Below are positions 1 through 64,000 of a stretch of 64,000 nt of DNA, piece by piece. The stretch's first letter is position 1. Each line of letters begins with the position of its first letter. Origin of the DNA: Solobacterium sp. (GTDB lineage: Bacteria > Bacillota_I > Bacilli_A > Erysipelotrichales > Erysipelotrichaceae); NCBI GenBank assembly GCA_017512555.1, contig JAFWFE010000035.1, positions 1 through 64,000 on the forward strand, written 5' to 3'. The notes beneath the pieces were generated by a model. The model searched no databases. It was given only the letters and a program-made list of their open reading frames with translations, and was not told where the DNA came from. Made by a program: the position numbers and the translations under genes.

Positions 1-459
1 ATCAACCAGGGCTTGATGGCCAGTCTTCCGTTTGGATTCTTTAACACAAAAGATAAGGGATGCGGATGGATCTCTGCCTACAATCTCCTGAAACTCTGCG
101 GTAAGGAGAAGGAAATGCAGGAAGTAGCCAGAGGTCTGGATTCACGGGCATTCTTCGGTGAAGCTATGGGACAGTGGGTATACACTCTGTATGCGTATCT
201 GAAGAAACAGGGCCTTCCCGTACATATGACCCATATGGCCAAAGCCTTATGTATTCAGACCATGAAGAAAAGCTCCTGCGGGATCTTCTTATATGTACAT
301 AAGCGCGGTTCCCACTATACGACATACCGGCGTATCGGGGAGAACAAGTTTCATTTCTACAACGCGGTTTACGGACATGCGAATCTGGAAACCAGCGCGG
401 AAGAGTTCATGAAACAATATACGTTCCTGCCGGTGGCGAACCTCATCTGGATAGAGTAA
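1..459 (+). CDS. C39-like (papain-fold) protein, 5' end outside window
   Basis: The frame is open from the first base, so the protein very likely begins upstream; a TTG at 13 or ATG at 16 could start it, but neither has a visible ribosome site. The visible 152 residues carry a Gly-Cys-Gly-Trp motif near the start, a Gly-Ser-His-Tyr motif about 80 residues later, and a Tyr-Asn after that. This is the Cys, His, Asn/Asp order expected of C39-like papain-fold peptidases. No membrane segment is seen in this part. The substrate cannot be told; it could be a maturation protease or an inactive relative. The fold call is by motif order only. Confidence 0.5.
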   Translation: MNQGLMASLPFGFFNTKDKGCGWISAYNLLKLCGKEKEMQEVARGLDSRAFFGEAMGQWVYTLYAYLKKQGLPVHMTHMAKALCIQTMKKSSCGIFLYVHKRGSHYTTYRRIGENKFHFYNAVYGHANLETSAEEFMKQYTFLPVANLIWIE

Positions 460-471
460 AGTATCATTTAT

Positions 472-500
472 TTCACAAAATGTGCTGATAATGGTAGAAT
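472..500 (+). promoter_or_regulatory. promoter of the glucosaminidase gene, predicted leaderless
   Basis: A -35 TTCACA (472-477), a 17-base spacer, and an extended -10 (TG at 492, TAGAAT at 495-500). The ATG at 508 lies 7 bases after the -10, so transcription should begin at or one base before the start codon. No Shine-Dalgarno is present, and a clean signal peptide starts exactly at this ATG. Confidence 0.6.
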
Positions 501-507
501 ATTATAC

Positions 508-3426
508 ATGCTTGAAAAACTTTACAAAAAAGCAGTAATTCTGATCGTTCTCGGCACATTTTTTTGTGGCTTTCTGCAGCCGGTATATGCGGAAGAGGAA
601 GAGGAGATCATCCCTTACACGGTAGTGGATTTTTCTTCCGATCGAGAGATTGATCAATTTCTCAGTTACAATGAAGCTTCCCTGTTTATGGATCAGGAAC
701 TGGAGAATTATACCAATCTCGGAATTAAGTACGGAGAGAAGATCCTGCGCGCAGAATATGCCTTGGCACTGATCCGCACCAGCGATGCCTGTGATGTCAA
801 TATCGGCTATGTGAATGCGGCTGACGGCATAGACGGTTATACCAACGGATGTTACGGCAAAGACGGTGCTTACCTCAAGACGAATGAAGCCGGAACACGG
901 ATCCAGTTTATGCTGTCCGGAGTCAAGGGCTGGGCTTCCGCAGAAGATATCGAGATTCTCCCGGTGGAACAGATCACAACAAGGATCACGGGTTATGTCG
1001 TTGACGAAGGCACTCTGTATCATGAAATCAAGAGTGAGATGACGGACGACAACTATGCCAGTATCATCAGTCAGGGCGAAGCACCGGACTACTTTGTGCC
1101 GGGAGATACATACTACAGTTATGACGGACACTACTTCTATGAAGAAGATCAGCTCAGAGACATGCTGGATGACTACCGGAACGATACCAGGGAAAACAGT
1201 ATCAATCCTGCTGATCCGTACTATAACTACTATCAGTTTGTCAGTCATCGGACGATTACCAACGCATCTCTAGCACAAGCAGAAGATGGACTGGAGAATA
1301 CTTTTGGTATTCTTGCGCCGATCGATGCCTACCAGGACGATGATAAAGATACCATTGATGATACGTTAAGCCGTTCGCAGTATGTCGGCAATCTTCCGGC
1401 ATTCTGGATGTACCAGTATGAATACGGAGCCAATGCCCTGATGATGATGTCTGTCAGTGCTCTGGAATCTTCCTTCGGAAGGAGTTCCCTGAGTTTTACC
1501 AGAAACAATCTGTTTGGACATGCGGCCTACGATACCGACCTGGAGGCTTCGTTATCCCGCTATCAGAGAATCGTAAATTCCGTCTACGCGCATGCCAGAT
1601 ACTATATCTCCGGAAGTTACTGCAGTCCTCTGCGTTCGCAGTATCACGGAGGCTTCTTCGGAAATAAATCTGCCGGGATGAATGTCAATTATTCTGCTGA
1701 CCCGTATTGGGGTGAGAAGGCTGCCGCGTATTACCAGCTTCTGGATCACCAGCTCAATGCCGGAGACAAGGACCAGTACACATTGGGTATCAAAACCAGT
1801 GAGGAGATCATCTTTGTCTACCAGACGCCGGAGATGAACGCCAAGGCTTTATATAAGATTTCAGAAAACCCGGATATGGCATTTGTGATCCTGGGAGAAG
1901 TTGTCAACGAAGAGGGTGAATGGTACAAGATACAGTCGGATGCCACACTGGATGAGACACAGGCTGTAGATCTTTCCTACGAGTATGACTATGCGAAGGA
2001 TATCGGGTATCTCCGCAAAGAAGACATCCAGATGATCCTGAAAGGTAAAGGCACAGATGAAGACTATGTGGAAGTTACCTTTAACGCTGCCGGAGGGCAT
2101 TTCAGCGGGGATGTACAGAAGATCAGTTACGCTTTACCGGCAGGCGGAGACGCCTCCGCAACCACACCGGAGAAGGACCATTCTCTCTTTGACGGATGGA
2201 GTTCTGAACTGACCGGAGTCAGCAGGGATACTGTCTTTACCGCGCATTACCGGGATGTAAGCGAGATCCGGATGAAAAATATCCCTCAACAGGACTACGA
2301 AGTCAATGACCGGATCAACCTTGCGGGTGGTATTGTCGAAGTCGTCTTTACGGACGGAGAAACCGCCGAATATCCTTTAACCACCTCCATGGTTACAGGC
2401 TATGACCTGATGCAGGAAGGCAAGGGAACGGTCACTGTCAACTATGCCGGCTGTTCCACATCCTACGATATTACCGTTGACGCGCAGAAAGACCAGATCC
2501 GTACCGATATCCGTGACCGCATTCTGGATGCCATCGAACTATACGGAGACAAGAATACCTTATCTACACTGGAAAGCCAGTATATCCTGGAACTGAAACA
2601 GAGAATTGACGCGAATGTCCTGCCTCAGCTCACCCAGACACAGTACCGGATCTTTGATCATCTTCTGGTCAAGGCCATTAATAACCGTGTCCGGTACATC
2701 GTTGAAGAAAACGAATATGACATGAGTGTTTCCGGATTGTCTCTTGCCTGTCCGTTAGAAGATTCCCTGGAGAAATCGTACTGGCTGGCGGATACCTACC
2801 GTGCCAATATCAAGAAAGGTATTCCGGAAGATTGTTACAACGTGATGTCCAAATCTGCCCTGTATCTGGAAAATGATATCAAGGATACCTTTACAATCAG
2901 TCTGGAAAAGAACTTTGAGACATACATCCCGCTGCAGCCTCTGTTATACACCATAAACAAACCGGAAGGCTTTACCGAAGGAGAAGTCTATACCGTATTG
3001 CATCATGCGGATAACGGAGACGTGGAGGAATGTTATACACGCCAGACCAGGAATAAGATCACCTTTATGGGTAAGGGAAGCGGAGAATACATGGTGCTAT
3101 CCCGCAGAACTTCCAACGATTATGCGGATGAAGATCCTGTCGAAGCCATCACGGTCGCAAATAGCGCTTATGACCTGCAGAAGACATTGATCGTTGTCGG
3201 TATTGCCTCGGCAGTGGTTCTGCTGATCATCGTCGTATGGCTGCTGACACACCGCCAGAAACGCCATAAAAAGCTGGAAGAGAAACGTACGATCAGTGAA
3301 AAACAACTTGATGACAAGCCTCTTCCTCCGGTAGATGTCACACAGGTATTCCAGGTCTTTGAGACAGAAGTACTTCACCTGGATGAGATCAGAGAGGCAG
3401 AAGAAAATGATCAACACGATCGTTGA
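508..3426 (+). CDS. secreted, membrane-anchored N-acetylglucosaminidase-like cell wall hydrolase
   Basis: 972 residues. A signal peptide covers residues 1-28 (cut after Val-Tyr-Ala). A region at about 40-270 includes an SH3-like stretch. A glucosaminidase-type domain spans about 285-420, with the probable catalytic Glu320 in Ala-Leu-Glu-Ser-Ser-Phe-Gly and an Asn-Asn-Leu-Phe-Gly motif after it. An InlB B-repeat-like module (about 521-590) and a bacterial Ig-like domain (about 590-660) follow. One membrane helix at about 893-915 leaves a basic then acidic tail of some 57 residues in the cytoplasm. It should cleave the glycan strand of peptidoglycan at the cell surface. The C-terminal membrane anchor, instead of LPXTG or wall-binding repeats, is less usual. 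The gene overlaps the next by 20 bases. Confidence 0.8.
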   Translation: MLEKLYKKAVILIVLGTFFCGFLQPVYAEEEEEIIPYTVVDFSSDREIDQFLSYNEASLFMDQELENYTNLGIKYGEKILRAEYALALIRTSDACDVNIGYVNAADGIDGYTNGCYGKDGAYLKTNEAGTRIQFMLSGVKGWASAEDIEILPVEQITTRITGYVVDEGTLYHEIKSEMTDDNYASIISQGEAPDYFVPGDTYYSYDGHYFYEEDQLRDMLDDYRNDTRENSINPADPYYNYYQFVSHRTITNASLAQAEDGLENTFGILAPIDAYQDDDKDTIDDTLSRSQYVGNLPAFWMYQYEYGANALMMMSVSALESSFGRSSLSFTRNNLFGHAAYDTDLEASLSRYQRIVNSVYAHARYYISGSYCSPLRSQYHGGFFGNKSAGMNVNYSADPYWGEKAAAYYQLLDHQLNAGDKDQYTLGIKTSEEIIFVYQTPEMNAKALYKISENPDMAFVILGEVVNEEGEWYKIQSDATLDETQAVDLSYEYDYAKDIGYLRKEDIQMILKGKGTDEDYVEVTFNAAGGHFSGDVQKISYALPAGGDASATTPEKDHSLFDGWSSELTGVSRDTVFTAHYRDVSEIRMKNIPQQDYEVNDRINLAGGIVEVVFTDGETAEYPLTTSMVTGYDLMQEGKGTVTVNYAGCSTSYDITVDAQKDQIRTDIRDRILDAIELYGDKNTLSTLESQYILELKQRIDANVLPQLTQTQYRIFDHLLVKAINNRVRYIVEENEYDMSVSGLSLACPLEDSLEKSYWLADTYRANIKKGIPEDCYNVMSKSALYLENDIKDTFTISLEKNFETYIPLQPLLYTINKPEGFTEGEVYTVLHHADNGDVEECYTRQTRNKITFMGKGSGEYMVLSRRTSNDYADEDPVEAITVANSAYDLQKTLIVVGIASAVVLLIIVVWLLTHRQKRHKKLEEKRTISEKQLDDKPLPPVDVTQVFQVFETEVLHLDEIREAEENDQHDR

Positions 3427-3685
3427 TATTGAAGAGATACAATTTACCGATAAACCGGTTCCGTCCACATTGCTGGAAAGCATACGTATGCGCGGAGTTG
3501 CCATACCGGTAAGAGTCAGAAGGACAGAAACAGGTTATGAATGTCTGGACGGACATCAGCGCTTATCCGCGTTACGTCAGCTGATGCAGGAAGATGAACA
3601 TTTCCGCCGTGTACCGGTCATGCTGGTCAATGATTTTACCAAAGCCGGCAGCGGTTTCTGGGGAAACACAAGAAATAAACATTGA
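3407..3685 (+). CDS. small orphan ParB N-terminal-like domain protein
   Basis: 92 residues from the ATG at 3407, which follows an AGAGAGG ribosome site; the frame is open further upstream inside the previous gene, but that stretch is a shadow. It has the ParB/sulfiredoxin-fold pattern: a Leu-Leu-Glu-Ser-Ile helix, Gly-Val-Ala-Ile-Pro-Val, then Leu-Asp-Gly-His-Gln-Arg-Leu-Ser-Ala. The last matches the nucleotide-binding box of ParB-like proteins. There is no helix-turn-helix or dimer domain, so it is not a chromosome-segregation ParB. It overlaps the glucosaminidase gene by 20 bases and ends 6 bases before rluB, so the three are probably co-transcribed. Function unknown; a CTP-binding or regulatory role is only inference. 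Confidence 0.65.
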   Translation: MINTIVDIEEIQFTDKPVPSTLLESIRMRGVAIPVRVRRTETGYECLDGHQRLSALRQLMQEDEHFRRVPVMLVNDFTKAGSGFWGNTRNKH

Positions 3686-3691
3686 GGGACT

Positions 3692-4423
3692 ATGGAAAGA
3701 TTACAGAAGATCATTGCCCAGGCAGGAATCGCATCCCGCCGCAAGGCAGAAGACCTGATCCGTCAGGGACGTGTCAGAGTCAACGGAAAAGTTATCACCG
3801 AACTAGGTTATAAAGCCTCTTTCAGCGATGATATTGAAGTTGACGGAAAGATCATCGAAAAAGAAGAAAAAGTCTATTATCTGCTCAATAAGCCAAAGCG
3901 CACGGTATGTACGCTGGATGATGAAAAGGGCAGGGAAACCGTCATGGCTTATCTGCCGGAGATCAATGCCAGAATCTTCCCGGTGGGACGTCTGGATTAT
4001 CAGACTACCGGTGTCCTGATCCTGACCAATGACGGTGAATTTGCCAATCTCATGATGCATCCCAGGAGTCATTTTCCCAAGACGTATGAGGCCGCAATCG
4101 AAGGTCTGATCACACCTGAAGAGATCCGTCAGTTACGAAAAGGAATCAAGCTGGAAGACGGTATGACGCTGCCTGCCAAGGTATATCTTGTCTCGCAGAA
4201 TAAAAAGAGCGGTAAATCCACTCTGACGATCACAATTACCGAAGGAAGAAACCGTCAGATCCGCAGGATGATGGAATACTTCGGTTATACCGTCACCCGT
4301 CTGGACCGAAAAAAATACGGTGATCTCGACTACCACGGACTGCGGCAGGGAGAATACCGTAAATTACGTTCATTTGAGATCCGCGAGATGATCAAACAAG
4401 CGGAAGAAATGATCAAAGCGTAA
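3692..4423 (+). CDS. rluB: 23S rRNA pseudouridine synthase, RluB/RsuA family
   Basis: 243 residues. An S4 RNA-binding domain lies at about 1-60, then the RsuA/RluB/E/F catalytic core with the Gly-Arg-Leu-Asp motif; Asp102 is the expected nucleophile. A typical Gly-Arg-Asn-Arg-Gln-Ile-Arg-Arg-Met motif lies near residue 190. In Bacillota the RluB-type member modifies U2605 (E. coli numbering) of 23S rRNA. The ATG follows GAGGGAC closely. The 3' end overlaps the 3' end of the convergent rqcH gene by 11 bases, with no terminator between them. Family call is firm; the exact uridine is inferred from the family. Confidence 0.9.
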   Translation: MERLQKIIAQAGIASRRKAEDLIRQGRVRVNGKVITELGYKASFSDDIEVDGKIIEKEEKVYYLLNKPKRTVCTLDDEKGRETVMAYLPEINARIFPVGRLDYQTTGVLILTNDGEFANLMMHPRSHFPKTYEAAIEGLITPEEIRQLRKGIKLEDGMTLPAKVYLVSQNKKSGKSTLTITITEGRNRQIRRMMEYFGYTVTRLDRKKYGDLDYHGLRQGEYRKLRSFEIREMIKQAEEMIKA

Positions 4424-6056
4424 TTCCCGCTTCGGATAACTGTTCCGGTTCGGGATCGATATAGATCGTCTTATAACTACCTAACTGAACCATACCTGGC
4501 TTGGCGCCGGGTATTTTTTTCAACTGGTTTACCTTACACCAGTTGACCGGAACACTGGAAGAATTCCTGCCTGCCGAGTAATATGCCGCAATCATCGCTG
4601 CCAGCCGGATCGTATCCTCATCCGCTTCCGGGGCATGAACCACCACATGCGCGCCATGATAATCTTTGGTATGAAACCAGAGTTCATTCTTTCTGGCCAG
4701 ATGAAAGGTAAGATACTCATTCTGCAGATTATTCTTTCCAAAGGTGATTTCAATACCGGAAGGGGAAGTAATCGTTGTCAGATGCGGTGCTTCTGTCTTT
4801 GTCTTCTTCTTTTTCCGGCTTGTTTTCTCTGTGATATACCCGCCGTGGATCAACTCTCTGCGAATCTCTTCGGCTGTATGAAAATCCGCGATATTCAACT
4901 GTTCCAGCAATCCCTCAAAATACGCAATCTCATTCTCACAGATCTCTATCTGTTCCTTCAGATACTTCTGTCCCTTTTTCAGTTTTGTATACTTTGTAAA
5001 ACATCTCTGGGCATTGCGGTTACCGCTGAGTCTTGGGTCTAAGGGGATCGAGATCGCCTGGCCGGTCTCAAAATCCTCCAGGGTAATACTGTGTTCACCC
5101 TTGGTATCCTGGATCTGGTAGGCATATAACAGTTCACCATAGGTACGCCAGCGATCACAATCCATGGCTTCGTCATATTCTTTCCAGAGACGCGGTAACT
5201 TGGTCTTCTGGTGTTTCAGGTTCCTCTGTACAACCTTGAAGATATCACCGCTGATCTCCTTGATCCGGTCTTTTTCTTCCTTGTGATAGTACAGGATATC
5301 AAAACCTTCAGATAACGGGTAACTGACGCATTTACCTACAGATTTCAGCTCGATACAGTGGAATACCGCCTCGTTTTTCTGGTTGGCGATATAAATCCTG
5401 TCCGAGTCCTGAATCTCCTTCATGATGCCGCTGAAACTCTCTCCTTGAGACATCCGGTACTCTGTTTCCCTGGCAAGGAACGGAGAAAAGCCGGAGAATT
5501 GCTGAATCAGGGATAACTGGGGATCAATGATCTGGTGTGTAAAAGGATTCTGTTTCTCCTGCGACGGCGTAGGCACAAAGCGCGCGCCGGGCTGGATGGT
5601 CCTGCGTGTATTCTCAAACGGAGGGATACGCTTCATTGCGTCAATGATATTTCCTTCCGGACTGATCAGGATCAGATTGGCATATTTACCCATCAGTTCA
5701 GCCACCAGACGTAAATCTTCCGGATCACCGATATTGTTGTGTCTTCGGATATAGATCGTACACCAGCGGTCCAGTTCACTCTGCTCGATCCCCGTGATCA
5801 CCGCTCCCTCACAGTACTTCCTCAGCACCATGACGAAGTTCCCGGGTTCATTCGGTGTAGGATAATTCCTGCGGGATAACAGTATACGATTATACTGGGA
5901 ATGACAGGAGATCAGTAACTGGTGCTTCGCTTTATTGCCGTGTAACTGAAAAAGGATCTCCGTAGAGGAAATCTGATAGATCTTCTGGATTCTTGCGGGC
6001 AGGATCTCCCGGATCTCGGGAATAATCTTGTACAGTAATATACCATCTAATGCCAT
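4413..6056 (-). CDS. rqcH: ribosome quality control protein RqcH (NFACT family)
   Basis: 547 residues, the usual length of bacterial RqcH/FbpA-type NFACT proteins. An NFACT-N domain starts at residue 1 (Ala-Leu-Asp-Gly), a helix-hairpin-helix and coiled-coil middle spans about 290-400, and an NFACT-R domain at about 430-540 has the Leu-Trp-Phe-His-Thr-Lys motif. In B. subtilis RqcH binds split 50S subunits carrying stalled nascent chains and recruits tRNA-Ala to add C-terminal alanine tails. It was long annotated as a fibronectin-binding protein. The start has no Shine-Dalgarno and sits 9 bases from an extended -10. It converges on rluB with an 11-base overlap. Confidence 0.9.
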   Translation of the reverse strand: MALDGILLYKIIPEIREILPARIQKIYQISSTEILFQLHGNKAKHQLLISCHSQYNRILLSRRNYPTPNEPGNFVMVLRKYCEGAVITGIEQSELDRWCTIYIRRHNNIGDPEDLRLVAELMGKYANLILISPEGNIIDAMKRIPPFENTRRTIQPGARFVPTPSQEKQNPFTHQIIDPQLSLIQQFSGFSPFLARETEYRMSQGESFSGIMKEIQDSDRIYIANQKNEAVFHCIELKSVGKCVSYPLSEGFDILYYHKEEKDRIKEISGDIFKVVQRNLKHQKTKLPRLWKEYDEAMDCDRWRTYGELLYAYQIQDTKGEHSITLEDFETGQAISIPLDPRLSGNRNAQRCFTKYTKLKKGQKYLKEQIEICENEIAYFEGLLEQLNIADFHTAEEIRRELIHGGYITEKTSRKKKKTKTEAPHLTTITSPSGIEITFGKNNLQNEYLTFHLARKNELWFHTKDYHGAHVVVHAPEADEDTIRLAAMIAAYYSAGRNSSSVPVNWCKVNQLKKIPGAKPGMVQLGSYKTIYIDPEPEQLSEAGITL

Positions 6057-6065
6057 AGTGTAGAT

Positions 6066-6095
6066 ATTATACCATGAAGGTTACAGGATATTGAA
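6066..6095 (-). promoter_or_regulatory. promoter of rqcH, near-leaderless
   Basis: On the minus strand an extended -10, TGG-TATAAT (TATAAT at 6071-6066), lies 9 bases before the rqcH ATG (6056). A weak TTCAAT-like -35 lies at 6095-6090. The predicted leader is 2-3 bases, and no ribosome-binding site is visible. Confidence 0.55.
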
Positions 6096-6213
6096 AACAG
6101 CGTAAGTATTTCCTAGAATGATTTTTCCAAGATAAATGCGTTGAGAGGAATAAGAAGGAACATAACCTGAAACCGGAAAGAAAACCGATAGAGATTCTCT
6201 GATTCTTTTGCGT

Positions 6214-6219
6214 TATAAT
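6214..6219 (+). promoter_or_regulatory. -10 element of gmk
   Basis: A perfect TATAAT lies 26 bases before the gmk ATG, with an AAGGAG ribosome site between (6231-6236). No convincing -35 is seen. In contrast to rqcH next door, this gene has an ordinary leader. Confidence 0.5.
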
Positions 6220-6245
6220 GAGGCTGTCACAAGGAGAATAACGGT

Positions 6246-6830
6246 ATGAATAAGGGCTTATTGATCATTATCAGCGGACCTTCGGGTGTCGGAAAAGGTA
6301 CCGTAATCAAGGAATTTATCGATGATCCGGAATTGAATTTATCTTTTTCGGTTTCCATGACTACACGTGAAATGCGGGAAGGTGAAGTTGATGGGGTCAA
6401 TTATGATTATGTCACCAAGGAAGAATTCAAGCAGGCTATAGAGAACGGTGAACTTCTGGAATGGGCTGAATTTGTAGGAAATTACTACGGCACTCCGCTG
6501 AAGAATGTAGAGAAGAAGCGGAGTGAAGGCAAGAACGTGCTTCTGGAGATTGAGACGGATGGTTGCCGTCAGGTACAGAAGAAATGTCCGGATGCGATCA
6601 CGATCTTCATTGTGCCGCCGAGTATTGAAGAACTGGAAAAACGGATCCGGGGCAGGAAGTCCGAGCCTGAGGAAATCGTCCAGCAGCGTCTGGATAAAGC
6701 CCGTAAGGAGATGGACCTGTTAAAGTATTATAAGTATGTCGTATGCAATGATGAGGTGGATATTGCGGCAGATATCATCCGTGTCATCATCCGCAAGCAT
6801 ATGGAGAGACAGAGAAACGCAGAACAGTAA
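6246..6830 (+). CDS. gmk: guanylate kinase
   Basis: 194 residues. It phosphorylates GMP to GDP with ATP in the cytoplasm. The P-loop Gly-Pro-Ser-Gly-Val-Gly-Lys-Gly has Lys17. The GMP-binding segment has Thr-Thr-Arg, a second Arg three residues on, and Gly-Glu-Val-Asp-Gly; Glu-Trp-Ala-Glu-Phe and Tyr-Tyr-Gly-Thr-Pro follow. The lid region has a basic Arg-Gly-Arg motif. It is a complete, canonical enzyme, unlike the second guanylate-kinase-like gene at 51289. It has its own promoter and a strong terminator, so it is monocistronic. Confidence 0.93.
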   Translation: MNKGLLIIISGPSGVGKGTVIKEFIDDPELNLSFSVSMTTREMREGEVDGVNYDYVTKEEFKQAIENGELLEWAEFVGNYYGTPLKNVEKKRSEGKNVLLEIETDGCRQVQKKCPDAITIFIVPPSIEELEKRIRGRKSEPEEIVQQRLDKARKEMDLLKYYKYVVCNDEVDIAADIIRVIIRKHMERQRNAEQ

Positions 6831-6833
6831 ATA

Positions 6834-6863
6834 AAGATCCGTATCGGAAGATACGGATCTTTT
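6834..6863 (+). terminator. rho-independent terminator of gmk
   Basis: A 12-bp perfect stem (6834-6845 with 6850-6861) with a GGAA tetraloop, followed by TTTTC. It starts 3 bases after the gmk stop codon. Confidence 0.85.
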
Positions 6864-6875
6864 CTGTCACCAGGG

Positions 6876-6901
6876 TAAAGAAAAAGGCTGCCGTAGCAGC
6901 C
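6876..6901 (-). terminator. rho-independent terminator of rpsD
   Basis: On the minus strand, GGCTGC-TACG-GCAGCC (6901-6886) is followed by TTTTTCTTT. It is a compact tetraloop hairpin 17 bases beyond the rpsD stop codon. Confidence 0.85.
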
Positions 6902-6917
6902 TTTGTACAAGTTCAGA

Positions 6918-7520
6918 TTATCTGTTGTAGTATTCAACGATCAGGGCTTCATTGATTTCCTGATTCAGTTCTGAACGTTCCGGATGTCTGACATAGGTAC
7001 CTTTTTTGTTTTCCTTGTCTACAGAAACAAATTCCGGTGCTGTGTAGTTGGAATCCAGAGATTCATTGATGACCTGCATGTTGCGGGAATTTTCACGGAC
7101 AGCGATCACTGCGCCTGGTTTGATCTGTGCGGAAGGAATATCAACTTTCTTTCCGTTTACTTCGATATGACCGTGAGTGACGAGCTGACGTGCTGCTTTT
7201 CTGGTTCTGGCAAATCCCATACGGTAAACCAGGTTGTCCAGTCTGGATTCAAGCATGACCAGGAAGTTGATACCTGCCATACCTTCCATCTTCTGCGCTT
7301 TTACGAATGTGTTGTAGAACTGACGTTCGTTGATGCCGTACATGTTGCGGACTCTCTGCTTCTCACGAAGCTGTGTGCCGTAACCGCTGAGCTTGATACG
7401 CTTTGTGGGACCATGCTGTCCGGGAGCATATGTCCTCTTCTTGAGTTCTTCGCCGGTTTCCAATACGGAGAAGCTTAAACGTCTTGCTTTCTTCCAAACC
7501 GGACCTGTGTAACGTGCCAT
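6918..7520 (-). CDS. rpsD: 30S ribosomal protein S4
   Basis: 200 residues, the usual size for S4. It begins Met-Ala-Arg-Tyr-Thr-Gly-Pro and carries an S4 RNA-binding domain at about 90-155. S4 starts 16S rRNA assembly by binding the 5' domain, and in many bacteria represses its own translation. The ATG has a strong AAGGAGG site. It stands alone, away from the alpha operon as in B. subtilis, with its own consensus promoter and a long structured leader. Confidence 0.96.
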
Positions 7521-7537
7521 GTTTTGTTTCCTCCTTA

Positions 7538-7684
7538 TTTATGGCCGAGAAACAACAACAGGTGCAGATCTTCGATGAGGGGTGTAGCTATAATTCCGTT
7601 TCGCTTATTGCAGCAAGTTACTCCGGCTGCCCGAAGGTTAGCTACGCCTGGGACATGACTCTGCATGCTGCCATTATTTGACGC
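7538..7684 (-). ncRNA. rpsD leader RNA, predicted S4-binding pseudoknot
   Basis: The predicted transcript has a leader of about 165 bases before rpsD. On the minus strand, helix A pairs 7671-7666 with 7615-7610 (6 bp), helix B pairs 7645-7639 with 7590-7584 (7 bp), and a local hairpin C fills 7636-7621 (6 bp). The order A5', B5', C, A3', B3' makes A and B cross, that is, a pseudoknot. Ribosomal protein S4 represses its own mRNA through structured leaders in E. coli (alpha operon) and B. subtilis (rpsD). The pairing is read directly; S4 binding is inference. Confidence 0.55.
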
Positions 7685-7690
7685 TAGATA

Positions 7691-7720
7691 ACTATACCAA
7701 AATGTATAAATTAAAGTCAA
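7691..7720 (-). promoter_or_regulatory. promoter of rpsD
   Basis: On the minus strand, -35 TTGACT (7720-7715), an 18-base spacer and -10 TATAGT (7696-7691). Transcription should start near 7684. Confidence 0.8.
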
Positions 7721-7781
7721 TAATTATTAATTATACAGGTGGTTTGTGTTAGAATGTTTGATATACGAGAGGTTAGCAGGG

Positions 7782-9500
7782 ATGAGTAGAGTCTTAGAAA
7801 TACTGGCAGATATCAGAGTGATCATCGGCATAGCCGTACTGGTCGTTTTATTGATTATATGGTTTATTGTACAACGGATCAGGAGTAATGCCTACCGCCG
7901 CAGACTGGAAGAACTGGAAGTCAGGTACAACACGATCAAGAGTGTACCGCTGTCTTTTAAGTTGAATAAGGCTGTCGCTATCTCCCGTGTAGATCCGGAG
8001 ACGATGAACCGGGTTGCCAATTCCAAGGAAGACTTTGACAAGGCAGATGCCAACCTCAAACAGATCCAGCAGGCCCTGGCAGATACCGAAGATGAGATCC
8101 TTGTCGGTAAATTAGGCAGGGCAAAAGCGGATCTTGCGGACCTCGAAGCCAGTCTGGATCTGGGTGAAAAACAGGTCGCGGAACTGGATAAGTTCCTCGA
8201 TGAGATCCTGGAGAAAGAGACCCAGCAGCGTCAGGAAGTGAATGAACTGAAGAACCGCTTCCGTGAATTAAAGAATAATATTCAGGAAAACAGCAGCCAG
8301 TTGTCTTATGCGCTGCCTGTATTTGAACAGAGTATCTCCGATACGGAAAAGATGTTCTCTTCGTTTGAAGAGTGGATGTATGCGTCGGATTTCGGAAAAG
8401 CCAGTGAAGAACTCCGCAGCATAAGTGAGAATATGGACAACCTGGAAAACCTCTATCATTCTCTGCCGGAACTTCTGCAGGATGCCAGAGGTGTGATCCC
8501 CCGTATGATCGAAGTCCTTCATTCGGATTACCGTACGAATAAGGAACGCGGTGTATTCCTGGATCATCTGGATGTAGAAAAGAATCTGGGTATGATCACA
8601 GCCAGCCTGAAGACTGATCTGACGAAGTTACGTGCCGGTGAGATCGAGGGTATCCGTGAGAACCTGGATGATTATAAAGATCGTCTGACACAGCTTAATA
8701 CCGCGGTCAAGAAGGAAGCGGATGCGTTTGATGAACTGAAAGAACTGAATTCGGATACTTCCGGCTTGCTGAAGACAGCGTACCAGTTGTTGAATTACGT
8801 CAAGGAACAGTATGCCAAGATGCGTGTGCGTTTCGGTCTGGAAGGTCTGGATGAAGCAATCAGCGAAGAGGAAAAGCGTCTGGCAGACTTTGTCAGTGCC
8901 GGTGAAGAAGTAGATGATCAGACCGTTCTTGCGAGTGAGAAGGTATTGAAGATCCAGTCCCGTGTACAGCTGCTCAATGAGGCCAACGACAATCTCCGCG
9001 CGATGAAGGAAAGAATTGACAGTGCTTCCGGTGATGAAGACAGAGCGAAGAAACAGCTTGTCAAGCTGCAGGTGATCATGAACCAGATGCAGGTATCCAT
9101 CCGTAAGTACAAACTGCCGACGATCTCCACTAAGTATGAAGAAGATATGACCAGAGCAAATGAATATATCCGCCGTCTGGAGAACCTGATTGATGAGAAT
9201 CCGCTGAATGTCAACCTGTTGAATTCTACCCTGACCGAAGCCATCGACTTTATCTACAAGTTATACAATAACGTGAATAACGTTGTCGGTGCAGTAGTTA
9301 TGGTGGAGAATACCATCGTATTCGGCAACCGTTATCGTTCCACATACTCGGATATTGATTCTGAACTGACCAAGTCGGAATTGTTCTTCCGTAACGGTGA
9401 TTATACACAGGCGCTGACGATCGCAATTGCGACGATTGAAAAGATCTTCCCCGGAAACTATGAAAAAATGGTAAGGGATAATGCCAAGGGAAGTGAATAG
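7782..9500 (+). CDS. ezrA: septation ring formation regulator EzrA
   Basis: 572 residues from the ATG at 7782, which follows a GAGGT site; an in-frame GTG at 7746 is possible but has no ribosome site. One membrane helix at about residues 10-28 is followed by a long cytoplasmic, almost entirely helical coiled-coil region rich in Glu, Asp, Lys and Leu. Length and layout match EzrA, which binds FtsZ at the membrane, prevents extra polar Z rings and links division to wall synthesis. The order ezrA, cysteine desulfurase, thiI is conserved with Bacillus. It overlaps the next gene by 20 bases. Confidence 0.88.
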   Translation: MSRVLEILADIRVIIGIAVLVVLLIIWFIVQRIRSNAYRRRLEELEVRYNTIKSVPLSFKLNKAVAISRVDPETMNRVANSKEDFDKADANLKQIQQALADTEDEILVGKLGRAKADLADLEASLDLGEKQVAELDKFLDEILEKETQQRQEVNELKNRFRELKNNIQENSSQLSYALPVFEQSISDTEKMFSSFEEWMYASDFGKASEELRSISENMDNLENLYHSLPELLQDARGVIPRMIEVLHSDYRTNKERGVFLDHLDVEKNLGMITASLKTDLTKLRAGEIEGIRENLDDYKDRLTQLNTAVKKEADAFDELKELNSDTSGLLKTAYQLLNYVKEQYAKMRVRFGLEGLDEAISEEEKRLADFVSAGEEVDDQTVLASEKVLKIQSRVQLLNEANDNLRAMKERIDSASGDEDRAKKQLVKLQVIMNQMQVSIRKYKLPTISTKYEEDMTRANEYIRRLENLIDENPLNVNLLNSTLTEAIDFIYKLYNNVNNVVGAVVMVENTIVFGNRYRSTYSDIDSELTKSELFFRNGDYTQALTIAIATIEKIFPGNYEKMVRDNAKGSE

Positions 9501-10620
9501 GATCTATCTGGATACTGCCAGTACTACGGCTGTGCATCCGGAAGTACTGGAAACTTATAAGGAACTTCTTACCAGGTATTATGTGAATAGTGAATCGTTG
9601 TATTCCGAAGGTGCCGAAGTTCATCGCATGCTGGAAAAGGCCCGGGCTGCTGCAGCCGGGCTTTTAGGCGTACAGGCAGAAGAACTGATCTTTACCGCAG
9701 GATCCAGTGAATCCAATTCTTCGGCAGTGAAGGGTGTATGTTTTGCCCAGCCGGGGAAGAAACATATCATCACCACCCAGATCGAACATTCCAGTATTAT
9801 GAATTCCTGTAGGCAGATGGAAAGGGTATTCGGTTATGAAGTTACCTGGCTGCCTGTAAATGAATACGGGGTAGTATCGGCGGAGGATGTGCGGAAGAAT
9901 CTGCGTGAGGATACAGCACTGGTGTCGGTCATGCATGTCAATAACGAAACCGGCGCCATTAATCCGGTAGATGAGATTAAGGAAATCGTCAAGAAACGCT
10001 CTCATGCGTACTTCCACGTGGATATGACGCAGTCTGCGGGAAAGATCCCCGTAGATCTCAGAGATATCGATCTGGCTTCGATTTCTGCCCATAAACTGGA
10101 AGGACTGAAGGGAAGCGGTATCCTGATCAAGAAGAAACATGTGCCCTTTGAGCCGCTGATCAACGGTGGTGAACAAGAATTCAATCTGCGCGGAGGAACC
10201 TCCAATGCCTGCGTCAATATCGTCTTTGCGAAGACTCTGCGTCTGGCCCTGGAAAACCAGAAGAAATACCATGAACATATCCGTCAGTTATCGGATTATC
10301 TGAAACAGGAACTGAAGAGTATTGACGGTATAGAAATGAATACACCAGAGAATGCCATGGACGGGATCATCAACTTCTCGTATGAAGGCATACCCAGTGA
10401 AGTGATGCAGAACGCTCTGAATACCCGCGGATTCATGGTATCTGCGCGCAGCACCTGTGAGAGTCATTCGAATAATCCGAGTTATGTCCTGAAAGCGATG
10501 GGATTCTCGGATCTAAGGGCTTCCAGCTGTATACGTGTAAGTCTGTCCAGAAGAAATACACAGGAAGAATTAAAATCGTTTATCTTGAATCTGAAGGAGA
10601 TCATACAAAACTATGGTTAA
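9481..10620 (+). CDS. cysteine desulfurase (NifS/IscS-like) paired with ThiI
   Basis: 379 residues, a PLP enzyme of aminotransferase class V. Lys205 in Ser-Ala-His-Lys should bind PLP, and Cys326 in Ser-Thr-Cys-Glu should carry the persulfide. It removes sulfur from cysteine and hands it to ThiI for 4-thiouridine in tRNA, as NifZ does in B. subtilis; the thiI gene overlaps by 8 bases, which supports this. The start may be the ATG at 9481 (overlapping ezrA by 20 bases) or the GTG at 9493; the AAGGGA motifs nearby do not settle it. Confidence 0.88.
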   Translation: MPREVNRIYLDTASTTAVHPEVLETYKELLTRYYVNSESLYSEGAEVHRMLEKARAAAAGLLGVQAEELIFTAGSSESNSSAVKGVCFAQPGKKHIITTQIEHSSIMNSCRQMERVFGYEVTWLPVNEYGVVSAEDVRKNLREDTALVSVMHVNNETGAINPVDEIKEIVKKRSHAYFHVDMTQSAGKIPVDLRDIDLASISAHKLEGLKGSGILIKKKHVPFEPLINGGEQEFNLRGGTSNACVNIVFAKTLRLALENQKKYHEHIRQLSDYLKQELKSIDGIEMNTPENAMDGIINFSYEGIPSEVMQNALNTRGFMVSARSTCESHSNNPSYVLKAMGFSDLRASSCIRVSLSRRNTQEELKSFILNLKEIIQNYG

Positions 10621-11803
10621 TTATGATACCGTATTGATCCGTTACGGGGAACTGACAACCAAGGGAAAAAACCGCAAGGATTTTATCCGCCAGCTGGACA
10701 GGAATATCCGCAGGACCTTGAAAGACTATCCGGATCTGAAATATGAACGTACCTATGACCGGATGTATATCCGTCTCAACGGAGAGGATCAGCAGGAGAT
10801 CCGGAATAGACTGGAAAGAGTATTCGGCATCAGTTCTTTCTCCTTTACCGAGAAGGTTCCTTCCGATATCGAAGAGATAGCCGGAACATGTCTGCGGATC
10901 GCCCAGGAGAATCCGGAAAAACATACGTTTAAGATCATTGCCCGCCGTCATGACAAGAATTTCCCGATGAACAGTGACGCAATCAACCGCCGCTGTGCTT
11001 CAGATATTCTGAAGAATACCGGATACAAGGTGGATGTACATCAGCCGGAATTAGCGATCCAGATCGAAGTACATAAAGATTACACGTATATCACTTCGGA
11101 GAAGATTCCCGGTGCCGGAGGATATCCGACAGGAATCAACGGGAAGGTATTATTACTGTTATCCGGAGGGATTGATTCTCCTGTAGCCGCATATGAACTC
11201 ATGAAACGCGGACTTACCGTGGAAGCGATCCACTTTGCGGCCCCTCCGTATACTTCCGACAATGCCCGTCAGAAAGTCATCGATCTTGCGAGTATGATCA
11301 GTGAATATCAGGGTAGTATGAATGTCCATGTGATCAACTTTACCAATCTTCAGCTGAAGATCTATGAGAAAGCAGGGGATGCGTACGCCATCACCCTGAT
11401 GCGCAGGATGATGTTCCGGATCGCGGAAAGAGTGGCTGTCATGCAGAACTGTCTGGCCATCGCCACGGGGGAAAGTATCGGTCAGGTAGCGTCCCAGACC
11501 CTGGAAAGTATCGCCTGTATCAACTCAGTGATATCGATCCCGGTGATCCGTCCTCTGATCTGTCAGGATAAGAACGAGATCATCAGTATTGCCCGTAAGA
11601 TCGGTACTTATGTGACATCCATTCTTCCATACGAGGATTGCTGTACGATCTTTGATCCGAAGAACCCCGTAACCAAGCCGACGATAAAAAAAGCACAGGA
11701 CTATGAATCCCGCTTTGAATATGAGAAGATGATTGAAGAGTGCATAGAAGAAAAAGAAGTCGTTTCTGCCAGCCCTGAACTGCTGAAGGAAGACTATCTA
11801 TAG
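10613..11803 (+). CDS. thiI: tRNA 4-thiouridine synthase ThiI
   Basis: 396 residues. An N-terminal ferredoxin-like domain, a THUMP RNA-binding domain (about 60-165) and a PP-loop ATPase with Ser-Gly-Gly-Ile-Asp-Ser-Pro at 184-190. It adenylates U8 of tRNA and inserts sulfur. The C-terminal rhodanese domain of the E. coli protein is absent, the usual short form in Bacillota, where the partner cysteine desulfurase donates sulfur directly. It overlaps the desulfurase gene by 8 bases and is followed 8 bases later by a small orphan. Confidence 0.94.
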   Translation: MVNYDTVLIRYGELTTKGKNRKDFIRQLDRNIRRTLKDYPDLKYERTYDRMYIRLNGEDQQEIRNRLERVFGISSFSFTEKVPSDIEEIAGTCLRIAQENPEKHTFKIIARRHDKNFPMNSDAINRRCASDILKNTGYKVDVHQPELAIQIEVHKDYTYITSEKIPGAGGYPTGINGKVLLLLSGGIDSPVAAYELMKRGLTVEAIHFAAPPYTSDNARQKVIDLASMISEYQGSMNVHVINFTNLQLKIYEKAGDAYAITLMRRMMFRIAERVAVMQNCLAIATGESIGQVASQTLESIACINSVISIPVIRPLICQDKNEIISIARKIGTYVTSILPYEDCCTIFDPKNPVTKPTIKKAQDYESRFEYEKMIEECIEEKEVVSASPELLKEDYL

Positions 11804-11811
11804 GAGGAACA

Positions 11812-12060
11812 ATGGGTTTATTCAGAAAACATGATCCGAAGATTGCCGCCCAGTTTGCGGAGATCATCGAACAAGGTACCAACCAGAGTGAGAGTGAATT
11901 TCTTGACAGTCTGAATGTGATTACCAGAATCGTGGAAACCGATGATTCTTATTCCACGAATCAGAAACTGGCAATCTATGAACTGTTGTCACAGATCAGT
12001 AACTGTCAGCCGGAACAGAGACAAAAGTACGCACGCCGGCTGATGCGTAAGCTGAAATAA
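11812..12060 (+). CDS. small uncharacterised helical protein
   Basis: 82 residues, starting Met-Gly-Leu-Phe-Arg-Lys. The ATG has an AGGAGG site with good spacing, directly behind thiI. The sequence is hydrophilic and predicted helical, with a basic C-terminus ending Arg-Leu-Met-Arg-Lys-Leu-Lys. No signal peptide, membrane segment or known motif is seen. It ends one base before the convergent metallophosphoesterase gene. I do not recognise the family. Confidence 0.65.
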   Translation: MGLFRKHDPKIAAQFAEIIEQGTNQSESEFLDSLNVITRIVETDDSYSTNQKLAIYELLSQISNCQPEQRQKYARRLMRKLK

Positions 12061-12927
12061 TCAATTCGGCGCGATATTCTTATGTTCTAAACGATAGAGT
12101 ACGATTTCGGCATTTGCCAGGAATCGTACATCTTTTATTGTGGTGCCTACACCATTGGTCACATCTACGGTATATAAGCCGTTGATCGTATGTTTGCCGC
12201 GCAGATACTTCTCTGCCATCTCCGGTTCCAGAAGAGAGCCGAAGAACCAGTAGACCTGGCCGCCGTGACTGTGCCCGGCAAGGAAATACTTGGTCAGATC
12301 AGAAGGCACATAATCCGCAGTATCCGGGGTATGACAGATTGTGATGGTATAACTGGTGCGTGAGACATTCGCGTAGGCCGCGTTGATATCCGCATAGCCG
12401 GTAAGACTATTATCCAAGCCAACCAGAACCACCGTATCCGTACCGGTATTATGGAGATTGAGGCTCTGGTTTTTTAATACTTCAAAGTCAGCGTCATATA
12501 GCACTGTCCGTACATTTGCCAGACGTTCTTCACTGCGTTCGTCGATATCTCCGAGGACCGCGAATTTGCCCAGGGGAGCTTCAATCTGTTTCAGCATACC
12601 TGACAGCGTACTCATTGAGCGCGGATTGACCGGGCGGGCATTCTGGTCAAACAGGTCACCGCCGAAGATCACCACATCCGGTGATAATTCATTCATAGTA
12701 CGTACTAATTTAGCCAGTCTTTGTTCATCCATGAAGTTGTTATAATCCAGGTCGGAAAAGTACAGGATCTTGACTCCGTCTAACTGTTCCGGAATATAGA
12801 TGGAAGATAATGTCTCATGACGGATCGTAAAGCGGGATGGGGCAGAATAAAAGGCGTCATAAGCCAAAGCTGACGCAAGCAGGAGGGTAAGAGAGAAAAC
12901 CAAAAGTATTTTATGCCAGATCTTCAT
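12061..12927 (-). CDS. membrane-anchored metallophosphoesterase-like protein with altered active site
   Basis: 288 residues. An N-terminal hydrophobic segment (about 5-22) should anchor it with the domain outside. It has the YkuE/YaeI-type calcineurin-like fold: Ser-Asp-Leu-Asp at 58-61 where the family has Ser-Asp-Leu-His, Gly-Gly-Asp-Leu-Phe-Asp at 89-94, Gly-Asp-Ile-Asp at 126-129 where the family has Gly-Asn-His-Asp, then Cys-His-Thr-Pro-Asp and Gly-His-Ser-His-Gly-Gly-Gln. Two metal or catalytic positions have therefore changed (His61 to Asp, the Asn-His pair to Asp-Ile) while the rest is intact. It may be a phosphodiesterase with different metal chemistry or a weakened enzyme. An extended -10 (TGC-TATGAT) lies upstream. 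Confidence 0.75.
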   Translation of the reverse strand: MKIWHKILLVFSLTLLLASALAYDAFYSAPSRFTIRHETLSSIYIPEQLDGVKILYFSDLDYNNFMDEQRLAKLVRTMNELSPDVVIFGGDLFDQNARPVNPRSMSTLSGMLKQIEAPLGKFAVLGDIDERSEERLANVRTVLYDADFEVLKNQSLNLHNTGTDTVVLVGLDNSLTGYADINAAYANVSRTSYTITICHTPDTADYVPSDLTKYFLAGHSHGGQVYWFFGSLLEPEMAEKYLRGKHTINGLYTVDVTNGVGTTIKDVRFLANAEIVLYRLEHKNIAPN

Positions 12928-12972
12928 GTACTATTCCCGCTTAATCATAGCACAATCAAAATGTTCTTGTTA

Positions 12973-12981
12973 TGGTATAAT
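12973..12981 (+). promoter_or_regulatory. extended -10 promoter, near-leaderless, of the HAD-like gene
   Basis: TG at 12973-12974, a G, then TATAAT (12976-12981). The ATG at 12991 is 9 bases after the -10, giving a leader of about 2-3 bases; another ATG follows at 12997. No Shine-Dalgarno and no clear -35 are seen. Confidence 0.6.
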
Positions 12982-12990
12982 ACCAACAAG

Positions 12991-13764
12991 ATGAATATGT
13001 TAAAGAACTGTGTATTACTGACCATGTCTGCGCTGACAACAGAAGATACTCTGCGGGAAGGTGCTCCGGAGATTATCCGGTATATGCTGGAGAACGATTG
13101 CCGGTTTTTTATCCTGACCGAGAATTCCAGCCGTTCGGCAGAAGAAATCGCCCATCATCTGCGAAATCAGGGGTTACAGGGAATCACCTCCGATCATATC
13201 TATACTTCCACCATGGCTGCGGCAGAACGGATCATGCTGAAGGACAGCAAACATAACCGGGCGAACTATATCGGCGGCAGCGGGATACGGGAAGTATTGT
13301 ACAATCTGAATTTCAAGATTGATGAAGACGCAGACTGGGTATTTGTCGGTTCTGACCGGAATTCTACATATTCGGATTATTCCGGGATCCTGAAGTCGAT
13401 CCTCGGCGGTGCCAGGATCATTGCGACAGATCTCACACGCCTGGAATATACGCGCAACGGGGTATATCCCGGTCCCGGCGCAATCGTGAAGATGCTCGAA
13501 CATGCGTCCGGTACGAAAGCAGTTATGATGTGCTTCCCGTCACCATTGTTTATTACACAGGCGATGTGGAAACTAAACGCTCTGGCAGAGGATACGATCT
13601 TTATCTCTGATCAGCTGGAAAGAGAGATACTCTGCGCGCAGAAATGTCATGTGACAACGGCATATATTGCCGGAGATAACGACGAGGCAGGAGACCTGTT
13701 TGACCAGGAGATCCATCCGGATCTGGTTATACAGGATCTGCGTGCTTTTACAGACAGAAGGTGA
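12991..13764 (+). CDS. HAD superfamily (NagD/AraL-like) protein lacking catalytic aspartates
   Basis: 257 residues from the ATG at 12991; the frame is open back to 12913, but the promoter lies inside that stretch. The fold follows NagD-type HAD phosphatases: a Gly-Ala-Pro-Glu-Ile-Ile helix, Leu-Thr-Glu-Asn-Ser-Ser-Arg (motif II, normally Thr-Asn-Asn-Ser), and a C2-type cap. However, motif I, normally Asp-x-Asp-Gly-Thr, reads Thr11-Met-Ser13-Ala-Leu, so both the nucleophile and the acid/base Asp are gone. The motif III Gly-Lys-Pro is replaced by Gly-Pro-Gly, while the motif IV Gly-Asp remains. Probably a pseudo-phosphatase that binds a ligand or partner. Confidence 0.75.
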   Translation: MNMLKNCVLLTMSALTTEDTLREGAPEIIRYMLENDCRFFILTENSSRSAEEIAHHLRNQGLQGITSDHIYTSTMAAAERIMLKDSKHNRANYIGGSGIREVLYNLNFKIDEDADWVFVGSDRNSTYSDYSGILKSILGGARIIATDLTRLEYTRNGVYPGPGAIVKMLEHASGTKAVMMCFPSPLFITQAMWKLNALAEDTIFISDQLEREILCAQKCHVTTAYIAGDNDEAGDLFDQEIHPDLVIQDLRAFTDRR

Positions 13765-13772
13765 GGTGTACC

Positions 13773-14108
13773 GTGGTCAAGATAAATGTTGAAGAAATGA
13801 GTGAACGTGCACTGCTGGAAGAATTGGTGGAACAGAACCGGAAAGAAGAGACGTTCCGCATGATCCGGTTTGGATTTAACGCAGTGATTCTTGTCGTGAT
13901 TTTAGCGTTATGTATTATCTATGTTCCCAAGATCATCAATGAACTCCAGACAATCAATAAGATGTTTGTAATCGTCAATGACGAGATGGAACAGATCCGT
14001 TCGGTAGTAGAGAGTGTGGATCTAAGTAAGATCGATGATCTTGCGGGTCTTTTGGAGAAACTGCAGGAATTGGCGGAAATGTTCCCGTTCAGCGGGTTAT
14101 TTCATTAA
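13773..14108 (+). CDS. small single-pass membrane protein
   Basis: 111 residues from the GTG at 13773, which follows an AGGTGAGGTG ribosome site; an in-frame GTG at 13761 would overlap the upstream gene and lacks a site. It has an acidic N-terminal helix (about 1-30), one membrane helix (about 36-55) and a C-terminal helix with Asn-, Glu- and Asp-rich heptads. This is the layout of small division- or stress-associated membrane proteins, but I recognise no family. It lies 8 bases after the HAD-like gene and 2 bases before rsmE, so it belongs to this operon. Confidence 0.6.
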   Translation: MVKINVEEMSERALLEELVEQNRKEETFRMIRFGFNAVILVVILALCIIYVPKIINELQTINKMFVIVNDEMEQIRSVVESVDLSKIDDLAGLLEKLQELAEMFPFSGLFH

Positions 14109-14110
14109 GT

Positions 14111-14830
14111 ATGGTACAGTTTTTTTCGGACATGCCTCTCTCTGTCGGGGGAGTATATCAGTTTACGGATGAACAAAGTCATCACGCCAAAGTACTGCGT
14201 CTGCGGCAGGAGACAGTGCGCCTTGTCCATGACGGAAAGGCTTTTACTGCGCAGATCACGGAGACAGGCAGGCAGTATCAGGCGGTGGTGACAGAAGAAG
14301 ATCCTGCAGTCAATGAACTGCCGGTACAGGTTACCCTGGCAGCCGCAATGATCAGGAAAGAAAAATTTGAACTGGTCCTGCAGAAAGCCGCGGAACTTGG
14401 TGTAACCAGGATCATCCCCCTGATTACTTCACGGACAGTGAACCGGCCGGAAGAAGATAAACTGAAAAAGATCTATGTACGCTGGCAGAGTATCCTGGAG
14501 GAGGCATCTGCGCAGTGCGAAAGAAATCGTATCCCGGTTCTGGAGAAGATGATTTCCGCGGACAAACTGCCGGCATACAGGCAGACACAGAATCTCTTCG
14601 GGTATGAGCGCGGGTATGAGAAGAGTCCTCTGCTGGGGGATGTGCTGAAACAAGAGGATACCCTGATCGTGATTGGCCCGGAGGGTGGATTTACAGACGA
14701 AGAGTGCGATATGTTTCTGGAGAACGGGTTTTCCATGGTCAGCTTTGGGAAACGTATTCTGCGCGCGGAAACAGCTTGTATGTATGCGTTAAGCGTGATC
14801 GGGGATTACATGGAAAGGACAAACCGATGA
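14111..14830 (+). CDS. rsmE: 16S rRNA m3U1498 methyltransferase
   Basis: 239 residues. A small N-terminal PUA-like domain (with His-His-Ala-Lys-Val-Leu-Arg) precedes a SPOUT knot methyltransferase domain with Ile-Gly-Pro-Glu-Gly-Gly-Phe and Leu-Gly/Phe-Gly-Lys-Arg-Ile-Leu-Arg-Ala-Glu-Thr-Ala, the classic RsmE signatures. It methylates N3 of U1498 in the decoding site, using S-adenosylmethionine. Its stop overlaps the mtaB start (ATGA). Confidence 0.93.
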   Translation: MVQFFSDMPLSVGGVYQFTDEQSHHAKVLRLRQETVRLVHDGKAFTAQITETGRQYQAVVTEEDPAVNELPVQVTLAAAMIRKEKFELVLQKAAELGVTRIIPLITSRTVNRPEEDKLKKIYVRWQSILEEASAQCERNRIPVLEKMISADKLPAYRQTQNLFGYERGYEKSPLLGDVLKQEDTLIVIGPEGGFTDEECDMFLENGFSMVSFGKRILRAETACMYALSVIGDYMERTNR

Positions 14831-16098
14831 AGTTCTCAATGACGATCCTTGGCTGTAAGGTAAATGCGTATGAGGCTGAAGCTGTAGCCTCTGCACTTGT
14901 ACAACAGGGATTTGAACGTGTTGCGGAAGGAGAACCTGCCGATATCTCGGTGGTTTTTACCTGTGCTGTAACCAATACCGCATCCCAGAAAAGCCGGCAG
15001 ATGATCCGCAGGGGAAAACGACTGAATCCTTCCTGTATCGTGGCAGCCGCAGGATGTTACACACAAATCAGCCGGGAGATGGATGAAGATGCGGAGATCA
15101 TCATTGGTACGGAATTCAAGCAGGAACTTCCTGCATATATCGAAGAATACCTGCGTACAGGAGAAAAGATCCGCAAGATCAGCGAACTGAAGAATACACC
15201 GTTTGAGGCAGCGTCAGCCGATCACTTTACGACCCAGACACGTGCTTATCTGAAGATCCAGGACGGGTGTAACCAGTTCTGTTCCTACTGTATTATTCCT
15301 TACGCAAGAGGCAGGGAACGCTCTCTGGATCCGGAATCTGTACTGAAAGAAGTCAGGACATTAACAGAGAATCATACCGAGATCGTACTTACCGGTATCC
15401 ATACCGGACGATACGGAAAAGAATATGGTGTTACAATGACGGAGATGATCCGCAGGATCCTGGAAGAAGAAACCAGACTTCAGAGACTGCGTATATCCTC
15501 CATTGAGATCACGGAAATCGATGATGATCTGATCCGCTTGATGAAACAAGATAACCGGATCGCCAGACACCTGCATATCCCTCTGCAGTCTGGATGTGAC
15601 CGCACACTGAAAGCCATGAACCGTCCGTACACAACCGCGGAATACCTCCAAAGAATCAGGGAGATCCGTGAAGCAATACCGGATATCTCCATCTCCGCGG
15701 ACCTGATCGTCGGCTTCCCCGGTGAAACGGAAGAAGATTACGCAGAGACAAAGGAGTTCCTCAGGACCTGTGAATTCTCCTTCCTGCATGTATTCCCGTT
15801 CTCTCTGCGCAGCGGGACAAGGGCGGAACAGATGAGCGGACATCTGGATGTATCCGTAAAGAAACAAAGAACAGCGGAATGTATACGGATATCGGAAGAA
15901 CTCTATGACCAATACAAGAAACGCTGGATCGGAAGAACAGCTTCCGTCATTACAGAAAGAAATACCGGTGGTTATGCGACAGGGCATACATCGGAGTATA
16001 TCCCTGTGAAAATCAAGGGTGAACAAGAACGCGGGATCCTGATGGATGTCAGGATTACCGGGATCATAGACCATGAGGTTTATGCGGAAAGGGTGTGA
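14827..16098 (+). CDS. mtaB: tRNA t6A37 methylthiotransferase MtaB
   Basis: 423 residues from the ATG at 14827; the frame stays open upstream inside rsmE but is a shadow. An N-terminal MTTase domain has Gly-Cys-Lys-Val-Asn, Phe-Thr-Cys-Ala-Val-Thr and Ala-Gly-Cys-Tyr-Thr, with three cysteines for the auxiliary cluster. The radical-SAM core has Cys148, Cys152 and Cys155, and a TRAM-like C-terminus follows. It converts t6A37 to ms2t6A37 in tRNAs reading ANN codons. The Lys-Val-Asn-Ala-Tyr-Glu form marks MtaB, not MiaB or RimO. The ATGA overlap with rsmE implies translational coupling. Confidence 0.92.
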   Translation: MKFSMTILGCKVNAYEAEAVASALVQQGFERVAEGEPADISVVFTCAVTNTASQKSRQMIRRGKRLNPSCIVAAAGCYTQISREMDEDAEIIIGTEFKQELPAYIEEYLRTGEKIRKISELKNTPFEAASADHFTTQTRAYLKIQDGCNQFCSYCIIPYARGRERSLDPESVLKEVRTLTENHTEIVLTGIHTGRYGKEYGVTMTEMIRRILEEETRLQRLRISSIEITEIDDDLIRLMKQDNRIARHLHIPLQSGCDRTLKAMNRPYTTAEYLQRIREIREAIPDISISADLIVGFPGETEEDYAETKEFLRTCEFSFLHVFPFSLRSGTRAEQMSGHLDVSVKKQRTAECIRISEELYDQYKKRWIGRTASVITERNTGGYATGHTSEYIPVKIKGEQERGILMDVRITGIIDHEVYAERV

Positions 16099-16102
16099 AA
16101 TC

Positions 16103-17566
16103 ATGAATCTGAAAGATCTGTTTGAAAACGTACCGGATATTGAGATTGAGAGTCTCATGCCGGACAGCCGTAAGAAGAGACCAAACTCTATCTTTTTCTG
16201 TCATAAGGGAATGATGCATGACGGACACAAGTTCGTGAATCAGGCTATTGAGAACGGGGCTAAGGTGATTATTCATTCCGAACCTCTGGAGAATAAAGAT
16301 CCCAATATCACTTACATCAAGGTGAAGGATGTGACCGCTACCTTTAATCATGTGGCAGACGCATTCTATGGATATCCTTCCCATCATCTGATGATGTTCG
16401 GCGTAACCGGGACAAACGGAAAGAGCTCTATTGCCTGTATTATCCGTGATCTGATGGACCCGATCTCACCGACCGGGTATATCGGTACGATTGCGATTGA
16501 ATACGGCAATGTCAAGTTGCCGCCGCTTCTGACTACCCCGGATATCGATGACCTGCACGGTATTCTGAAAGACATGATCGATGCCGGCATCAAGTGCTGT
16601 TCCCTGGAAGCTTCTTCGATCGGTATTGACCAGAGAAGAGTAGAGAGTATCGATTTTGATGTGGCGATCTTCACCAACCTCACGCATGATCATCTGGACT
16701 ATCACGGCACGATTGAAAACTATTTTGAGGCGAAGAAACGCTTGTTTGATTCTCTGAAGCCTTCGGCTATAGCAGTAACGAACATGGATGATCCCAAGGG
16801 GATGGATATCGTCAAGGATACTAAGGCCAAGGTAGTGACGTACGGTGTGGATCATCCCGCAGACTATCAGATTACTTCTTACCAGCTGTTAAGCAACAGT
16901 ACAAAGTTTACCTTGCACTGCAACAATCTGGATTATGAGATTGAGACAAATCTCATCGCGAAGTTTAACCTGTCCAACCTGCTGGCGGCGATCACAGCCC
17001 TGAATGTCAGCGGTGTACCGATTGAGAAGATGATCCCGATGATCGGCAGGATCCGTCAGATCGAAGGACGTATGGAAAGGATCATGGAAGGACAGCCGTT
17101 CAACCTGATCGTGGACTTCGCGCATACACCGGACGGAATTACCAAGTTATGTGAATTCGCGTCAGCCATCACACCCCGCGGAAACCGTATCATCGGTGTT
17201 ACGGGTTCTGCCGGAAAGCGTGATACAGAGAAACGCAAGGTCTTCGGCAGTATTCTTGATCAGTACGCGGATATGATCATTCTTACCGAGGATGACCCCA
17301 GAGATGAACGTGTATCCGATATCTGTAATGAAATCTCCACCGGCATAAAAGATACTCCATACTCAATCATCGAAGACCGCTATGATGCTATCCGCCAGGC
17401 TGTAGAACTGGCAGATAAGGGAGATACGATCATCGTCATGGGTAAAGGGGATGAGAAGTTCATGTACGGAAGAGAAGGCAGGGAACCCTACCGCGGTGAT
17501 GATGTCATTGCCAGAGAGGTGATTCATAAATACTACTTCGGAGAAGGAGATGAACGGAATGAATAA
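16103..17566 (+). CDS. murE: UDP-MurNAc-tripeptide synthetase MurE
   Basis: 487 residues from the ATG at 16103, behind an AAAGGGTG site; the ATG at 16073 overlaps mtaB and lacks one. It has three Mur-ligase domains, ATP loop Gly-Thr-Asn-Gly-Lys-Ser-Ser with Lys107, and a central His-Asp-His-Leu-Asp-Tyr-His motif. It adds the third stem-peptide residue of peptidoglycan. The specificity motif reads Asp397-Asp-Pro-Arg400-Asp-Glu. Diaminopimelate-adding enzymes have Asp-Asn-Pro-Arg and S. aureus (lysine) has Asp-Asn-Pro-Ala, so the residue added cannot be settled by sight. It is the only cell-wall ligase here, away from a dcw cluster. Confidence 0.92.
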
Positions 17567-18194
17567 GAATAAGTATATTGATCATACATTACTGAAACCA
17601 GAGAGTACACCCCAGGATATCGAGAAGATCTGTCTGGAAGCGAAGGAATATGACTTTGCGAGTGTATGTATACAGCCGTGTTACGTAAAGATGGCCTATG
17701 GCCTGTTGAAGGATACGGATGTCAAGGTCTGTACGGTAATCGGTTTCCCGCTTGGCGCAAATACGACAGAGACCAAGATCCGGGAAGCATGCCAGGCTGT
17801 GGAAGAAGGTGCCGGAGAGATCGATATGGTAATCAATATCGGTGCTTTGAAAGCTGGTGATACGGTCTACGTAACAGAGGAGATCCGCAGGATCAAGGAA
17901 GCGATTGGTGACCTGGTTCTGAAAGTAATCATCGAGACCTGCCTGCTTACGGATGAAGAAAAGGTCCTTGCCTGTCAGTGTGCCGTGAATGCCGGCGCAG
18001 ACTTCGTCAAGACAAGTACCGGGTTCTCCAAGGGCGGCGCAACAGTGGCAGATGTACGGCTGATGAAACAGACCGTAGGAGACCGCTGCCAGGTCAAAGC
18101 ATCCGGAGGAATACGTACACCGGAAGACTTTGAAGCCATGGTTGAGGCCGGTGCCACAAGGATCGGTACCAGCAGCGGAATAAAACTAATCTGA
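17559..18194 (+). CDS. deoC: deoxyribose-phosphate aldolase
   Basis: 211 residues from the ATG at 17559, 9 bases after AAGGAG; the ATG at 17550 touches that site directly and is less likely. A TIM-barrel class I aldolase with Lys151 in Phe-Val-Lys-Thr-Ser-Thr-Gly-Phe as the Schiff-base lysine and Val-Lys-Ala-Ser-Gly-Gly-Ile-Arg after it. It splits 2-deoxyribose-5-phosphate to glyceraldehyde-3-phosphate and acetaldehyde, recovering carbon from deoxynucleosides. It overlaps murE by 8 bases, an odd pairing; no other nucleoside-catabolism genes are nearby. Confidence 0.94.
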
Positions 18195-18207
18195 GATAAA
18201 GTTATCG

Positions 18208-18236
18208 TTGAAAATTTATACAGGCTTTGTTAATAT
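18208..18236 (+). promoter_or_regulatory. promoter of rpsU
   Basis: -35 TTGAAA (18208-18213), a 17-base spacer, -10 TAATAT (18231-18236). The leader of about 25 bases holds a strong GGGAAGGGGGG ribosome site. Confidence 0.75.
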
Positions 18237-18267
18237 AGATTATGCGAATCGGGAAGGGGGGATAAAG

Positions 18268-18450
18268 ATGGCAAGAGTCGTAGTGAAAGACAACGAAAAT
18301 CTTGATGATGCACTTCGTCGTTTCAAGCGTCAGGTATCCCGTAACGGAACCCTTGCTGAGGCTCGTAAGAGAGAGTATTATGTAAAGCCGGGCGTCAAAC
18401 GCAAATTAAAGAGCGAAGCAGCACGTAAAGCAAGAAGACGTGGAAAATAA
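18268..18450 (+). CDS. rpsU: 30S ribosomal protein S21
   Basis: 60 residues, starting Met-Ala-Arg-Val-Val-Val-Lys and ending with a very basic Arg-Lys-Ala-Arg-Arg-Arg-Gly-Lys tail, typical of S21. It helps base-pairing between 16S rRNA and mRNA at initiation. The ATG at 18268 has a very strong purine-rich site; the in-frame start at 18208 is upstream of the transcript. It sits ahead of phoH, with a terminator hairpin straight after the stop codon. Confidence 0.95.
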
Positions 18451-18473
18451 GAGAAGCCAAGGCTTCTCTTTTT
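18451..18473 (+). terminator. rpsU terminator or attenuator before phoH
   Basis: A palindrome at 18451-18468 (GAGAAG with CTTCTC closing a CCAAGG loop) runs into TTTTT. It begins on the base after the rpsU stop codon. Some read-through must feed the downstream phoH operon unless that has its own promoter, which I do not see. Confidence 0.75.
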
Positions 18474-18490
18474 CATCACAGGAGGCAGAT

Positions 18491-19456
18491 TTGGAAAATA
18501 CGGTAAATATAACCATTGAGGAAATGACAACACTCCAGGCGATGAGTCTGGTAGGCATGGAAGACAAGAATCTACAGCTTTTAGGCATGTGTTTCGGGAA
18601 AGATATTACTTTCCGTGACAATACATTTACGGTGAAGGACTGCGATGAAGCCATTGGTGAACAGATCCAGGACGTGATCTACGCATTATATGAACTGGCA
18701 AAGAAGAACCAGAGTGTATCCGAACAGGATGTATTATACGCATGCCGCCTGGTAGCCAAAAGTGAAAAGATCAGTTTTGATGAATTAAGCAATGTGATCA
18801 TCGGACGTACACTTACAGGAAAGGCAATCTCACCGAAGACGAACGGACAGCTCCAGTTTGTCAAAGCCATGGATGATTATCCGATCGTTTTTGCGATTGG
18901 TCCGGCAGGTACAGGTAAGACTTATCTGGCTGTAATCAAGGCAGTATCCGCACTGAAAAAGGGAGATGTACGCAGAATCGTACTGACCAGGCCGGCAGTG
19001 GAAGCCGGAGAATCCCTGGGTTTCCTTCCGGGAGATATGAAGGAGAAGGTAGATCCGTACCTGACTCCTCTTTATGATGCCCTGCACGACATGCTGGGTG
19101 TGGAACAGACCGAGAAACTGATTGAAAAGGGAACGATTGAGATTGCACCCCTGGCATTCATGAGAGGCCGTACTCTGGATGATTCTTTTGTTATCCTGGA
19201 CGAAGCACAGAATACCACACCTGCACAGATGAAGATGTTCCTGACACGTCTGGGTTTTCATTCCCAGATGGTGATCACCGGTGATGTGACACAGATCGAC
19301 CTGAAGGTAGGCACACGCAGCGGGCTTGTTGACGCGGCGCATATCCTGCAGCCTGTCGAAGAAATCAAGATTCTGCACCTGACCAGCGATGATGTCGTCA
19401 GACATCCCTTAGTACAGAAGATCATCGAACGTTATAGTGACGAGAGTAATAAATAA
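18491..19456 (+). CDS. PhoH family ATPase
   Basis: 321 residues from a TTG at 18491, placed 5 bases after AGGAGG; the ATG at 18440 lies inside rpsU and upstream of its terminator. The PhoH ATPase domain has Gly-Pro-Ala-Gly-Thr-Gly-Lys-Thr (Lys143) and Leu-Asp-Glu-Ala-Gln-Asn. Family members (YbeZ type) work with the rRNA endonuclease YbeY in RNA metabolism, and ybeY lies two genes on. An LTA-synthase-like gene sits between them, which is unusual. The stop overlaps the next ATG by one base. Confidence 0.88.
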   Translation: MENTVNITIEEMTTLQAMSLVGMEDKNLQLLGMCFGKDITFRDNTFTVKDCDEAIGEQIQDVIYALYELAKKNQSVSEQDVLYACRLVAKSEKISFDELSNVIIGRTLTGKAISPKTNGQLQFVKAMDDYPIVFAIGPAGTGKTYLAVIKAVSALKKGDVRRIVLTRPAVEAGESLGFLPGDMKEKVDPYLTPLYDALHDMLGVEQTEKLIEKGTIEIAPLAFMRGRTLDDSFVILDEAQNTTPAQMKMFLTRLGFHSQMVITGDVTQIDLKVGTRSGLVDAAHILQPVEEIKILHLTSDDVVRHPLVQKIIERYSDESNK

Positions 19457-21345
19457 TGAAGAAAAAACCACGGCTGAAGAAACCATTTCGTATTCTTCTC
19501 TATTTTCTGATTGAGATTCTTTACACGGTACTGATTTTGTTGTATATGAACTATATTCATGATCAGTATTCTTTTACTACGGTTTTTGATACGGAATTAT
19601 ACAGTATCATCCGTTACGGTGCGGTCCTGTTGATCTGGGTGATCGGCCCGATGTTAAACCGGTATGTCCTGTTCCTGTATGTCGGTGCTTTTCTGTTTGT
19701 CATCCTGGGGCAGACATGGTATTACCGCGCGTTTAACAGTTATTGCCGAATCAATACCGCTTTGGATCTGTTCGGAGAAGTTGTTGGTGTAAAAGAGAGT
19801 GCATTTGAGTTTATCCAGCGGGAAGAATTAATGGTTATCGGGATGTTCGTTGTGATTACCCTGATCTTCATTCTCCTGTATTTCCTCTGTCAGAGACGGT
19901 GTTTCCGCCTGCGCTGGCGTATTCCGTACAAACTGGCATTCCTGTGTCTTCTCATCCCGATGAATCATCATTATCAGGATTACCTCGCCATGACGGAAGA
20001 CCTCAAGAATAACGTGGATCTCTTCCAGATGAGTAATACGGATTACTATATCTATGATGTCATTCCGACAACGAATCAGTTTGTGGACCGGTTCGGTATC
20101 CTGCCTCTGTTATACCGTGACGGTGAATTATACTTACAGAAAGAAGTCATGTCGGCGGAAGACAAGGAAGAAATCGCACAGTTCCTGGCCGGACGTCCGG
20201 AAAAAACCGAAAATGATTATACCGGTTTATTTGCGGGGAAGAATCTCTTTATTATCCAGGCAGAATCCTTTAACCGTGCGTCTCTGGATGAAGAACTGAC
20301 ACCGAATATCTACAAGATGTACAGGGATGGTCTGCGTGTGCAGAACTTTAATACACCGGCGCTTCCTGGCTCTACCAGTGATACCGAATTCATGACCAAT
20401 GTCTCCCTGATTCCCAACAGCGAAGGCCATGCGGTATGTTACGCGTTCCCGGAAAACGAGTACCGGACAACCTTGCCGAAGTTGTTCAACGATGCCGGAT
20501 ACTGGACCGCTGCTTATCATAATAACTACGGAAAATACTATAACCGTGATGTGATTTTTCCTGCTTACGGTTATCAGGATTTCTACGACAGTAACCGCAT
20601 TGGTGTTGCGGACGGCACAACGGATCTGGATGTCATGGAAGTACTGAAATGGATGTACGTGGAAAATGAGAAGCCGTATATGATCTACTGGATTACTTAC
20701 AGCGGTCATCAGCCTTACACTCTGGACAGTTTCGGTGTAAGTGAAGAGAGTATCGCCCGGATCAAGGCGAAATATCCCAATCTGGATGATTCCTTTGTGT
20801 CCTATATCGCCAAGAACATGGATCTGGACCAGGCAATCGGAAACTTCATGGAAGAGATGGAGAAAGCCGGAAAACTGGATGATGTCGTATTCTTGTTCTT
20901 CGGCGATCATGAAGTCAAGAACCTGAATCTCTGGGGTGACAGTATCTTCTATGAACAGACGGGTATAAAACCTATGGATGAATACCGTTATACCGAACTG
21001 TACTTCTATAACAGCGCCATGGAAGAACCTATGGAATATACAAAGACTGCTACGGCCCTGGATCTCCTGCCGACCATAGCCAATCTCTGGGGATTGGACT
21101 ACGATCCGCATACGATCCTGGGAAGGGATATCTTTGATCCGGAGTATGATGGCTTGTTCTTCAGTGAGTGGGAGTACTGGAAGACAGATCACTATTACTA
21201 TAACTTCATGGATGATGAGTTTGAGTTTCTTGACGACTACGATGAAGAGAAAGCCAGACAGGAAATGGACTACGCGTTCCGGCAGAAAGAAATATCCCGT
21301 AAGATATTGAAACTGGATTATTTCGCGGCCGGGAAGAAAGACTGA
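19456..21345 (+). CDS. LTA synthase family membrane sulfatase-fold protein
   Basis: 629 residues. About five membrane helices in residues 12-180, then an extracellular alkaline-phosphatase/sulfatase-fold domain. Thr307 in Ser-Thr-Ser-Asp is the expected nucleophile. Metal positions are represented by Glu270 in Gln-Ala-Glu-Ser and Asp484-His485 in Phe-Gly-Asp-His-Glu. LtaS-type enzymes move glycerol-phosphate from phosphatidylglycerol to lipoteichoic acid and release diacylglycerol. The diacylglycerol kinase gene two genes down fits recycling of that product. A phosphoethanolamine-transferase-like role is possible. It starts one base into the phoH stop codon. Confidence 0.85.
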   Translation: MKKKPRLKKPFRILLYFLIEILYTVLILLYMNYIHDQYSFTTVFDTELYSIIRYGAVLLIWVIGPMLNRYVLFLYVGAFLFVILGQTWYYRAFNSYCRINTALDLFGEVVGVKESAFEFIQREELMVIGMFVVITLIFILLYFLCQRRCFRLRWRIPYKLAFLCLLIPMNHHYQDYLAMTEDLKNNVDLFQMSNTDYYIYDVIPTTNQFVDRFGILPLLYRDGELYLQKEVMSAEDKEEIAQFLAGRPEKTENDYTGLFAGKNLFIIQAESFNRASLDEELTPNIYKMYRDGLRVQNFNTPALPGSTSDTEFMTNVSLIPNSEGHAVCYAFPENEYRTTLPKLFNDAGYWTAAYHNNYGKYYNRDVIFPAYGYQDFYDSNRIGVADGTTDLDVMEVLKWMYVENEKPYMIYWITYSGHQPYTLDSFGVSEESIARIKAKYPNLDDSFVSYIAKNMDLDQAIGNFMEEMEKAGKLDDVVFLFFGDHEVKNLNLWGDSIFYEQTGIKPMDEYRYTELYFYNSAMEEPMEYTKTATALDLLPTIANLWGLDYDPHTILGRDIFDPEYDGLFFSEWEYWKTDHYYYNFMDDEFEFLDDYDEEKARQEMDYAFRQKEISRKILKLDYFAAGKKD

Positions 21346-21350
21346 CAAGG

Positions 21351-21359
21351 TGGTATAAT
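21351..21359 (+). promoter_or_regulatory. extended -10 promoter of ybeY, predicted leaderless
   Basis: TG at 21351-21352, a G, then TATAAT (21354-21359). The ybeY ATG at 21367 is 7 bases later, the expected transcription start. An AAGGTGG motif at 21347-21353 is 13 bases from the ATG, too far for a good ribosome site, but it could serve read-through mRNA from the upstream gene. Confidence 0.55.
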
Positions 21360-21366
21360 ACTATTT

Positions 21367-21819
21367 ATGATTATTACTGTATTGAATCGGACAAATCAGG
21401 ATATGAGTGCTTTTTCAGAGGATTTTGAAGTGATTTCACAGAGATGTGAGAAGGTCCTTAAACTGAATAAAGATAACGAAGTATCGGTCTCTTTTGTGCG
21501 TTCACGGACAATTCATCAGCTTAACCGGGATTACCGTAAGATCGACCGTCCTACTGATGTGATCACATTTGCGGCTATGGACGGGGAAGAAATCTATCCT
21601 GAGGGGGAACAATTCGACCTTGGAGATATCTTCATCAATATCGATTACGCGCGCAGACAGGCAGGAGAATACGGACATTCATTCCGCCGGGAGATCTGTT
21701 TCCTGTTTACGCATGGTTTATTACACTGCCTGGGATATGACCACCAGACGGCAGAAGAAGAAAAAGAGATGTTTGCGCTTCAGGAAAAAATCCTGGATTC
21801 GATCGTTCAGCGTATATGA
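21367..21819 (+). CDS. ybeY: rRNA maturation endoribonuclease YbeY
   Basis: 150 residues with the metal-binding His116-x3-His120-x5-His126 motif (His-Gly-Leu-Leu-His-Cys-Leu-Gly-Tyr-Asp-His). YbeY is a zinc-dependent RNase for 16S rRNA 3'-end maturation and ribosome quality control, and works with Era and S11. Here era lies two genes downstream. Its stop overlaps the dgkA start (ATGA). Confidence 0.93.
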   Translation: MIITVLNRTNQDMSAFSEDFEVISQRCEKVLKLNKDNEVSVSFVRSRTIHQLNRDYRKIDRPTDVITFAAMDGEEIYPEGEQFDLGDIFINIDYARRQAGEYGHSFRREICFLFTHGLLHCLGYDHQTAEEEKEMFALQEKILDSIVQRI

Positions 21820-22163
21820 AGAAGAAGTTTCTGCCTGCGTTTACAGGTCTCTTTGAGGCAATGAAAGATACCGGTGTACAGATACAGATCTTTCTTGGCT
21901 TCCTGGCGGTTCTTGCGGGTTTTATACTTAAGATCAATCCGGGAGAATGGCTGGCCGTACTGATCATGATCGCGCTTGTGGTCAGCCTGGAGATCATCAA
22001 CGCATGCCTGGAGAAGCTATGTGATCTTTATACTACGGAATATAACGAAAAGATCCGGGTAATCAAGGATCTTTCTGCAGGCGCGGTATTGTGGTCTGCC
22101 TGTGTTGCCTTGGTGATCGGCGGAATCATCTTTCTGCCAAAGATCTGGAGATGGATAAAATGA
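21816..22163 (+). CDS. dgkA: diacylglycerol/undecaprenol kinase, divergent DgkA
   Basis: 115 residues with three membrane helices (about 28-45, 50-68, 90-108) and the conserved helix Glu-Ile-Ile-Asn-Ala-Cys-Leu-Glu. Most DgkA proteins read Glu-x-x-Asn-Thr-Ala-Ile-Glu, and the usual Lys-x-Ala-Lys-Asp is Arg-Val-Ile-Lys-Asp here. The Gram-positive enzyme mainly phosphorylates undecaprenol. Its place between ybeY and era is conserved in Bacillota, and the upstream LTA-synthase-like gene could supply diacylglycerol. It overlaps both neighbours through ATGA junctions. Confidence 0.85.
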   Translation: MKKKFLPAFTGLFEAMKDTGVQIQIFLGFLAVLAGFILKINPGEWLAVLIMIALVVSLEIINACLEKLCDLYTTEYNEKIRVIKDLSAGAVLWSACVALVIGGIIFLPKIWRWIK

Positions 22164-23080
22164 GTGAAAAAGAGTATACGACAGTTGAGATAAGAAAGAG
22201 CGGTTTTGTGGCGCTGGCTGGCAGTCCGAATGCCGGCAAGAGTACATTGCTGAATGCTTTGATGTGCGAAAAACTGGCAATTGTCTCTCCCAAACCCCAG
22301 ACCACAAGAAGTGAGATCCGCGGTATTATGAACTACAAGGATGCCCAGATCATCTTTGCGGATACTCCCGGGATTCATCAGCCGGTGGACAGACTGGGAA
22401 GCCGTCTGAACAAACAGACTGCTTCGGTGTTGCAGGGAGTAGACCTGATCTATTACCTGGTGGACGGGACTGCGCCGTTTAACGAAGCGGAAGAAAGAAC
22501 CCTGCGGATGATCCGTCAGGCATATCTTCCGGTATTCCTGATCCTGAACAAGATCGATAAACTGAATAAGAAACAAGTCTTAAACAAGCTCACGGCCTGG
22601 CAGAACCGGTATCCGTTTGCGGAATATTTTCCTGTATCCGCGTTAAATGATCATGACTTTGCGGATCTGTTAGATACCACAATTCAGTATCTTCCCGAGG
22701 GAGGAGCACTGTATCCCATGGATATGACCAGTGACGGTTCCACAGACTTCCGTATTTCCGAGATCATCCGGGAGAAGATCCTGTTATGTACGGAACAGGA
22801 AGTACCTCATGCGACTGCGGTCATCGTGGAAGAAAAGACATGGGTAGAGGATGTATGTGCGATCCGTGCTCTTGTCCTGGTGGAAAAACAGGGACAGAAG
22901 GGAATCATCATCGGGAAGAAAGGTGCCATGTTGCAGAAGATCTGTGCTCTGGCGCAGAAAGAGATCAAGGAGATCTTCGGATGGGAGAATGAACTGGAGA
23001 TCTATGTCCGGGTAGAAGAAGAGTGGCGAAGCCGGGATAAACGTATAACAGAATATGGGTACGGAATCACCGATGAATGA
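22160..23080 (+). CDS. era: GTPase Era
   Basis: 306 residues from the ATG at 22160, 9 bases after GGAG; an ATG at 22151 is also in frame. G1 is Gly-Ser-Pro-Asn-Ala-Gly-Lys-Ser (Lys27), G3 is Asp-Thr-Pro-Gly, G4 is Asn-Lys-Ile-Asp, followed by a KH domain with Ile-Gly-Lys-Lys-Gly. It binds the 3' end of 16S rRNA during 30S assembly. It follows dgkA through an ATGA overlap and overlaps recO by 8 bases. Confidence 0.96.
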   Translation: MSEKEYTTVEIRKSGFVALAGSPNAGKSTLLNALMCEKLAIVSPKPQTTRSEIRGIMNYKDAQIIFADTPGIHQPVDRLGSRLNKQTASVLQGVDLIYYLVDGTAPFNEAEERTLRMIRQAYLPVFLILNKIDKLNKKQVLNKLTAWQNRYPFAEYFPVSALNDHDFADLLDTTIQYLPEGGALYPMDMTSDGSTDFRISEIIREKILLCTEQEVPHATAVIVEEKTWVEDVCAIRALVLVEKQGQKGIIIGKKGAMLQKICALAQKEIKEIFGWENELEIYVRVEEEWRSRDKRITEYGYGITDE

Positions 23081-23840
23081 TAAGGTCAGAGGAATCATAC
23101 TGAAACAAAGTGATTACCGGGATAGTTCAGTACTTCTTACGGTACTGACCAGGGAATACGGCAGGATCTCTTTGATTGCGCAGGGAGCACGCAAACCGAC
23201 CAGCAAGAATGCCCGCTCACTGATGCCGTATACCGAAACAGAATTCAACTTTGATTATAAGGAAAACAAGACGATCTTCCGCATGCGGTCTGTTTCTACG
23301 ATAGCGTTCTACCGCCGTCTGTACGAAGATCTGGACGCGTCTCTGGCATCCGCACTGCTGTGTGAAGTCACAGACCAGCTGACAGCAGAAGACCAGGATC
23401 ACCAGCAGACAGAATTCTTCTATGATCTGTTGCAGGAAGCGCTGAAGATGCTGGGAGAAGGAAAGCGTACGGATATCGTGACAGCGGTATTCCTGGCGAA
23501 TGTTCTGGAACACAACGGTATGGGACCGGCCGTGGATGCCTGCGTACTTTGTGAAAAACCGGAAGCGTATTCCATCAGTCCTGAAGACGGCGGTTTCCTC
23601 TGCCGGGACTGCGCGGAAAAGGCAGGTGTGCGTCCGTACAGTATACAGGAATTACGTCAGTTTCGCCTGATCAACAAAGCTTCCCTGACTCATTATGATA
23701 TTCTGGCCGACAGAATCGAAGATGCCGGGGAAGATATAGAACTGCTGGTACGTTTCTTTACCTTACATGGAGGAATCGACCTGCGTTCCTACGAATTGTA
23801 TAAGAGAATGCGGATTGTTGAACCGCAGGGTGTAAAGTGA
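23073..23840 (+). CDS. recO: DNA repair protein RecO
   Basis: 255 residues from the ATG at 23073, overlapping the era stop; an in-frame ATG at 23055 is less likely. An N-terminal OB fold is followed by a helical part with a four-cysteine zinc site (Cys-Val-Leu-Cys near residue 155 and Cys-Arg-Asp-Cys near 177). It helps load RecA onto SSB-coated gaps together with RecR. The operon position after era is typical of Bacillota. Confidence 0.93.
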   Translation: MNDKVRGIILKQSDYRDSSVLLTVLTREYGRISLIAQGARKPTSKNARSLMPYTETEFNFDYKENKTIFRMRSVSTIAFYRRLYEDLDASLASALLCEVTDQLTAEDQDHQQTEFFYDLLQEALKMLGEGKRTDIVTAVFLANVLEHNGMGPAVDACVLCEKPEAYSISPEDGGFLCRDCAEKAGVRPYSIQELRQFRLINKASLTHYDILADRIEDAGEDIELLVRFFTLHGGIDLRSYELYKRMRIVEPQGVK

Positions 23841-23846
23841 TATAAT
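23838..23846 (+). promoter_or_regulatory. extended -10 promoter of glyQS
   Basis: TGA followed by TATAAT (23841-23846), overlapping the recO stop codon. It gives a leader of about 25 bases with a GGGGG ribosome site, so glyQS-dnaG-rpoD-trmK can be transcribed apart from the upstream genes. The gap is far too short for a T-box. Confidence 0.6.
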
Positions 23847-23878
23847 ACATCAACCTGAATGAAAAGGGGGTAATCATC

Positions 23879-25252
23879 ATGGATAAGACATTTGATCAGA
23901 TCGTATCACACGCGAAAGATACAGGTTTTGTATTTCAGGGATCAGAAATCTACGGAGGATTAAGCAATACCTGGGATTATGGTCCTTTGGGAGTTGCCCT
24001 CAAGGATAATATCAAGAGAGCCTGGCAGAAGAAGTTTATCCAGGAAGATCCGAATAATGTGGAAATCCAGGCTGCGATCCTGATGAATCCGCGGGTATGG
24101 GAAGCCAGCGGTCATTTAAAGAGTTTCTCCGATCCTCTGATGGATTGCCGTCACTGTAAGACCAGACATCGTGCGGACCACCTGATTGAAGAATTCTCTC
24201 ACGGTGAAGTTACCGGTGAAGGCTGGACAAAGGAAGAAATGGAAACCTACATCAAGGAGAACCATGTCGCATGTCCGAACTGCGGTTCGCATGACTTTAC
24301 ACCGATTCGCCAGTTCAACCTGATGTTCAAGACGTTCCAGGGTATCGTGGAAGACGACAAAGATGCGATCTATCTGCGTCCGGAAACAGCACAGGGTATG
24401 TTTGTGGACTTCAAGGGTGTACAGCGCGCATATCGTAAAAAACTTCCTTTTGGTATCGGACAGATCGGTAAGTCCTTCCGTAACGAGATTACTCCGGGTA
24501 ACTTTATCTTCCGGACACGTGAATTTGAACAGATGGAGATGGAGTTCTTCTGCAAGCCTGGTGAAGATGATGAATGGTACGCATACTGGAAACAGTTCTG
24601 CATGGACTGGATCCTGTCTCTGGGAGGAAATCCTGAGCATCTGCGTTTCCGTGATCATGCCAAGGAAGAACTGAGTTTCTACTCCAAAGCTACAAGTAAT
24701 ATTGAATATGCATTCCCGTGGGGATGGGGAGAATTATGGGGTATCGCGAATCGTACAGATTATGATCTTACCCAGCATATGAATACGTCCGGAGAAGATC
24801 TCCGTTATCTGGATCCGCAGACCAACGAGAAGTATGTCCCGTACTGCGTAGAACCGGCAGTAGGTGTAGAACGTCTGTTCCTGATGTTCTTCAGTGAGGC
24901 ATACGATGAAGAGACGCTGGAGAACGGCGATGTGCGTACGGTGATGCATTTCTCACCGATTCTGGCTCCGGTCAAGGCTGCCGTACTGCCTCTGCGTAAG
25001 AGTCACGGAGAATTCGGACGTAAGATCCGTGCGGAATTCAGTAAATACTTTGTCTGTGAATATGATGAGTCCGGTTCGATCGGGAAACGCTACCACCGTC
25101 AGGATGAGGTCGGTACACCGTTCTGCATTACTGTAGATGAACAATCCCTGCAGGATCAGACAGTAACCGTACGTTACCGTGATTCCATGAAACAGGACCG
25201 TATGACCGTAGAAGATGTCATCACGATGATACAGAAAGAAATCGCATTCTAA
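23879..25252 (+). CDS. glyQS: glycyl-tRNA synthetase, single-chain dimeric type
   Basis: 457 residues, class II, of the alpha2 type shared with archaea and eukaryotes, not the alpha2beta2 type. Motif 1 and 2 regions are visible (Phe-Arg-Asn-Glu-Ile, with Phe-Arg-Thr-Arg-Glu-Phe), a Cys-x2-Cys plus Cys-x2-Cys zinc region lies at about 89-140, and motif 3 (Gly-Val-Glu-Arg) at about 322. The C-terminal anticodon-binding domain starts near 365. It charges tRNA-Gly. It sits 9 bases before dnaG, a common arrangement in this group. Confidence 0.95.
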
Positions 25253-25260
25253 GGAGATCC

Positions 25261-27015
25261 ATGCCCAGAATCAGTGATCAGGATATCAATGCCGTCCGCG
25301 CAAAAGCTGATATTGTGGATGTGATCAGCCGTTATCTGCAGGTACAGAGAAAAGGAAAGTCCTATGTCGCTCTGTGTCCGTTTCACGACGATCACTCACC
25401 CTCAATGTCAATCTCTCCTGACCGCCAGATCTACAAGTGTTTTGTCTGTGGTGCCGGCGGAAATGTTTTTACTTTTGTTCAGAACTATGAGAAAGTATCC
25501 TTTACCGAGGCAGTAGCCCAGGTTGCCAACATTGTCGGATATCCGCTGTCACTGGAAAACGATCTTCCCGCAAAACCGGAAGATCCCCATAAGAAAGCCA
25601 TGTACAAGGTGATGGAGGAGATGATCCGCTACACCATCTACGCGCTGAATACGAACGAGGCAGTACTGGAGAAACAATATCTGGAAGACCGCGGGCTGAA
25701 TGATCAGATCCGAGCTAAGTTTGAAATCGGGTATAATCCGCCCAATGACGCGTTATACCACTTCCTGAAAGCCAAGGGATATAAGGAATCGGATATGGTG
25801 GACTGTAACGTGGTACGTACAGGACCAAGAGGGATCAATGACGTGTTTTCCGGAAGGATCACATTCCCGATTCATGACCAGCACGGGAATCCCATCGGCT
25901 TCTCTGCCCGTTCCATAGATCCGAATAATCCATCCAAGTATATTAATACTACGGATACGGAACTATTCCGTAAGAGTGATATCGTTTATAATTATCATCG
26001 GGCTAAGAGTCAGGCAAGAAAAGAAGGCTGTGTCTATGTGACCGAGGGTGTTACGGATGTGATCGCCTTTGCGAAAGCAGGGATCGACAACTGTGTGTGT
26101 ACACTGGGGACATCCTGTACGGACCATCAGATCCAGCTGCTGAAGAGTCTGGCGCCGAAGATCGTCTTCTGTTATGACGGAGATGATGCCGGTCAGAAAG
26201 CTACCTGGCGGGCAGCCAAGATGGCCTTGGGCAAGAATTGCCGGGTGACGGTCATTGATAACCAGAGCGGGAAAGACCCGGATGAGATCGTACGCAGCCA
26301 AGGCGCAGACGGCCTGAAAGCGATGATCAGGAAAGAACTGACCTGGATGGAATTTGTGCTGATGTTCCTGCAGAAACACACGAATATGGACAACTACTCA
26401 GAACGCCGGGAGTTTGTCCGCAGGGCGGAAGCAGAGATCAGCTTGCTGGAGGATGAGCTGGATCGTCAGCACTTCACCGATGAATTATCAAGAATCAGCG
26501 GGTTCAAACTGAACTATCAGCCGAAAGCAGTCAGACAGGAACATACATCAGTACTGCCGGCAGCGAAAGTACCGGATGGTTTCGCGGAAGCAGAAGATAT
26601 CATCCTGGCAATGATGCTGGCAAGTCCTGAAGCAGCCCGCAGATACTCAGATCATCTGGGTTATCTGACCGACAAAACCAAACATACAGCTTCGATGATG
26701 ATCATCGATGCTTACCGGACAAAGGGGAGAGCCGAACCAAGTGCTTTGATCGATGAAACCGATAACGAGGACATTAGACAACTGTTTGTCAGGCTGGCGA
26801 CACACTGGGCCTGCAGCATTCCTTATGAGGAAAAGATCCTTGACGGTGCCATACGTAAAGTACTGATTCAGGCAAAAACCACACAGGCGGATGCCTTCCG
26901 GCAGGCTTTGCAGGGTCCCTTAAGCAGCGAGAACAGAGAGATCATACTGAATCAGTACCAGGAGTGTCTGATGGATCTACGGAGGTATATTGATGAAGAC
27001 AACAAACAAGACTGA
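25261..27015 (+). CDS. dnaG: DNA primase
   Basis: 584 residues. The CHC2 zinc finger uses Cys39, His42, Cys60 and Cys63. The TOPRIM domain at about 250-340 has Thr-Glu-Gly-Val-Thr-Asp and Tyr-Asp-Gly-Asp-Asp-Ala-Gly. The C-terminal helicase-interaction domain is helical and divergent. It makes RNA primers at the replication fork. It overlaps rpoD by 23 bases, in the primase-sigma pairing of the macromolecular synthesis operon. Confidence 0.95.
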
Positions 27016-28513
27016 AGAAACAACGGAAACTAAAGTAGTCAGAAAAAGAAGAACGACGAAAAAGAAAACACCAGTATACGGTACACCACGAAGTGTATTC
27101 CAGGCCATGTACAAACAGAAAGCCCTGCGTGAAGAATGGGAGAGCGAATGGTACAGGAGTATTATTTTTGCGCGTCTTGCGGAATATCAGATGAATAAGA
27201 TGAATGAAGGTATAAAAGCAGCACAGGCTAAGGCAGCACAGCCGGAAATCCCGGAAGAAGAACCCGAGGTTGTTGTAAAAGAAAGTGCTCCGGTCAAAGA
27301 GAAGATTTCTTCCGGAAAGGGTATAGAAATCTATAAACATACAGGCACAATCAAAGATGTGAAAACTTTGGATGAACTGAAAGAAGAGTTCCGTAAAGTC
27401 TATGATGAAGAGGGTATGATCTTCCAGAAAGATATCTTATCTTCTCTGGAACATCTGGATCTCTCTGATCAGGACATGGAAGAATTATATGACTGGTTCA
27501 ATACGGAAGATATTGAGATATCCGAAGATGAGGATATAGAAGAACTGGAAGAAGATCTTGATCTGATGGATGAAGATGATGAACTGGGTGAAGGCGATGA
27601 AGATGACGAGGATGTGGAAACTTCTGCCAACGCCACGGCCCTGATCAACAGTATCTATTCCGGGCATACCGCGGTAGTACAGCTGAACGATCCGGTCAAG
27701 ATGTATCTGAAGGAAATCGGACGTGTACCTCTGTTAAAACCGGAGGCTGAACTGGAAATTGCCAAGCGTATTGAAGCAGGGGATGAAGAGGCTAAGAATA
27801 TACTGATTTCCAGTAATCTACGTCTTGTCGTCTCGATTGCCAAGAAATATGTTGGCAGAGGAATGTTATTCCTGGATCTGATTCAGGAAGGAAATATGGG
27901 TCTGGTCAAGGCGGTAGAGAAGTTTGACTATACCAAGGGATTCAAGTTCAGTACCTATGCGACATGGTGGATCCGGCAGGCAATTACCAGAGCGATTGCG
28001 GACCAGGCCAGAACGATCCGTATTCCCGTACATATGGTAGAAACCATAAACAAGCTCACAAGAATACAGCGTCAGCTGGTACAGGAACTCGGACGTGATC
28101 CGACTGCGGAAGAGATTTCTTCCCGCATGGAGGGTATCTCTCCGGAGAAAGTACGTGAGATACAGAAAATTGCGCTGGAACCGGTAAGTCTGGAAACTCC
28201 GATTGGTGAAGAAGATGATTCCCACCTCGGTGATTTCATTGAAGATAAGGACGCGATGAGTCCGGACCAGTACGCGAACAACCAGCTGCTGAAAGATGAG
28301 ATCAACAACGTCCTCAGCGGTCTGACTGAACGTGAGGAGAAAGTACTGCGTCTGCGTTTCGGCCTCTACGACGGCAGAACCAGAACCCTGGAAGAAGTAG
28401 GTAAGGAATTCAACGTTACCAGAGAACGTATCCGTCAGATTGAGGCGAAAGCTCTGCGTAAGCTCAAACACCCGACACGTTCCAAGCGTTTAAAGGATTT
28501 CTTTGACCGCTGA
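26993..28513 (+). CDS. rpoD: primary sigma factor RpoD (SigA) with long N-terminal extension
   Basis: 506 residues from the ATG at 26993, 7 bases after GGAGG; a TTG at 26990 also reads in. A basic, then acidic N-terminal extension of about 120 residues precedes sigma region 1.1 (about 123-180). A very acidic linker lies at about 180-210. Regions 1.2-4.2 follow from about 228 and are canonical, including Trp-Trp-Ile-Arg-Gln-Ala in region 2 and a region 4.2 helix-turn-helix (Val-Thr-Arg-Glu-Arg-Ile-Arg-Gln-Ile). B. subtilis SigA is about 371 residues, so this is over 130 longer. It directs core RNA polymerase to housekeeping promoters. Confidence 0.95.
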
Positions 28514-29169
28514 TGAACAAGCGTCTGAAGGCGATTGAACAACTGGTCCCCAAAGACAGGATCACAGCAGATATCGGTACCGATCATGCGTATCTGCCCA
28601 TTCAACTGGTAAAGACAGGAAAATGTACGAAAGTCTATGCCTGTGATATCCGCAGAGGACCTTTAGCCATTGCGGAAGAGAATATCAAAAATGCCGGATA
28701 TACCAGACAAATTCCGGTGATTCTGTCCGATGGATTTGAACACGTTCCCATGGATACAGATTGCGCGGTGATCGCCGGTATGGGTGTATATACTGCCGTG
28801 GGTATACTGGAGAAGGCGCATAATCGTTTATCTCTGCTGAAAGAAATCATCGTACAGGTCAATGATGATGTGCCGGTGCTCCGGGAGTGGATCAGTGATC
28901 ACGGTTATACCATCCTGGAAGAAGACATCGTAACCGACAAGAAACATACGTATATGATCGTAGTATTCTCGGCGGATGATCATTCCGGATACAGTGAAGA
29001 GGAAATACTCTTCGGACCGGTACTGTTACAGAAGAAAGATCCTGTATTCCTGCAGTATTGGCAAGCCCGCAAACAATTTCTTGAACAAGTACTTCCAATG
29101 AAAAAACCGGCAGAGAAGCCGGCTGTGGTCAAAGAAATTGAAATGATCGCAGGAATGTTGGAATCCTGA
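28513..29169 (+). CDS. trmK: tRNA m1A22 methyltransferase TrmK
   Basis: 218 residues, starting on the last base of the rpoD stop region. A Rossmann-type SAM site reads Ala-Asp-Ile-Gly-Thr-Asp-His-Ala-Tyr-Leu-Pro, followed by a C-terminal helical/coiled part. It methylates N1 of A22 in tRNA-Ser and others. The rpoD-trmK order is typical of Gram-positive bacteria. A terminator hairpin follows. Confidence 0.92.
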   Translation: MNKRLKAIEQLVPKDRITADIGTDHAYLPIQLVKTGKCTKVYACDIRRGPLAIAEENIKNAGYTRQIPVILSDGFEHVPMDTDCAVIAGMGVYTAVGILEKAHNRLSLLKEIIVQVNDDVPVLREWISDHGYTILEEDIVTDKKHTYMIVVFSADDHSGYSEEEILFGPVLLQKKDPVFLQYWQARKQFLEQVLPMKKPAEKPAVVKEIEMIAGMLES

Positions 29170-29175
29170 GTATAC

Positions 29176-29204
29176 AGCGTTGCAGGAAAACCTGTGACGC
29201 TTTT
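29176..29204 (+). terminator. terminator after trmK
   Basis: An 11-bp stem (29176-29186 with 29191-29201, including two G-U pairs) with an AAAA loop, followed by TTTTC. It ends the dnaG-rpoD-trmK transcript just before the convergent yitT gene. Confidence 0.7.
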
Positions 29205-29205
29205 C

Positions 29206-30051
29206 TTATGAACGCAGTTCCATGGTATATCCGCGTCCAAGCACAGAACGCACATTCTCCACGACAACAAACGCCTCCGGATCTATACCAAGAACGGCTT
29301 TCTTTACCGGATTGATCTTGTTGTAGGGAACTACCGTGACGATGACTTTCGTCTCTTTCTGCTCATATCCGGTAACACCGTTCAGGTAGGTCATACCATT
29401 ATCCAGATCATTCAGTATCACCGGACGTATTTCTTCATATTTGCGGGAAAAGATCATGATCTTTGCCACATTGCGTCCGTAAGTGAGTACTTCCGTGACC
29501 GTAAGATTTGAAATCAGGATGACTACCAATCCGTATATGGTATTCATGACCGGTATGTTCATTGCGTGATAAAGTATCACGATCAGGTCCAGACAGTACA
29601 TGATCAGGGAAGGCTGTAGTTTATAGTATTTCTTCGCAATCATCCCGAGAATATCAAAACCGCCGTTACTGCCGTTCCCACGCAGTACCAGACCGCCACC
29701 GACACCAAGGAATAATCCTGCCAATACCGCGGACAAGAACGGGTCAGAAGCAGCAGTAGAGAAATCGATCCTGGACACAAGACCAAGAAGAACAGGGAAC
29801 GCAAAGGATACGATTGCGGTCTTCATTGCGAAGGGAATGCCGAGGAAGACTAATCCCAGCAGGAAGAGGACCGTGTTGACCACCAGTAAGATTGAGGACA
29901 GGGAAAACGGAAGATAGTTCACCAGGATCATGGAGAGACCGGTAGCACCACCTGCCGCAAAGGACTGCGGCAGGATAAATAACCCGAATGCGCATGCGCA
30001 CAGAATCGTTCCAATCAGTATTTCAAGCCAGGATAGCCATAAATGTTTCAT
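29206..30051 (-). CDS. YitT family membrane protein
   Basis: 281 residues. Five or so membrane helices in residues 1-180 with a Gly-Gly-Ala-Thr-Gly-Leu motif and Arg-Gly-Asn-Gly-Ser-Asn-Gly-Gly-Phe-Asp, both typical of YitT/DUF161 proteins. A soluble C-terminal DUF2179 domain (about 205-280) may bind a small ligand. The transported substrate is not established for the family. The ATG has a CAGGAGG site. It is divergent from the Crp/Fnr gene, with an 82-base shared region. Confidence 0.85.
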   Translation of the reverse strand: MKHLWLSWLEILIGTILCACAFGLFILPQSFAAGGATGLSMILVNYLPFSLSSILLVVNTVLFLLGLVFLGIPFAMKTAIVSFAFPVLLGLVSRIDFSTAASDPFLSAVLAGLFLGVGGGLVLRGNGSNGGFDILGMIAKKYYKLQPSLIMYCLDLIVILYHAMNIPVMNTIYGLVVILISNLTVTEVLTYGRNVAKIMIFSRKYEEIRPVILNDLDNGMTYLNGVTGYEQKETKVIVTVVPYNKINPVKKAVLGIDPEAFVVVENVRSVLGRGYTMELRS

Positions 30052-30085
30052 AGATCATTCCTCCTGATAAGCATTATAAAAGATA

Positions 30086-30094
30086 TGATATAGT
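30086..30094 (+). promoter_or_regulatory. extended -10 promoter of the Crp/Fnr gene
   Basis: TG at 30086-30087, an A, then TATAGT (30089-30094). Transcription should start near 30101, at the first base of the palindrome that follows. Confidence 0.5.
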
Positions 30095-30100
30095 ATAAAA

Positions 30101-30114
30101 GTAGTCCAGACTAC
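30101..30114 (+). promoter_or_regulatory. 14-bp palindrome, candidate operator
   Basis: GTAGTC-CA-GACTAC, a perfect inverted repeat, begins at the predicted transcription start of the Crp/Fnr gene and ends 20 bases before its ATG. It could be an autoregulatory site or a 5' hairpin in the mRNA. It does not match the Crp or Fnr consensus (TGTGA-N6-TCACA, TTGAT-N4-ATCAA). Confidence 0.45.
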
Positions 30115-30133
30115 AATCTGTTTGGAGGTAAAT

Positions 30134-30769
30134 ATGGCAGTTTATGTCGATGATCAATATATACCGTTGCTGGAACGATGCGGTACTGTACGCACATACC
30201 GGGAAAACGAACTGATCTTCATGCAAGAAGAATCGGCGGATAACATCTACTTTGTACGTTCCGGAAGAGGACGGATCTTCATGACTACAGAGAACGGCAG
30301 GGAACTAACGTTTGAAATCATGCGGAAGGGCAGGATCTTCGGAGATACTTCGTTTCTTTCTCATACCGTGCGTCAGGTATCCATGCAGGCAGTAACGGAT
30401 ATGCAGGTGATTCTCTGCAGCGCTGAAAAGATCATGGAGATCATGGCGGAAGAACCTGAGTTCATGCGTCTGATTCTTCGTCATATGACGGATTCCTGCG
30501 ATGATCTTCTGCATCAGCTGATCCGCAGTATGCAGTATAACAGTGAACAGAAACTTGCGGATTACCTGTTGTCTTCCACAAGCAGGGAACATCCCGTGAT
30601 GTCATTTTCTCATGAAGATCTTGCGGCCTGTCTGGGTATGAACAGAGTTACGGTTACCCGAATCCTGAAACATTTTAAAGAAAAACACTATGTTCAGGGA
30701 GGCTACGGGATGATTACTGTCCTGAATCGCGAAGGATTAGGTACATGTCTGCCGAAGAAACAGCGATAA
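30134..30769 (+). CDS. Crp/Fnr family transcriptional regulator
   Basis: 211 residues from the ATG at 30134, after GGAGGT. The cyclic-nucleotide-binding fold spans about 10-120 (Gly-Arg-Ile-Phe-Gly-Asp-Thr-Ser-Phe), a long dimer helix follows, and a winged helix lies at about 150-200 with Leu-Gly-Met-Asn-Arg-Val-Thr-Val-Thr-Arg. The Arg-Ser for cAMP phosphate binding is absent, and there is no N-terminal cysteine cluster, so neither the Crp nor the Fnr sensing mode fits. The superoxide reductase gene 63 bases on is a possible target. Confidence 0.87.
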   Translation: MAVYVDDQYIPLLERCGTVRTYRENELIFMQEESADNIYFVRSGRGRIFMTTENGRELTFEIMRKGRIFGDTSFLSHTVRQVSMQAVTDMQVILCSAEKIMEIMAEEPEFMRLILRHMTDSCDDLLHQLIRSMQYNSEQKLADYLLSSTSREHPVMSFSHEDLAACLGMNRVTVTRILKHFKEKHYVQGGYGMITVLNREGLGTCLPKKQR

Positions 30770-30832
30770 TCCGTTTGCGCTTAAGCATGAGATGAACGAT
30801 AATAAATACAGAGAAACAAGGAGGACATCATT

Positions 30833-31210
30833 ATGAAAGAGTTTAAAGTACTTCGTTGTGAAGGCTGCGGTAAAATGGTCATTACCCTGAAGGATTCCAA
30901 GTGTCCGACAAAGTGCTGCGGGGAACCCATGGTTGAACTGACTGCCAATACTACAGAAGCAGCAACAGAGAAACATGTGCCTGTCGTAACCAGAGAAAGT
31001 AATAAGATCCTGGTCAATGTCGGTTCTGTGGATCACCCGATGATCCCGGAACATTATATCGAGTGGGTCGCTCTGGTATCCGACAAGGGTTTCCGTATTG
31101 CTTATCTTGAACCGGGACAGCAGCCATGTGTAGAATGCCTGGAAGATGAGAAGGTAGAAGCAGTATACGCTTACTGCAACCTGCACGGTCTCTGGAAAAC
31201 CGAAGCGTAA
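30833..31210 (+). CDS. dfx: desulfoferrodoxin-type superoxide reductase
   Basis: 125 residues. Center I (desulforedoxin) has Cys-x2-Cys near residue 9 and Cys-Cys-Gly-Glu near 29. Center II has Glu-Lys-His, His-Pro-Met, His-Tyr-Ile-Glu-Trp and Cys-Asn-Leu-His, which give the four-His one-Cys iron site. It reduces superoxide to peroxide without making oxygen and is typical of anaerobes. It has an AGGAGG site, its own short unit, and a shared bidirectional terminator with rpsT. Confidence 0.92.
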   Translation: MKEFKVLRCEGCGKMVITLKDSKCPTKCCGEPMVELTANTTEAATEKHVPVVTRESNKILVNVGSVDHPMIPEHYIEWVALVSDKGFRIAYLEPGQQPCVECLEDEKVEAVYAYCNLHGLWKTEA

Positions 31211-31240
31211 AAAAAGGTGGGTCAGCAACCCATCTTTTTT
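31210..31240. terminator. bidirectional terminator between dfx and rpsT
   Basis: A 13-bp stem (31210-31222 with 31228-31240, one G-U pair) has A-runs on the left and T-runs on the right, so it works from both sides. It starts on the last base of the dfx stop codon and stops at the rpsT stop. Confidence 0.85.
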
Positions 31241-31502
31241 ACTCAACAGAATTTACAGCTTTTGCCAATCTGGACTTCTGTCTTGACGCATAATTCTTCT
31301 TCTTAACGCCATTGGAAACGGCTTTATCAAGAATGGAATTTGCAGTGTTATATGCACTGACAGCAGCTTCTTTGTCATTTACTTCAACAGCAGCCAATAC
31401 TTTTTTAATAGCGTTTTTGACTTCTGTCTTCTGCTTGACATTTGTCTGTCTTCTCTTCTGATTTGTTATTGCGCGCTTCTTCTGAGACTTAATGTTAGCC
31501 AT
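31239..31502 (-). CDS. rpsT: 30S ribosomal protein S20
   Basis: 87 residues, starting Met-Ala-Asn-Ile-Lys-Ser-Gln-Lys-Lys-Arg. It is very basic and all-helical, as in S20. It binds the 5' and 3' minor domains of 16S rRNA. The ATG has a GGGAGG site. It has its own promoter and shares a terminator with dfx. Confidence 0.95.
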   Translation of the reverse strand: MANIKSQKKRAITNQKRRQTNVKQKTEVKNAIKKVLAAVEVNDKEAAVSAYNTANSILDKAVSNGVKKKNYASRQKSRLAKAVNSVE

Positions 31503-31536
31503 GGTTTACCTCCCAACTATTTTTGCATGCTAAATT

Positions 31537-31565
31537 ATTGTAGCAAAGCATATCTGAAAATGCAA
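31537..31565 (-). promoter_or_regulatory. promoter of rpsT
   Basis: On the minus strand, -35 TTGCAT (31565-31560), a 17-base spacer and -10 TACAAT (31542-31537). Confidence 0.75.
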
Positions 31566-31574
31566 CGAATAAGG

Positions 31575-31580
31575 TATAAT
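31575..31580 (+). promoter_or_regulatory. -10 element of fmt
   Basis: A perfect TATAAT 20 bases before the fmt ATG, with a CGGGAGG ribosome site between. It is back to back with the rpsT promoter, with only about 10 bases between their -35 and -10 boxes. Confidence 0.55.
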
Positions 31581-31600
31581 AAATATCCGGGAGGTTTTCA

Positions 31601-32539
31601 ATGAAAGATCTGCGTGTAATATTTATGGGTACTCCGGTCTTTGCCTGTTCTGTATTAGAGGCACTGATCGAAGAGAAATATAATGTTGTTCTGGTTGTAT
31701 CCCAGCCGGATAAACCGGTGGGAAGGCATCACCAGGTTGTCAGTACACCTGTACATGAACTGGCGGACAAGTATGGGATTCCGGTACTGCAGCCGGAGAG
31801 ACTGCGGGAAGAAACAGAGAAGATCCTGGAATATACCCCGGATCTGATCGTTACCTGCGCTTATGGCCAGTTTGTACCGGAAGTGATCCTGAATTATCCA
31901 AAATACGGATGTCTGAATATCCATCCCAGTTTACTGCCGAAATACCGCGGCGGCGCGCCTGTGCATCATGCGGTATGGAACGGAGATACAGAGACCGGTG
32001 TAGCATTGATGGAAATGATCAAGAAGATGGATGCCGGCAGAGTATATGCGGTAAAGAGAGTCCCGATCGGTCCGGATGAAACGACAGAAGAGTTGAATCT
32101 CCGGTTGATGGAAGTATCAAAGGAACTGATCAGAGATGCGCTTCCGGAGTATCTGGAAGGTAATCTTTCGGGTACGGAACAGGAAGAAGAGAAGGCTACG
32201 ATTGCCCGGAATATCTCCAAGGAAGATGAGTGTATCTCATTTAAGAAAGAAGATCTGCATCAGGTCTACAATCATATCCGGGCACTGATCGACTGGCCGG
32301 TCGCTTATGCCCGTATCAACAATAAACGTCTGAAGATCTACCGTGCAGAGATCCGTGAGGGAGGATGTACGGAGGAACCGGGAACGGTCCTGGGATTCCG
32401 TGACGGTGCCATGGAAGTTGCCTGTACCGGAGGGATTCTGCGTATTCTGGAATTACAGCCGGAAGGAAAGAAACGGATGAAGGCCGCAGATTTTGCGAAC
32501 GGGGCAGGACGTGCCCTGACCGGCAGTTGTTTTGAATAA
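31601..32539 (+). CDS. fmt: methionyl-tRNA formyltransferase
   Basis: 312 residues. The N-terminal domain has the His-Pro-Ser-Leu-Leu-Pro motif with Tyr-Arg-Gly-Gly-Ala-Pro, which binds formyl-tetrahydrofolate, plus catalytic Asn, His and Asp in their usual places. A C-terminal OB-like domain follows. It formylates initiator Met-tRNA. It is followed by lepA and hemW. No def or priA neighbour is seen, unlike the common def-fmt pairing. Confidence 0.95.
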   Translation: MKDLRVIFMGTPVFACSVLEALIEEKYNVVLVVSQPDKPVGRHHQVVSTPVHELADKYGIPVLQPERLREETEKILEYTPDLIVTCAYGQFVPEVILNYPKYGCLNIHPSLLPKYRGGAPVHHAVWNGDTETGVALMEMIKKMDAGRVYAVKRVPIGPDETTEELNLRLMEVSKELIRDALPEYLEGNLSGTEQEEEKATIARNISKEDECISFKKEDLHQVYNHIRALIDWPVAYARINNKRLKIYRAEIREGGCTEEPGTVLGFRDGAMEVACTGGILRILELQPEGKKRMKAADFANGAGRALTGSCFE

Positions 32540-32548
32540 GAGGTGTTC

Positions 32549-34360
32549 ATGGATCAGAAACATATCAGAAACTTTTGTATTATCGCTCATATCGACCACG
32601 GGAAATCCACCCTGGCTGACCGGATCCTTGAACTTACGGATACCGTCCAGCAGAGAGATCTGAAGTCCCAGATGCTGGATGAGATGGACCTGGAGAGAGA
32701 ACGAGGGATAACGATCAAGCTCAATGCCGTACAGCTGAAATATAAAGCGAAAAACGGTGAGGAGTATATTTTCAACCTGATCGATACGCCAGGTCACGTA
32801 GACTTTTCCTATGAAGTGTCACGTTCTCTTGCGGCATGTGAAGGTGCTGTCCTGGTCGTGGATTCCACCCAGGGTGTACAGGCGCAGACACTGGCAAATA
32901 CCTATCTCGCGCTGGATAACGATCTGGAGATCCTGCCGGTCATCAATAAGGTGGATATGGTGAATGCCCGCCCGGAAGTAGTAAAAAAAGAGATTGAGAA
33001 TATCATCGGTCTGGACTGCAGTGATGCTCCGGAGATTTCTGCCCGCAGCGGTTTGAATGTGGATCAGGTGCTGGAACAGATTGTTACCAAGATTCCGCAG
33101 CCCTCTGGTGATCCGGATGCGCCGTTACAGGCACTTGTCTTTGATTCCTTTTATGATTCTTACCGCGGAGTTATTGCGCTGGTACGGGTCCGTCAGGGCA
33201 GTCTGAAAGTCGGTGACCGGATCCGGTTCATGGCCAGCGGCGCGGAATACGAAGTGTTGGAACTGGGTATCCGTAATCCCAAGGAAGTACGCCTGGATGC
33301 TCTGGAATGCGGAGATGTCGGGTGGATCGCGGGCTCAATTAAATCCATAAGAGATGTACAGGTCGGTGATACACTGACTTCTGCGGTACGTCCGGCGAAA
33401 GAACCTCTGGAAGGATACCGAAAGATGAATCCGATGGTTTACTGCGGTTTGTATCCATCCGATGCGGATAAATATGAAGATCTCCATGAAGCACTGGACA
33501 AGTTACAGTTGAATGATGCCTCTCTGCAGTATGAACCGGAAACTTCCCAGGCACTGGGTTTTGGCTTCCGGTGTGGTTTCCTGGGCTTACTGCACATGGA
33601 TGTCATACAGGAAAGACTGGAAAGGGAGTATAACCTGGATCTGATTGCGACAGCACCTTCGGTTGTCTATCATGTCTATCAGACCGACGGCACGATGATT
33701 GCGGTGGATAACCCCGCAAAGCTGCCGAATGCGTCCAAAATCGAACATATCGAGGAACCATATGTGAAGGCAGAGATCATGGTGCCGGATGAGTTTATCG
33801 GCGCGGTAATGGAACTGTGCCAGAATAAACGTGGTATCTTCAAGGAGATGGAAGTCATCGATACCGGCCGGAATATGGTTGTGTATGAACTTCCGTTATC
33901 CGAGATCATCTTTGATTTCTTTGATCGTTTAAAATCTTCTTCCAAGGGATACGCGTCTTTGGATTATGAACTGATCGGATACCGCTCGGAAGATCTTGTG
34001 CGTATGGATATCCTGCTGAACGGGGAACTTGTGGACGCACTGAGTGTGATCATCCACCGCAGTGAGGCATATGCCCGCGGCAGTGAGATCACGATCCGGC
34101 TGAAGGAGATCATTCCCAAGCAGCAATTCGAGATTCCCGTGCAGGCCGCAATCGGCGGGAAAATCATTGCCCGTACAAATATCAAGTCTCTGCGAAAGAA
34201 CGTCCTGGCGAAGTGCTACGGCGGCGATATAACCCGAAAGAAGAAACTTCTGGAGAAACAGAAAGAGGGAAAGAAACGGATGAAGGCTGTAGGTTCTGTC
34301 GTGATCCCGCAGGAAGCCTTCATGGCTGTTTTATCCATGGATGATGACCGCAGAAAATAA
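32549..34360 (+). CDS. lepA: elongation factor 4 (LepA)
   Basis: 603 residues from the ATG at 32549; an in-frame GTG at 32543 overlaps the AGAGGTG site. G1 is Ala-His-Ile-Asp-His-Gly-Lys-Ser-Thr, G3 is Asp-Thr-Pro-Gly-His-Val, G4 is Asn-Lys-Val-Asp. EF-G-like domains II, III and V and the LepA-only C-terminal domain follow. It acts on the 30S subunit or back-translocated ribosomes. The lepA-hemW overlap is common in Bacillota. Confidence 0.96.
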
Positions 34361-35441
34361 ACCTGAACATTTATATATCCATGTACCATTCTGCCGTACC
34401 ATATGTTTTTACTGTGACTTTTGTCATGTGGTTTATACGGAAGAAGTGGCAGACCGGTGGCTGGACGCACTGACAATTGAAGCAGAGCGGCTGCGTGATG
34501 TAAAAAACCTGAAGACGATTTATATCGGCGGCGGTACTCCGAACAGTCTCTCTGATTTTCAGTTACGAAGATTACTGGATCTGTTTGCGCATATTCAGTG
34601 TGAAGAATACACCGTGGAGATCAACCCGGAATCCCTGGATCAGGAAAAAGTAGAGATTTTGCGTGATCATGGCGTAAACCGGATCAGTATGGGAATGCAG
34701 AGTTCCGATCCGGAGGAACTGAAGATGATGAACCGGCACCATACGATGGAAGATCTGCGTAATGCGGTAAATCTGCTGAGACAGGCAGGCATAGAGAATA
34801 TCTCTCTGGACCTGATGTACTCTCTGCCGGGACAGACCATGCGTATATTGAAAAAGAGTCTTGAGGACGCTGTATCTCTGGAGCCTGCGCATATCTCCAT
34901 CTATTCCCTGACGATTGAAGAAAACTCGGTATTCGGCAGACGCGGGTATACCACTGCCGATGAAGATACCGAAGCGGATATGTATGAGTGGATTTGTAAA
35001 GTACTTCCTGCGTATGGTTATGAACAGTATGAGATTTCCAATTTCGCGCAGAAAGGGAAAGAATCCCGGCATAATCTGGCTTACTGGCACTACAGGGACT
35101 TTTACGGATTCTCTGCCGGAGCCAGCGGGAAAGAAGGGCATTTACGCTACGACAAGCCCCGGAATCTGAAAGCCTACATCGCAGATCCCTTCACACGGGA
35201 AGAAATACCGCTGACCCGGGAAGAGGAACGTTTTGAACACTGGATGATGTCTCTGCGGATGGTACAGGGAATGGATCTGGAGGAGTTCAGAGAGAGATAC
35301 GGTATATCATTTACAGAGTGTTATCCGGAGATTACCCACTCCCTGATCCAAAGGGGATTACTGGAATGTGACGGAAAGTATCTGCGTTGTACGAAACAGG
35401 GATATCCGATCATGAATGAGATTCTGGAAGAGTATTTATAA
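34344..35441 (+). CDS. hemW: HemW-like radical SAM protein
   Basis: 365 residues from the second of two ATGs (34341, 34344), overlapping lepA by 17 bases. Radical-SAM Cys17-x3-Cys21-x2-Cys24 is followed by Asp-Phe-Cys27, as in HemW, not HemN. Gly-Gly-Gly-Thr-Pro lies at about 60. HemW inserts heme into target proteins and was formerly called coproporphyrinogen oxidase-like. No haem-synthesis genes are visible in the window. Confidence 0.92.
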
Positions 35442-35462
35442 AGGCAGCCAAAGCTGCCTTTT
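35441..35462. terminator. terminator between hemW and nagA
   Basis: AAGGCAGC (35441-35448), a CAAA loop, GCTGCCTT (35453-35460), then TT. The stem overlaps the hemW stop codon. It works best rightward; leftward the T-run is broken (CCTTTATAAAT). Confidence 0.65.
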
Positions 35463-35464
35463 GA

Positions 35465-36598
35465 TTATTCGGATAAGATACCCTTACACCAGGTATGGAT
35501 CACTTCAAACTGCTGATCCAGTATGACAAGATCTGCGTCATGGCTGATTTCAATACTGCCGAGATGATCATCTTCTTTAAGCAGTTGTGCCGGATTGACC
35601 GTACAGGAGCGTATGGCCTTTACCGGATCAACCTCACAATCCCGGATCAGACGTCTTAAACCTTCATTGAACTTCAATGTACTGCCGGCCAGAGTATCTG
35701 TATCTTTCAGATAGGCGGCGCCGTTATCCTTCAGGGTAACGATCTGATCCCCAAAGAGATACTCTCCGGCTGGCAAGCCTTTGCAGGAAAGAGAATCACT
35801 GACCATGACCGGGGCAGATATACTCTTGGCATGATAGAAGATATGCAGAGCGTCTGGTGATACGTGAAGACCATCCGCGATGATCTCCGAGGGAAGATCA
35901 TGCATACGCAGGGCAGCACCGCTGACTCCGATCTCACGGTGATGGAAAGGGGATTGGCGGTTAAATGTATGGGTGATGGATGAAACTCCGTCTTTTACGG
36001 CTTTCTGGATTTCCGCGTAATTTGCCGCGGAATGGCCTGCAGAGACGATAATACCGCGATCTCTGCAGAAACAGATCAGCGTATGTTCCGTATCCATTTC
36101 CGGCGCTACAGTCACAATACGGATGAGATCTCCGTAATCCCGGTATAATTCTTCGAATTCCGTGATCTCCGGTCTGCGGATATACTGTCTGTCCTGGGCA
36201 CCGGCGTAGTCAGGATTCAGGTAAGGCCCTTCGAGATGTACACCCAGGATCCGTGCCCCGTTCTGATCATTTACAGCCTTGCGTACCGTATCCAGAGAAC
36301 TGCGCATGTTATCCACGGACGCAGCCGCAAGCGTAGGCAGAAAACCGGTAACTCCTTCTTTGAGAAGTTGTTTCTGCCAGTGTTTTAATCCTGTGATATC
36401 TGCCTGTAACGTATCATAGCCATAGGCACCATGGGTATGGATATCAATAAATCCCGGAAGAATGCACGCGTCTCCGTAATCCTGGTCCGGCTGTTTCTCT
36501 CCATAGTCAAAAAGATGAATGATATGTCCATCATTCATCTCTATCTGAGCTTTGACAAACTGATCTCTGATCCAGATCTGACGGCTCTGTATAATCAT
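35465..36598 (-). CDS. nagA: N-acetylglucosamine-6-phosphate deacetylase
   Basis: 377 residues, an amidohydrolase-fold enzyme. His-Thr-His-Gly-Ala-Tyr-Gly (about 52-58), Glu in Leu-Glu-Gly-Pro-Tyr-Leu-Asn, and His-Ser-Ala-Ala-Asn provide metal sites; Ser-Asp-Ser gives the catalytic Asp. It removes acetate from GlcNAc-6-P, feeding wall recycling or amino-sugar catabolism. No nagB is nearby. It overlaps the upstream GIY-YIG-like gene by four bases, so the three leftward genes form an operon. The glucosaminidase at 508 could supply substrate, though it is unlinked. Confidence 0.93.
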   Translation of the reverse strand: MIIQSRQIWIRDQFVKAQIEMNDGHIIHLFDYGEKQPDQDYGDACILPGFIDIHTHGAYGYDTLQADITGLKHWQKQLLKEGVTGFLPTLAAASVDNMRSSLDTVRKAVNDQNGARILGVHLEGPYLNPDYAGAQDRQYIRRPEITEFEELYRDYGDLIRIVTVAPEMDTEHTLICFCRDRGIIVSAGHSAANYAEIQKAVKDGVSSITHTFNRQSPFHHREIGVSGAALRMHDLPSEIIADGLHVSPDALHIFYHAKSISAPVMVSDSLSCKGLPAGEYLFGDQIVTLKDNGAAYLKDTDTLAGSTLKFNEGLRRLIRDCEVDPVKAIRSCTVNPAQLLKEDDHLGSIEISHDADLVILDQQFEVIHTWCKGILSE

Positions 36599-37230
36599 TT
36601 TTTCTGCATCCTTTTTTCTCTGGCTTCTTTGAAGGAAATCATATACGGAATACCATCATACATCCGGATCAATCTTTCCTGGGTTTCGTTCATATTATCT
36701 TCCGTGCATGGAAGAACTTTAACATAGGCGTATTTCCCGTTCTGCAGGTCTTCATATGCCCGGGAGATTGACTTGTTTGTCAGTACATTGAATACTTCTT
36801 TATTTATATTACGGGAACTGCCGACATAGGCTTTCTCATAACTGTCATAATTCGCGTCTTTCACCGGCTGGTCATAGACGGTAATGACATAACAACCCGG
36901 TTTCGCTTCACCATCCGCCTGATACTGATCCTTGAATGCGGAAGAATCCACCCATTCGTTCTTGTCCGAACTTTTTACGGAAGCGTCTTTGGTTTTCTCG
37001 CTGATGACATACGCCGCAATCAGGGCAATCATTTCCAGCAGAGATGCCAGGGGATAGAAGTAACTTTCAACGCAGACAGCGGTAAGCAGGGCAATCGTCA
37101 TCACGAGGGCACTCGTACGATGATGTCTGCCTACCTTCATATATATAATGATACCGATAATGGCCAGGATCACACAGAGGATAAACCCCAGCGGGATACC
37201 TTGTATGACTTCTTGATTCAATACTTCCAT
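36595..37230 (-). CDS. membrane-anchored GIY-YIG-like protein
   Basis: 211 residues. Two or three membrane helices in the first 80 residues, a short Lys/Asp/Ser linker (about 78-105), then a GIY-YIG-like core: Gly-Cys-Tyr-Val-Ile-Thr-Val-Tyr near 112 and Ala-Tyr-Val-Gly-Ser-Ser near 133, with Asn-Glu-Thr-Gln-Glu-Arg near 184. The Arg that normally follows Tyr-Val-Gly-x-Ser by several residues (Asn-x-x-x-Arg) is not found; the text there is Asn-Ile-Asn-Lys-Glu-Val. Related soluble GIY-YIG proteins of Bacillota have the same core. Nuclease activity is doubtful. It lies 12 bases after the DUF1846 gene. Confidence 0.65.
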   Translation of the reverse strand: MEVLNQEVIQGIPLGFILCVILAIIGIIIYMKVGRHHRTSALVMTIALLTAVCVESYFYPLASLLEMIALIAAYVISEKTKDASVKSSDKNEWVDSSAFKDQYQADGEAKPGCYVITVYDQPVKDANYDSYEKAYVGSSRNINKEVFNVLTNKSISRAYEDLQNGKYAYVKVLPCTEDNMNETQERLIRMYDGIPYMISFKEAREKRMQKK

Positions 37231-37242
37231 GGTTTTCTCTTT

Positions 37243-38730
37243 CTATTTCCGGTGATACAGCTTCTTGTGCTGGTATACAGGATCAAAGGTGACATTTACA
37301 CCAAGTTTACGGAATACTTCGGCATCTTCCAGGGGAAGGATCACTGTACAGTGTGCCTCAGAACCTTTCAGGTCATTCAGGTGAGACATTGCGCTGGCGG
37401 TAATCTTGTTATCCTTGGCGGTAATAGCGAGGGCAATCAACAATTCATCACTGTGTAGACGCGGATTGTGGTTGCCAAGGTTGTTGATCTTCAGATCCTG
37501 AATCGGTGTGACATAGGATGGATCAATCAACAGGGTATCCTTAGGAATATTGCCCAAAGCCTTGATGGAATTGATGATCACGGCAGCGGATGGCCCGAAC
37601 AGAGAAGATGTTTTCCCTGTAACGATACGTCCGTCCGGAAGCTGAAGGGCAATGGCCGGTGCTCCTGTGACTTCTGCCTTGTTTCGGGCAGTAACAGTAA
37701 CCGCGCGGTCTTCCGGGGTGATGCCGAGTTCATTCATCAGGAACTCGATCTTGGTTACGGCAGAGGCTGGTACACGTTCTGCCTTGGCATCCACCAGTAC
37801 ATGATAGTAGCGGCGGATCACTTCATCTTTGGCAGCTTCTACAGCAGCGTCGTCGTCAACGATACAGAAACCCACCATGTTTACTCCCATGTCGGTAGGA
37901 GACTGGTATAATTGCTTGTTCTGGATTCTGGTGATGATCCGGTTCAATACCGGGAAAATCTCAACATCACGGTTGTAGTTTACGGCTTTCACACCGTAAG
38001 CTTCCAGATGATAAGGATCGATCATATTGACATCGTTGAGGTCTACGGTGGCGGCTTCGTACGCAAGATTGACCGGATGATGCAGGGAGAGATTCCAGAC
38101 CGGGAAGGTCTCAAATTTGGCATAACCGGACTGTATACCGCGGATCTGGTCATGATACAGCTGGGAGATACAGGTAGCCATCTTTCCGGAACCCGGACCT
38201 GGCGCAGTAACAACGATCAGACGATGTGAAGTCTGAATATAGTCATTCTTTCCGAGACCGTTCTCAGAAACGATGAAATCCAGATCGGTAGGGTAACCCG
38301 GAATAGAATAATGTTTATAGCAGGGAATACCCGCAACCTGCAGCTGATGCATAAAGGAATCCGCAGAAGGCTGATGTTCGTACTGCGTGATCACAACACT
38401 GCCGACAAACAGTTCCAGAGATTTGAAGGCATCGATCAGACGGAATACTTCCTGGTCATAACTGATGTCCAGATCACCTCTGGTCTTGGACTGTTCTATA
38501 TTATTTGCGTTGATGCAGATCACCATCTCTACATCTTCTTTTAAATCACAGAGAAGACGGATCTTGTTGTTTGGTTCATACCCCGGAAGTACTCTTGAGG
38601 CATGATAATCATCAAAGATCTTGCCTCCGAATTCCATGTAGAGTTTTCCCTCAAACATACCAATACGTTCAAGTATCTTGTTTCTCTGCAGTTCAAGATA
38701 TTTTTCGGAATCAAATGCTATTTTCTTCAT
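37243..38730 (-). CDS. DUF1846 family protein
   Basis: 495 residues, matching the DUF1846 family in size and in landmarks: an N-terminal Ala-Phe-Asp-Ser-Glu-Lys-Tyr-Leu, a Gly-Pro-Gly-Ser-Gly-Lys motif near residue 182 resembling a P-loop, and Arg-Leu-His-Ser-Asp-Glu-Leu-Leu near 425. A structure of this family is known, but its reaction is not established. It heads the leftward operon with the GIY-YIG-like gene and nagA. Extended -10 TGC-TATACT lies 20 bases upstream, and an AGGGGC site precedes the ATG. Confidence 0.88.
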
Positions 38731-38749
38731 ATTGCGGAGCCCCTATAAG

Positions 38750-38758
38750 AGTATAGCA
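38750..38758 (-). promoter_or_regulatory. extended -10 promoter of the DUF1846 operon
   Basis: On the minus strand, TGC (38758-38756) followed by TATACT (38755-38750). No convincing -35 is seen. Confidence 0.5.
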
Positions 38759-38808
38759 GAATCTGAGGCTTTTTTGACGATAAGTTGTATACGCAATCAA
38801 TTCTTACC

Positions 38809-38875
38809 TGAAAAATGTAAATGTTTTCATTAAATAATGTAAAAATTTGCGAAAATATGCATGAATTGATAATAA
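38809..38875 (+). promoter_or_regulatory. AT-rich control region and promoter of the opp operon
   Basis: An inverted repeat TGAAAA (38809-38814) and TTTTCA (38824-38829) lies upstream of -35 TTGCGA (38847-38852), a 17-base spacer and -10 TAATAA (38870-38875). Direct TTGTAA repeats follow. The whole 236-base gap between the divergent operons is AT-rich and otherwise empty. The repeat is a candidate operator; it does not match the CodY or CcpA consensus well. Confidence 0.45.
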
Positions 38876-38966
38876 AAGGTTGTAATATTGTCCGAAAAGT
38901 TGTAAATTCACAGTATGTTACCTTCCGCTTACTATGCGCGGAATGACAGAAAAAAGGGGGACGCAA

Positions 38967-39890
38967 ATGCTAAAGTACATATTGAAAAGACTTGCGATAG
39001 GTTTGGTCACATTGCTTATCCTGTCTACAATAACATTCTTCGGCGTCAGAGCCATGCCTGGTGATCCTTTTGAACAGGATAACAAGGTTATGTCTCCGGA
39101 AACATACCAGGCGCTGCAGGAAAAGTTTCATTTAGATAAGCCTTTATCTGAGCAGTATGTCATTTTCCTGAAAAATGCCATCCATGGAGATTTCGGCGAA
39201 TCTATTTCAAAGAAAGGAAAGCTTGTTTCTGATATCATCGCACTTCGTTTTCCGGTTACGGCAAAACTGGGGTCTATTGCATTTGTGGTCGCGATGTTGA
39301 TCGGACTAACGCTGGGAATTATCTCGGCACTAACAAAACATCGATGGGTGAATAACCTGATCACGCTGATTGCAACACTGGGTGTATCTATCCCGGGCTT
39401 CCTGTTTGCCTTGCTGATCATGATCGTCTTTGCTGTAAAACTGAAATGGCTGCCGATCGTTGGTCTCCAAGGCCCGGAATATTATATTTTGCCGGTAGCG
39501 GCTCTGTCACTCGGACCGATTTCTTCGGTTACCCGTCTTACCAGAAGCTCGCTGCGTGACGTCATGCATGAGGATTACATTACACTGTCCAGAAGTAAGG
39601 GAAATAAAGAGTTCCGTACAATTGTACTGCACGGTCTCAAGAACGCGCTTCTGCCTGTAATTACTCTTGCCGGTCCGTTGTTTGCCGGTATGATCACCGG
39701 TTCCCTGGTTATTGAAACATTGTTCTCGGTTCCGGGTATCGGTGCGGAATTTACCAACAGTATCACCAATCGTGACTATACACTGGTCATGGCTTTGACG
39801 ATTCTGTTTGGTACATTGGTTATTATCATGAATCTTGTGTCCGATGTTGTCGCGGCTATCGTAGACCCCCGGATCAAGTTAGGAAAGTAG
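38967..39890 (+). CDS. oppB: oligopeptide ABC transporter permease OppB
   Basis: 307 residues from the ATG at 38967, behind AAAAGGGGG. Six membrane helices and the binding-protein-dependent transport signature with the EAA-like loop (Ser-Arg-Ser-Lys-Gly near 210). It forms the inner-membrane channel with OppC. First gene of the operon, 10 bases before oppC. Confidence 0.93.
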   Translation: MLKYILKRLAIGLVTLLILSTITFFGVRAMPGDPFEQDNKVMSPETYQALQEKFHLDKPLSEQYVIFLKNAIHGDFGESISKKGKLVSDIIALRFPVTAKLGSIAFVVAMLIGLTLGIISALTKHRWVNNLITLIATLGVSIPGFLFALLIMIVFAVKLKWLPIVGLQGPEYYILPVAALSLGPISSVTRLTRSSLRDVMHEDYITLSRSKGNKEFRTIVLHGLKNALLPVITLAGPLFAGMITGSLVIETLFSVPGIGAEFTNSITNRDYTLVMALTILFGTLVIIMNLVSDVVAAIVDPRIKLGK

Positions 39891-39900
39891 GGCAGCGGAT

Positions 39901-40827
39901 ATGAGTGAAAACAGATTAGAATATACAGATGATCTTTTCGATAAACTGCCTGAAGAGGATAAGAACTCTGAGTTTATTGCGATTGCCAGTAAGACGTTCG
40001 CAAGAGATGCCTGGGACAGATTCAGAAAGAACAAGCTTGCTCTTTATGGTCTGGTCTTCCTGGTCATCATGATTATCCTTGCGATTTTTGTCCCCATCCT
40101 GGCTCCGTATGAATTCGATACACAGGATATGGTCAATCGTAATGCCATGCCCAGTCTTCAGCATTTCTTCGGCACTGACAAACAGGGAAGAGATATCTTC
40201 GTCCGTGTCATGTATGGTGCGCGTATTTCTCTGTCTATTGGTTTCTCTACAGCTGCGATCAACCTGGTGATTGGTATTCTCTACGGTGGTATCTCCGGCT
40301 ATGTCGGCGGCAGAGTTGACATGGTCATGATGCGTATTATCGATATTATCTACGCTGTTCCTTCTCTGATTTATGTTGTATTGATCCTGCTGGTCTTCGG
40401 TGACAGTATCGGAAGTATGATGCTTGCCATCTGTCTGACTTCCTGGATCGGTATGGCCCGTCAGGTACGAGCACAGGTCATGTCCCTGAAAGAGATGGAA
40501 TTCGCTCTGGCAGCCAGAGTTATCGGTGCCAGTGACAAAAGAATCCTTCTCAAGCATCTGATTATTAACGCATTAGGTCCGATCATTGTCTCCCTGACCA
40601 TGATGGTTCCGGCAGCCATCTTTACCGAATCCTTCCTCAGTTTCGTCGGTATCGGTCTGAATCCGGCAATCCCGAGCTGGGGCAAACTGGCAAATGACTG
40701 CCGTGCTCTGATCTTTACACAGCCGATCCAGATCATCTGGCCGGTCGGCGCGATCTGTCTGACGATCCTTGCGCTGAACTTTGTCGGTGACGGTATCGGT
40801 GAAGCATTCCAGGCAAGAACAAGGTAG
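39901..40827 (+). CDS. oppC: oligopeptide ABC transporter permease OppC
   Basis: 308 residues. A hydrophilic N-terminal arm (about 1-45), six membrane helices and an EAA loop with Ala-Ala-Arg-Val-Ile-Gly-Ala. It has the Phe-Gly-Thr-Asp-Lys-Gln-Gly-Arg-Asp motif (about 82-90), typical of OppC/DppC. Partner of OppB. It ends 10 bases before oppD. Confidence 0.93.
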   Translation: MSENRLEYTDDLFDKLPEEDKNSEFIAIASKTFARDAWDRFRKNKLALYGLVFLVIMIILAIFVPILAPYEFDTQDMVNRNAMPSLQHFFGTDKQGRDIFVRVMYGARISLSIGFSTAAINLVIGILYGGISGYVGGRVDMVMMRIIDIIYAVPSLIYVVLILLVFGDSIGSMMLAICLTSWIGMARQVRAQVMSLKEMEFALAARVIGASDKRILLKHLIINALGPIIVSLTMMVPAAIFTESFLSFVGIGLNPAIPSWGKLANDCRALIFTQPIQIIWPVGAICLTILALNFVGDGIGEAFQARTR

Positions 40828-40837
40828 GTGAGTGAAT

Positions 40838-41839
40838 ATGGCATTATTAGAAGTTAAAAATCTAAGTACGGAATTCACTACCGCACAGGGAAATGTCCTG
40901 GCTGTACGTGATGTATCGTTCCAGGTAGATCAGGGTGAAGCCCTGGGTATCGTCGGTGAATCCGGTTCCGGAAAGAGCCAGACGATGTATTCCATTATCG
41001 GATTGCTGGCAGACAACGGTATCATCACAAGCGGTGAAGTTACCTTTGACGGTCAGAATATCTCGCGGAGTCAGTTTAAGACAAAGAAAGACTATGACAA
41101 CTTCATGCGTCAGTTCCGCGGTAATTCCATGGCGATGATCTTCCAGGATCCGATGACCTTCCTGAACCCGGTAATCAAGATTGAAACACAGCTTGTCGAA
41201 CCGCTGATGAATCATACAAAGATGAACCGGTCAGAAGCCAGAGAAAGAGCTCTTGAGTTGATGCGTAAGGTTGGTATTCCTTCACCGGAAAAACGTATTG
41301 AACAGTATCCGTTTGAATTCTCCGGCGGTATGCGTCAGAGAATTGTCATCGCTATCGCGCTGGCCAACAACCCCAAGCTGATCATTGCGGACGAACCGAC
41401 AACTGCTCTGGACGTTACGATCCAGGCACAGGTACTGGAACTGATCGATGAACTGAAAGTACAGGGCAATTCCGCGATCATCATGATCACGCATGACCTT
41501 GGTGTTGTTGCCAAACTGTGTGACCGTATCGCTATCATGTACGGCGGCAAGATCGTTGAAATCGGTACGGACAAGGATATCTTCTATGATCCGAAACATC
41601 CGTATACCAAAGGTCTGCTGAACTGTATTGCCAATCCTGAGGATGATGACGAAGATGAACTTCGTCCGATTCCGGGATCTCCGCCGGATCTGCTGAATCC
41701 CCCGAAAGGCTGCCCGTTTGTGGATCGTTGTGAAGAGGCGATGAGAATCTGTAAGAATTATCCGCCGGAAGTCACGGTATTCAGCAATACACACCAATGT
41801 TCCTGTTGGTTATTACATGAAAAGGCGGTGGCGAAATGA
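40838..41839 (+). CDS. oppD: oligopeptide ABC transporter ATPase OppD
   Basis: 333 residues from the ATG at 40838, behind AGGTGAGTG; a GTG at 40832 is in frame. Walker A Gly-Glu-Ser-Gly-Ser-Gly-Lys-Ser, signature Phe-Ser-Gly-Gly-Met-Arg-Gln-Arg, Walker B with Ala-Asp-Glu-Pro, and the Opp C-terminal region with Cys-Pro-Phe and further cysteines (possible iron-sulfur cluster in OppD/F types). It pairs with OppF, so the broken oppF matters for its function. It overlaps oppF by four bases (ATGA). Confidence 0.93.
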   Translation: MALLEVKNLSTEFTTAQGNVLAVRDVSFQVDQGEALGIVGESGSGKSQTMYSIIGLLADNGIITSGEVTFDGQNISRSQFKTKKDYDNFMRQFRGNSMAMIFQDPMTFLNPVIKIETQLVEPLMNHTKMNRSEARERALELMRKVGIPSPEKRIEQYPFEFSGGMRQRIVIAIALANNPKLIIADEPTTALDVTIQAQVLELIDELKVQGNSAIIMITHDLGVVAKLCDRIAIMYGGKIVEIGTDKDIFYDPKHPYTKGLLNCIANPEDDDEDELRPIPGSPPDLLNPPKGCPFVDRCEEAMRICKNYPPEVTVFSNTHQCSCWLLHEKAVAK

Positions 41840-42812
41840 GTGAGAATGCAATTCTTGAAGTCAAGAATCTGAAAACATACTTCGATGTTACAAAGGGAAT
41901 CTTTACCCGGAAACAGATCGTTAAGGCTGTAGATGACGTATCCTTCGATGTAAAGGAAAACGAAACCTTCGGTCTTGTCGGTGAATCCGGCTGTGGTAAG
42001 ACTACTCTGGGAAGAACAATTGTAAAACTGTATGACCCGGTTTCCGGATCCATTACCTTCCAGGGTCAGGATATTGCCAAACTCAAGGGTAAAGACCTGA
42101 CGAAATTCCGTAAAGATATGCAGATGATCTTCCAGGATCCGTACGCATCCCTTAATCCGAGAATGACTGTCGGTGAAATCATCAAGGAACCGATGATCAT
42201 TCATAACATCTATAACACCGATCAGGAAAGAGAAGACAGAGTTGTCGAACTCTTAAGGATCGTTGGCTTAAAACCTGACCACATCCGCCGTTATCCGGCA
42301 GAATTCTCCGGTGGTCAGAGACAACGTATGGTATTGCCAGAGCTCTGGCAGTCGATCCGAAATTCATCGTATGTGATGAACCAATCTCTGCTCTGGATGT
42401 TTCCATCCAGGCACAGGTAGTCAACCTGCTGAAAGAGATTCAGAAGGAAATGGGCTTATCTTATCTGTTTATCGCTCATGACCTTTCCATGGTTAAGCAC
42501 ATCTCGGATCGTATCGGTGTTATGTATCTGGGTCATCTGGTCGAATGTGGTCCTTCCAATGATGTATACCACAGACCGCTGCACCCATACACTACGGCAT
42601 TATTATCCGCAATTCCGATTCCGGATCCGGACACAGCCAAGGCGAAGAGAAGAATCGTACTGGAAGGGGAAATACCCAGTCCGATCAATCCGCCGGAAGG
42701 CTGTCCGTTCTGCACACGTTGTCAGAAGGCAACAGAACGTTGCCATGTTGAACGGCCGCAGATGATCCAGGTAGGAACCCGAACAGTCGCATGTCATCTT
42801 TATGAAAGGTAA
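41836..42812 (+). pseudogene. oppF: oligopeptide ABC transporter ATPase OppF, frameshifted
   Basis: The first 165 or so codons read a normal OppF: Walker A Gly-Glu-Ser-Gly-Cys-Gly-Lys-Thr and signature Phe-Ser-Gly-Gly-Gln-Arg-Gln-Arg. At 42329-42331 the frame shifts; it then hits a stop at 42418-42420. The other frame resumes at once with Ile-Ala-Arg-Ala-Leu-Ala, Walker B Cys-Asp-Glu-Pro, Ala-Leu-Asp-Val-Ser and runs intact to 42812. Adding one G between 42330 and 42331 (making ATG-GGT-ATT) restores a 325-residue protein. This fits either a sequencing error in a short G run or a true deletion. Confidence 0.88.
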
Positions 42813-42823
42813 GGGGAAAAGAA

Positions 42824-44494
42824 ATGACAAAGTACGTTAAAAGATTAACTGCAGGACTGATGGCTTTGGCTTTAGTCGCCTGCTCCAACGGCGGAGGCTC
42901 CGCTGCTACACCGACTCCTGCGTCCACTTCCGGAACAGAAACCCAGGCTCCGGCAGCTGAACCTGGTTACAAGACAACATTTACGTTTGCCATCGGCGGT
43001 GAACCGACATACCTGGATCCTTCCAGAACAGGTGATTCTGTAACTGCTGAAGTAACAAACCAGATCTGGGATACACTGTTTATCCTTGGTGAAGATGGTT
43101 CACCGGTTCCTTCTAACTGTATCGACTGGTCTGTCAGTGATGATGGTCTGACTTATACATTCAAGCTTGATCCAAACGGCAAATGGAGTGACGGAGAACC
43201 TCTGACTGCTGAACACTATGTCTTCGGTATCAAGCGCTGCATCGGTATGGGTTATGACAACGTCGGCTTCCTTGAATTCATCACAAAGTATGTCAAGAAT
43301 GCGGAAGCGCACGTACTGGATGATGTTGCGAACATGGATGATGTCGGTGTAAGAGCTGTTGATGACTTCACACTTGAAATCGAACTGTTCACATTATGTC
43401 CGTTCTTCACATCTCTGACGCCTGCAATCGTCTATGCTGCACAGCGTCCGGAATTCTCTACAGAACATGATTCCGAATGGTCTTCCACACCTGGTTATCC
43501 GACCACCGGCGCATTCTATCCGACAAAGATCGATGCTGCTTCTGAATTCATTCTGAAGAAGAACGAAAACTTCGCGCATGCAGACGATGTTACTGTTGAT
43601 GAAATGATCATCAAGGTAATGCCTTCCATGGAAGCTTCCCAGATGGCATTCCGTACAGGCGAGATCGACTATGATACATCCGCAGGTTCTGATGTCGTCA
43701 ACATCCCTGACCTGAAGGATAATATCATTATTGCCGGCAACGTCAACTACTACATGAGCATTAACTGCTATGAAGGCAATCCTGCTCTGAATGATGTAAG
43801 AGTACGTCGTGCGATGCAGCTTGGTATGGATCGTTCTGCATTCGTCACAGCTCTTGACGCCGGCGATGTCTTCTATGAACTGAATGGATTTATCCCTCAT
43901 GGTCTGCCGGGAATCAACGGTGACTTCCGTACAGAATCCGACAACACGGAAAAACTCGTGTACACTGACAAGGATGAAGCGAGAGCTCTGATGGAAGAAG
44001 CAGGATTCAGTGAGACAAATCGTCTTGCTCTGGAATACTCCTACAACCAGAACTCCATGCATGATACCGTTGCTGCTGTTATTACAGAACAGCTGAAGGA
44101 TATCTACATCGATGTAACTCTGAAGACATCTGAATTACGTACATTCTTCGATGACCGTTCTTATGGCCGTTATGATATCTGCAGAAATGCGTATTCCGCA
44201 GACTACATGGATCCGTACAACTTCATGGCTTTGATGGATACATCCAACAACACCAGAGGTATCTTCTTCGGTGATGATTACTATAACCAGCAGCTGGCAG
44301 AAACCTTCAATATGACAGGTGACGAACGTCTCCAGGCATTCCACGATCTTGAACATTACGCGATCGCTGAACAGTGCTGGAACTGCCCGTTATTCGGTTA
44401 TGGTGATGTTTCTCTGCAGAAGACAGGTACAACAGGTGTTATCGTCAATCCTCAGGGAACACATTACTTCATGTATGTGAAGTGTCCTGAATAA
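42824..44494 (+). CDS. oppA: oligopeptide-binding lipoprotein OppA, first copy
   Basis: 556 residues. Lipobox Leu-Val-Ala-Cys20, a low-complexity Ala/Thr/Pro linker (about 24-46), then a family-5 solute-binding domain with Tyr-Leu-Asp-Pro, Leu-Thr-Tyr-Thr-Phe-Lys and Trp-Ser-Asp-Gly. It would capture peptides outside the membrane and deliver them to OppBC. It is closely similar to the next gene along the whole length. It starts 11 bases after oppF. Confidence 0.93.
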   Translation: MTKYVKRLTAGLMALALVACSNGGGSAATPTPASTSGTETQAPAAEPGYKTTFTFAIGGEPTYLDPSRTGDSVTAEVTNQIWDTLFILGEDGSPVPSNCIDWSVSDDGLTYTFKLDPNGKWSDGEPLTAEHYVFGIKRCIGMGYDNVGFLEFITKYVKNAEAHVLDDVANMDDVGVRAVDDFTLEIELFTLCPFFTSLTPAIVYAAQRPEFSTEHDSEWSSTPGYPTTGAFYPTKIDAASEFILKKNENFAHADDVTVDEMIIKVMPSMEASQMAFRTGEIDYDTSAGSDVVNIPDLKDNIIIAGNVNYYMSINCYEGNPALNDVRVRRAMQLGMDRSAFVTALDAGDVFYELNGFIPHGLPGINGDFRTESDNTEKLVYTDKDEARALMEEAGFSETNRLALEYSYNQNSMHDTVAAVITEQLKDIYIDVTLKTSELRTFFDDRSYGRYDICRNAYSADYMDPYNFMALMDTSNNTRGIFFGDDYYNQQLAETFNMTGDERLQAFHDLEHYAIAEQCWNCPLFGYGDVSLQKTGTTGVIVNPQGTHYFMYVKCPE

Positions 44495-44514
44495 AAAAAC
44501 TAACTTCGGTATAG

Positions 44515-44547
44515 AGACAGGACCGGATCTTAGTGAAGGTCCTGTCT
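44515..44547 (+). other. stem-loop between the two oppA genes
   Basis: A perfect 10-bp stem (44515-44524 with 44538-44547) with a 13-base loop and no T-run after it. It is not a strong terminator; it could protect the upstream mRNA or reduce read-through into the second copy. Confidence 0.6.
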
Positions 44548-44579
44548 GCATATACAAATCTAGAGAAAGGGGAAAGTAA

Positions 44580-46247
44580 ATGAAAACTTTCAAAAAACTG
44601 ATTGTTGGTATCGCTGCTCTCTCCCTGGCTGCGTGCTCAGGCAAGGGCGGTAATTCCGCAACCACTCCTGCTGCGACTTCTGAAGCTACTACAGAACCGT
44701 CAGCAGAGACTTCATCAGGCTACAAGACAACATTTACCTATGCTGTCGGTGGTGAGCCTACTTACATGGATCCGGCAAGATGCGGTGACTCTGTTACAGC
44801 AGAGATCCACAACGAGATCTGGTATCCGTTGTTCTACCTGGGAGAAGACGGTTCTCCTCTGAATGGTGACTGTATTGATTATACGATCAGTGATGACCTG
44901 CTGACCTATACATTCAAACTGGATCCGAACGCGAAGTGGAGTGACGGTGAGCCGATCACTGCTGATCAGTATGTATTCGGTATCAAGCGTTGTATCGGTA
45001 TGGGTTATGACAATGCCGGTTATCTGACCATGATCACCAACTATATTGAAAATGCTGAAGCACACGTTGAAGGCGATGTAGCAGATATGGATGATGTCGG
45101 TGTCAAGGCGATTGATGACTATACACTGGAAATCAAACTGAACGGACCGTGTCCTTTCTTCGTCAGCTTACTGCCGACACAGGTATTTGCAGCACTCCGT
45201 CCGGAATTTGCTACAGAACATGATTCCGAATGGTCCAGTACTCCGGATTTCCCGACAACAGGCGCGTTCTATCTGACAAAGATCGACTCTGCTTCTGAGT
45301 ATGTGATGGAAAAGAACCCGTACTTCGCACATGCAGATGATGTCGTTGTTGAACACATGATTGCCAAGATCATGCCTTCCATGGAAGCTTCTCAGATGGC
45401 ATTCCAGACAGGCGAAATCGACTATGATACAGGCGCAAGTTCTGACGTAGTCAATGTTCCTGAACTGAAGGACGCTGTCTCCATTTCCGGTAACGTCAAC
45501 TACTACATGAATATCCAGTGCTACGAAGGTAATGAAGCGCTTAAGGATGTCAGAGTACGTCGTGCGATCCAGCTCGGTTTCGACCGTTCCGCGTTCGTTA
45601 CAGCTCTTGATGCAGGTGATGTGTACTATGAACTGTATGGATTTATTCCTGTAGGTATTCCTGGTGCGCATGGTGACTTCCGTACAGAATCCGACAACAC
45701 AGAAAAACTCGTTTACTGTGACAAGGATGAAGCCAGAGCTCTGATGGAAGAAGCAGGATTCAGTGAGACAAATCGTCTTGCTCTGGAATACTACTACAAC
45801 CAGAACTCCATGCATGATACTGTTGCGGCAGTGATCGCTGAACAGCTGAAAGACATCTATATCGATGTAACATTAAAGACAGCTGAACTCCGTACATTCT
45901 TCGATGACCGTTCCTATGGACGTTATGATCTTGCACGTAATGCATTCTCTGCAGACTACATGGATCCTTGGAACTATCTGGAACTGATGGTTACCTGGAA
46001 TAACACAAGAGGAACATTCTTCGGTGATGAAACTTATGACAACATGCTGAAGGCAACCATGACCATGGAAGGCGAAGAACGTATGCAGGCATTACATGAT
46101 GCTGAACATTACGCAATCGCTGAACAGTGCTGGAACTGCCCGTTATTCGGTTATGGTAGTGTTTCCTTACAGAAACCTGGCACAACAGGCGTCATTAATA
46201 ACCCTCAGGCAAACCATATCTTCTGGTATGTCAAGTGTCCGGAATAA
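44580..46247 (+). CDS. oppA: oligopeptide-binding lipoprotein OppA, second copy
   Basis: 555 residues. Lipobox Leu-Ala-Ala-Cys19, a Thr/Ser/Glu linker, then the same family-5 binding domain as the first copy, with Tyr-Met-Asp-Pro in place of Tyr-Leu-Asp-Pro. Long stretches are identical to copy one, notably the segment around 45680-45790. It arose by tandem duplication; changed residues probably tune which peptides bind. AGAAAGGGG gives the ribosome site. Confidence 0.93.
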   Translation: MKTFKKLIVGIAALSLAACSGKGGNSATTPAATSEATTEPSAETSSGYKTTFTYAVGGEPTYMDPARCGDSVTAEIHNEIWYPLFYLGEDGSPLNGDCIDYTISDDLLTYTFKLDPNAKWSDGEPITADQYVFGIKRCIGMGYDNAGYLTMITNYIENAEAHVEGDVADMDDVGVKAIDDYTLEIKLNGPCPFFVSLLPTQVFAALRPEFATEHDSEWSSTPDFPTTGAFYLTKIDSASEYVMEKNPYFAHADDVVVEHMIAKIMPSMEASQMAFQTGEIDYDTGASSDVVNVPELKDAVSISGNVNYYMNIQCYEGNEALKDVRVRRAIQLGFDRSAFVTALDAGDVYYELYGFIPVGIPGAHGDFRTESDNTEKLVYCDKDEARALMEEAGFSETNRLALEYYYNQNSMHDTVAAVIAEQLKDIYIDVTLKTAELRTFFDDRSYGRYDLARNAFSADYMDPWNYLELMVTWNNTRGTFFGDETYDNMLKATMTMEGEERMQALHDAEHYAIAEQCWNCPLFGYGSVSLQKPGTTGVINNPQANHIFWYVKCPE

Positions 46248-46271
46248 TCGCATAAACCACGATTAATACTT

Positions 46272-46299
46272 AAGAGGGAGTCCATTCGGACTTCCTCTT
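46272..46299 (+). terminator. stem-loop after the second oppA, probable terminator
   Basis: A 12-bp stem (46272-46283 with 46288-46299, one G-U pair) with an ATTC loop. The following TTATCTTTC is only moderately T-rich, so read-through into the peptidase gene is likely. Confidence 0.55.
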
Positions 46300-46380
46300 A
46301 TCTTTCATGAATTGTTTGTTTTCCTGAGTACAGATGCTGTATTGAGGAAAGCGACACAATTCAGGTAAAGGAGGATACAC

Positions 46381-48333
46381 ATGAAACCGATTGCGTTAGA
46401 CCAGTTCAAGGAGTACACGTTTCTTTCATCTTTATCTGTGACTGCAGATAAAACACAGCTATATTTTATCCGTACCAGGGTAAACATGGAAAAGAACGGA
46501 TATGAACAGCAGTTGATGACGATGAATACAACGGAGAAGAAAGCAGTACCGGCAGGAGACTGGAAAGAGCGTGTTTCCTATACGATTATCGGGAATGATG
46601 TTTTCCTGCTGGATAAAGATCCGGAAAACAAGACAACACATACTCTGGTCAAAAAGAAAACCGATGCCGGGGAAGAGACAGTTCTTACCGTACCTCTGGG
46701 TATCGGAAGGATCCTGGACTTTGATAAAAACCATTATCTGGTCAACGCGCAGACAAACCGCGCATGTCCGGACTACCATGCCCTGAGTGAGGAAGAGAAA
46801 AAAGCGTATGACCAGAGTGTGGAAGACAACAAGGATTATATCGTCTTTGATGAGTATCCGTTTGTGTTTAACGGTGCCGGTGTCATCAACGGAAACCGTA
46901 ATTCCCTGTTCCTGGTGAACAAAAAGACAGGTGCTGCGAAGAAGATCGTTCCGGATACCTTTGATGTCGGAAGTTTTGAAATCATTAAGGGAAAACTGAT
47001 CTTTGTTGCCAATGACTTTACGACATTCAAGACAAAGTGGGACAAGATCTACAGTTATAATGCCAGAACCCACGCTGTGGAGGAAATTTACGGAGAACGT
47101 ATGCAGATCCACCGTGTCTTTGAACAAGACGGGAAGATCTATGTCAAAGGTACCTTCGGCAAAGACTGGGGTGAGATGGAAGCCGGTAAGATCTATGAAC
47201 TGAAGAACGGGCAGATGGTCCTCCGCGCGGATACAGAATACTCCATGTATAACTCCATTGCGACAGACTGTCATTACGGACGTACCAAGGGCTTTGACCA
47301 CGTGGATGGTGTGAATTATTTTGTGACAACAGATCGTGACCGTGGTGTGCTGCTGAAATTGAATCAGGGCAGCTTTGAGAAGGTGATCAACCTGAGTGGT
47401 TCCGTGGACGATTTCGCCTTCGGACCGGAGAGTATCTTCATTATTGGTACGTTAAAGCAGGATCTGCAGGAGATCTACGAAGTCATAGACAACAAGGCGA
47501 AGAAACTGACTTCGTTCAACACAAAGACGCTGAGAGGCTGTTATGTGTCCAAGCCGGAAAGACTAACAGTTGACCGCGCAATACCCGTGGACGGATGGGT
47601 GATGAAACCAATCGATTATGATCCGTCAAGGAAGTATCCGGTGATCCTGGATATTCACGGCGGCCCGAAAGCTGCCTACAGTGATGTCTTCTATCATGAG
47701 ATGCAGTATTGGGCAGGTCAGGGATACTTTGTGATGTACTGCAATCCCCGCGGTTCTGACGGTAAAGGTAACCAGTATGCAGATCTGCGTCACCAGTGGG
47801 GCGGTATCGACTATTCTGATATCATGGCTTTTGTGGATACAGTACTGGCAAAATATCCGGCCATCGATGAAGAACGCATGGGTGTTACCGGAGGGAGCTA
47901 CGGTGGTTATATGACCAACTGGATCATCGGACAGACCGACCGGTTCAAGGCTGCGGCTACCCAGCGTTCCATCTCCAACTGGATCAGTGAAGTCGGTGTC
48001 AGTGACTATGGTATCGATTTCCCGATAGAACAGGAATTCGGAGATGTCTATAACTGTGCCGCGGAACTGTGGGGAATGAGCCCGCTGAAGTTCGCAAATA
48101 ACGCGGTGACACCGACACTGTTCATCCATTCTACGGAAGACTACCGCTGTCCGGTACCGGAGGCTCTTCAGCTGTATACAGCCCTGACATGCCGCGGTGT
48201 TGAGACACGTATGGTTCTGTTCAAAGGTGAAAACCACGAACTGTCCAGAAGCGGTAAGCCTCTGCACCGGATCCGCCGTCTGAGCGAGATCACAACATGG
48301 ATGGATAAACATCTGAAAAACACGGAGGAGTAA
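46381..48333 (+). CDS. S9 family serine peptidase (acylaminoacyl-peptidase-like)
   Basis: 650 residues with no signal peptide. An N-terminal beta-propeller-like part (about 1-390) is followed by an alpha/beta-hydrolase domain. Ser506 in Gly-Gly-Ser-Tyr-Gly-Gly-Tyr, Asp587 and His619 form the triad. S9C-type enzymes split short peptides taken into the cytoplasm. It lies directly behind the Opp binding proteins and three bases before pepD, so uptake and breakdown of peptides are linked. The ATG has an AAAGGAGG site. Confidence 0.9.
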   Translation: MKPIALDQFKEYTFLSSLSVTADKTQLYFIRTRVNMEKNGYEQQLMTMNTTEKKAVPAGDWKERVSYTIIGNDVFLLDKDPENKTTHTLVKKKTDAGEETVLTVPLGIGRILDFDKNHYLVNAQTNRACPDYHALSEEEKKAYDQSVEDNKDYIVFDEYPFVFNGAGVINGNRNSLFLVNKKTGAAKKIVPDTFDVGSFEIIKGKLIFVANDFTTFKTKWDKIYSYNARTHAVEEIYGERMQIHRVFEQDGKIYVKGTFGKDWGEMEAGKIYELKNGQMVLRADTEYSMYNSIATDCHYGRTKGFDHVDGVNYFVTTDRDRGVLLKLNQGSFEKVINLSGSVDDFAFGPESIFIIGTLKQDLQEIYEVIDNKAKKLTSFNTKTLRGCYVSKPERLTVDRAIPVDGWVMKPIDYDPSRKYPVILDIHGGPKAAYSDVFYHEMQYWAGQGYFVMYCNPRGSDGKGNQYADLRHQWGGIDYSDIMAFVDTVLAKYPAIDEERMGVTGGSYGGYMTNWIIGQTDRFKAAATQRSISNWISEVGVSDYGIDFPIEQEFGDVYNCAAELWGMSPLKFANNAVTPTLFIHSTEDYRCPVPEALQLYTALTCRGVETRMVLFKGENHELSRSGKPLHRIRRLSEITTWMDKHLKNTEE

Positions 48334-48335
48334 TT

Positions 48336-49784
48336 ATGGAATTTGATCTAACCAAACCACATTGTTACTGGTTTAATGAGATATCCAAAATACCTCATCC
48401 TTCCAGACACGAAAAACAAATCAGCGACTTCATTGTGGGATTTGCGAAAGAACGTGGTTTGTACTGGAAACAGGATCATGTATGGAACGTCATTGTGGAA
48501 AAGCCCGCAACACCAGGTTATGAGAACGCGGAACCAATCATCCTGCAGGCACATATCGATATGGTGCCGGCCAAGACAGAAGGATCCGCACATAACTTTG
48601 AGACAGACCCGCTGACCCTGTATGTCGATGAAGAAGGCTGGCTTCACGCGAAAGACACAACACTTGGTGATGATGACGGTCATGGTGTAGCGTATATGCT
48701 TGCAATCCTGGACGACGATGAACTTCCGCATCCTTACCTGCAGTGTTACTTCACCACCATGGAAGAAGTAGGTCTTCTGGGGTCAATGGAACTCAAGGCA
48801 GAAGATATTAAGGCGGACCGCATGATCAGTCTAGACGGAGGCGGAGAGACAACCACAGCGATCAGTGCGGCCGGAGGATGTAACGTATTTATCCGCAAAG
48901 AGATCACCTGGGAAGAGAATACGCTCCCCGGATACCAGATCAATGTTACCGGACTGATCGGCGGACATTCCGGAGGAATTGACAAAGAGAAGGGAAATGC
49001 GATCGTGATTGCCTCCAGAGTTCTGGAAGAAGCCGGAAGGAAAGGGATTGACATCCGTTTAGCCAGTATCCAGGGCGGTGAGAAAGACAATGCGATTCCC
49101 AGACTTACAGAAGTACAGTTTGTTTCCTCTGCGGATGCGGAAGATATCTGCGCAGCAGTAAAGGAATCGGAAAAGAATATACGTACCGAACTCGAATTCA
49201 GTGATCCGGATGTAAAGATCACCGTGAAACCGATCACTGCACCGGTAAAGGTCATGGATGAAAAGACCAGTAATGCCGTAATTGATTATGCTTACCTGAT
49301 GCCTAACGGATTCCTGCACAAGTCCATGGTTATCGAAAACCTTACGGTCACATCTTTGAATCTCGGTGTTGTCACAACAAATGACAAAGAAGTATTCTAC
49401 GATATCCTGATCCGCAGTGCGATGGATCACGCAACAGATGATGTCAAAGACAGATTACATGTATTGGCAGAGCTCCTGGATATGCGGTTTGAACTGGCAG
49501 GAAGATATGCGGGATGGAATTATGAACCGGTATCCCCGATGCGTGATCTGATGAAGTCTGTCGTTGAAAAACGCGGGAATGAGTACAAGGAATTTGCGGT
49601 CCACGGCGGCTGTGAATGCGGCGTATTCAAGGCGCTGAATCCGAAACTGGATATCCTGACGTTCGGACCGATCGGCAGCGGCGCGCATACTCCGGAAGAA
49701 AAGCTGGATCTGGCTTCGTTTGACCGTTCCTATGAAATGCTGAAGGAAATGGTCAGTACATACGTTGAGAAGAAACAGGGGTAA
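48336..49784 (+). CDS. pepD: PepD-type aminoacyl-histidine dipeptidase, copy 1
   Basis: 482 residues, M20/M28-type two-zinc fold. The metal and catalytic motifs are His-Ile-Asp-Met-Val-Pro, Asp-Asp-Gly-His-Gly-Val, Glu-Glu-Val-Gly-Leu-Leu-Gly and a C-terminal His before Thr-Pro-Glu-Glu. Such enzymes split Xaa-His or beta-Ala-His dipeptides and broader dipeptides. It is a near twin of the next gene. It lies three bases behind the S9 peptidase gene. Confidence 0.92.
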   Translation: MEFDLTKPHCYWFNEISKIPHPSRHEKQISDFIVGFAKERGLYWKQDHVWNVIVEKPATPGYENAEPIILQAHIDMVPAKTEGSAHNFETDPLTLYVDEEGWLHAKDTTLGDDDGHGVAYMLAILDDDELPHPYLQCYFTTMEEVGLLGSMELKAEDIKADRMISLDGGGETTTAISAAGGCNVFIRKEITWEENTLPGYQINVTGLIGGHSGGIDKEKGNAIVIASRVLEEAGRKGIDIRLASIQGGEKDNAIPRLTEVQFVSSADAEDICAAVKESEKNIRTELEFSDPDVKITVKPITAPVKVMDEKTSNAVIDYAYLMPNGFLHKSMVIENLTVTSLNLGVVTTNDKEVFYDILIRSAMDHATDDVKDRLHVLAELLDMRFELAGRYAGWNYEPVSPMRDLMKSVVEKRGNEYKEFAVHGGCECGVFKALNPKLDILTFGPIGSGAHTPEEKLDLASFDRSYEMLKEMVSTYVEKKQG

Positions 49785-49798
49785 GGCTCAGCGGATTA

Positions 49799-49807
49799 TG
49801 GTAGTAT
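49799..49807 (+). promoter_or_regulatory. extended -10 promoter before pepD copy 2
   Basis: TG at 49799-49800, a G, then TAGTAT (49802-49807), with a GGAAGGAAAG ribosome site near 49830. It would let copy 2 and the downstream genes be expressed separately. Confidence 0.4.
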
Positions 49808-49837
49808 ATAACTAGATTAGAAACGGAAGGAAAGATC

Positions 49838-51277
49838 ATGATTAGCTTTGATTTATCGAAACCTCATTGCTATTGGTTTAACGAGATCTGTAAAATTCCT
49901 CATCCTTCCAGACATGAAAAACAGATCAGTGATTTCATTGTAGAATTTGCGAAAGAACGAGGTCTGTACTGGAAACAGGATCATGTATGGAACGTCATTG
50001 TAGAAAAGCCGGCATCTCCGGGTTATGAAGATGCGGCACCCCTGATCCTGCAGGCTCATATCGATATGGTTCCTGCCAAAACACTGGGTTACGAACATAA
50101 CTTCGAGACGGATCCGCTGCAGTTATACGTTGACGACGAAGGATTCCTTCACGCGAAGAACACGACATTAGGCGCGGATGACGGTCATGGTGTAGCGTAT
50201 ATGCTGTCGATCCTGGATGATGATGAACTGCCGCATCCATATCTGCAGTGTTACTTCACCACCATGGAGGAAATCGGGCTTCTCGGTGCCATGGAGCTGG
50301 ATCCTGCGGATGTTAAGGAGGACCGCATGATCAATCTTGACGGAGGAGGAGAAACCGGTACGGGGATCAGTGCGGCCGGAGGATGTACGGTATATATTCA
50401 TCAGAATATCGAATGGGAAGAGAATACATCGTCTTGTTATCGTCTGGATATTACAGGATTGACCGGGGGACATTCCGGCGGGCAGATCCACATGGAGAAG
50501 GGAAATGCCATTGTCATCGCTTCCAGAGTCATAGAAGAAGCCAAAATGAAAGGAATGGACTTCCACCTGATCTCCTTTACCGGAGGTGAGAAAGACAACG
50601 CGATTCCGCGTCTGGCAACGGTTGAATTCGCTTCGGATACTCCGGCAGAAGAGATTGCAGGATACTTCGCGAAGAGTGAGAAGAACATCAAGACAGAACT
50701 GGAATTCAGTGACGGAGGGATTACCGTAACCTGTACACCAATTGAAAAAGCGGATAAAGTGATCCGGAAAGATCTTGGCAATGCAATCGTGGATTACGCG
50801 TATCTGATGCCTAACGGTTTCCAGCATAAATCCATGGTTATCGAAGGTCTTACGGTTACATCACTGAATCTCGGTGTAGTCACCACCAGTGAACAGGAAG
50901 TCCTGCTGGATATCCTGATCCGCAGTGCGATGAATTCTGCGGCAGATGATCTCTGCGGACGTCTGAATGTACTGGCAAAATATCTTGGTGTAGAATATGA
51001 AGTGCCGACACGTTACTCCGGGTGGAATTATGAACCGGTATCCGCAATGCGTGAGTTACTGCGTAAGGTTGAAGCGGCACATGGCAATGAATTGAAAGAA
51101 CGCGCAGGACACGGCGGTAATGAATGCGGCGTATTTAAAGCCTTAAATCCGAAGATGGATATCATTACCTTCGGTCCGAAGGGAAGCGGCGGACATACGC
51201 CGGAAGAAAAATTAGATCTGGCCTCGTTTGATCGGTCATACGAGATGCTTAAAGAAATGGTTAGTGCATGTCACTAG
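49838..51277 (+). CDS. pepD: PepD-type aminoacyl-histidine dipeptidase, copy 2
   Basis: 479 residues, with the same motifs as copy 1 (His-Ile-Asp-Met-Val-Pro, Asp-Asp-Gly-His-Gly-Val, Glu-Glu-Ile-Gly-Leu-Leu-Gly). The N-termini are nearly identical for the first 60 residues, while the middle (residues 180-320) differs more. All expected metal ligands are kept in both copies, so both are probably active. It starts the unit pepD, guanylate-kinase-like, M29, M24. Confidence 0.92.
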   Translation: MISFDLSKPHCYWFNEICKIPHPSRHEKQISDFIVEFAKERGLYWKQDHVWNVIVEKPASPGYEDAAPLILQAHIDMVPAKTLGYEHNFETDPLQLYVDDEGFLHAKNTTLGADDGHGVAYMLSILDDDELPHPYLQCYFTTMEEIGLLGAMELDPADVKEDRMINLDGGGETGTGISAAGGCTVYIHQNIEWEENTSSCYRLDITGLTGGHSGGQIHMEKGNAIVIASRVIEEAKMKGMDFHLISFTGGEKDNAIPRLATVEFASDTPAEEIAGYFAKSEKNIKTELEFSDGGITVTCTPIEKADKVIRKDLGNAIVDYAYLMPNGFQHKSMVIEGLTVTSLNLGVVTTSEQEVLLDILIRSAMNSAADDLCGRLNVLAKYLGVEYEVPTRYSGWNYEPVSAMRELLRKVEAAHGNELKERAGHGGNECGVFKALNPKMDIITFGPKGSGGHTPEEKLDLASFDRSYEMLKEMVSACH

Positions 51278-51288
51278 GAGGGAAAAAC

Positions 51289-51867
51289 ATGGCTAAAGGA
51301 TTGGTAGTAATTTTAAGTGGTGCAAGTTCAGTAGGTAAAGGTGCGATTCGTGACAGACTTCTGGAAGATAAGGATATGAATCTTTTCTACTCGATCTCAG
51401 AAACAACACGTCCGCAGAAAGAAGGAGAAGTTGACGGTAAAGACTATTACTTTGTGTCACATAAGGCCTTCGCGGATTCAGTAAAGAACAGGGAACTTCT
51501 GGAGTACACGGAATTCAACGGATACTATTACGGTACACCGAAAGCTCAGGTAGAGTTCCTGACCAACAAGGGTAAGAATGTCCTGATCGAAGTAGAGGCA
51601 CAGGGTGTCGGTCCGATCAAACTGAATATCCCGGACAGTGTGGCTTTCTTCGTTATGCCTTCAAGCTTTGAAGAACTGGAAAAGCAGATCAATACGATCT
51701 ACAAGGATGATGAAGCTTCCATCGAGCGTCGTTTGAATAAGGCAAAGATGGATATGGAAATCGCTCCTCTGTTCAAGAATATCGTGTACAACAACGATAC
51801 TGATGCGGCTTTCAACAGCATCAAGGCGATCGTCATGGAAGAACTGGAGAAGAGAAAGAATGGATAA
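51289..51867 (+). CDS. second guanylate-kinase-like protein, lid motif lost
   Basis: 192 residues from the ATG at 51289, behind GGAGGG. P-loop Gly-Ala-Ser-Ser-Val-Gly-Lys17-Gly, Thr-Thr-Arg, Gly-Glu-Val-Asp-Gly, and Tyr-Tyr-Gly-Thr-Pro match guanylate kinases. The second GMP-phosphate Arg is Lys, and the basic lid motif (Arg-Gly-Arg in the gmk at 6246) is replaced by Asn-Thr-Ile-Tyr-Lys-Asp-Asp. A nearly canonical GMP site with an altered ATP lid suggests a changed substrate or a regulatory role. It sits between peptidase genes and overlaps the M29 gene by 8 bases. A full gmk exists elsewhere, so this is a paralogue. Confidence 0.85.
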   Translation: MAKGLVVILSGASSVGKGAIRDRLLEDKDMNLFYSISETTRPQKEGEVDGKDYYFVSHKAFADSVKNRELLEYTEFNGYYYGTPKAQVEFLTNKGKNVLIEVEAQGVGPIKLNIPDSVAFFVMPSSFEELEKQINTIYKDDEASIERRLNKAKMDMEIAPLFKNIVYNNDTDAAFNSIKAIVMEELEKRKNG

Positions 51868-53101
51868 GTGGAAACTGGAAAAGCTTGCCCGGGTACTGGT
51901 CAAGACAGGTGTAGCTCTGCAACCGGGAGAAACCATGGTATTGCAGACAGATACACTGGCAATTGATCTGGCCAGAGAGATCACCAGAGAAGCGTTTGCG
52001 GCAGGTGCGGAAGATGTTGAAGTCTTTATCAGTGACGGGGACATCGATCATCTGAGAGCGCTGAACTGCACACCGGAACATCTCCGCCAGTTACCGGAAT
52101 GGAAGAAAGAAGCGATCGACTCCATTCTGCGTACAGGCAAGGGTGTACAGATGGGGGTCAGAGCCAGCAGACCTTCACTGAATGCGGATGTGCCGGACGA
52201 GAATCTCAGAGCCATGGCTTATTCTTCCAACGAACTGCGCAATGTCGTACGTAACTATATCCATCAGGGCTGCCTGAAATGGACAGGGACTGTTTATCCG
52301 AGCCAGGAATGGGCTAACCGTGTATTCCCGGAATGTGATGAAGAAACAGCGTATAAGAACCTGGAAGACGCAATCTGTAAGATGATGCGTGTAGATGAAG
52401 ACACTGATCCGGTAGAGAACTGGAAGAAACATTGTGAGAATTTATCCAAGCGTTCAAAGAAGCTGAATGACTATAACTTCAAGAGTCTGCACATTACAAG
52501 TGAATTAGGCACTGATTTGACCATGGATCTGGTGGAAGATCATATCTGGTGCTCGGCAGGAGAAATGGGCGCGCAGAATGTGAATGCGCCGTATGTGGCG
52601 AATATGCCTACGGAAGAAGTATTCACCGACCCGGATTTCCGCAGTGTCAACGGTATTGCGTATGCGTCATTCCCGTTATTTATCAGCGGTAAACTGGTTA
52701 CCGACTTCAGTATTACGTTCAAGGACGGAAAGGCTGTAGACTGTGCCGCATCCAACAATGTGGAATTCCTGAGAGATGCGCTGTTCAGAGATGAAACAAC
52801 CAGACAGCTTGGGGAAGTAGCACTTGTTTCCAAACAGTCCCCGATTCGTCAGATGGGCCGGATCTTCTACAATGGTCTGATTGATGAAAACGCGGCTTGT
52901 CATCTGGCGTTTGGGTCAAGCTTCCCGGATTGTGTGAAGAACGGAACAGAGATGACCAGGGAAGAACTGATCGCAAGAGGTGTTAATTTCTCTGTAAGTC
53001 ATAATGACTTCATGATCGGATCAGATGACATCAAGGTTGTCGGTATTACACATGACGGTAAGGAAGTTACAGTCATGGAACACGGAGACTTTGTGATTTA
53101 A
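51860..53101 (+). CDS. M29 family aminopeptidase
   Basis: 413 residues from the ATG at 51860, overlapping the previous gene by 8 bases. M29 (aminopeptidase T/S/PepS type) landmarks include Gly-Glu-Met-Gly-Ala-Gln-Asn, Pro-Thr-Glu-Glu-Val-Phe-Thr, His-Leu-Ala-Phe-Gly-Ser and His-Asn-Asp-Phe-Met-Ile-Gly. These enzymes use two metals to remove N-terminal residues from peptides. It acts in the cytoplasm, after Opp uptake. Confidence 0.93.
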   Translation: MDKWKLEKLARVLVKTGVALQPGETMVLQTDTLAIDLAREITREAFAAGAEDVEVFISDGDIDHLRALNCTPEHLRQLPEWKKEAIDSILRTGKGVQMGVRASRPSLNADVPDENLRAMAYSSNELRNVVRNYIHQGCLKWTGTVYPSQEWANRVFPECDEETAYKNLEDAICKMMRVDEDTDPVENWKKHCENLSKRSKKLNDYNFKSLHITSELGTDLTMDLVEDHIWCSAGEMGAQNVNAPYVANMPTEEVFTDPDFRSVNGIAYASFPLFISGKLVTDFSITFKDGKAVDCAASNNVEFLRDALFRDETTRQLGEVALVSKQSPIRQMGRIFYNGLIDENAACHLAFGSSFPDCVKNGTEMTREELIARGVNFSVSHNDFMIGSDDIKVVGITHDGKEVTVMEHGDFVI

Positions 53102-53110
53102 GAGGAGTTT

Positions 53111-54460
53111 ATGGGAATTTCTAATCAAGAGTTTTTAGTTAAAGATGTACCAAGTGTTGACGAACTCAAACCCAAGATCAAAGCCTGGCGTGAACAGGAG
53201 AAGATTCTTGACCAGTGGCTGGTGAAGCGTCTGGATACGGTTCTGCCGGTGGTAATGAAGCGGGCGGGAATCGATTGCTGGGTCGTCTGTAACAACGAAT
53301 ATAACGAAGATCCGGTATACTGGACACTGACTCCGGTATCCCAGATCACGGCCAGAAGATTGACGATCCTGGTCTTCCATCTGAAGGATGACGGAACAGT
53401 TGAACGTTTCTGTCTGACTCACCCGATTCCCATCATTACGGATTTCTACCAGCAGAAGTGGACAAATCCCAAAGGTCAGAACTGGAATACCAGCAGATTA
53501 TACGGTGAGAACAGGTATCCTGTGGAAGAGACGCAGATGGAATGCCTGGCCAGAGTTTTGAAGGAAATCAACCCGGAACATATCGGTCTGGATATTTCTG
53601 ATACCTTTGCGTATGCGGATGGCTTATCACACTCGCTGTATCAGAGGATCACAGCAGAGCTGGATGAGGAACAGAAGAGTAAGATCGTTTCGGCAGAAAA
53701 TGTGGCTGTAGGATGGCTGGAAACGCGCTGTGAAGAAGAAATGGCAGCGTATGACGATATCGTACAGATTGCGCATACCATGATTGCGGAAGCGTTCTCC
53801 AACAAGGTGATTCATCCCGGTGTGACTACAGCAGACGATGTCAAATACTGGATGATGGAGAAGACCGTAGAACTTGGCTTTACGCCCTGGTTTGACTATG
53901 ATGTTTCCATTACCCGTTACGGGAATCAGCATCATGAAGGTGATGTGGTGATCCTTCCGGGTGACATGTTACATTGTGATGTCGGCTTCCGTTATCTGAA
54001 TCTCTGTACAGATACCCAGGAACTCTGTTATATCCTGAAACGGGATGAACTGGATGCGCCGCAGGATCTCAAAGATGCGCTGCGTACAGCCAACCGCCTG
54101 CAGGAGATCACTGCCGGAGAATTCGTTGAAGGTCGTACCGGGAATGAAATCCTTGCAGCATCCCTTGCCAAAGCCAAAGAAGAAGGAATCGAGCCGTGTA
54201 TCTATACGCATCCGCTGGGATTCCACGGGCATGCGGCAGGTCCGACAATTGGTCTCTGGGATAAACAAGGCGGTGTGCCGGGAAGCGGAGATTACCCGTT
54301 ATACAACAACACGGCTTACTCCCTGGAATTGAACGCGAAAGTCCAGGTAGACAGCTTTGGGGCTAAGCTGCAGATGGCAATTGAGTCTGACATACTGTTT
54401 AAGGACGGCAAGGTATACTATCTGGCCGGAAGACAGGAAAACTTCCATCTCGTGAAATAA
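53111..54460 (+). CDS. M24 family metallopeptidase (Xaa-Pro peptidase-like)
   Basis: 449 residues. The C-terminal pita-bread fold (from about 205) has His-Cys-Asp-Val-Gly-Phe-Arg-Tyr with a second Asp in Thr-Asp-Thr-Gln, and His-Pro-Leu-Gly-Phe-His-Gly-His, plus Glu residues near 418 and 432. The second metal Asp, usually Asp-x10-Asp, fits. The N-terminal creatinase-like domain is long. It may cleave peptide N-termini before proline; the exact specificity is unknown. It closes the unit and has a strong terminator. Confidence 0.88.
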   Translation: MGISNQEFLVKDVPSVDELKPKIKAWREQEKILDQWLVKRLDTVLPVVMKRAGIDCWVVCNNEYNEDPVYWTLTPVSQITARRLTILVFHLKDDGTVERFCLTHPIPIITDFYQQKWTNPKGQNWNTSRLYGENRYPVEETQMECLARVLKEINPEHIGLDISDTFAYADGLSHSLYQRITAELDEEQKSKIVSAENVAVGWLETRCEEEMAAYDDIVQIAHTMIAEAFSNKVIHPGVTTADDVKYWMMEKTVELGFTPWFDYDVSITRYGNQHHEGDVVILPGDMLHCDVGFRYLNLCTDTQELCYILKRDELDAPQDLKDALRTANRLQEITAGEFVEGRTGNEILAASLAKAKEEGIEPCIYTHPLGFHGHAAGPTIGLWDKQGGVPGSGDYPLYNNTAYSLELNAKVQVDSFGAKLQMAIESDILFKDGKVYYLAGRQENFHLVK

Positions 54461-54467
54461 TCAGAAG

Positions 54468-54514
54468 AATCTCATTTTCAACGTTGAATAACATAAAGGA
54501 AATGAGATTTTTTT
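54468..54514 (+). terminator. terminator of the peptidase operon
   Basis: A 10-bp stem (54468-54477 with 54500-54509) runs into seven Ts. The 22-base loop contains its own small palindrome (TCAACGTTGA). Confidence 0.8.
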
Positions 54515-54574
54515 AGTATATGCAGGGGATTCTCCAAAAACCGGGTATAGGACAGGTGAAAGGAGAACTCGGGA

Positions 54575-55387
54575 ATGATCAAATTTGAGAATCTGATGTT
54601 TAAGAATGATTTCCTGTTCAGCGCGGTATGTAACGAGAATCCGGAGATCGTACGCAAGATGACGGAGTTGATCACCGGCAGGAAGATCACAAAGATCCAT
54701 AATCTCAGACAGCAGGACTGGGTCACTGCAGATCCCATTCTCAAGAAAGTACGTCTGGATGTCACGTTTGAAGGAGATGACGCGATCTACTGTGTGGAGA
54801 TGCAGGTAAGTACGGAGAAGGAGATCGAGAAGAGGATACGATACTATCAGTCTGCCAAGGATATCGAGCAGATCAACGACGGAGGAAGATATGAAGAGTT
54901 ACAGTCTCTGTATATCATCTTCATCTGTGATTATGATCCGTTCGGAGACGGACTGCAGAAGTATTCATTTCATAACCGCTGTGAAGAGACCGGAGAGTAC
55001 CTGGAAGACGGGCGTGATATAATAGTGTTAAACACAAGGGGAGAGGAAACAGAAGACGAATCCCTGAATACACTGTTGGATTACATACGGACAGGAGAAG
55101 TAAAAGAAAATGATCTGACACAGGAGATCGAGGAAGCGTCAGAGAGAGTACGGTACAACAAAGATTGGAGAGAAGGGTTTATGACGATTGGTGAGAAAAT
55201 GGAGAGACTGGCAAGAGAAGCCAGAGAACAGGAAAGGATCCATGGAATCTTTAAAGCAATTCAGTTGTTACAGAAATTGAATCTTGATGATGAACGTATC
55301 TGCAAGATGATTACAGAACAATATGAAATCTCTCCCGAAGAGTATCAGGAGATCTTGAAGTTATCACAAGATAGTGACCAAAGATAA
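54575..55387 (+). CDS. Rpn/PD-(D/E)XK nuclease family putative transposase
   Basis: 270 residues starting Met-Ile-Lys-Phe-Glu-Asn-Leu-Met, then the family's Phe-Lys-Asn-Asp-Phe-Leu-Phe. The active-site pattern is Asp62 in Leu-Asp-Val-Thr and Glu75-Met-Gln77, after which a helical C-terminal region follows (about 165-270). Such proteins are annotated as transposase or recombination-promoting nucleases (RpnA-like). No terminal inverted repeats or target duplications are visible around it, so it looks like a solo gene. AAAGGAGAAC precedes the ATG at some distance. Confidence 0.85.
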   Translation: MIKFENLMFKNDFLFSAVCNENPEIVRKMTELITGRKITKIHNLRQQDWVTADPILKKVRLDVTFEGDDAIYCVEMQVSTEKEIEKRIRYYQSAKDIEQINDGGRYEELQSLYIIFICDYDPFGDGLQKYSFHNRCEETGEYLEDGRDIIVLNTRGEETEDESLNTLLDYIRTGEVKENDLTQEIEEASERVRYNKDWREGFMTIGEKMERLAREAREQERIHGIFKAIQLLQKLNLDDERICKMITEQYEISPEEYQEILKLSQDSDQR

Positions 55388-55415
55388 TTACCTGATTTCG
55401 TAGAATCTGTTTTAG

Positions 55416-55439
55416 ACAACCTGAGTTCAGGTTGTTTTT
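55416..55439 (+). terminator. terminator after the PD-(D/E)XK gene
   Basis: ACAACCTG (55416-55423), an AGTT loop, CAGGTTGT (55428-55435), then TTTT. Confidence 0.8.
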
Positions 55440-55496
55440 ATATGCCTGCAACTTTTTCTCTGTTAACGGTGTTTCTATAATGCAGAGGTGAAGAAA

Positions 55497-56330
55497 ATGA
55501 AACGATGGTTATGTATATTAACTGTTCTGTTATTGACAAGCGGATGCGGGAAAACAGAAAACCCAATAAAGACAACTGATACAGAAACGAATATTCCGAA
55601 TCCCTCAACTGAAACAGAAATGAATATTCCAAATCCCTGGACAGAAACACATAGTTTATCAGAAGCAGAAAAGATTGCAGGATTTTCTATCGTTGTGCCG
55701 ACGATTTGGGAAGATTGTGAGTCACCGTTGTTCCGGGTTATGCCGGGAATGTTGGAAGTTGTATGGGATAACGGAGAAGACAGGATCACGCTGCGAAAAG
55801 CTCCGCACGGAGAAGAATCGGATATTTCCGGTGATCATAACATGTATAAGGAACACATCGTTGCCTGCGGAGATCTGATCAGCTATGAAGCACATGGTAA
55901 TAATCACCTGTTTAATCTAGTTAACTGGAACGATAAAGATTATGTCTATTCACTGAATAAGAATCCGGGGACAGAGCGTGGATTGTCTTCGGAAGAAATC
56001 GGGAGGATCTTGATGGAAATGCTGGAGGTCAGACAACATCCCGGGATGATTGCGTATGGCAGTTTTTCCTATGAAGAGGATCGCCTGTCGGTTAAAGAAG
56101 GGGATATAGTCATTACTGAAGGTTTTGTGCATACAGAGAAAAGTAATAAGTATGTTACGGAACTGGCAAAAGATGAAACATCAAGGGATTATCCTTTCTG
56201 TCAGACGTTTTATGATGAAGATGAAGGAATGTGGGCTGTACATTTCTTTGATGAGCCGGAAAGTCCGAATCAGGAGATCGTTTATCTGGATGAGGATGGT
56301 ATTACACATATGATCATAATCAGAAAATAG
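55497..56330 (+). CDS. lipoprotein with DUF4367-like domain
   Basis: 277 residues from the ATG at 55497, 6 bases after GAGGTG; a GTG at 55488 is also in frame. Lipobox Leu-Leu-Thr-Ser-Gly-Cys17. A Thr/Asn/Pro-rich linker contains two copies of an 11-residue repeat (Thr-Glu-Thr/Met-Asn-Ile-Pro-Asn-Pro type). The domain at about 60-180 (Ile-Ala-Gly-Phe-Ser-Ile-Val-Val-Pro, then Val-Asn-Trp-Asn-Asp-Lys, then Leu-Ser-Ser-Glu-Glu-Ile) resembles DUF4367. A second part of about 90 residues follows. More A+T-rich than its neighbours. Function unknown. Confidence 0.75.
   Translation: MKRWLCILTVLLLTSGCGKTENPIKTTDTETNIPNPSTETEMNIPNPWTETHSLSEAEKIAGFSIVVPTIWEDCESPLFRVMPGMLEVVWDNGEDRITLRKAPHGEESDISGDHNMYKEHIVACGDLISYEAHGNNHLFNLVNWNDKDYVYSLNKNPGTERGLSSEEIGRILMEMLEVRQHPGMIAYGSFSYEEDRLSVKEGDIVITEGFVHTEKSNKYVTELAKDETSRDYPFCQTFYDEDEGMWAVHFFDEPESPNQEIVYLDEDGITHMIIIRK
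55581..55649 (+). repeat. 33-bp in-frame repeat in the lipoprotein linker
   Basis: Two adjacent near-identical 33-base units begin at 55581 and 55614 (ACAGAAA..GAATATTCC..AATCCCT), with a third partial start at 55641. Each encodes 11 residues in the surface linker. Slippage could change its length. Confidence 0.75.
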
Positions 56331-56347
56331 GACGCAAGTCCTTTTTT
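56329..56347 (+). terminator. terminator overlapping the lipoprotein stop codon
   Basis: AGGAC (56329-56333), a GCAA tetraloop, GTCCT (56338-56342), then six Ts. The stop codon TAG (56328-56330) forms part of the stem. Confidence 0.75.
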
Positions 56348-56383
56348 ATTAGTAATAGCAAGGTTTTCAAGTTTTGCCGGAAT

Positions 56384-56413
56384 TGTGGATAAACCCGGTA
56401 TATTTGTGGATAA
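56384..56413 (+). promoter_or_regulatory. two perfect DnaA boxes in direct repeat
   Basis: TGTGGATAA at 56384-56392 and again at 56405-56413. This is the exact reverse complement of the consensus box TTATCCACA. They are 21 bases apart, two helical turns, so DnaA would sit on one face. They precede the ADP-ribose-removal genes. Confidence 0.65.
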
Positions 56414-56472
56414 TTTCTTCTTTTTGACCTATGTATGGCACATATTCGGGACGAATTGATATTTGAATTCTG

Positions 56473-56500
56473 TTATTGTTTACCTGCGGAAAGGTAAACT
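56473..56500 (+). promoter_or_regulatory. inverted repeat overlapping a possible promoter
   Basis: GTTTACCT (56478-56485), a 6-base gap, AGGTAAAC (56492-56499). A possible -10 TAAACT (56495-56500) with TTATTG (56473-56478) 16 bases before it overlaps the repeat. It could be an operator blocking polymerase, or a hairpin in the leader. About 190 bases upstream of the PARG-like gene start. Confidence 0.5.
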
Positions 56501-56688
56501 ATTATATGTACAAGAAGGATAGATCAGCGAAGATAGAGAAAGGGCTAAATCAAACTTCTTCCGCAGATTCTTCGTTTCACATGAATGAAAAAGAGGCTGG
56601 GGAAGCACGTGAGATCCTGCGCCGAAGACTGGCTGAAAAGCCAGAAATACAGGAGTTACTGAAAAATCATCGTTCAAAGGAGAAAACC

Positions 56689-57537
56689 ATGGATAACCTG
56701 AGTGTTTTGCAAGATACATTACAAATTTTTGAGAACGGGTATTACTACGTAAACGGGCAAAGAAAGAACCTGAAACTTTCTCCCGGACAATATACACAAG
56801 CAAAGGTAATCCTGCCGGGTGAACTCTGTCATCTCCTGCAGGGTTCCGAAGAGAATCGGAAGATATACTCTTGTACGTACTTGTGTGAGAATCTGGATTC
56901 CTACGCTATGGCGGAAAAACTGGATACAGACAGTGATAGACCTGTACTGGTGCTGAATCTTGCCAACCCGGTAAATCCCGGCGGAGGAGTGCGAAAAGGC
57001 GCAAAAGCCCAGGAGGAAGATCTCTGCCGCAGAAGTTCTCTTCTGTTATCTCTTGAGTCGGAGGAAGCCCGGACATACTACCGGTATAACAAGAGTCTTC
57101 ATACCTATATGGGATCAGATGCGCTGATTCTCACACCGCATACAGAAGTAATCAAGAGACCGGATGGTTCACTACTGGAAGATTCCCTGATTGTTTCGGT
57201 ATTGACCTGCGCGGCTCCGATGATTACTTACGGGAAAGAAGGAATGAGTGAGGAAGAGTATACATCCATGGTGGCGCAGAGGATCCGGGGAATGTTATGC
57301 GCTGCGATCTGTTTTGGCTACACCCGCCTTGTTTTAGGTGCCTGGGGTTGTGGTGCATTCAGTAATGATGCTCGTGTCATATCGGATCTGTTTGCGCAGG
57401 TTCTGCAATCCTCATACGGAGATCATCGCCTCTGTGATTATTTTGAAGTTATAAGCTTTGCGGTTCTGGATCACAGCACTAAACAGTATAATTACCGGGA
57501 ATTTGCCCGGAATTTCGGAGGAAAAGATGTCGGTTAA
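56689..57537 (+). CDS. TIGR02452/microbial PARG-like protein
   Basis: 282 residues from the ATG at 56689, 6 bases after AAAGGAG and at the family's normal beginning. The frame stays open up to an ATG at 56505, so an extra basic N-terminal 61 residues is possible. The PARG-type signature is Gly98-Gly-Gly100 with Gln108-Glu109-Glu110, after an Asn-Pro-Val-Asn-Pro stretch; Glu110 or its neighbour should be catalytic. A macrodomain-like fold would remove ADP-ribose from proteins or cut chains. It overlaps the next gene by 11 bases. Confidence 0.85.
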   Translation: MDNLSVLQDTLQIFENGYYYVNGQRKNLKLSPGQYTQAKVILPGELCHLLQGSEENRKIYSCTYLCENLDSYAMAEKLDTDSDRPVLVLNLANPVNPGGGVRKGAKAQEEDLCRRSSLLLSLESEEARTYYRYNKSLHTYMGSDALILTPHTEVIKRPDGSLLEDSLIVSVLTCAAPMITYGKEGMSEEEYTSMVAQRIRGMLCAAICFGYTRLVLGAWGCGAFSNDARVISDLFAQVLQSSYGDHRLCDYFEVISFAVLDHSTKQYNYREFARNFGGKDVG

Positions 57538-58582
57538 AGATAAGATCCGCGGCTGTCTTTTCGGCGGTGCTGCCGGGGATGCGCTTGGCTATCCCGTGGA
57601 ATTTATGGATGAGTCTGCGATCCGGAATACATATGGGGCAGAGGGAATCCGCTCCTATGTACTTACCAGATCACATATGGATGAACCTGGAACAGCCTTA
57701 TTCTCTGATGATACCCAGATGACATTATTTACTGCCTGGGGGTTGTTTCACTGTCCGGAAGGAGAATATCCCAGACACAGTGTTGCCATGGCATATCAGG
57801 ACTGGCTGGATACACAGGAGTATTCCTTCAACTTGTGGCAGAAGGAAAAGAAGCCCGGGTTTACGGAATTGGCAGAGATACCTGAACTTTATGCCCGCAG
57901 AGCCCCCGGAAATACGTGTATGAGTGCTTTGTCTCAACGCAGAACGCAGACACAGAAAGTAAAGAGTTATATCCGCAGTGCCATCAATCACAGTAAGGGC
58001 TGCGGCGGTATCATGCGTATCTCTCCGCTTGCGCTGTATTATCCCGATATGGATCTTGCGGAACTGGACAGAGAAGGGGCAGAACTATCTGCAATTACGC
58101 ACAGTCATTCGCTGGGATATATGCCATCTTCCGTATTGACGCATATCCTGCACCGGATCGTATATCCGGAACGTGATCTGACGCTGAAAGAAATCGTTCA
58201 GGAAGCCAGGGATATTCTGCCGATATTGTTTCCGGGAGACAGGCATCTGGAAGAACTGAAGACGATCATAGATCTGTCTCTGGAACTATCCGAAAACGAC
58301 AAAACAGATCCGGAGAATATTCACCGTCTTGGGGAAGGCTGGGTGGCAGAAGAGACTCTTGGTATTGCTTTATATTGTTCCCTGCGGTATTCCAATGACT
58401 TTTCTGCGGGAATCATCGCCGCGGTCAATCACCGGGGTGACAGTGATTCCACCGGTGCTGTTACAGGGAATATCCTGGGTACCTTGCTCGGCTATGACCA
58501 GATCGATGAATGCTGGAAGAAAGATCTCGAATTAAAAGATCTGATTCTGGATACAGCAGACCGGATCGCTGAGCACAGATGA
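57527..58582 (+). CDS. ADP-ribosylglycohydrolase (ARH/DraG family)
   Basis: 351 residues from the ATG at 57527, 5 bases after CGGAGG; the frame open back to 57458 lies inside the PARG-like gene. Two-metal ADP-ribosylhydrolase motifs: Ser60-Asp61-Asp62-Thr in the first and Gly304-Asp305-Ser-Asp307-Ser-Thr309-Gly in the second, both complete. DraG-type enzymes remove ADP-ribose from arginine; other members act on serine or on O-acetyl-ADP-ribose. With the PARG-like gene upstream this makes a two-enzyme removal unit. A strong terminator follows. Confidence 0.92.
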   Translation: MSVKDKIRGCLFGGAAGDALGYPVEFMDESAIRNTYGAEGIRSYVLTRSHMDEPGTALFSDDTQMTLFTAWGLFHCPEGEYPRHSVAMAYQDWLDTQEYSFNLWQKEKKPGFTELAEIPELYARRAPGNTCMSALSQRRTQTQKVKSYIRSAINHSKGCGGIMRISPLALYYPDMDLAELDREGAELSAITHSHSLGYMPSSVLTHILHRIVYPERDLTLKEIVQEARDILPILFPGDRHLEELKTIIDLSLELSENDKTDPENIHRLGEGWVAEETLGIALYCSLRYSNDFSAGIIAAVNHRGDSDSTGAVTGNILGTLLGYDQIDECWKKDLELKDLILDTADRIAEHR

Positions 58583-58585
58583 AAG

Positions 58586-58616
58586 AAAAAGTTGATCAAA
58601 CACGGTCAACTTTTTT
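58586..58616 (+). terminator. terminator after the ADP-ribosylhydrolase gene
   Basis: A 10-bp perfect stem (58586-58595 with 58606-58615) with a 10-base loop and a run of six Ts. Confidence 0.85.
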
Positions 58617-58679
58617 CCTGGCATCTTTTTTGTCGGATACTCCCGGTAGGATGTAAACAAGTACAGGAGGTATCTGTTG

Positions 58680-58997
58680 ATGAATGAAAACAGTACTTAT
58701 ATGACGATTACTCATATTCATGATTTTTCCGGAAGTGGTTTATTCCGGCCGGGGATTCAGTTGGTTCTGCAGAAAGATCATGAGAATCCCTACGATGATG
58801 AGGCAATTCTGGTCCGGTCTTTAAAAGGTAATAAATACGGTTATGTGGCAAATTCTTCCACGACCGTCTGCCGCGGCACACACTCTGCAGGCTATCTCCA
58901 GCATCTCTTTGAAGAAACCGTATATTGTATCGTACGTTTTACCGGGGAAGATTTTGCGATTGCGGAATTCTTCCGTGAACCAGTGAACATGGAGTAG
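58680..58997 (+). CDS. HIRAN-domain protein
   Basis: 105 residues from the ATG at 58680, 9 bases after AGGAGG; the TTG at 58677 is also possible. Nearly the whole protein is one HIRAN-like domain: a Gly-x-Gln-Leu-Val-Leu strand, then Glu-Asn-Pro-Tyr-Asp-Asp-Glu-Ala-Ile and Lys-Tyr-Gly-Tyr-Val. HIRAN domains bind DNA 3' ends or damaged DNA and are usually fused to helicases or nucleases. A stand-alone one is small but known. It ends three bases before the convergent GNAT gene. Confidence 0.8.
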   Translation: MNENSTYMTITHIHDFSGSGLFRPGIQLVLQKDHENPYDDEAILVRSLKGNKYGYVANSSTTVCRGTHSAGYLQHLFEETVYCIVRFTGEDFAIAEFFREPVNME

Positions 58998-59000
58998 CAC

Positions 59001-59513
59001 TCACAGTTGAAGAACATACTCGATTCCCTGAACGACAGAGAGCTGGTACAGTCCGTTTTCTTCTTTCATGATATCGGCTTTAAAGCGTCTGTTTGCGGTA
59101 AATCCCGAGGCTTCCATCAGTTTTACTGCGGGGAGATTATCCTGACGGATATAGGCATGGATGGATGTACACCAGTGAATTTGTCTGATCATGGCAATTG
59201 CCTGACGTAAGGCTTCCGTACCATACCCCTGATGTGTAAATCTCTGTTTCAGAACGATATCGATCTCAGCGCTTTGATCCGGACTGCGGAATAAATCAAT
59301 CTTTCCGATAATCCCTTCATCATGCATAACGGCCAGACACAGTAAAGGGAGACCGTTGGTTTCTCCGATACGGATCGCATTCAGGTATTGCGCGGTTTTT
59401 GACTCGGGCAGAGGGACAGGCAAAGCGACCAGACAATATTGCTGATCTACTTCCGCGTATAATTGTTCCAGGGATGCCGCATCATCCGCAGGCCATGGCA
59501 GTACGACGATCAT
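59001..59513 (-). CDS. GNAT family N-acetyltransferase
   Basis: 170 residues from the ATG at 59513, 6 bases after a -10 box; an ATG at 59519 abuts that box and cannot be in the transcript. The GNAT core has Gly-Lys-Ile-Asp-Leu, Gln-Gly-Tyr-Gly-Thr-Glu-Ala-Leu (acetyl-CoA binding) and Asn-Leu-Pro-Ala-Val-Lys-Leu-Met-Glu-Ala-Ser-Gly-Phe. It belongs to the RimJ/RimL-like group that acetylates protein N-termini or small amines. The substrate is unknown. It faces away from the ABC transporter genes. Confidence 0.85.
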   Translation of the reverse strand: MIVVLPWPADDAASLEQLYAEVDQQYCLVALPVPLPESKTAQYLNAIRIGETNGLPLLCLAVMHDEGIIGKIDLFRSPDQSAEIDIVLKQRFTHQGYGTEALRQAIAMIRQIHWCTSIHAYIRQDNLPAVKLMEASGFTANRRFKADIMKEENGLYQLSVVQGIEYVLQL

Positions 59514-59519
59514 ACCCAT

Positions 59520-59528
59520 ACTGTACCA
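59520..59528 (-). promoter_or_regulatory. extended -10 promoter of the GNAT gene, leaderless
   Basis: On the minus strand, TGG followed by TACAGT (59525-59520). The ATG at 59513 lies 6 bases downstream, at the expected start of transcription. No ribosome-binding site is present. Confidence 0.55.
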
Positions 59529-59602
59529 TGAAATCCTGGATTTCCTGTAGATCTTTTCGGAGGAAGAGAAGCAATCTTAAACGCAGGAAAAATGATTTAT
59601 AG

Positions 59603-59608
59603 TACAAT
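59603..59608 (+). promoter_or_regulatory. -10 box of the ABC transporter genes, leaderless
   Basis: TACAAT at 59603-59608, with the ATG at 59615 only 6 bases later. No TG extension and no clear -35 are seen, and no Shine-Dalgarno lies before the ATG. Confidence 0.45.
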
Positions 59609-59614
59609 ATATGT

Positions 59615-60316
59615 ATGAGTTATATCGAGTTTTCTGATGTCACAAAGATCTATCATGTCGGTGAAGTAGATATCCACGCCTTATCCGGAACAACTTTTTC
59701 TATTGAGAAGGGACAGTTTGTGGTGATTGCGGGAGCCAGTGGTGCCGGCAAGAGTACAATTCTGAACATCCTGGGAGGAATGGACACCTGTACAGATGGA
59801 GAAATCACTGTAGATGGTGTGCGCGTGGATCAGATGGATGAAAATGAACTGACGGATTACCGGCGGTATGATATCGGTTTTGTCTTCCAGTTCTATAATC
59901 TTGTGCAGAATCTGACCGCGCTGGAAAATGTGGAACTGGCTACGGAAATCTGCAGAGATCCCCTGGAACCTGCGGAAGTACTGAAACAAGTTGGTCTGGA
60001 AGATCGTATGCATAATTTCCCGTCACAATTATCCGGCGGTGAACAGCAGCGTGTGGCAATTGCCAGAGCTTTAGCCAAGAATCCCAAGCTTTTACTTTGT
60101 GATGAACCTACAGGCGCATTGGATTATGTTACCGGAAAACAGATCCTGAAACTTCTTCAGGATACCTGCAGAACTTATGGTATGACCGTAGTGATTATTA
60201 CCCACAACCTGGCTTTATGTCCCATGGGAGATAAAGTACTGAGAATCAAGAGCGGAAAAGTAATATCCGAAGAAGTGAATGAACACCCGCAGGATATCGA
60301 AACGATCGAATGGTAA
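59615..60316 (+). CDS. ABC transporter ATPase, MacB/LolD type
   Basis: 233 residues. Walker A Gly-Ala-Ser-Gly-Ala-Gly-Lys-Ser, Q-loop, signature Leu-Ser-Gly-Gly-Glu-Gln-Gln-Arg, Walker B [10 protein letters not shown], and a switch His in Ile-Thr-His-Asn. These are typical for ATPases that drive FtsX/MacB-type permeases. It works with the next gene. The start has a -10 only 6 bases upstream and no ribosome site, so it is predicted leaderless. Confidence 0.92.
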
Positions 60317-60320
60317 ACCT

Positions 60321-63300
60321 ATGCCAAAGACAATGAGAAAGGACATTTGGCGGCTGATTAAAGCGTCCAAAGGACGCTTTCTTTCGTTAACCATGATCGT
60401 CATGATCGGTATGGCTTTTTTTATCGGTGTTTCTTCCTCTTCTTCCATCATGGCAAAGAATGTGGATGCGTACAGTGACCGGCTGAATCTGAAGGATATC
60501 ACGATCTATTCCAACTACGGATTTGATGAAGAAGACCTGGAAAAGATCCGGAGTCTGGATATGGTAGCATCTGCAGAAAGCAGTAAGTTTGTGGATGTGT
60601 ATGCGGCATCCGAAATCAATGCGTCTGTTGCCCGTATTCATTCCTATGATCCTGACGCAAAGATCAATCAATTCATCCTGGTAGAAGGCAGACTGCCGGA
60701 GAAGAAAAATGAAGTACTTGCGGAAGGCGGTACGGATATGGACCCGGGACCTGCCATAGGCAGTGTGCTGACACTGACCAGACCGGCAGATGACCTGGAA
60801 GACTGGCTGGATGTATCACAGATCACGGTAGTTGGACGTATCGACACACCGCTGTATCTGAATATGACCAAAGAAAACAGCACTCTGCAAAACCAGTACA
60901 TCCAGACATATTTCTATATCCCAGAAGAAGCATTCAATATTGATTACGATCTGGAAATCAGTGTCCTGCTGAAGGATGCCAAGAGTTATCAGTCTTTTTA
61001 CAGTGCTTACGAAAAATTCGCGGAAGATGCCAGGCAGAAGATTGAGGATGAAACCGAAGATCAGATCGGTCACCGACATGATGAAGTTCTTGAGGATGCC
61101 TGGAAAGAATACAATGACGGTTTGAAAGAATATAACGACGGAAAACAGGAATTTGACGAGAAGATTGCGGATGCCGAAAAGGAAATCGCCGATGCGGAAG
61201 CGGAGATCGCGGATGGCCAGAAAGAAATCCGTGACGGTGAGAAAAAACTGCGGGATGCCCAGAAGGAACTCGACGATGCTGAAGAAGATGGTTACCGGCA
61301 GATCCGCGAAGCAAGAGCGGAGATCTCCCGCGGACAAGGCAAATTGCAGGACGGTATCGAAGAATTCGAACAGACCAAGAAAGAAATGAAGCAATACAAG
61401 GAGATGATCGATGACGGTATTGCGCAATTGGAGGAAGGTATCGCCCAGCTGAACCAGGCACAAGACGGTCTTTCCCAGATCGATGACGGTATCGAACAGC
61501 TGAATAACGCGGAAGCACAGATCCAGGAAGCCGCTGACGGATTGCGCCAGATCAATGACGGTATCGCTCAGATCGATGAGAATTTACCAGCTGTCGAACA
61601 GGCAGAAGCCTATCTTGCCCAGATTGAAGAAGGAATTAACCAGCTGGAAACCGCTTCATCCGCATTGTCACAGATCGATGCCCAGCGCAGTGAGATCAAT
61701 GAACAGATCGAGTCTTTGACCACTGTAAAAAACACGATTCAGAATCTTCTTGACCGGAATATCCTCACCCCGGATACGCCGGTATCCATGTTGACAGCGA
61801 TGAGCCCGGATCTGAAAAAAGTCGCAGATAGTCTGGATCTTCCGGAAGATGCGGATATCCAGGACTTCATGGATGCCATAGATACCGCTCTGGCCCAGGC
61901 TGATGCCGGTCTTACCCAGTTAAACAATGCCCGCAGCCAGATCACTCAGGGATTACAGGCGCAGGGATATTCAGAAGAAACCCTGAGTGATACCATCGCA
62001 TCCCTGAAAGAAAGCCGCCAGCAGATCCAGAATAGTCTTAACGGACAAAGTTCAGCGGCGCTAAGGGCGCAGAGAGAAGAACTGGTAAACCAGAAAGCTC
62101 AGATTGAACAAGCACTCTCTGCGCAGGGAATCAACCCGGATGATACGGATACGGCATTGGCAGGAATACGCGCGCAGAAAGAAGCACTGCAGGCGCAGAG
62201 ACAGCAGATCGTGGATACGCTTGCGGCCCAAGGGATCGATGCGTCCGACATACCCGGAGCCATTGCGGAAATGCAGAAAAAGATCAGCGAACTGCAGGCA
62301 CAGAAGAAACAGATCGATGATGGTCTGAAGAGCGCGGAAGAAGAGATTCTCGCAAACATGGAATTGCTGGACCGGGCGTATGCCGCAACCGTAAACGCTG
62401 CCGCAGAACTTGCACAGGAAGTGGAAGACGCCCAGAAAGAGATCAATGACGGCTGGGCAGAGCTGGAAGAAAACCGCCAGAAACTTCAAGACGGCATAGA
62501 AGAACTGGAAGATGCCAGGAAAGAGCTGGAAGATGCCAGAATCGATGGTGAACAGGAGTTGCAGGATGCCGAAGCAGATCTGATCAAAGCCAAACAGGAC
62601 ATTGAAGATCTGGAAGAAGGAAAATGGACGATCCTGGACAGACAATCCCATTATGCCAGCCGGACATACAAGGGAACCGTGGAAACCATGGAAGCGATCG
62701 CTGCCGTATTCCCGCTATTCTTTATCATGGTGGCTGCTCTGGTATGTCTGACCACGATGACACGGATGGTGGATGAACAACGCGGGCAGCTCGGAATCAT
62801 GCGCGCACTGGGATATACCCAGTTCCAGTGTGCATCAAAGTATCTGATTTATGCTGGTCTGGCATCCCTGATCGGGGAAGTTGTAGGGTCTGTTTTAGGT
62901 ATCCTGATCATCCCTCCGATCGTCTATACCGCCTGGAAGATGATGTATATTCTTCCGGATATGAAGATCTATATCCCGTGGCATCTGATTTTGGTGGCTT
63001 CACTGGTGTTTATGGCAGTAATGCTGGTGACGACGTGGAGGGCATGCCGCGGTGATATGAAAGAAGTACCGGCGCAGTTACTGCGTCCGAAAGCTCCGAA
63101 ACTAGGCAAGAATACGATCCTGGCAAGAATACCGTTCATCTGGAATATGATGTCTTTTACCTGGAAGGTTACGATTCGCAACCTTGTCCGGTATAAGAAA
63201 CGATTAGTCATGACAATCATCGGGGTTGCCGGCTGTACCGCATTATTGATCACCGGTTTTGGTGTTCGTGATTCCATCAACTCCATGGTGGATATCCAAT

Positions 63301-64000
63301 TTGGTGAAATCATCCTGTACGAAGGAAGTGTAAAAGCCAAAGATCTTAAACCCAGTGAAATGAATACCCTTATGCGTGAAGTACAGGCAAGGGATGATGT
63401 AGAACAGGTCTATCTGGTCGGCGGATATGCCGCATTATGTACAGGTAAAACAAAGAATCTGGAAGAGACCGTGAGCGTACAGGTATTTGAAGATCCGGCA
63501 ATGGTCAGGAATGTCTATGATCTGCGTACAAGGGTTGGTCATAAACCATTATCTCTTAGTAATGAAGGTGTGATCATCAGTGAGCGTCTGTCGGAGAATC
63601 TTCACGTTAAGAAGGGAGATACTCTTACCCTTGAAAGCAGTACCGGTGTACGCCGGGAAGTTGTCATCTCGGAGATCTGTGAGATGTATATCAATCACTA
63701 TCTCATGATGACACAGGAGTATTACCGGAAAGTATTTGGGACGAAAATTGCCCAGGATACGATGTTGGTGAAGATCAACGGGGATAAGGATGTAAGCCAG
63801 GTATTCCAGCAGGAGATCGTCAAGGATGAACGTATTTCCGAGATCACGTTCTATCAGACCATACTGGAAAACTTCAAGACGATGGTCAACAGTATTGATC
63901 TGATCGTCTGGGTTCTGATCATCAGTTCCATGTCTCTGGCATTTGTCGTGCTTGGCAACCTGATGAACATCAATATCAGTGAGCGTCAGAGGGAAATCGC
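60321..64000 (+). CDS. FtsX-like ABC permease with giant extracellular coiled coil, 3' end outside window
   Basis: At least 1226 residues, still open at the window end. A first membrane helix at about 17-37, an extracellular MacB-like part (38-255), a very long coiled coil (about 259-766) rich in Asp-Gly/Glu-Leu/Gln-Ile repeats, three membrane helices at about 790-815, 843-870 and 887-905, then a second FtsX half from about 943 with a helix at 960-985 and another starting near 1195. Such proteins are mechanotransmitters that act on extracellular targets, such as antimicrobial-peptide, cell-wall or lipid substrates. It starts 4 bases after the ATPase gene, with no clear ribosome site, so coupling is likely. 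Confidence 0.88.
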   Translation, partial: MPKTMRKDIWRLIKASKGRFLSLTMIVMIGMAFFIGVSSSSSIMAKNVDAYSDRLNLKDITIYSNYGFDEEDLEKIRSLDMVASAESSKFVDVYAASEINASVARIHSYDPDAKINQFILVEGRLPEKKNEVLAEGGTDMDPGPAIGSVLTLTRPADDLEDWLDVSQITVVGRIDTPLYLNMTKENSTLQNQYIQTYFYIPEEAFNIDYDLEISVLLKDAKSYQSFYSAYEKFAEDARQKIEDETEDQIGHRHDEVLEDAWKEYNDGLKEYNDGKQEFDEKIADAEKEIADAEAEIADGQKEIRDGEKKLRDAQKELDDAEEDGYRQIREARAEISRGQGKLQDGIEEFEQTKKEMKQYKEMIDDGIAQLEEGIAQLNQAQDGLSQIDDGIEQLNNAEAQIQEAADGLRQINDGIAQIDENLPAVEQAEAYLAQIEEGINQLETASSALSQIDAQRSEINEQIESLTTVKNTIQNLLDRNILTPDTPVSMLTAMSPDLKKVADSLDLPEDADIQDFMDAIDTALAQADAGLTQLNNARSQITQGLQAQGYSEETLSDTIASLKESRQQIQNSLNGQSSAALRAQREELVNQKAQIEQALSAQGINPDDTDTALAGIRAQKEALQAQRQQIVDTLAAQGIDASDIPGAIAEMQKKISELQAQKKQIDDGLKSAEEEILANMELLDRAYAATVNAAAELAQEVEDAQKEINDGWAELEENRQKLQDGIEELEDARKELEDARIDGEQELQDAEADLIKAKQDIEDLEEGKWTILDRQSHYASRTYKGTVETMEAIAAVFPLFFIMVAALVCLTTMTRMVDEQRGQLGIMRALGYTQFQCASKYLIYAGLASLIGEVVGSVLGILIIPPIVYTAWKMMYILPDMKIYIPWHLILVASLVFMAVMLVTTWRACRGDMKEVPAQLLRPKAPKLGKNTILARIPFIWNMMSFTWKVTIRNLVRYKKRLVMTIIGVAGCTALLITGFGVRDSINSMVDIQFGEIILYEGSVKAKDLKPSEMNTLMREVQARDDVEQVYLVGGYAALCTGKTKNLEETVSVQVFEDPAMVRNVYDLRTRVGHKPLSLSNEGVIISERLSENLHVKKGDTLTLESSTGVRREVVISEICEMYINHYLMMTQEYYRKVFGTKIAQDTMLVKINGDKDVSQVFQQEIVKDERISEITFYQTILENFKTMVNSIDLIVWVLIISSMSLAFVVLGNLMNINISERQREI

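Follow-up and report, generated by a model that had tools for sequence, protein, structure and literature searches.

Which genes in this stretch of a Solobacterium genome are transcribed from promoters so close to the start codon that their mRNAs would have no leader? The window, that is, the whole stretch of 64,000 nucleotides that was analysed, contains six genes in which a -10 hexamer ends 6 to 9 nt before the ATG. A sequence-only reading had proposed that these genes give leaderless mRNAs and form a definable class. Our analysis indicates that vegetative promoters located at start codons very probably give rise to leaderless or near-leaderless mRNAs in this uncultured gut bacterium, beside a majority of genes led by a Shine-Dalgarno (SD) sequence.

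NCBI taxonomy places Solobacterium within Erysipelotrichaceae, Bacillota. The host genome comprises 2.58 Mb in 100 contigs, and the window corresponds to contig 56. The RqcH protein encoded in the window is 99% identical to RqcH of a goat-jejunum MAG named Solobacterium sp., and 63-76% identical to RqcH of other rumen or gut Solobacterium and Erysipelotrichaceae MAGs. SD use is general in the host, with 62% of genes having a duplex dG below -6. The 16S rRNA anti-SD sequence GGATCACCTCCTTT was not found in the host assembly, probably because the rRNA genes are missing from it, and a search of the window for RNA families returned no match.

Hexamers at six start codons in the window

We defined the spacer as the number of nucleotides between the end of the hexamer and the ATG. 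The glucosaminidase-domain gene (PF01832; 508..3426, forward strand) is preceded by TAGAAT at 495..500 on the same strand, with a TG at 492-493 and a spacer of 7 to the ATG at 508, a promoter assigned from the sequence and from orthologues. At ybeY (PF02130; 21367..21819, forward), a TATAAT with TG (21354..21359, forward) also lies 7 nt before the ATG at 21367, giving the gene a putative promoter of its own. The GNAT acetyltransferase gene (PF13302; 59001..59513, reverse) has TACAGT with TG at 59520..59525 (reverse), 6 nt from the ATG at 59513, which is the weakest of the six, and the ABC transporter ATPase gene (PF00005; 59615..60316, forward) has TACAAT without TG at 59603..59608 (forward), 6 nt from the ATG at 59615. 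For rqcH (NFACT domains, PF05833; 4413..6056, reverse) and a HAD-like hydrolase gene (PF13344/PF13242; 12991..13764, forward), a TATAAT with TG is found at 6066..6071 (reverse) and 12976..12981 (forward), respectively, each with a spacer of 9 to the ATG (6056 and 12991). All six hexamers and start codons thus lie where the sequence-only reading had placed them, at the distances of 6 to 9 bases that it gave, and the upstream TG that it reported for five genes stands one base before the hexamer in each of them, the exception being the ABC ATPase gene.

In sigma-70-type promoters, transcription usually starts 6-7 nt after the -10 hexamer. At this distance, transcription of the glucosaminidase, ybeY, GNAT and ABC ATPase genes would begin on the ATG, and all four are predicted to be leaderless; rqcH and the HAD gene would receive leaders of 2-3 nt. 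For these two genes such short leaders are likelier than none, so the claim of leaderless mRNAs has to be relaxed: the HAD gene is predicted to be near-leaderless and rqcH leaderless or near-leaderless.

The assignment of individual starts differs in firmness. The GNAT hexamer has two mismatches from the consensus, and a second in-frame ATG (59519) lies at spacer 0; in an orthologue (L154), however, TACAAT stands 6 nt before the equivalent ATG, which favours the start at 59513. The GNAT and ABC ATPase genes diverge, and the 101 bp gap between them (59514-59614) holds both start-codon hexamers. After the ABC ATPase gene, an open reading frame of 1240 aa or more (60279-63998, forward) runs past the end of the window; judged by position, it probably encodes the permease of this ATPase. 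Within 12940-12990, the HAD promoter is part of a near-palindrome, CTTGTTATGGTATAATACCAACAAG. Upstream, ATCATAGCACA reads on the opposite strand as an extended -10, TGCTATGAT, for a divergent gene (12061-12927), and many HAD orthologues share an ATnATACCACA-like element in their upstream regions.

The statement that these genes lack an SD at the usual spacing is true as worded, but ybeY has a possible distant one: AAGGTGG (21347-21353) ends 13 nt before the ATG, has a duplex dG of -9.3 and shares bases with the extended -10; it may act as a ribosome site at a distance. In addition, ybeY begins only 21 bp after the preceding gene, and in other species it has an SD, no promoter and an operon-like arrangement. 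These features would fit a dual use of the region, in which ribosomes mostly use distant sites on longer upstream or read-through transcripts, the promoter at the start codon playing a minor part. However, most start-codon promoters predicted across the genome lie in non-coding gaps without an SD, and no strong SD lies upstream of the glucosaminidase gene or of the GNAT/ABC pair. We therefore regard dual use as an unlikely explanation for the set.

Within the window, a hexamer at spacers 6-9 was found in 6 of 57 genes, compared with 2 at control spacers 12-15 and 5 at 0-3. This count is not above chance, so the window alone proves nothing. Together with the poor GNAT hexamer, it is what would be expected if the hexamers were chance AT-rich matches beside ATGs, or had been cherry-picked in one window. 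The counts from the genome and its relatives bear directly on this possibility.

Spacing across the host genome and its relatives

We called 1031 genes in stretches amounting to 1.11 Mb of the host genome, with start codons set by a simple purpose-made gene caller. Contigs matching one pattern supplied most of the first 20 stretches, a mild selection; the next 20 were taken without it. TATAAT-like hexamers (TAnnnT, at most one mismatch) were counted by their distance to in-frame ATG starts. Spacers 6 and 7 gave 28 and 24 matches, compared with about 8 per position nearby, that is, 52 matches versus 16.4 expected from neighbouring spacers (p = 2e-12). Removal of the window left 49 versus 15.8 (p = 2e-11). 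The comparison that the sequence-only reading had proposed, a genome-wide count of -10 boxes near starts set against a null, likewise returned an excess, as a position-specific first-order Markov null predicted 10.5 +/- 4.3 matches at spacers 6-7 where 52 were observed. A second, broad peak at about 18-30 nt is separate from the 6-7 nt peak and corresponds to ordinary leaders. These data suggest start-codon promoters at no fewer than 3-4% of host genes; the excess of about 3.5% is a minimum estimate, as the count was limited to strong hexamers and spacers 6-7. Since about 16 of the 52 matches are expected as background, individual genes stay uncertain.

The peak at exactly 6-7 nt, its departure from the Markov null, its presence in two relatives and absence from a sister family, and the conservation of hexamer and spacing in orthologues (see below) refute chance as an account of the set, for which we consider it very improbable. 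Individual genes may still be chance matches, GNAT being the most likely one.

An SD (dG below -6) was found at 6% of spacer 6-7 starts and at 72% of starts with spacers of 18-24 in the host genome. Part of this contrast is a matter of geometry, since the SD position is taken up by any hexamer at spacer 6-9. A different concern is that the promoters are real and the start codons wrong, with translation beginning at a downstream SD-led start behind an ordinary short leader. The scan did yield one clear case: in a RidA-like gene (L083:18961-19359, forward), GGAGGTGA lies between the ATG at spacer 6 and another ATG 18 nt downstream. The start reads ATG AGA GGA GGT GAA GTA ATG, with a strong SD between the two ATGs, so that the scan probably returned a false positive here, the gene being an ordinary SD-led one. 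In the window, the HAD gene also has another ATG 6 nt downstream, from which some of its orthologues align. Nevertheless, orthologue alignments of rqcH, ybeY and the glucosaminidase gene begin at or near residue 1, and a randomly placed ATG would give no 6-7 nt peak. Moreover, GTG/TTG starts gave 17 versus 10.9 matches (p = 0.05), with a clear peak for ATG only. Misplaced starts are a most doubtful explanation of the pattern as a whole.

The same peak was observed outside the host. In two relatives, picked for high pattern counts and analysed over about 0.3 Mb each, spacers 6-7 gave 20 versus 3.2 matches (G023, the genus of the window) and 18 versus 2.6 (G138, another genus of the same family; 14 of the 18 at exactly 6 nt), which would place start-codon promoters at about 6-7% of genes in these two samples. 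The same analysis of a sister-family control (G041) gave no 6-7 nt peak (5 versus 7.2).

We then compared whole-genome counts of TATAAT-N6,7-ATG with those of TATAAT-N12,13-ATG. The genus of the window had 1541 versus 929 (19 genomes), and two other genera of the family had 476 versus 232 and 1320 versus 690; several further genera of the family had roughly equal counts, and the sister family showed no excess (10873 versus 10918; 43 genomes). The counts show that the predicted trait is lineage-restricted: it runs through the genus, is patchy within the family and is absent from the sister family. Two genomes of the same family (G079 and G096, about 2.3 Mb each) had 0-1 TATAAT-N-ATG matches at either spacing where relatives had tens; perhaps they are very GC-rich or use another promoter consensus. 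Most families in the sample of the wider class showed no excess at spacers 6-7. A genus of another family in the same class (g71, family f5) had 1852 versus 1105 (22 genomes of about 1 Mb or less each), a pattern suggestive of leaderless genes in a separate lineage. The phylum survey covered mainly small genomes of the same class, and so it shows other candidate lineages and not their frequency in Bacillota.

The proposal that this lineage uses such mRNAs for a definable gene class did not hold. The 41 genes with a spacer of 6-7 and no SD in the sampled host stretches have mixed Pfam content, including DNA polymerase III delta, CCA-adding enzyme, MnmA, Maf, RdgB/Ham1 and Ppx/GppA as well as a MATE transporter, glycosyl hydrolases, a LysR regulator and lipoprotein-like proteins. 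Signal-like N-termini were in excess among them in the host genome (20 of 41, versus 48 of 235 leadered genes; p = 3e-4), but no such excess was found in the two relatives (3 of 14 in each of G138 and G023), and a functional class defined by signal-like N-termini was rejected. A distinctive promoter type was also rejected, as TG and -35 elements are about as frequent as in leadered promoters: an upstream TG, present at 5 of the 6 window genes, occurs in 24% of the genome-wide set with spacers 6-7 and in 25% of leadered promoters, and -35 similarity (at least 4 matches) in 20% and 21%, respectively.

Leader length and ribosome sites among orthologues

Orthologues were compared for five genes, counting only hexamers with at most one mismatch from TATAAT, a rule under which the GNAT TACAGT scores as none. 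Orthologues with a spacer of 11 or less (n = 36) had a median SD dG of -1.75, with 8% below -6, and those with a spacer of 14 or more (n = 34) had a median of -9.55, with 82% below -6 (p = 1e-11). This contrast shares the geometric limit noted above; the presence of an SD in most long-leader cases is independent of geometry. The genes compared are the same genes that raised the question, and with them removed the loci of the genus still peak, less strongly (14 versus 4.2, p = 1e-4).

Across orthologues, the hexamers are conserved while the flanking sequence diverges. The -10 of rqcH is kept in nearly all relatives, at spacers of 6, 6, 6, 7, 9 and 9 or of 16-29 (17 in L044); an SD accompanies every long spacer, and a strong SD none of the short ones. 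For ybeY, orthologues with spacers of 6-11 are mostly without an SD and those with spacers of 16-23 mostly with one. The glucosaminidase -10 (TAAAAT/TAGAAT) lies at 6-8 nt in 11 of 16 orthologue rows, down to about 43% protein identity, and two HAD orthologues have spacers of 8 (L124) and 7 (L126). Leader length and SD therefore covary.

On the RqcH tree, the two leader states need 4 changes (bootstrap range 2-4), and the well-supported branches force just one. We lean slightly towards the view that, in this branch of Erysipelotrichaceae, the rqcH and ybeY promoters switched repeatedly between leaderless and SD-led states through leader length, and that each change brought loss or gain of the SD. 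In our preferred reading these promoters are not new constructions: at rqcH and ybeY a -10 of one kind persists between species, the leader grows or shrinks, and the SD follows. Of these results, the proposed change of leader state at conserved promoters attracts most interest. Orthologues with and without a leader at the same promoter offer matched pairs bearing on why leaderless translation is gained or lost and, if switching did occur, the genus would be a natural series of such pairs for asking what selects it.

Proposed mechanism and known leaderless systems

Taken together, the 6-7 nt peak, its recurrence in independent genomes and the loss of the SD in short-leader orthologues support the core of the leaderless proposal, rqcH and the HAD gene apart. 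In the model that we favour, sigma-A type (vegetative) promoters would have a -10 ending 6-7 nt before the ATG, and RNA polymerase would start on the A of the ATG (spacer 6-7) or 1-4 nt earlier (spacer 8-10). An mRNA starting at the ATG has no room for an SD, and the ribosome is predicted most likely to recognise the 5'-terminal AUG directly. The promoter side of this model is well supported; the exact transcription start, the sigma factor and the mode of ribosome binding are inferred. Direct ribosome binding at the 5'-terminal AUG has been described for leaderless mRNAs of other organisms (PMC6431027 and references therein).

Zheng et al. (2011) described TA-led leaderless genes, in which a -10-like TAnnnT/TATAAT lies about 12 bp upstream of the start, with Firmicutes cases concentrated in Lactobacillales (Lactococcus-Streptococcus, Oenococcus-Leuconostoc) and Mycoplasma (PMC3160421). 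The present genes resemble those of that survey in the distance of the -10 and in the coexistence of SD-led genes; the surveyed genes of low-GC Firmicutes often have an upstream TG. Erysipelotrichaceae are not named in the parts consulted (PMC3160421). By dRNA-seq, leaderless mRNAs account for 8.6% in S. pyogenes and about 9% in S. agalactiae and S. pneumoniae (PMC6431027). As in these streptococci, the predicted leaderless mRNAs are a minority in a lineage of Bacilli; the streptococcal set is conserved between species, with starts that were measured and 81% conserved between two species, whereas ours are predicted from sequence, and species differ in leader state at rqcH and ybeY (PMC6431027). 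In Deinococcus-Thermus, a -10 motif likewise abuts the ORF and drives leaderless expression, but at about 30% of ORFs and with reporter tests, compared with a predicted 3-7% or so here (PMC12340547). Within Bacillota, leaderless mRNAs have been mapped in Enterococcus (<1%; PMC7724050) and Clostridioides difficile (15 genes; PMC7438776), and the predicted level in the present lineage is several-fold higher. The sequence-only remark that leaderless mRNAs are rarer in Bacillota fits this literature, with streptococci, Lactococcus and Mycoplasma as established exceptions.

Our literature search, which mostly did not reach subscription papers, found no report of leaderless genes in Erysipelotrichaceae. 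Given the streptococcal, Lactococcus and Mycoplasma cases, what we describe would be a new lineage for a known mechanism. It would extend non-canonical translation start to a gut and rumen lineage of Bacillota, in which gene finders relying on ribosome sites may misplace such starts. Among the other host loci, holA (DNA polymerase III delta; L003:12027-13010, reverse) carries TGGTATAAT at spacer 6; in two enterococci, a subunit of DNA polymerase III, which may differ from holA, has likewise been reported as leaderless (PMC7724050).
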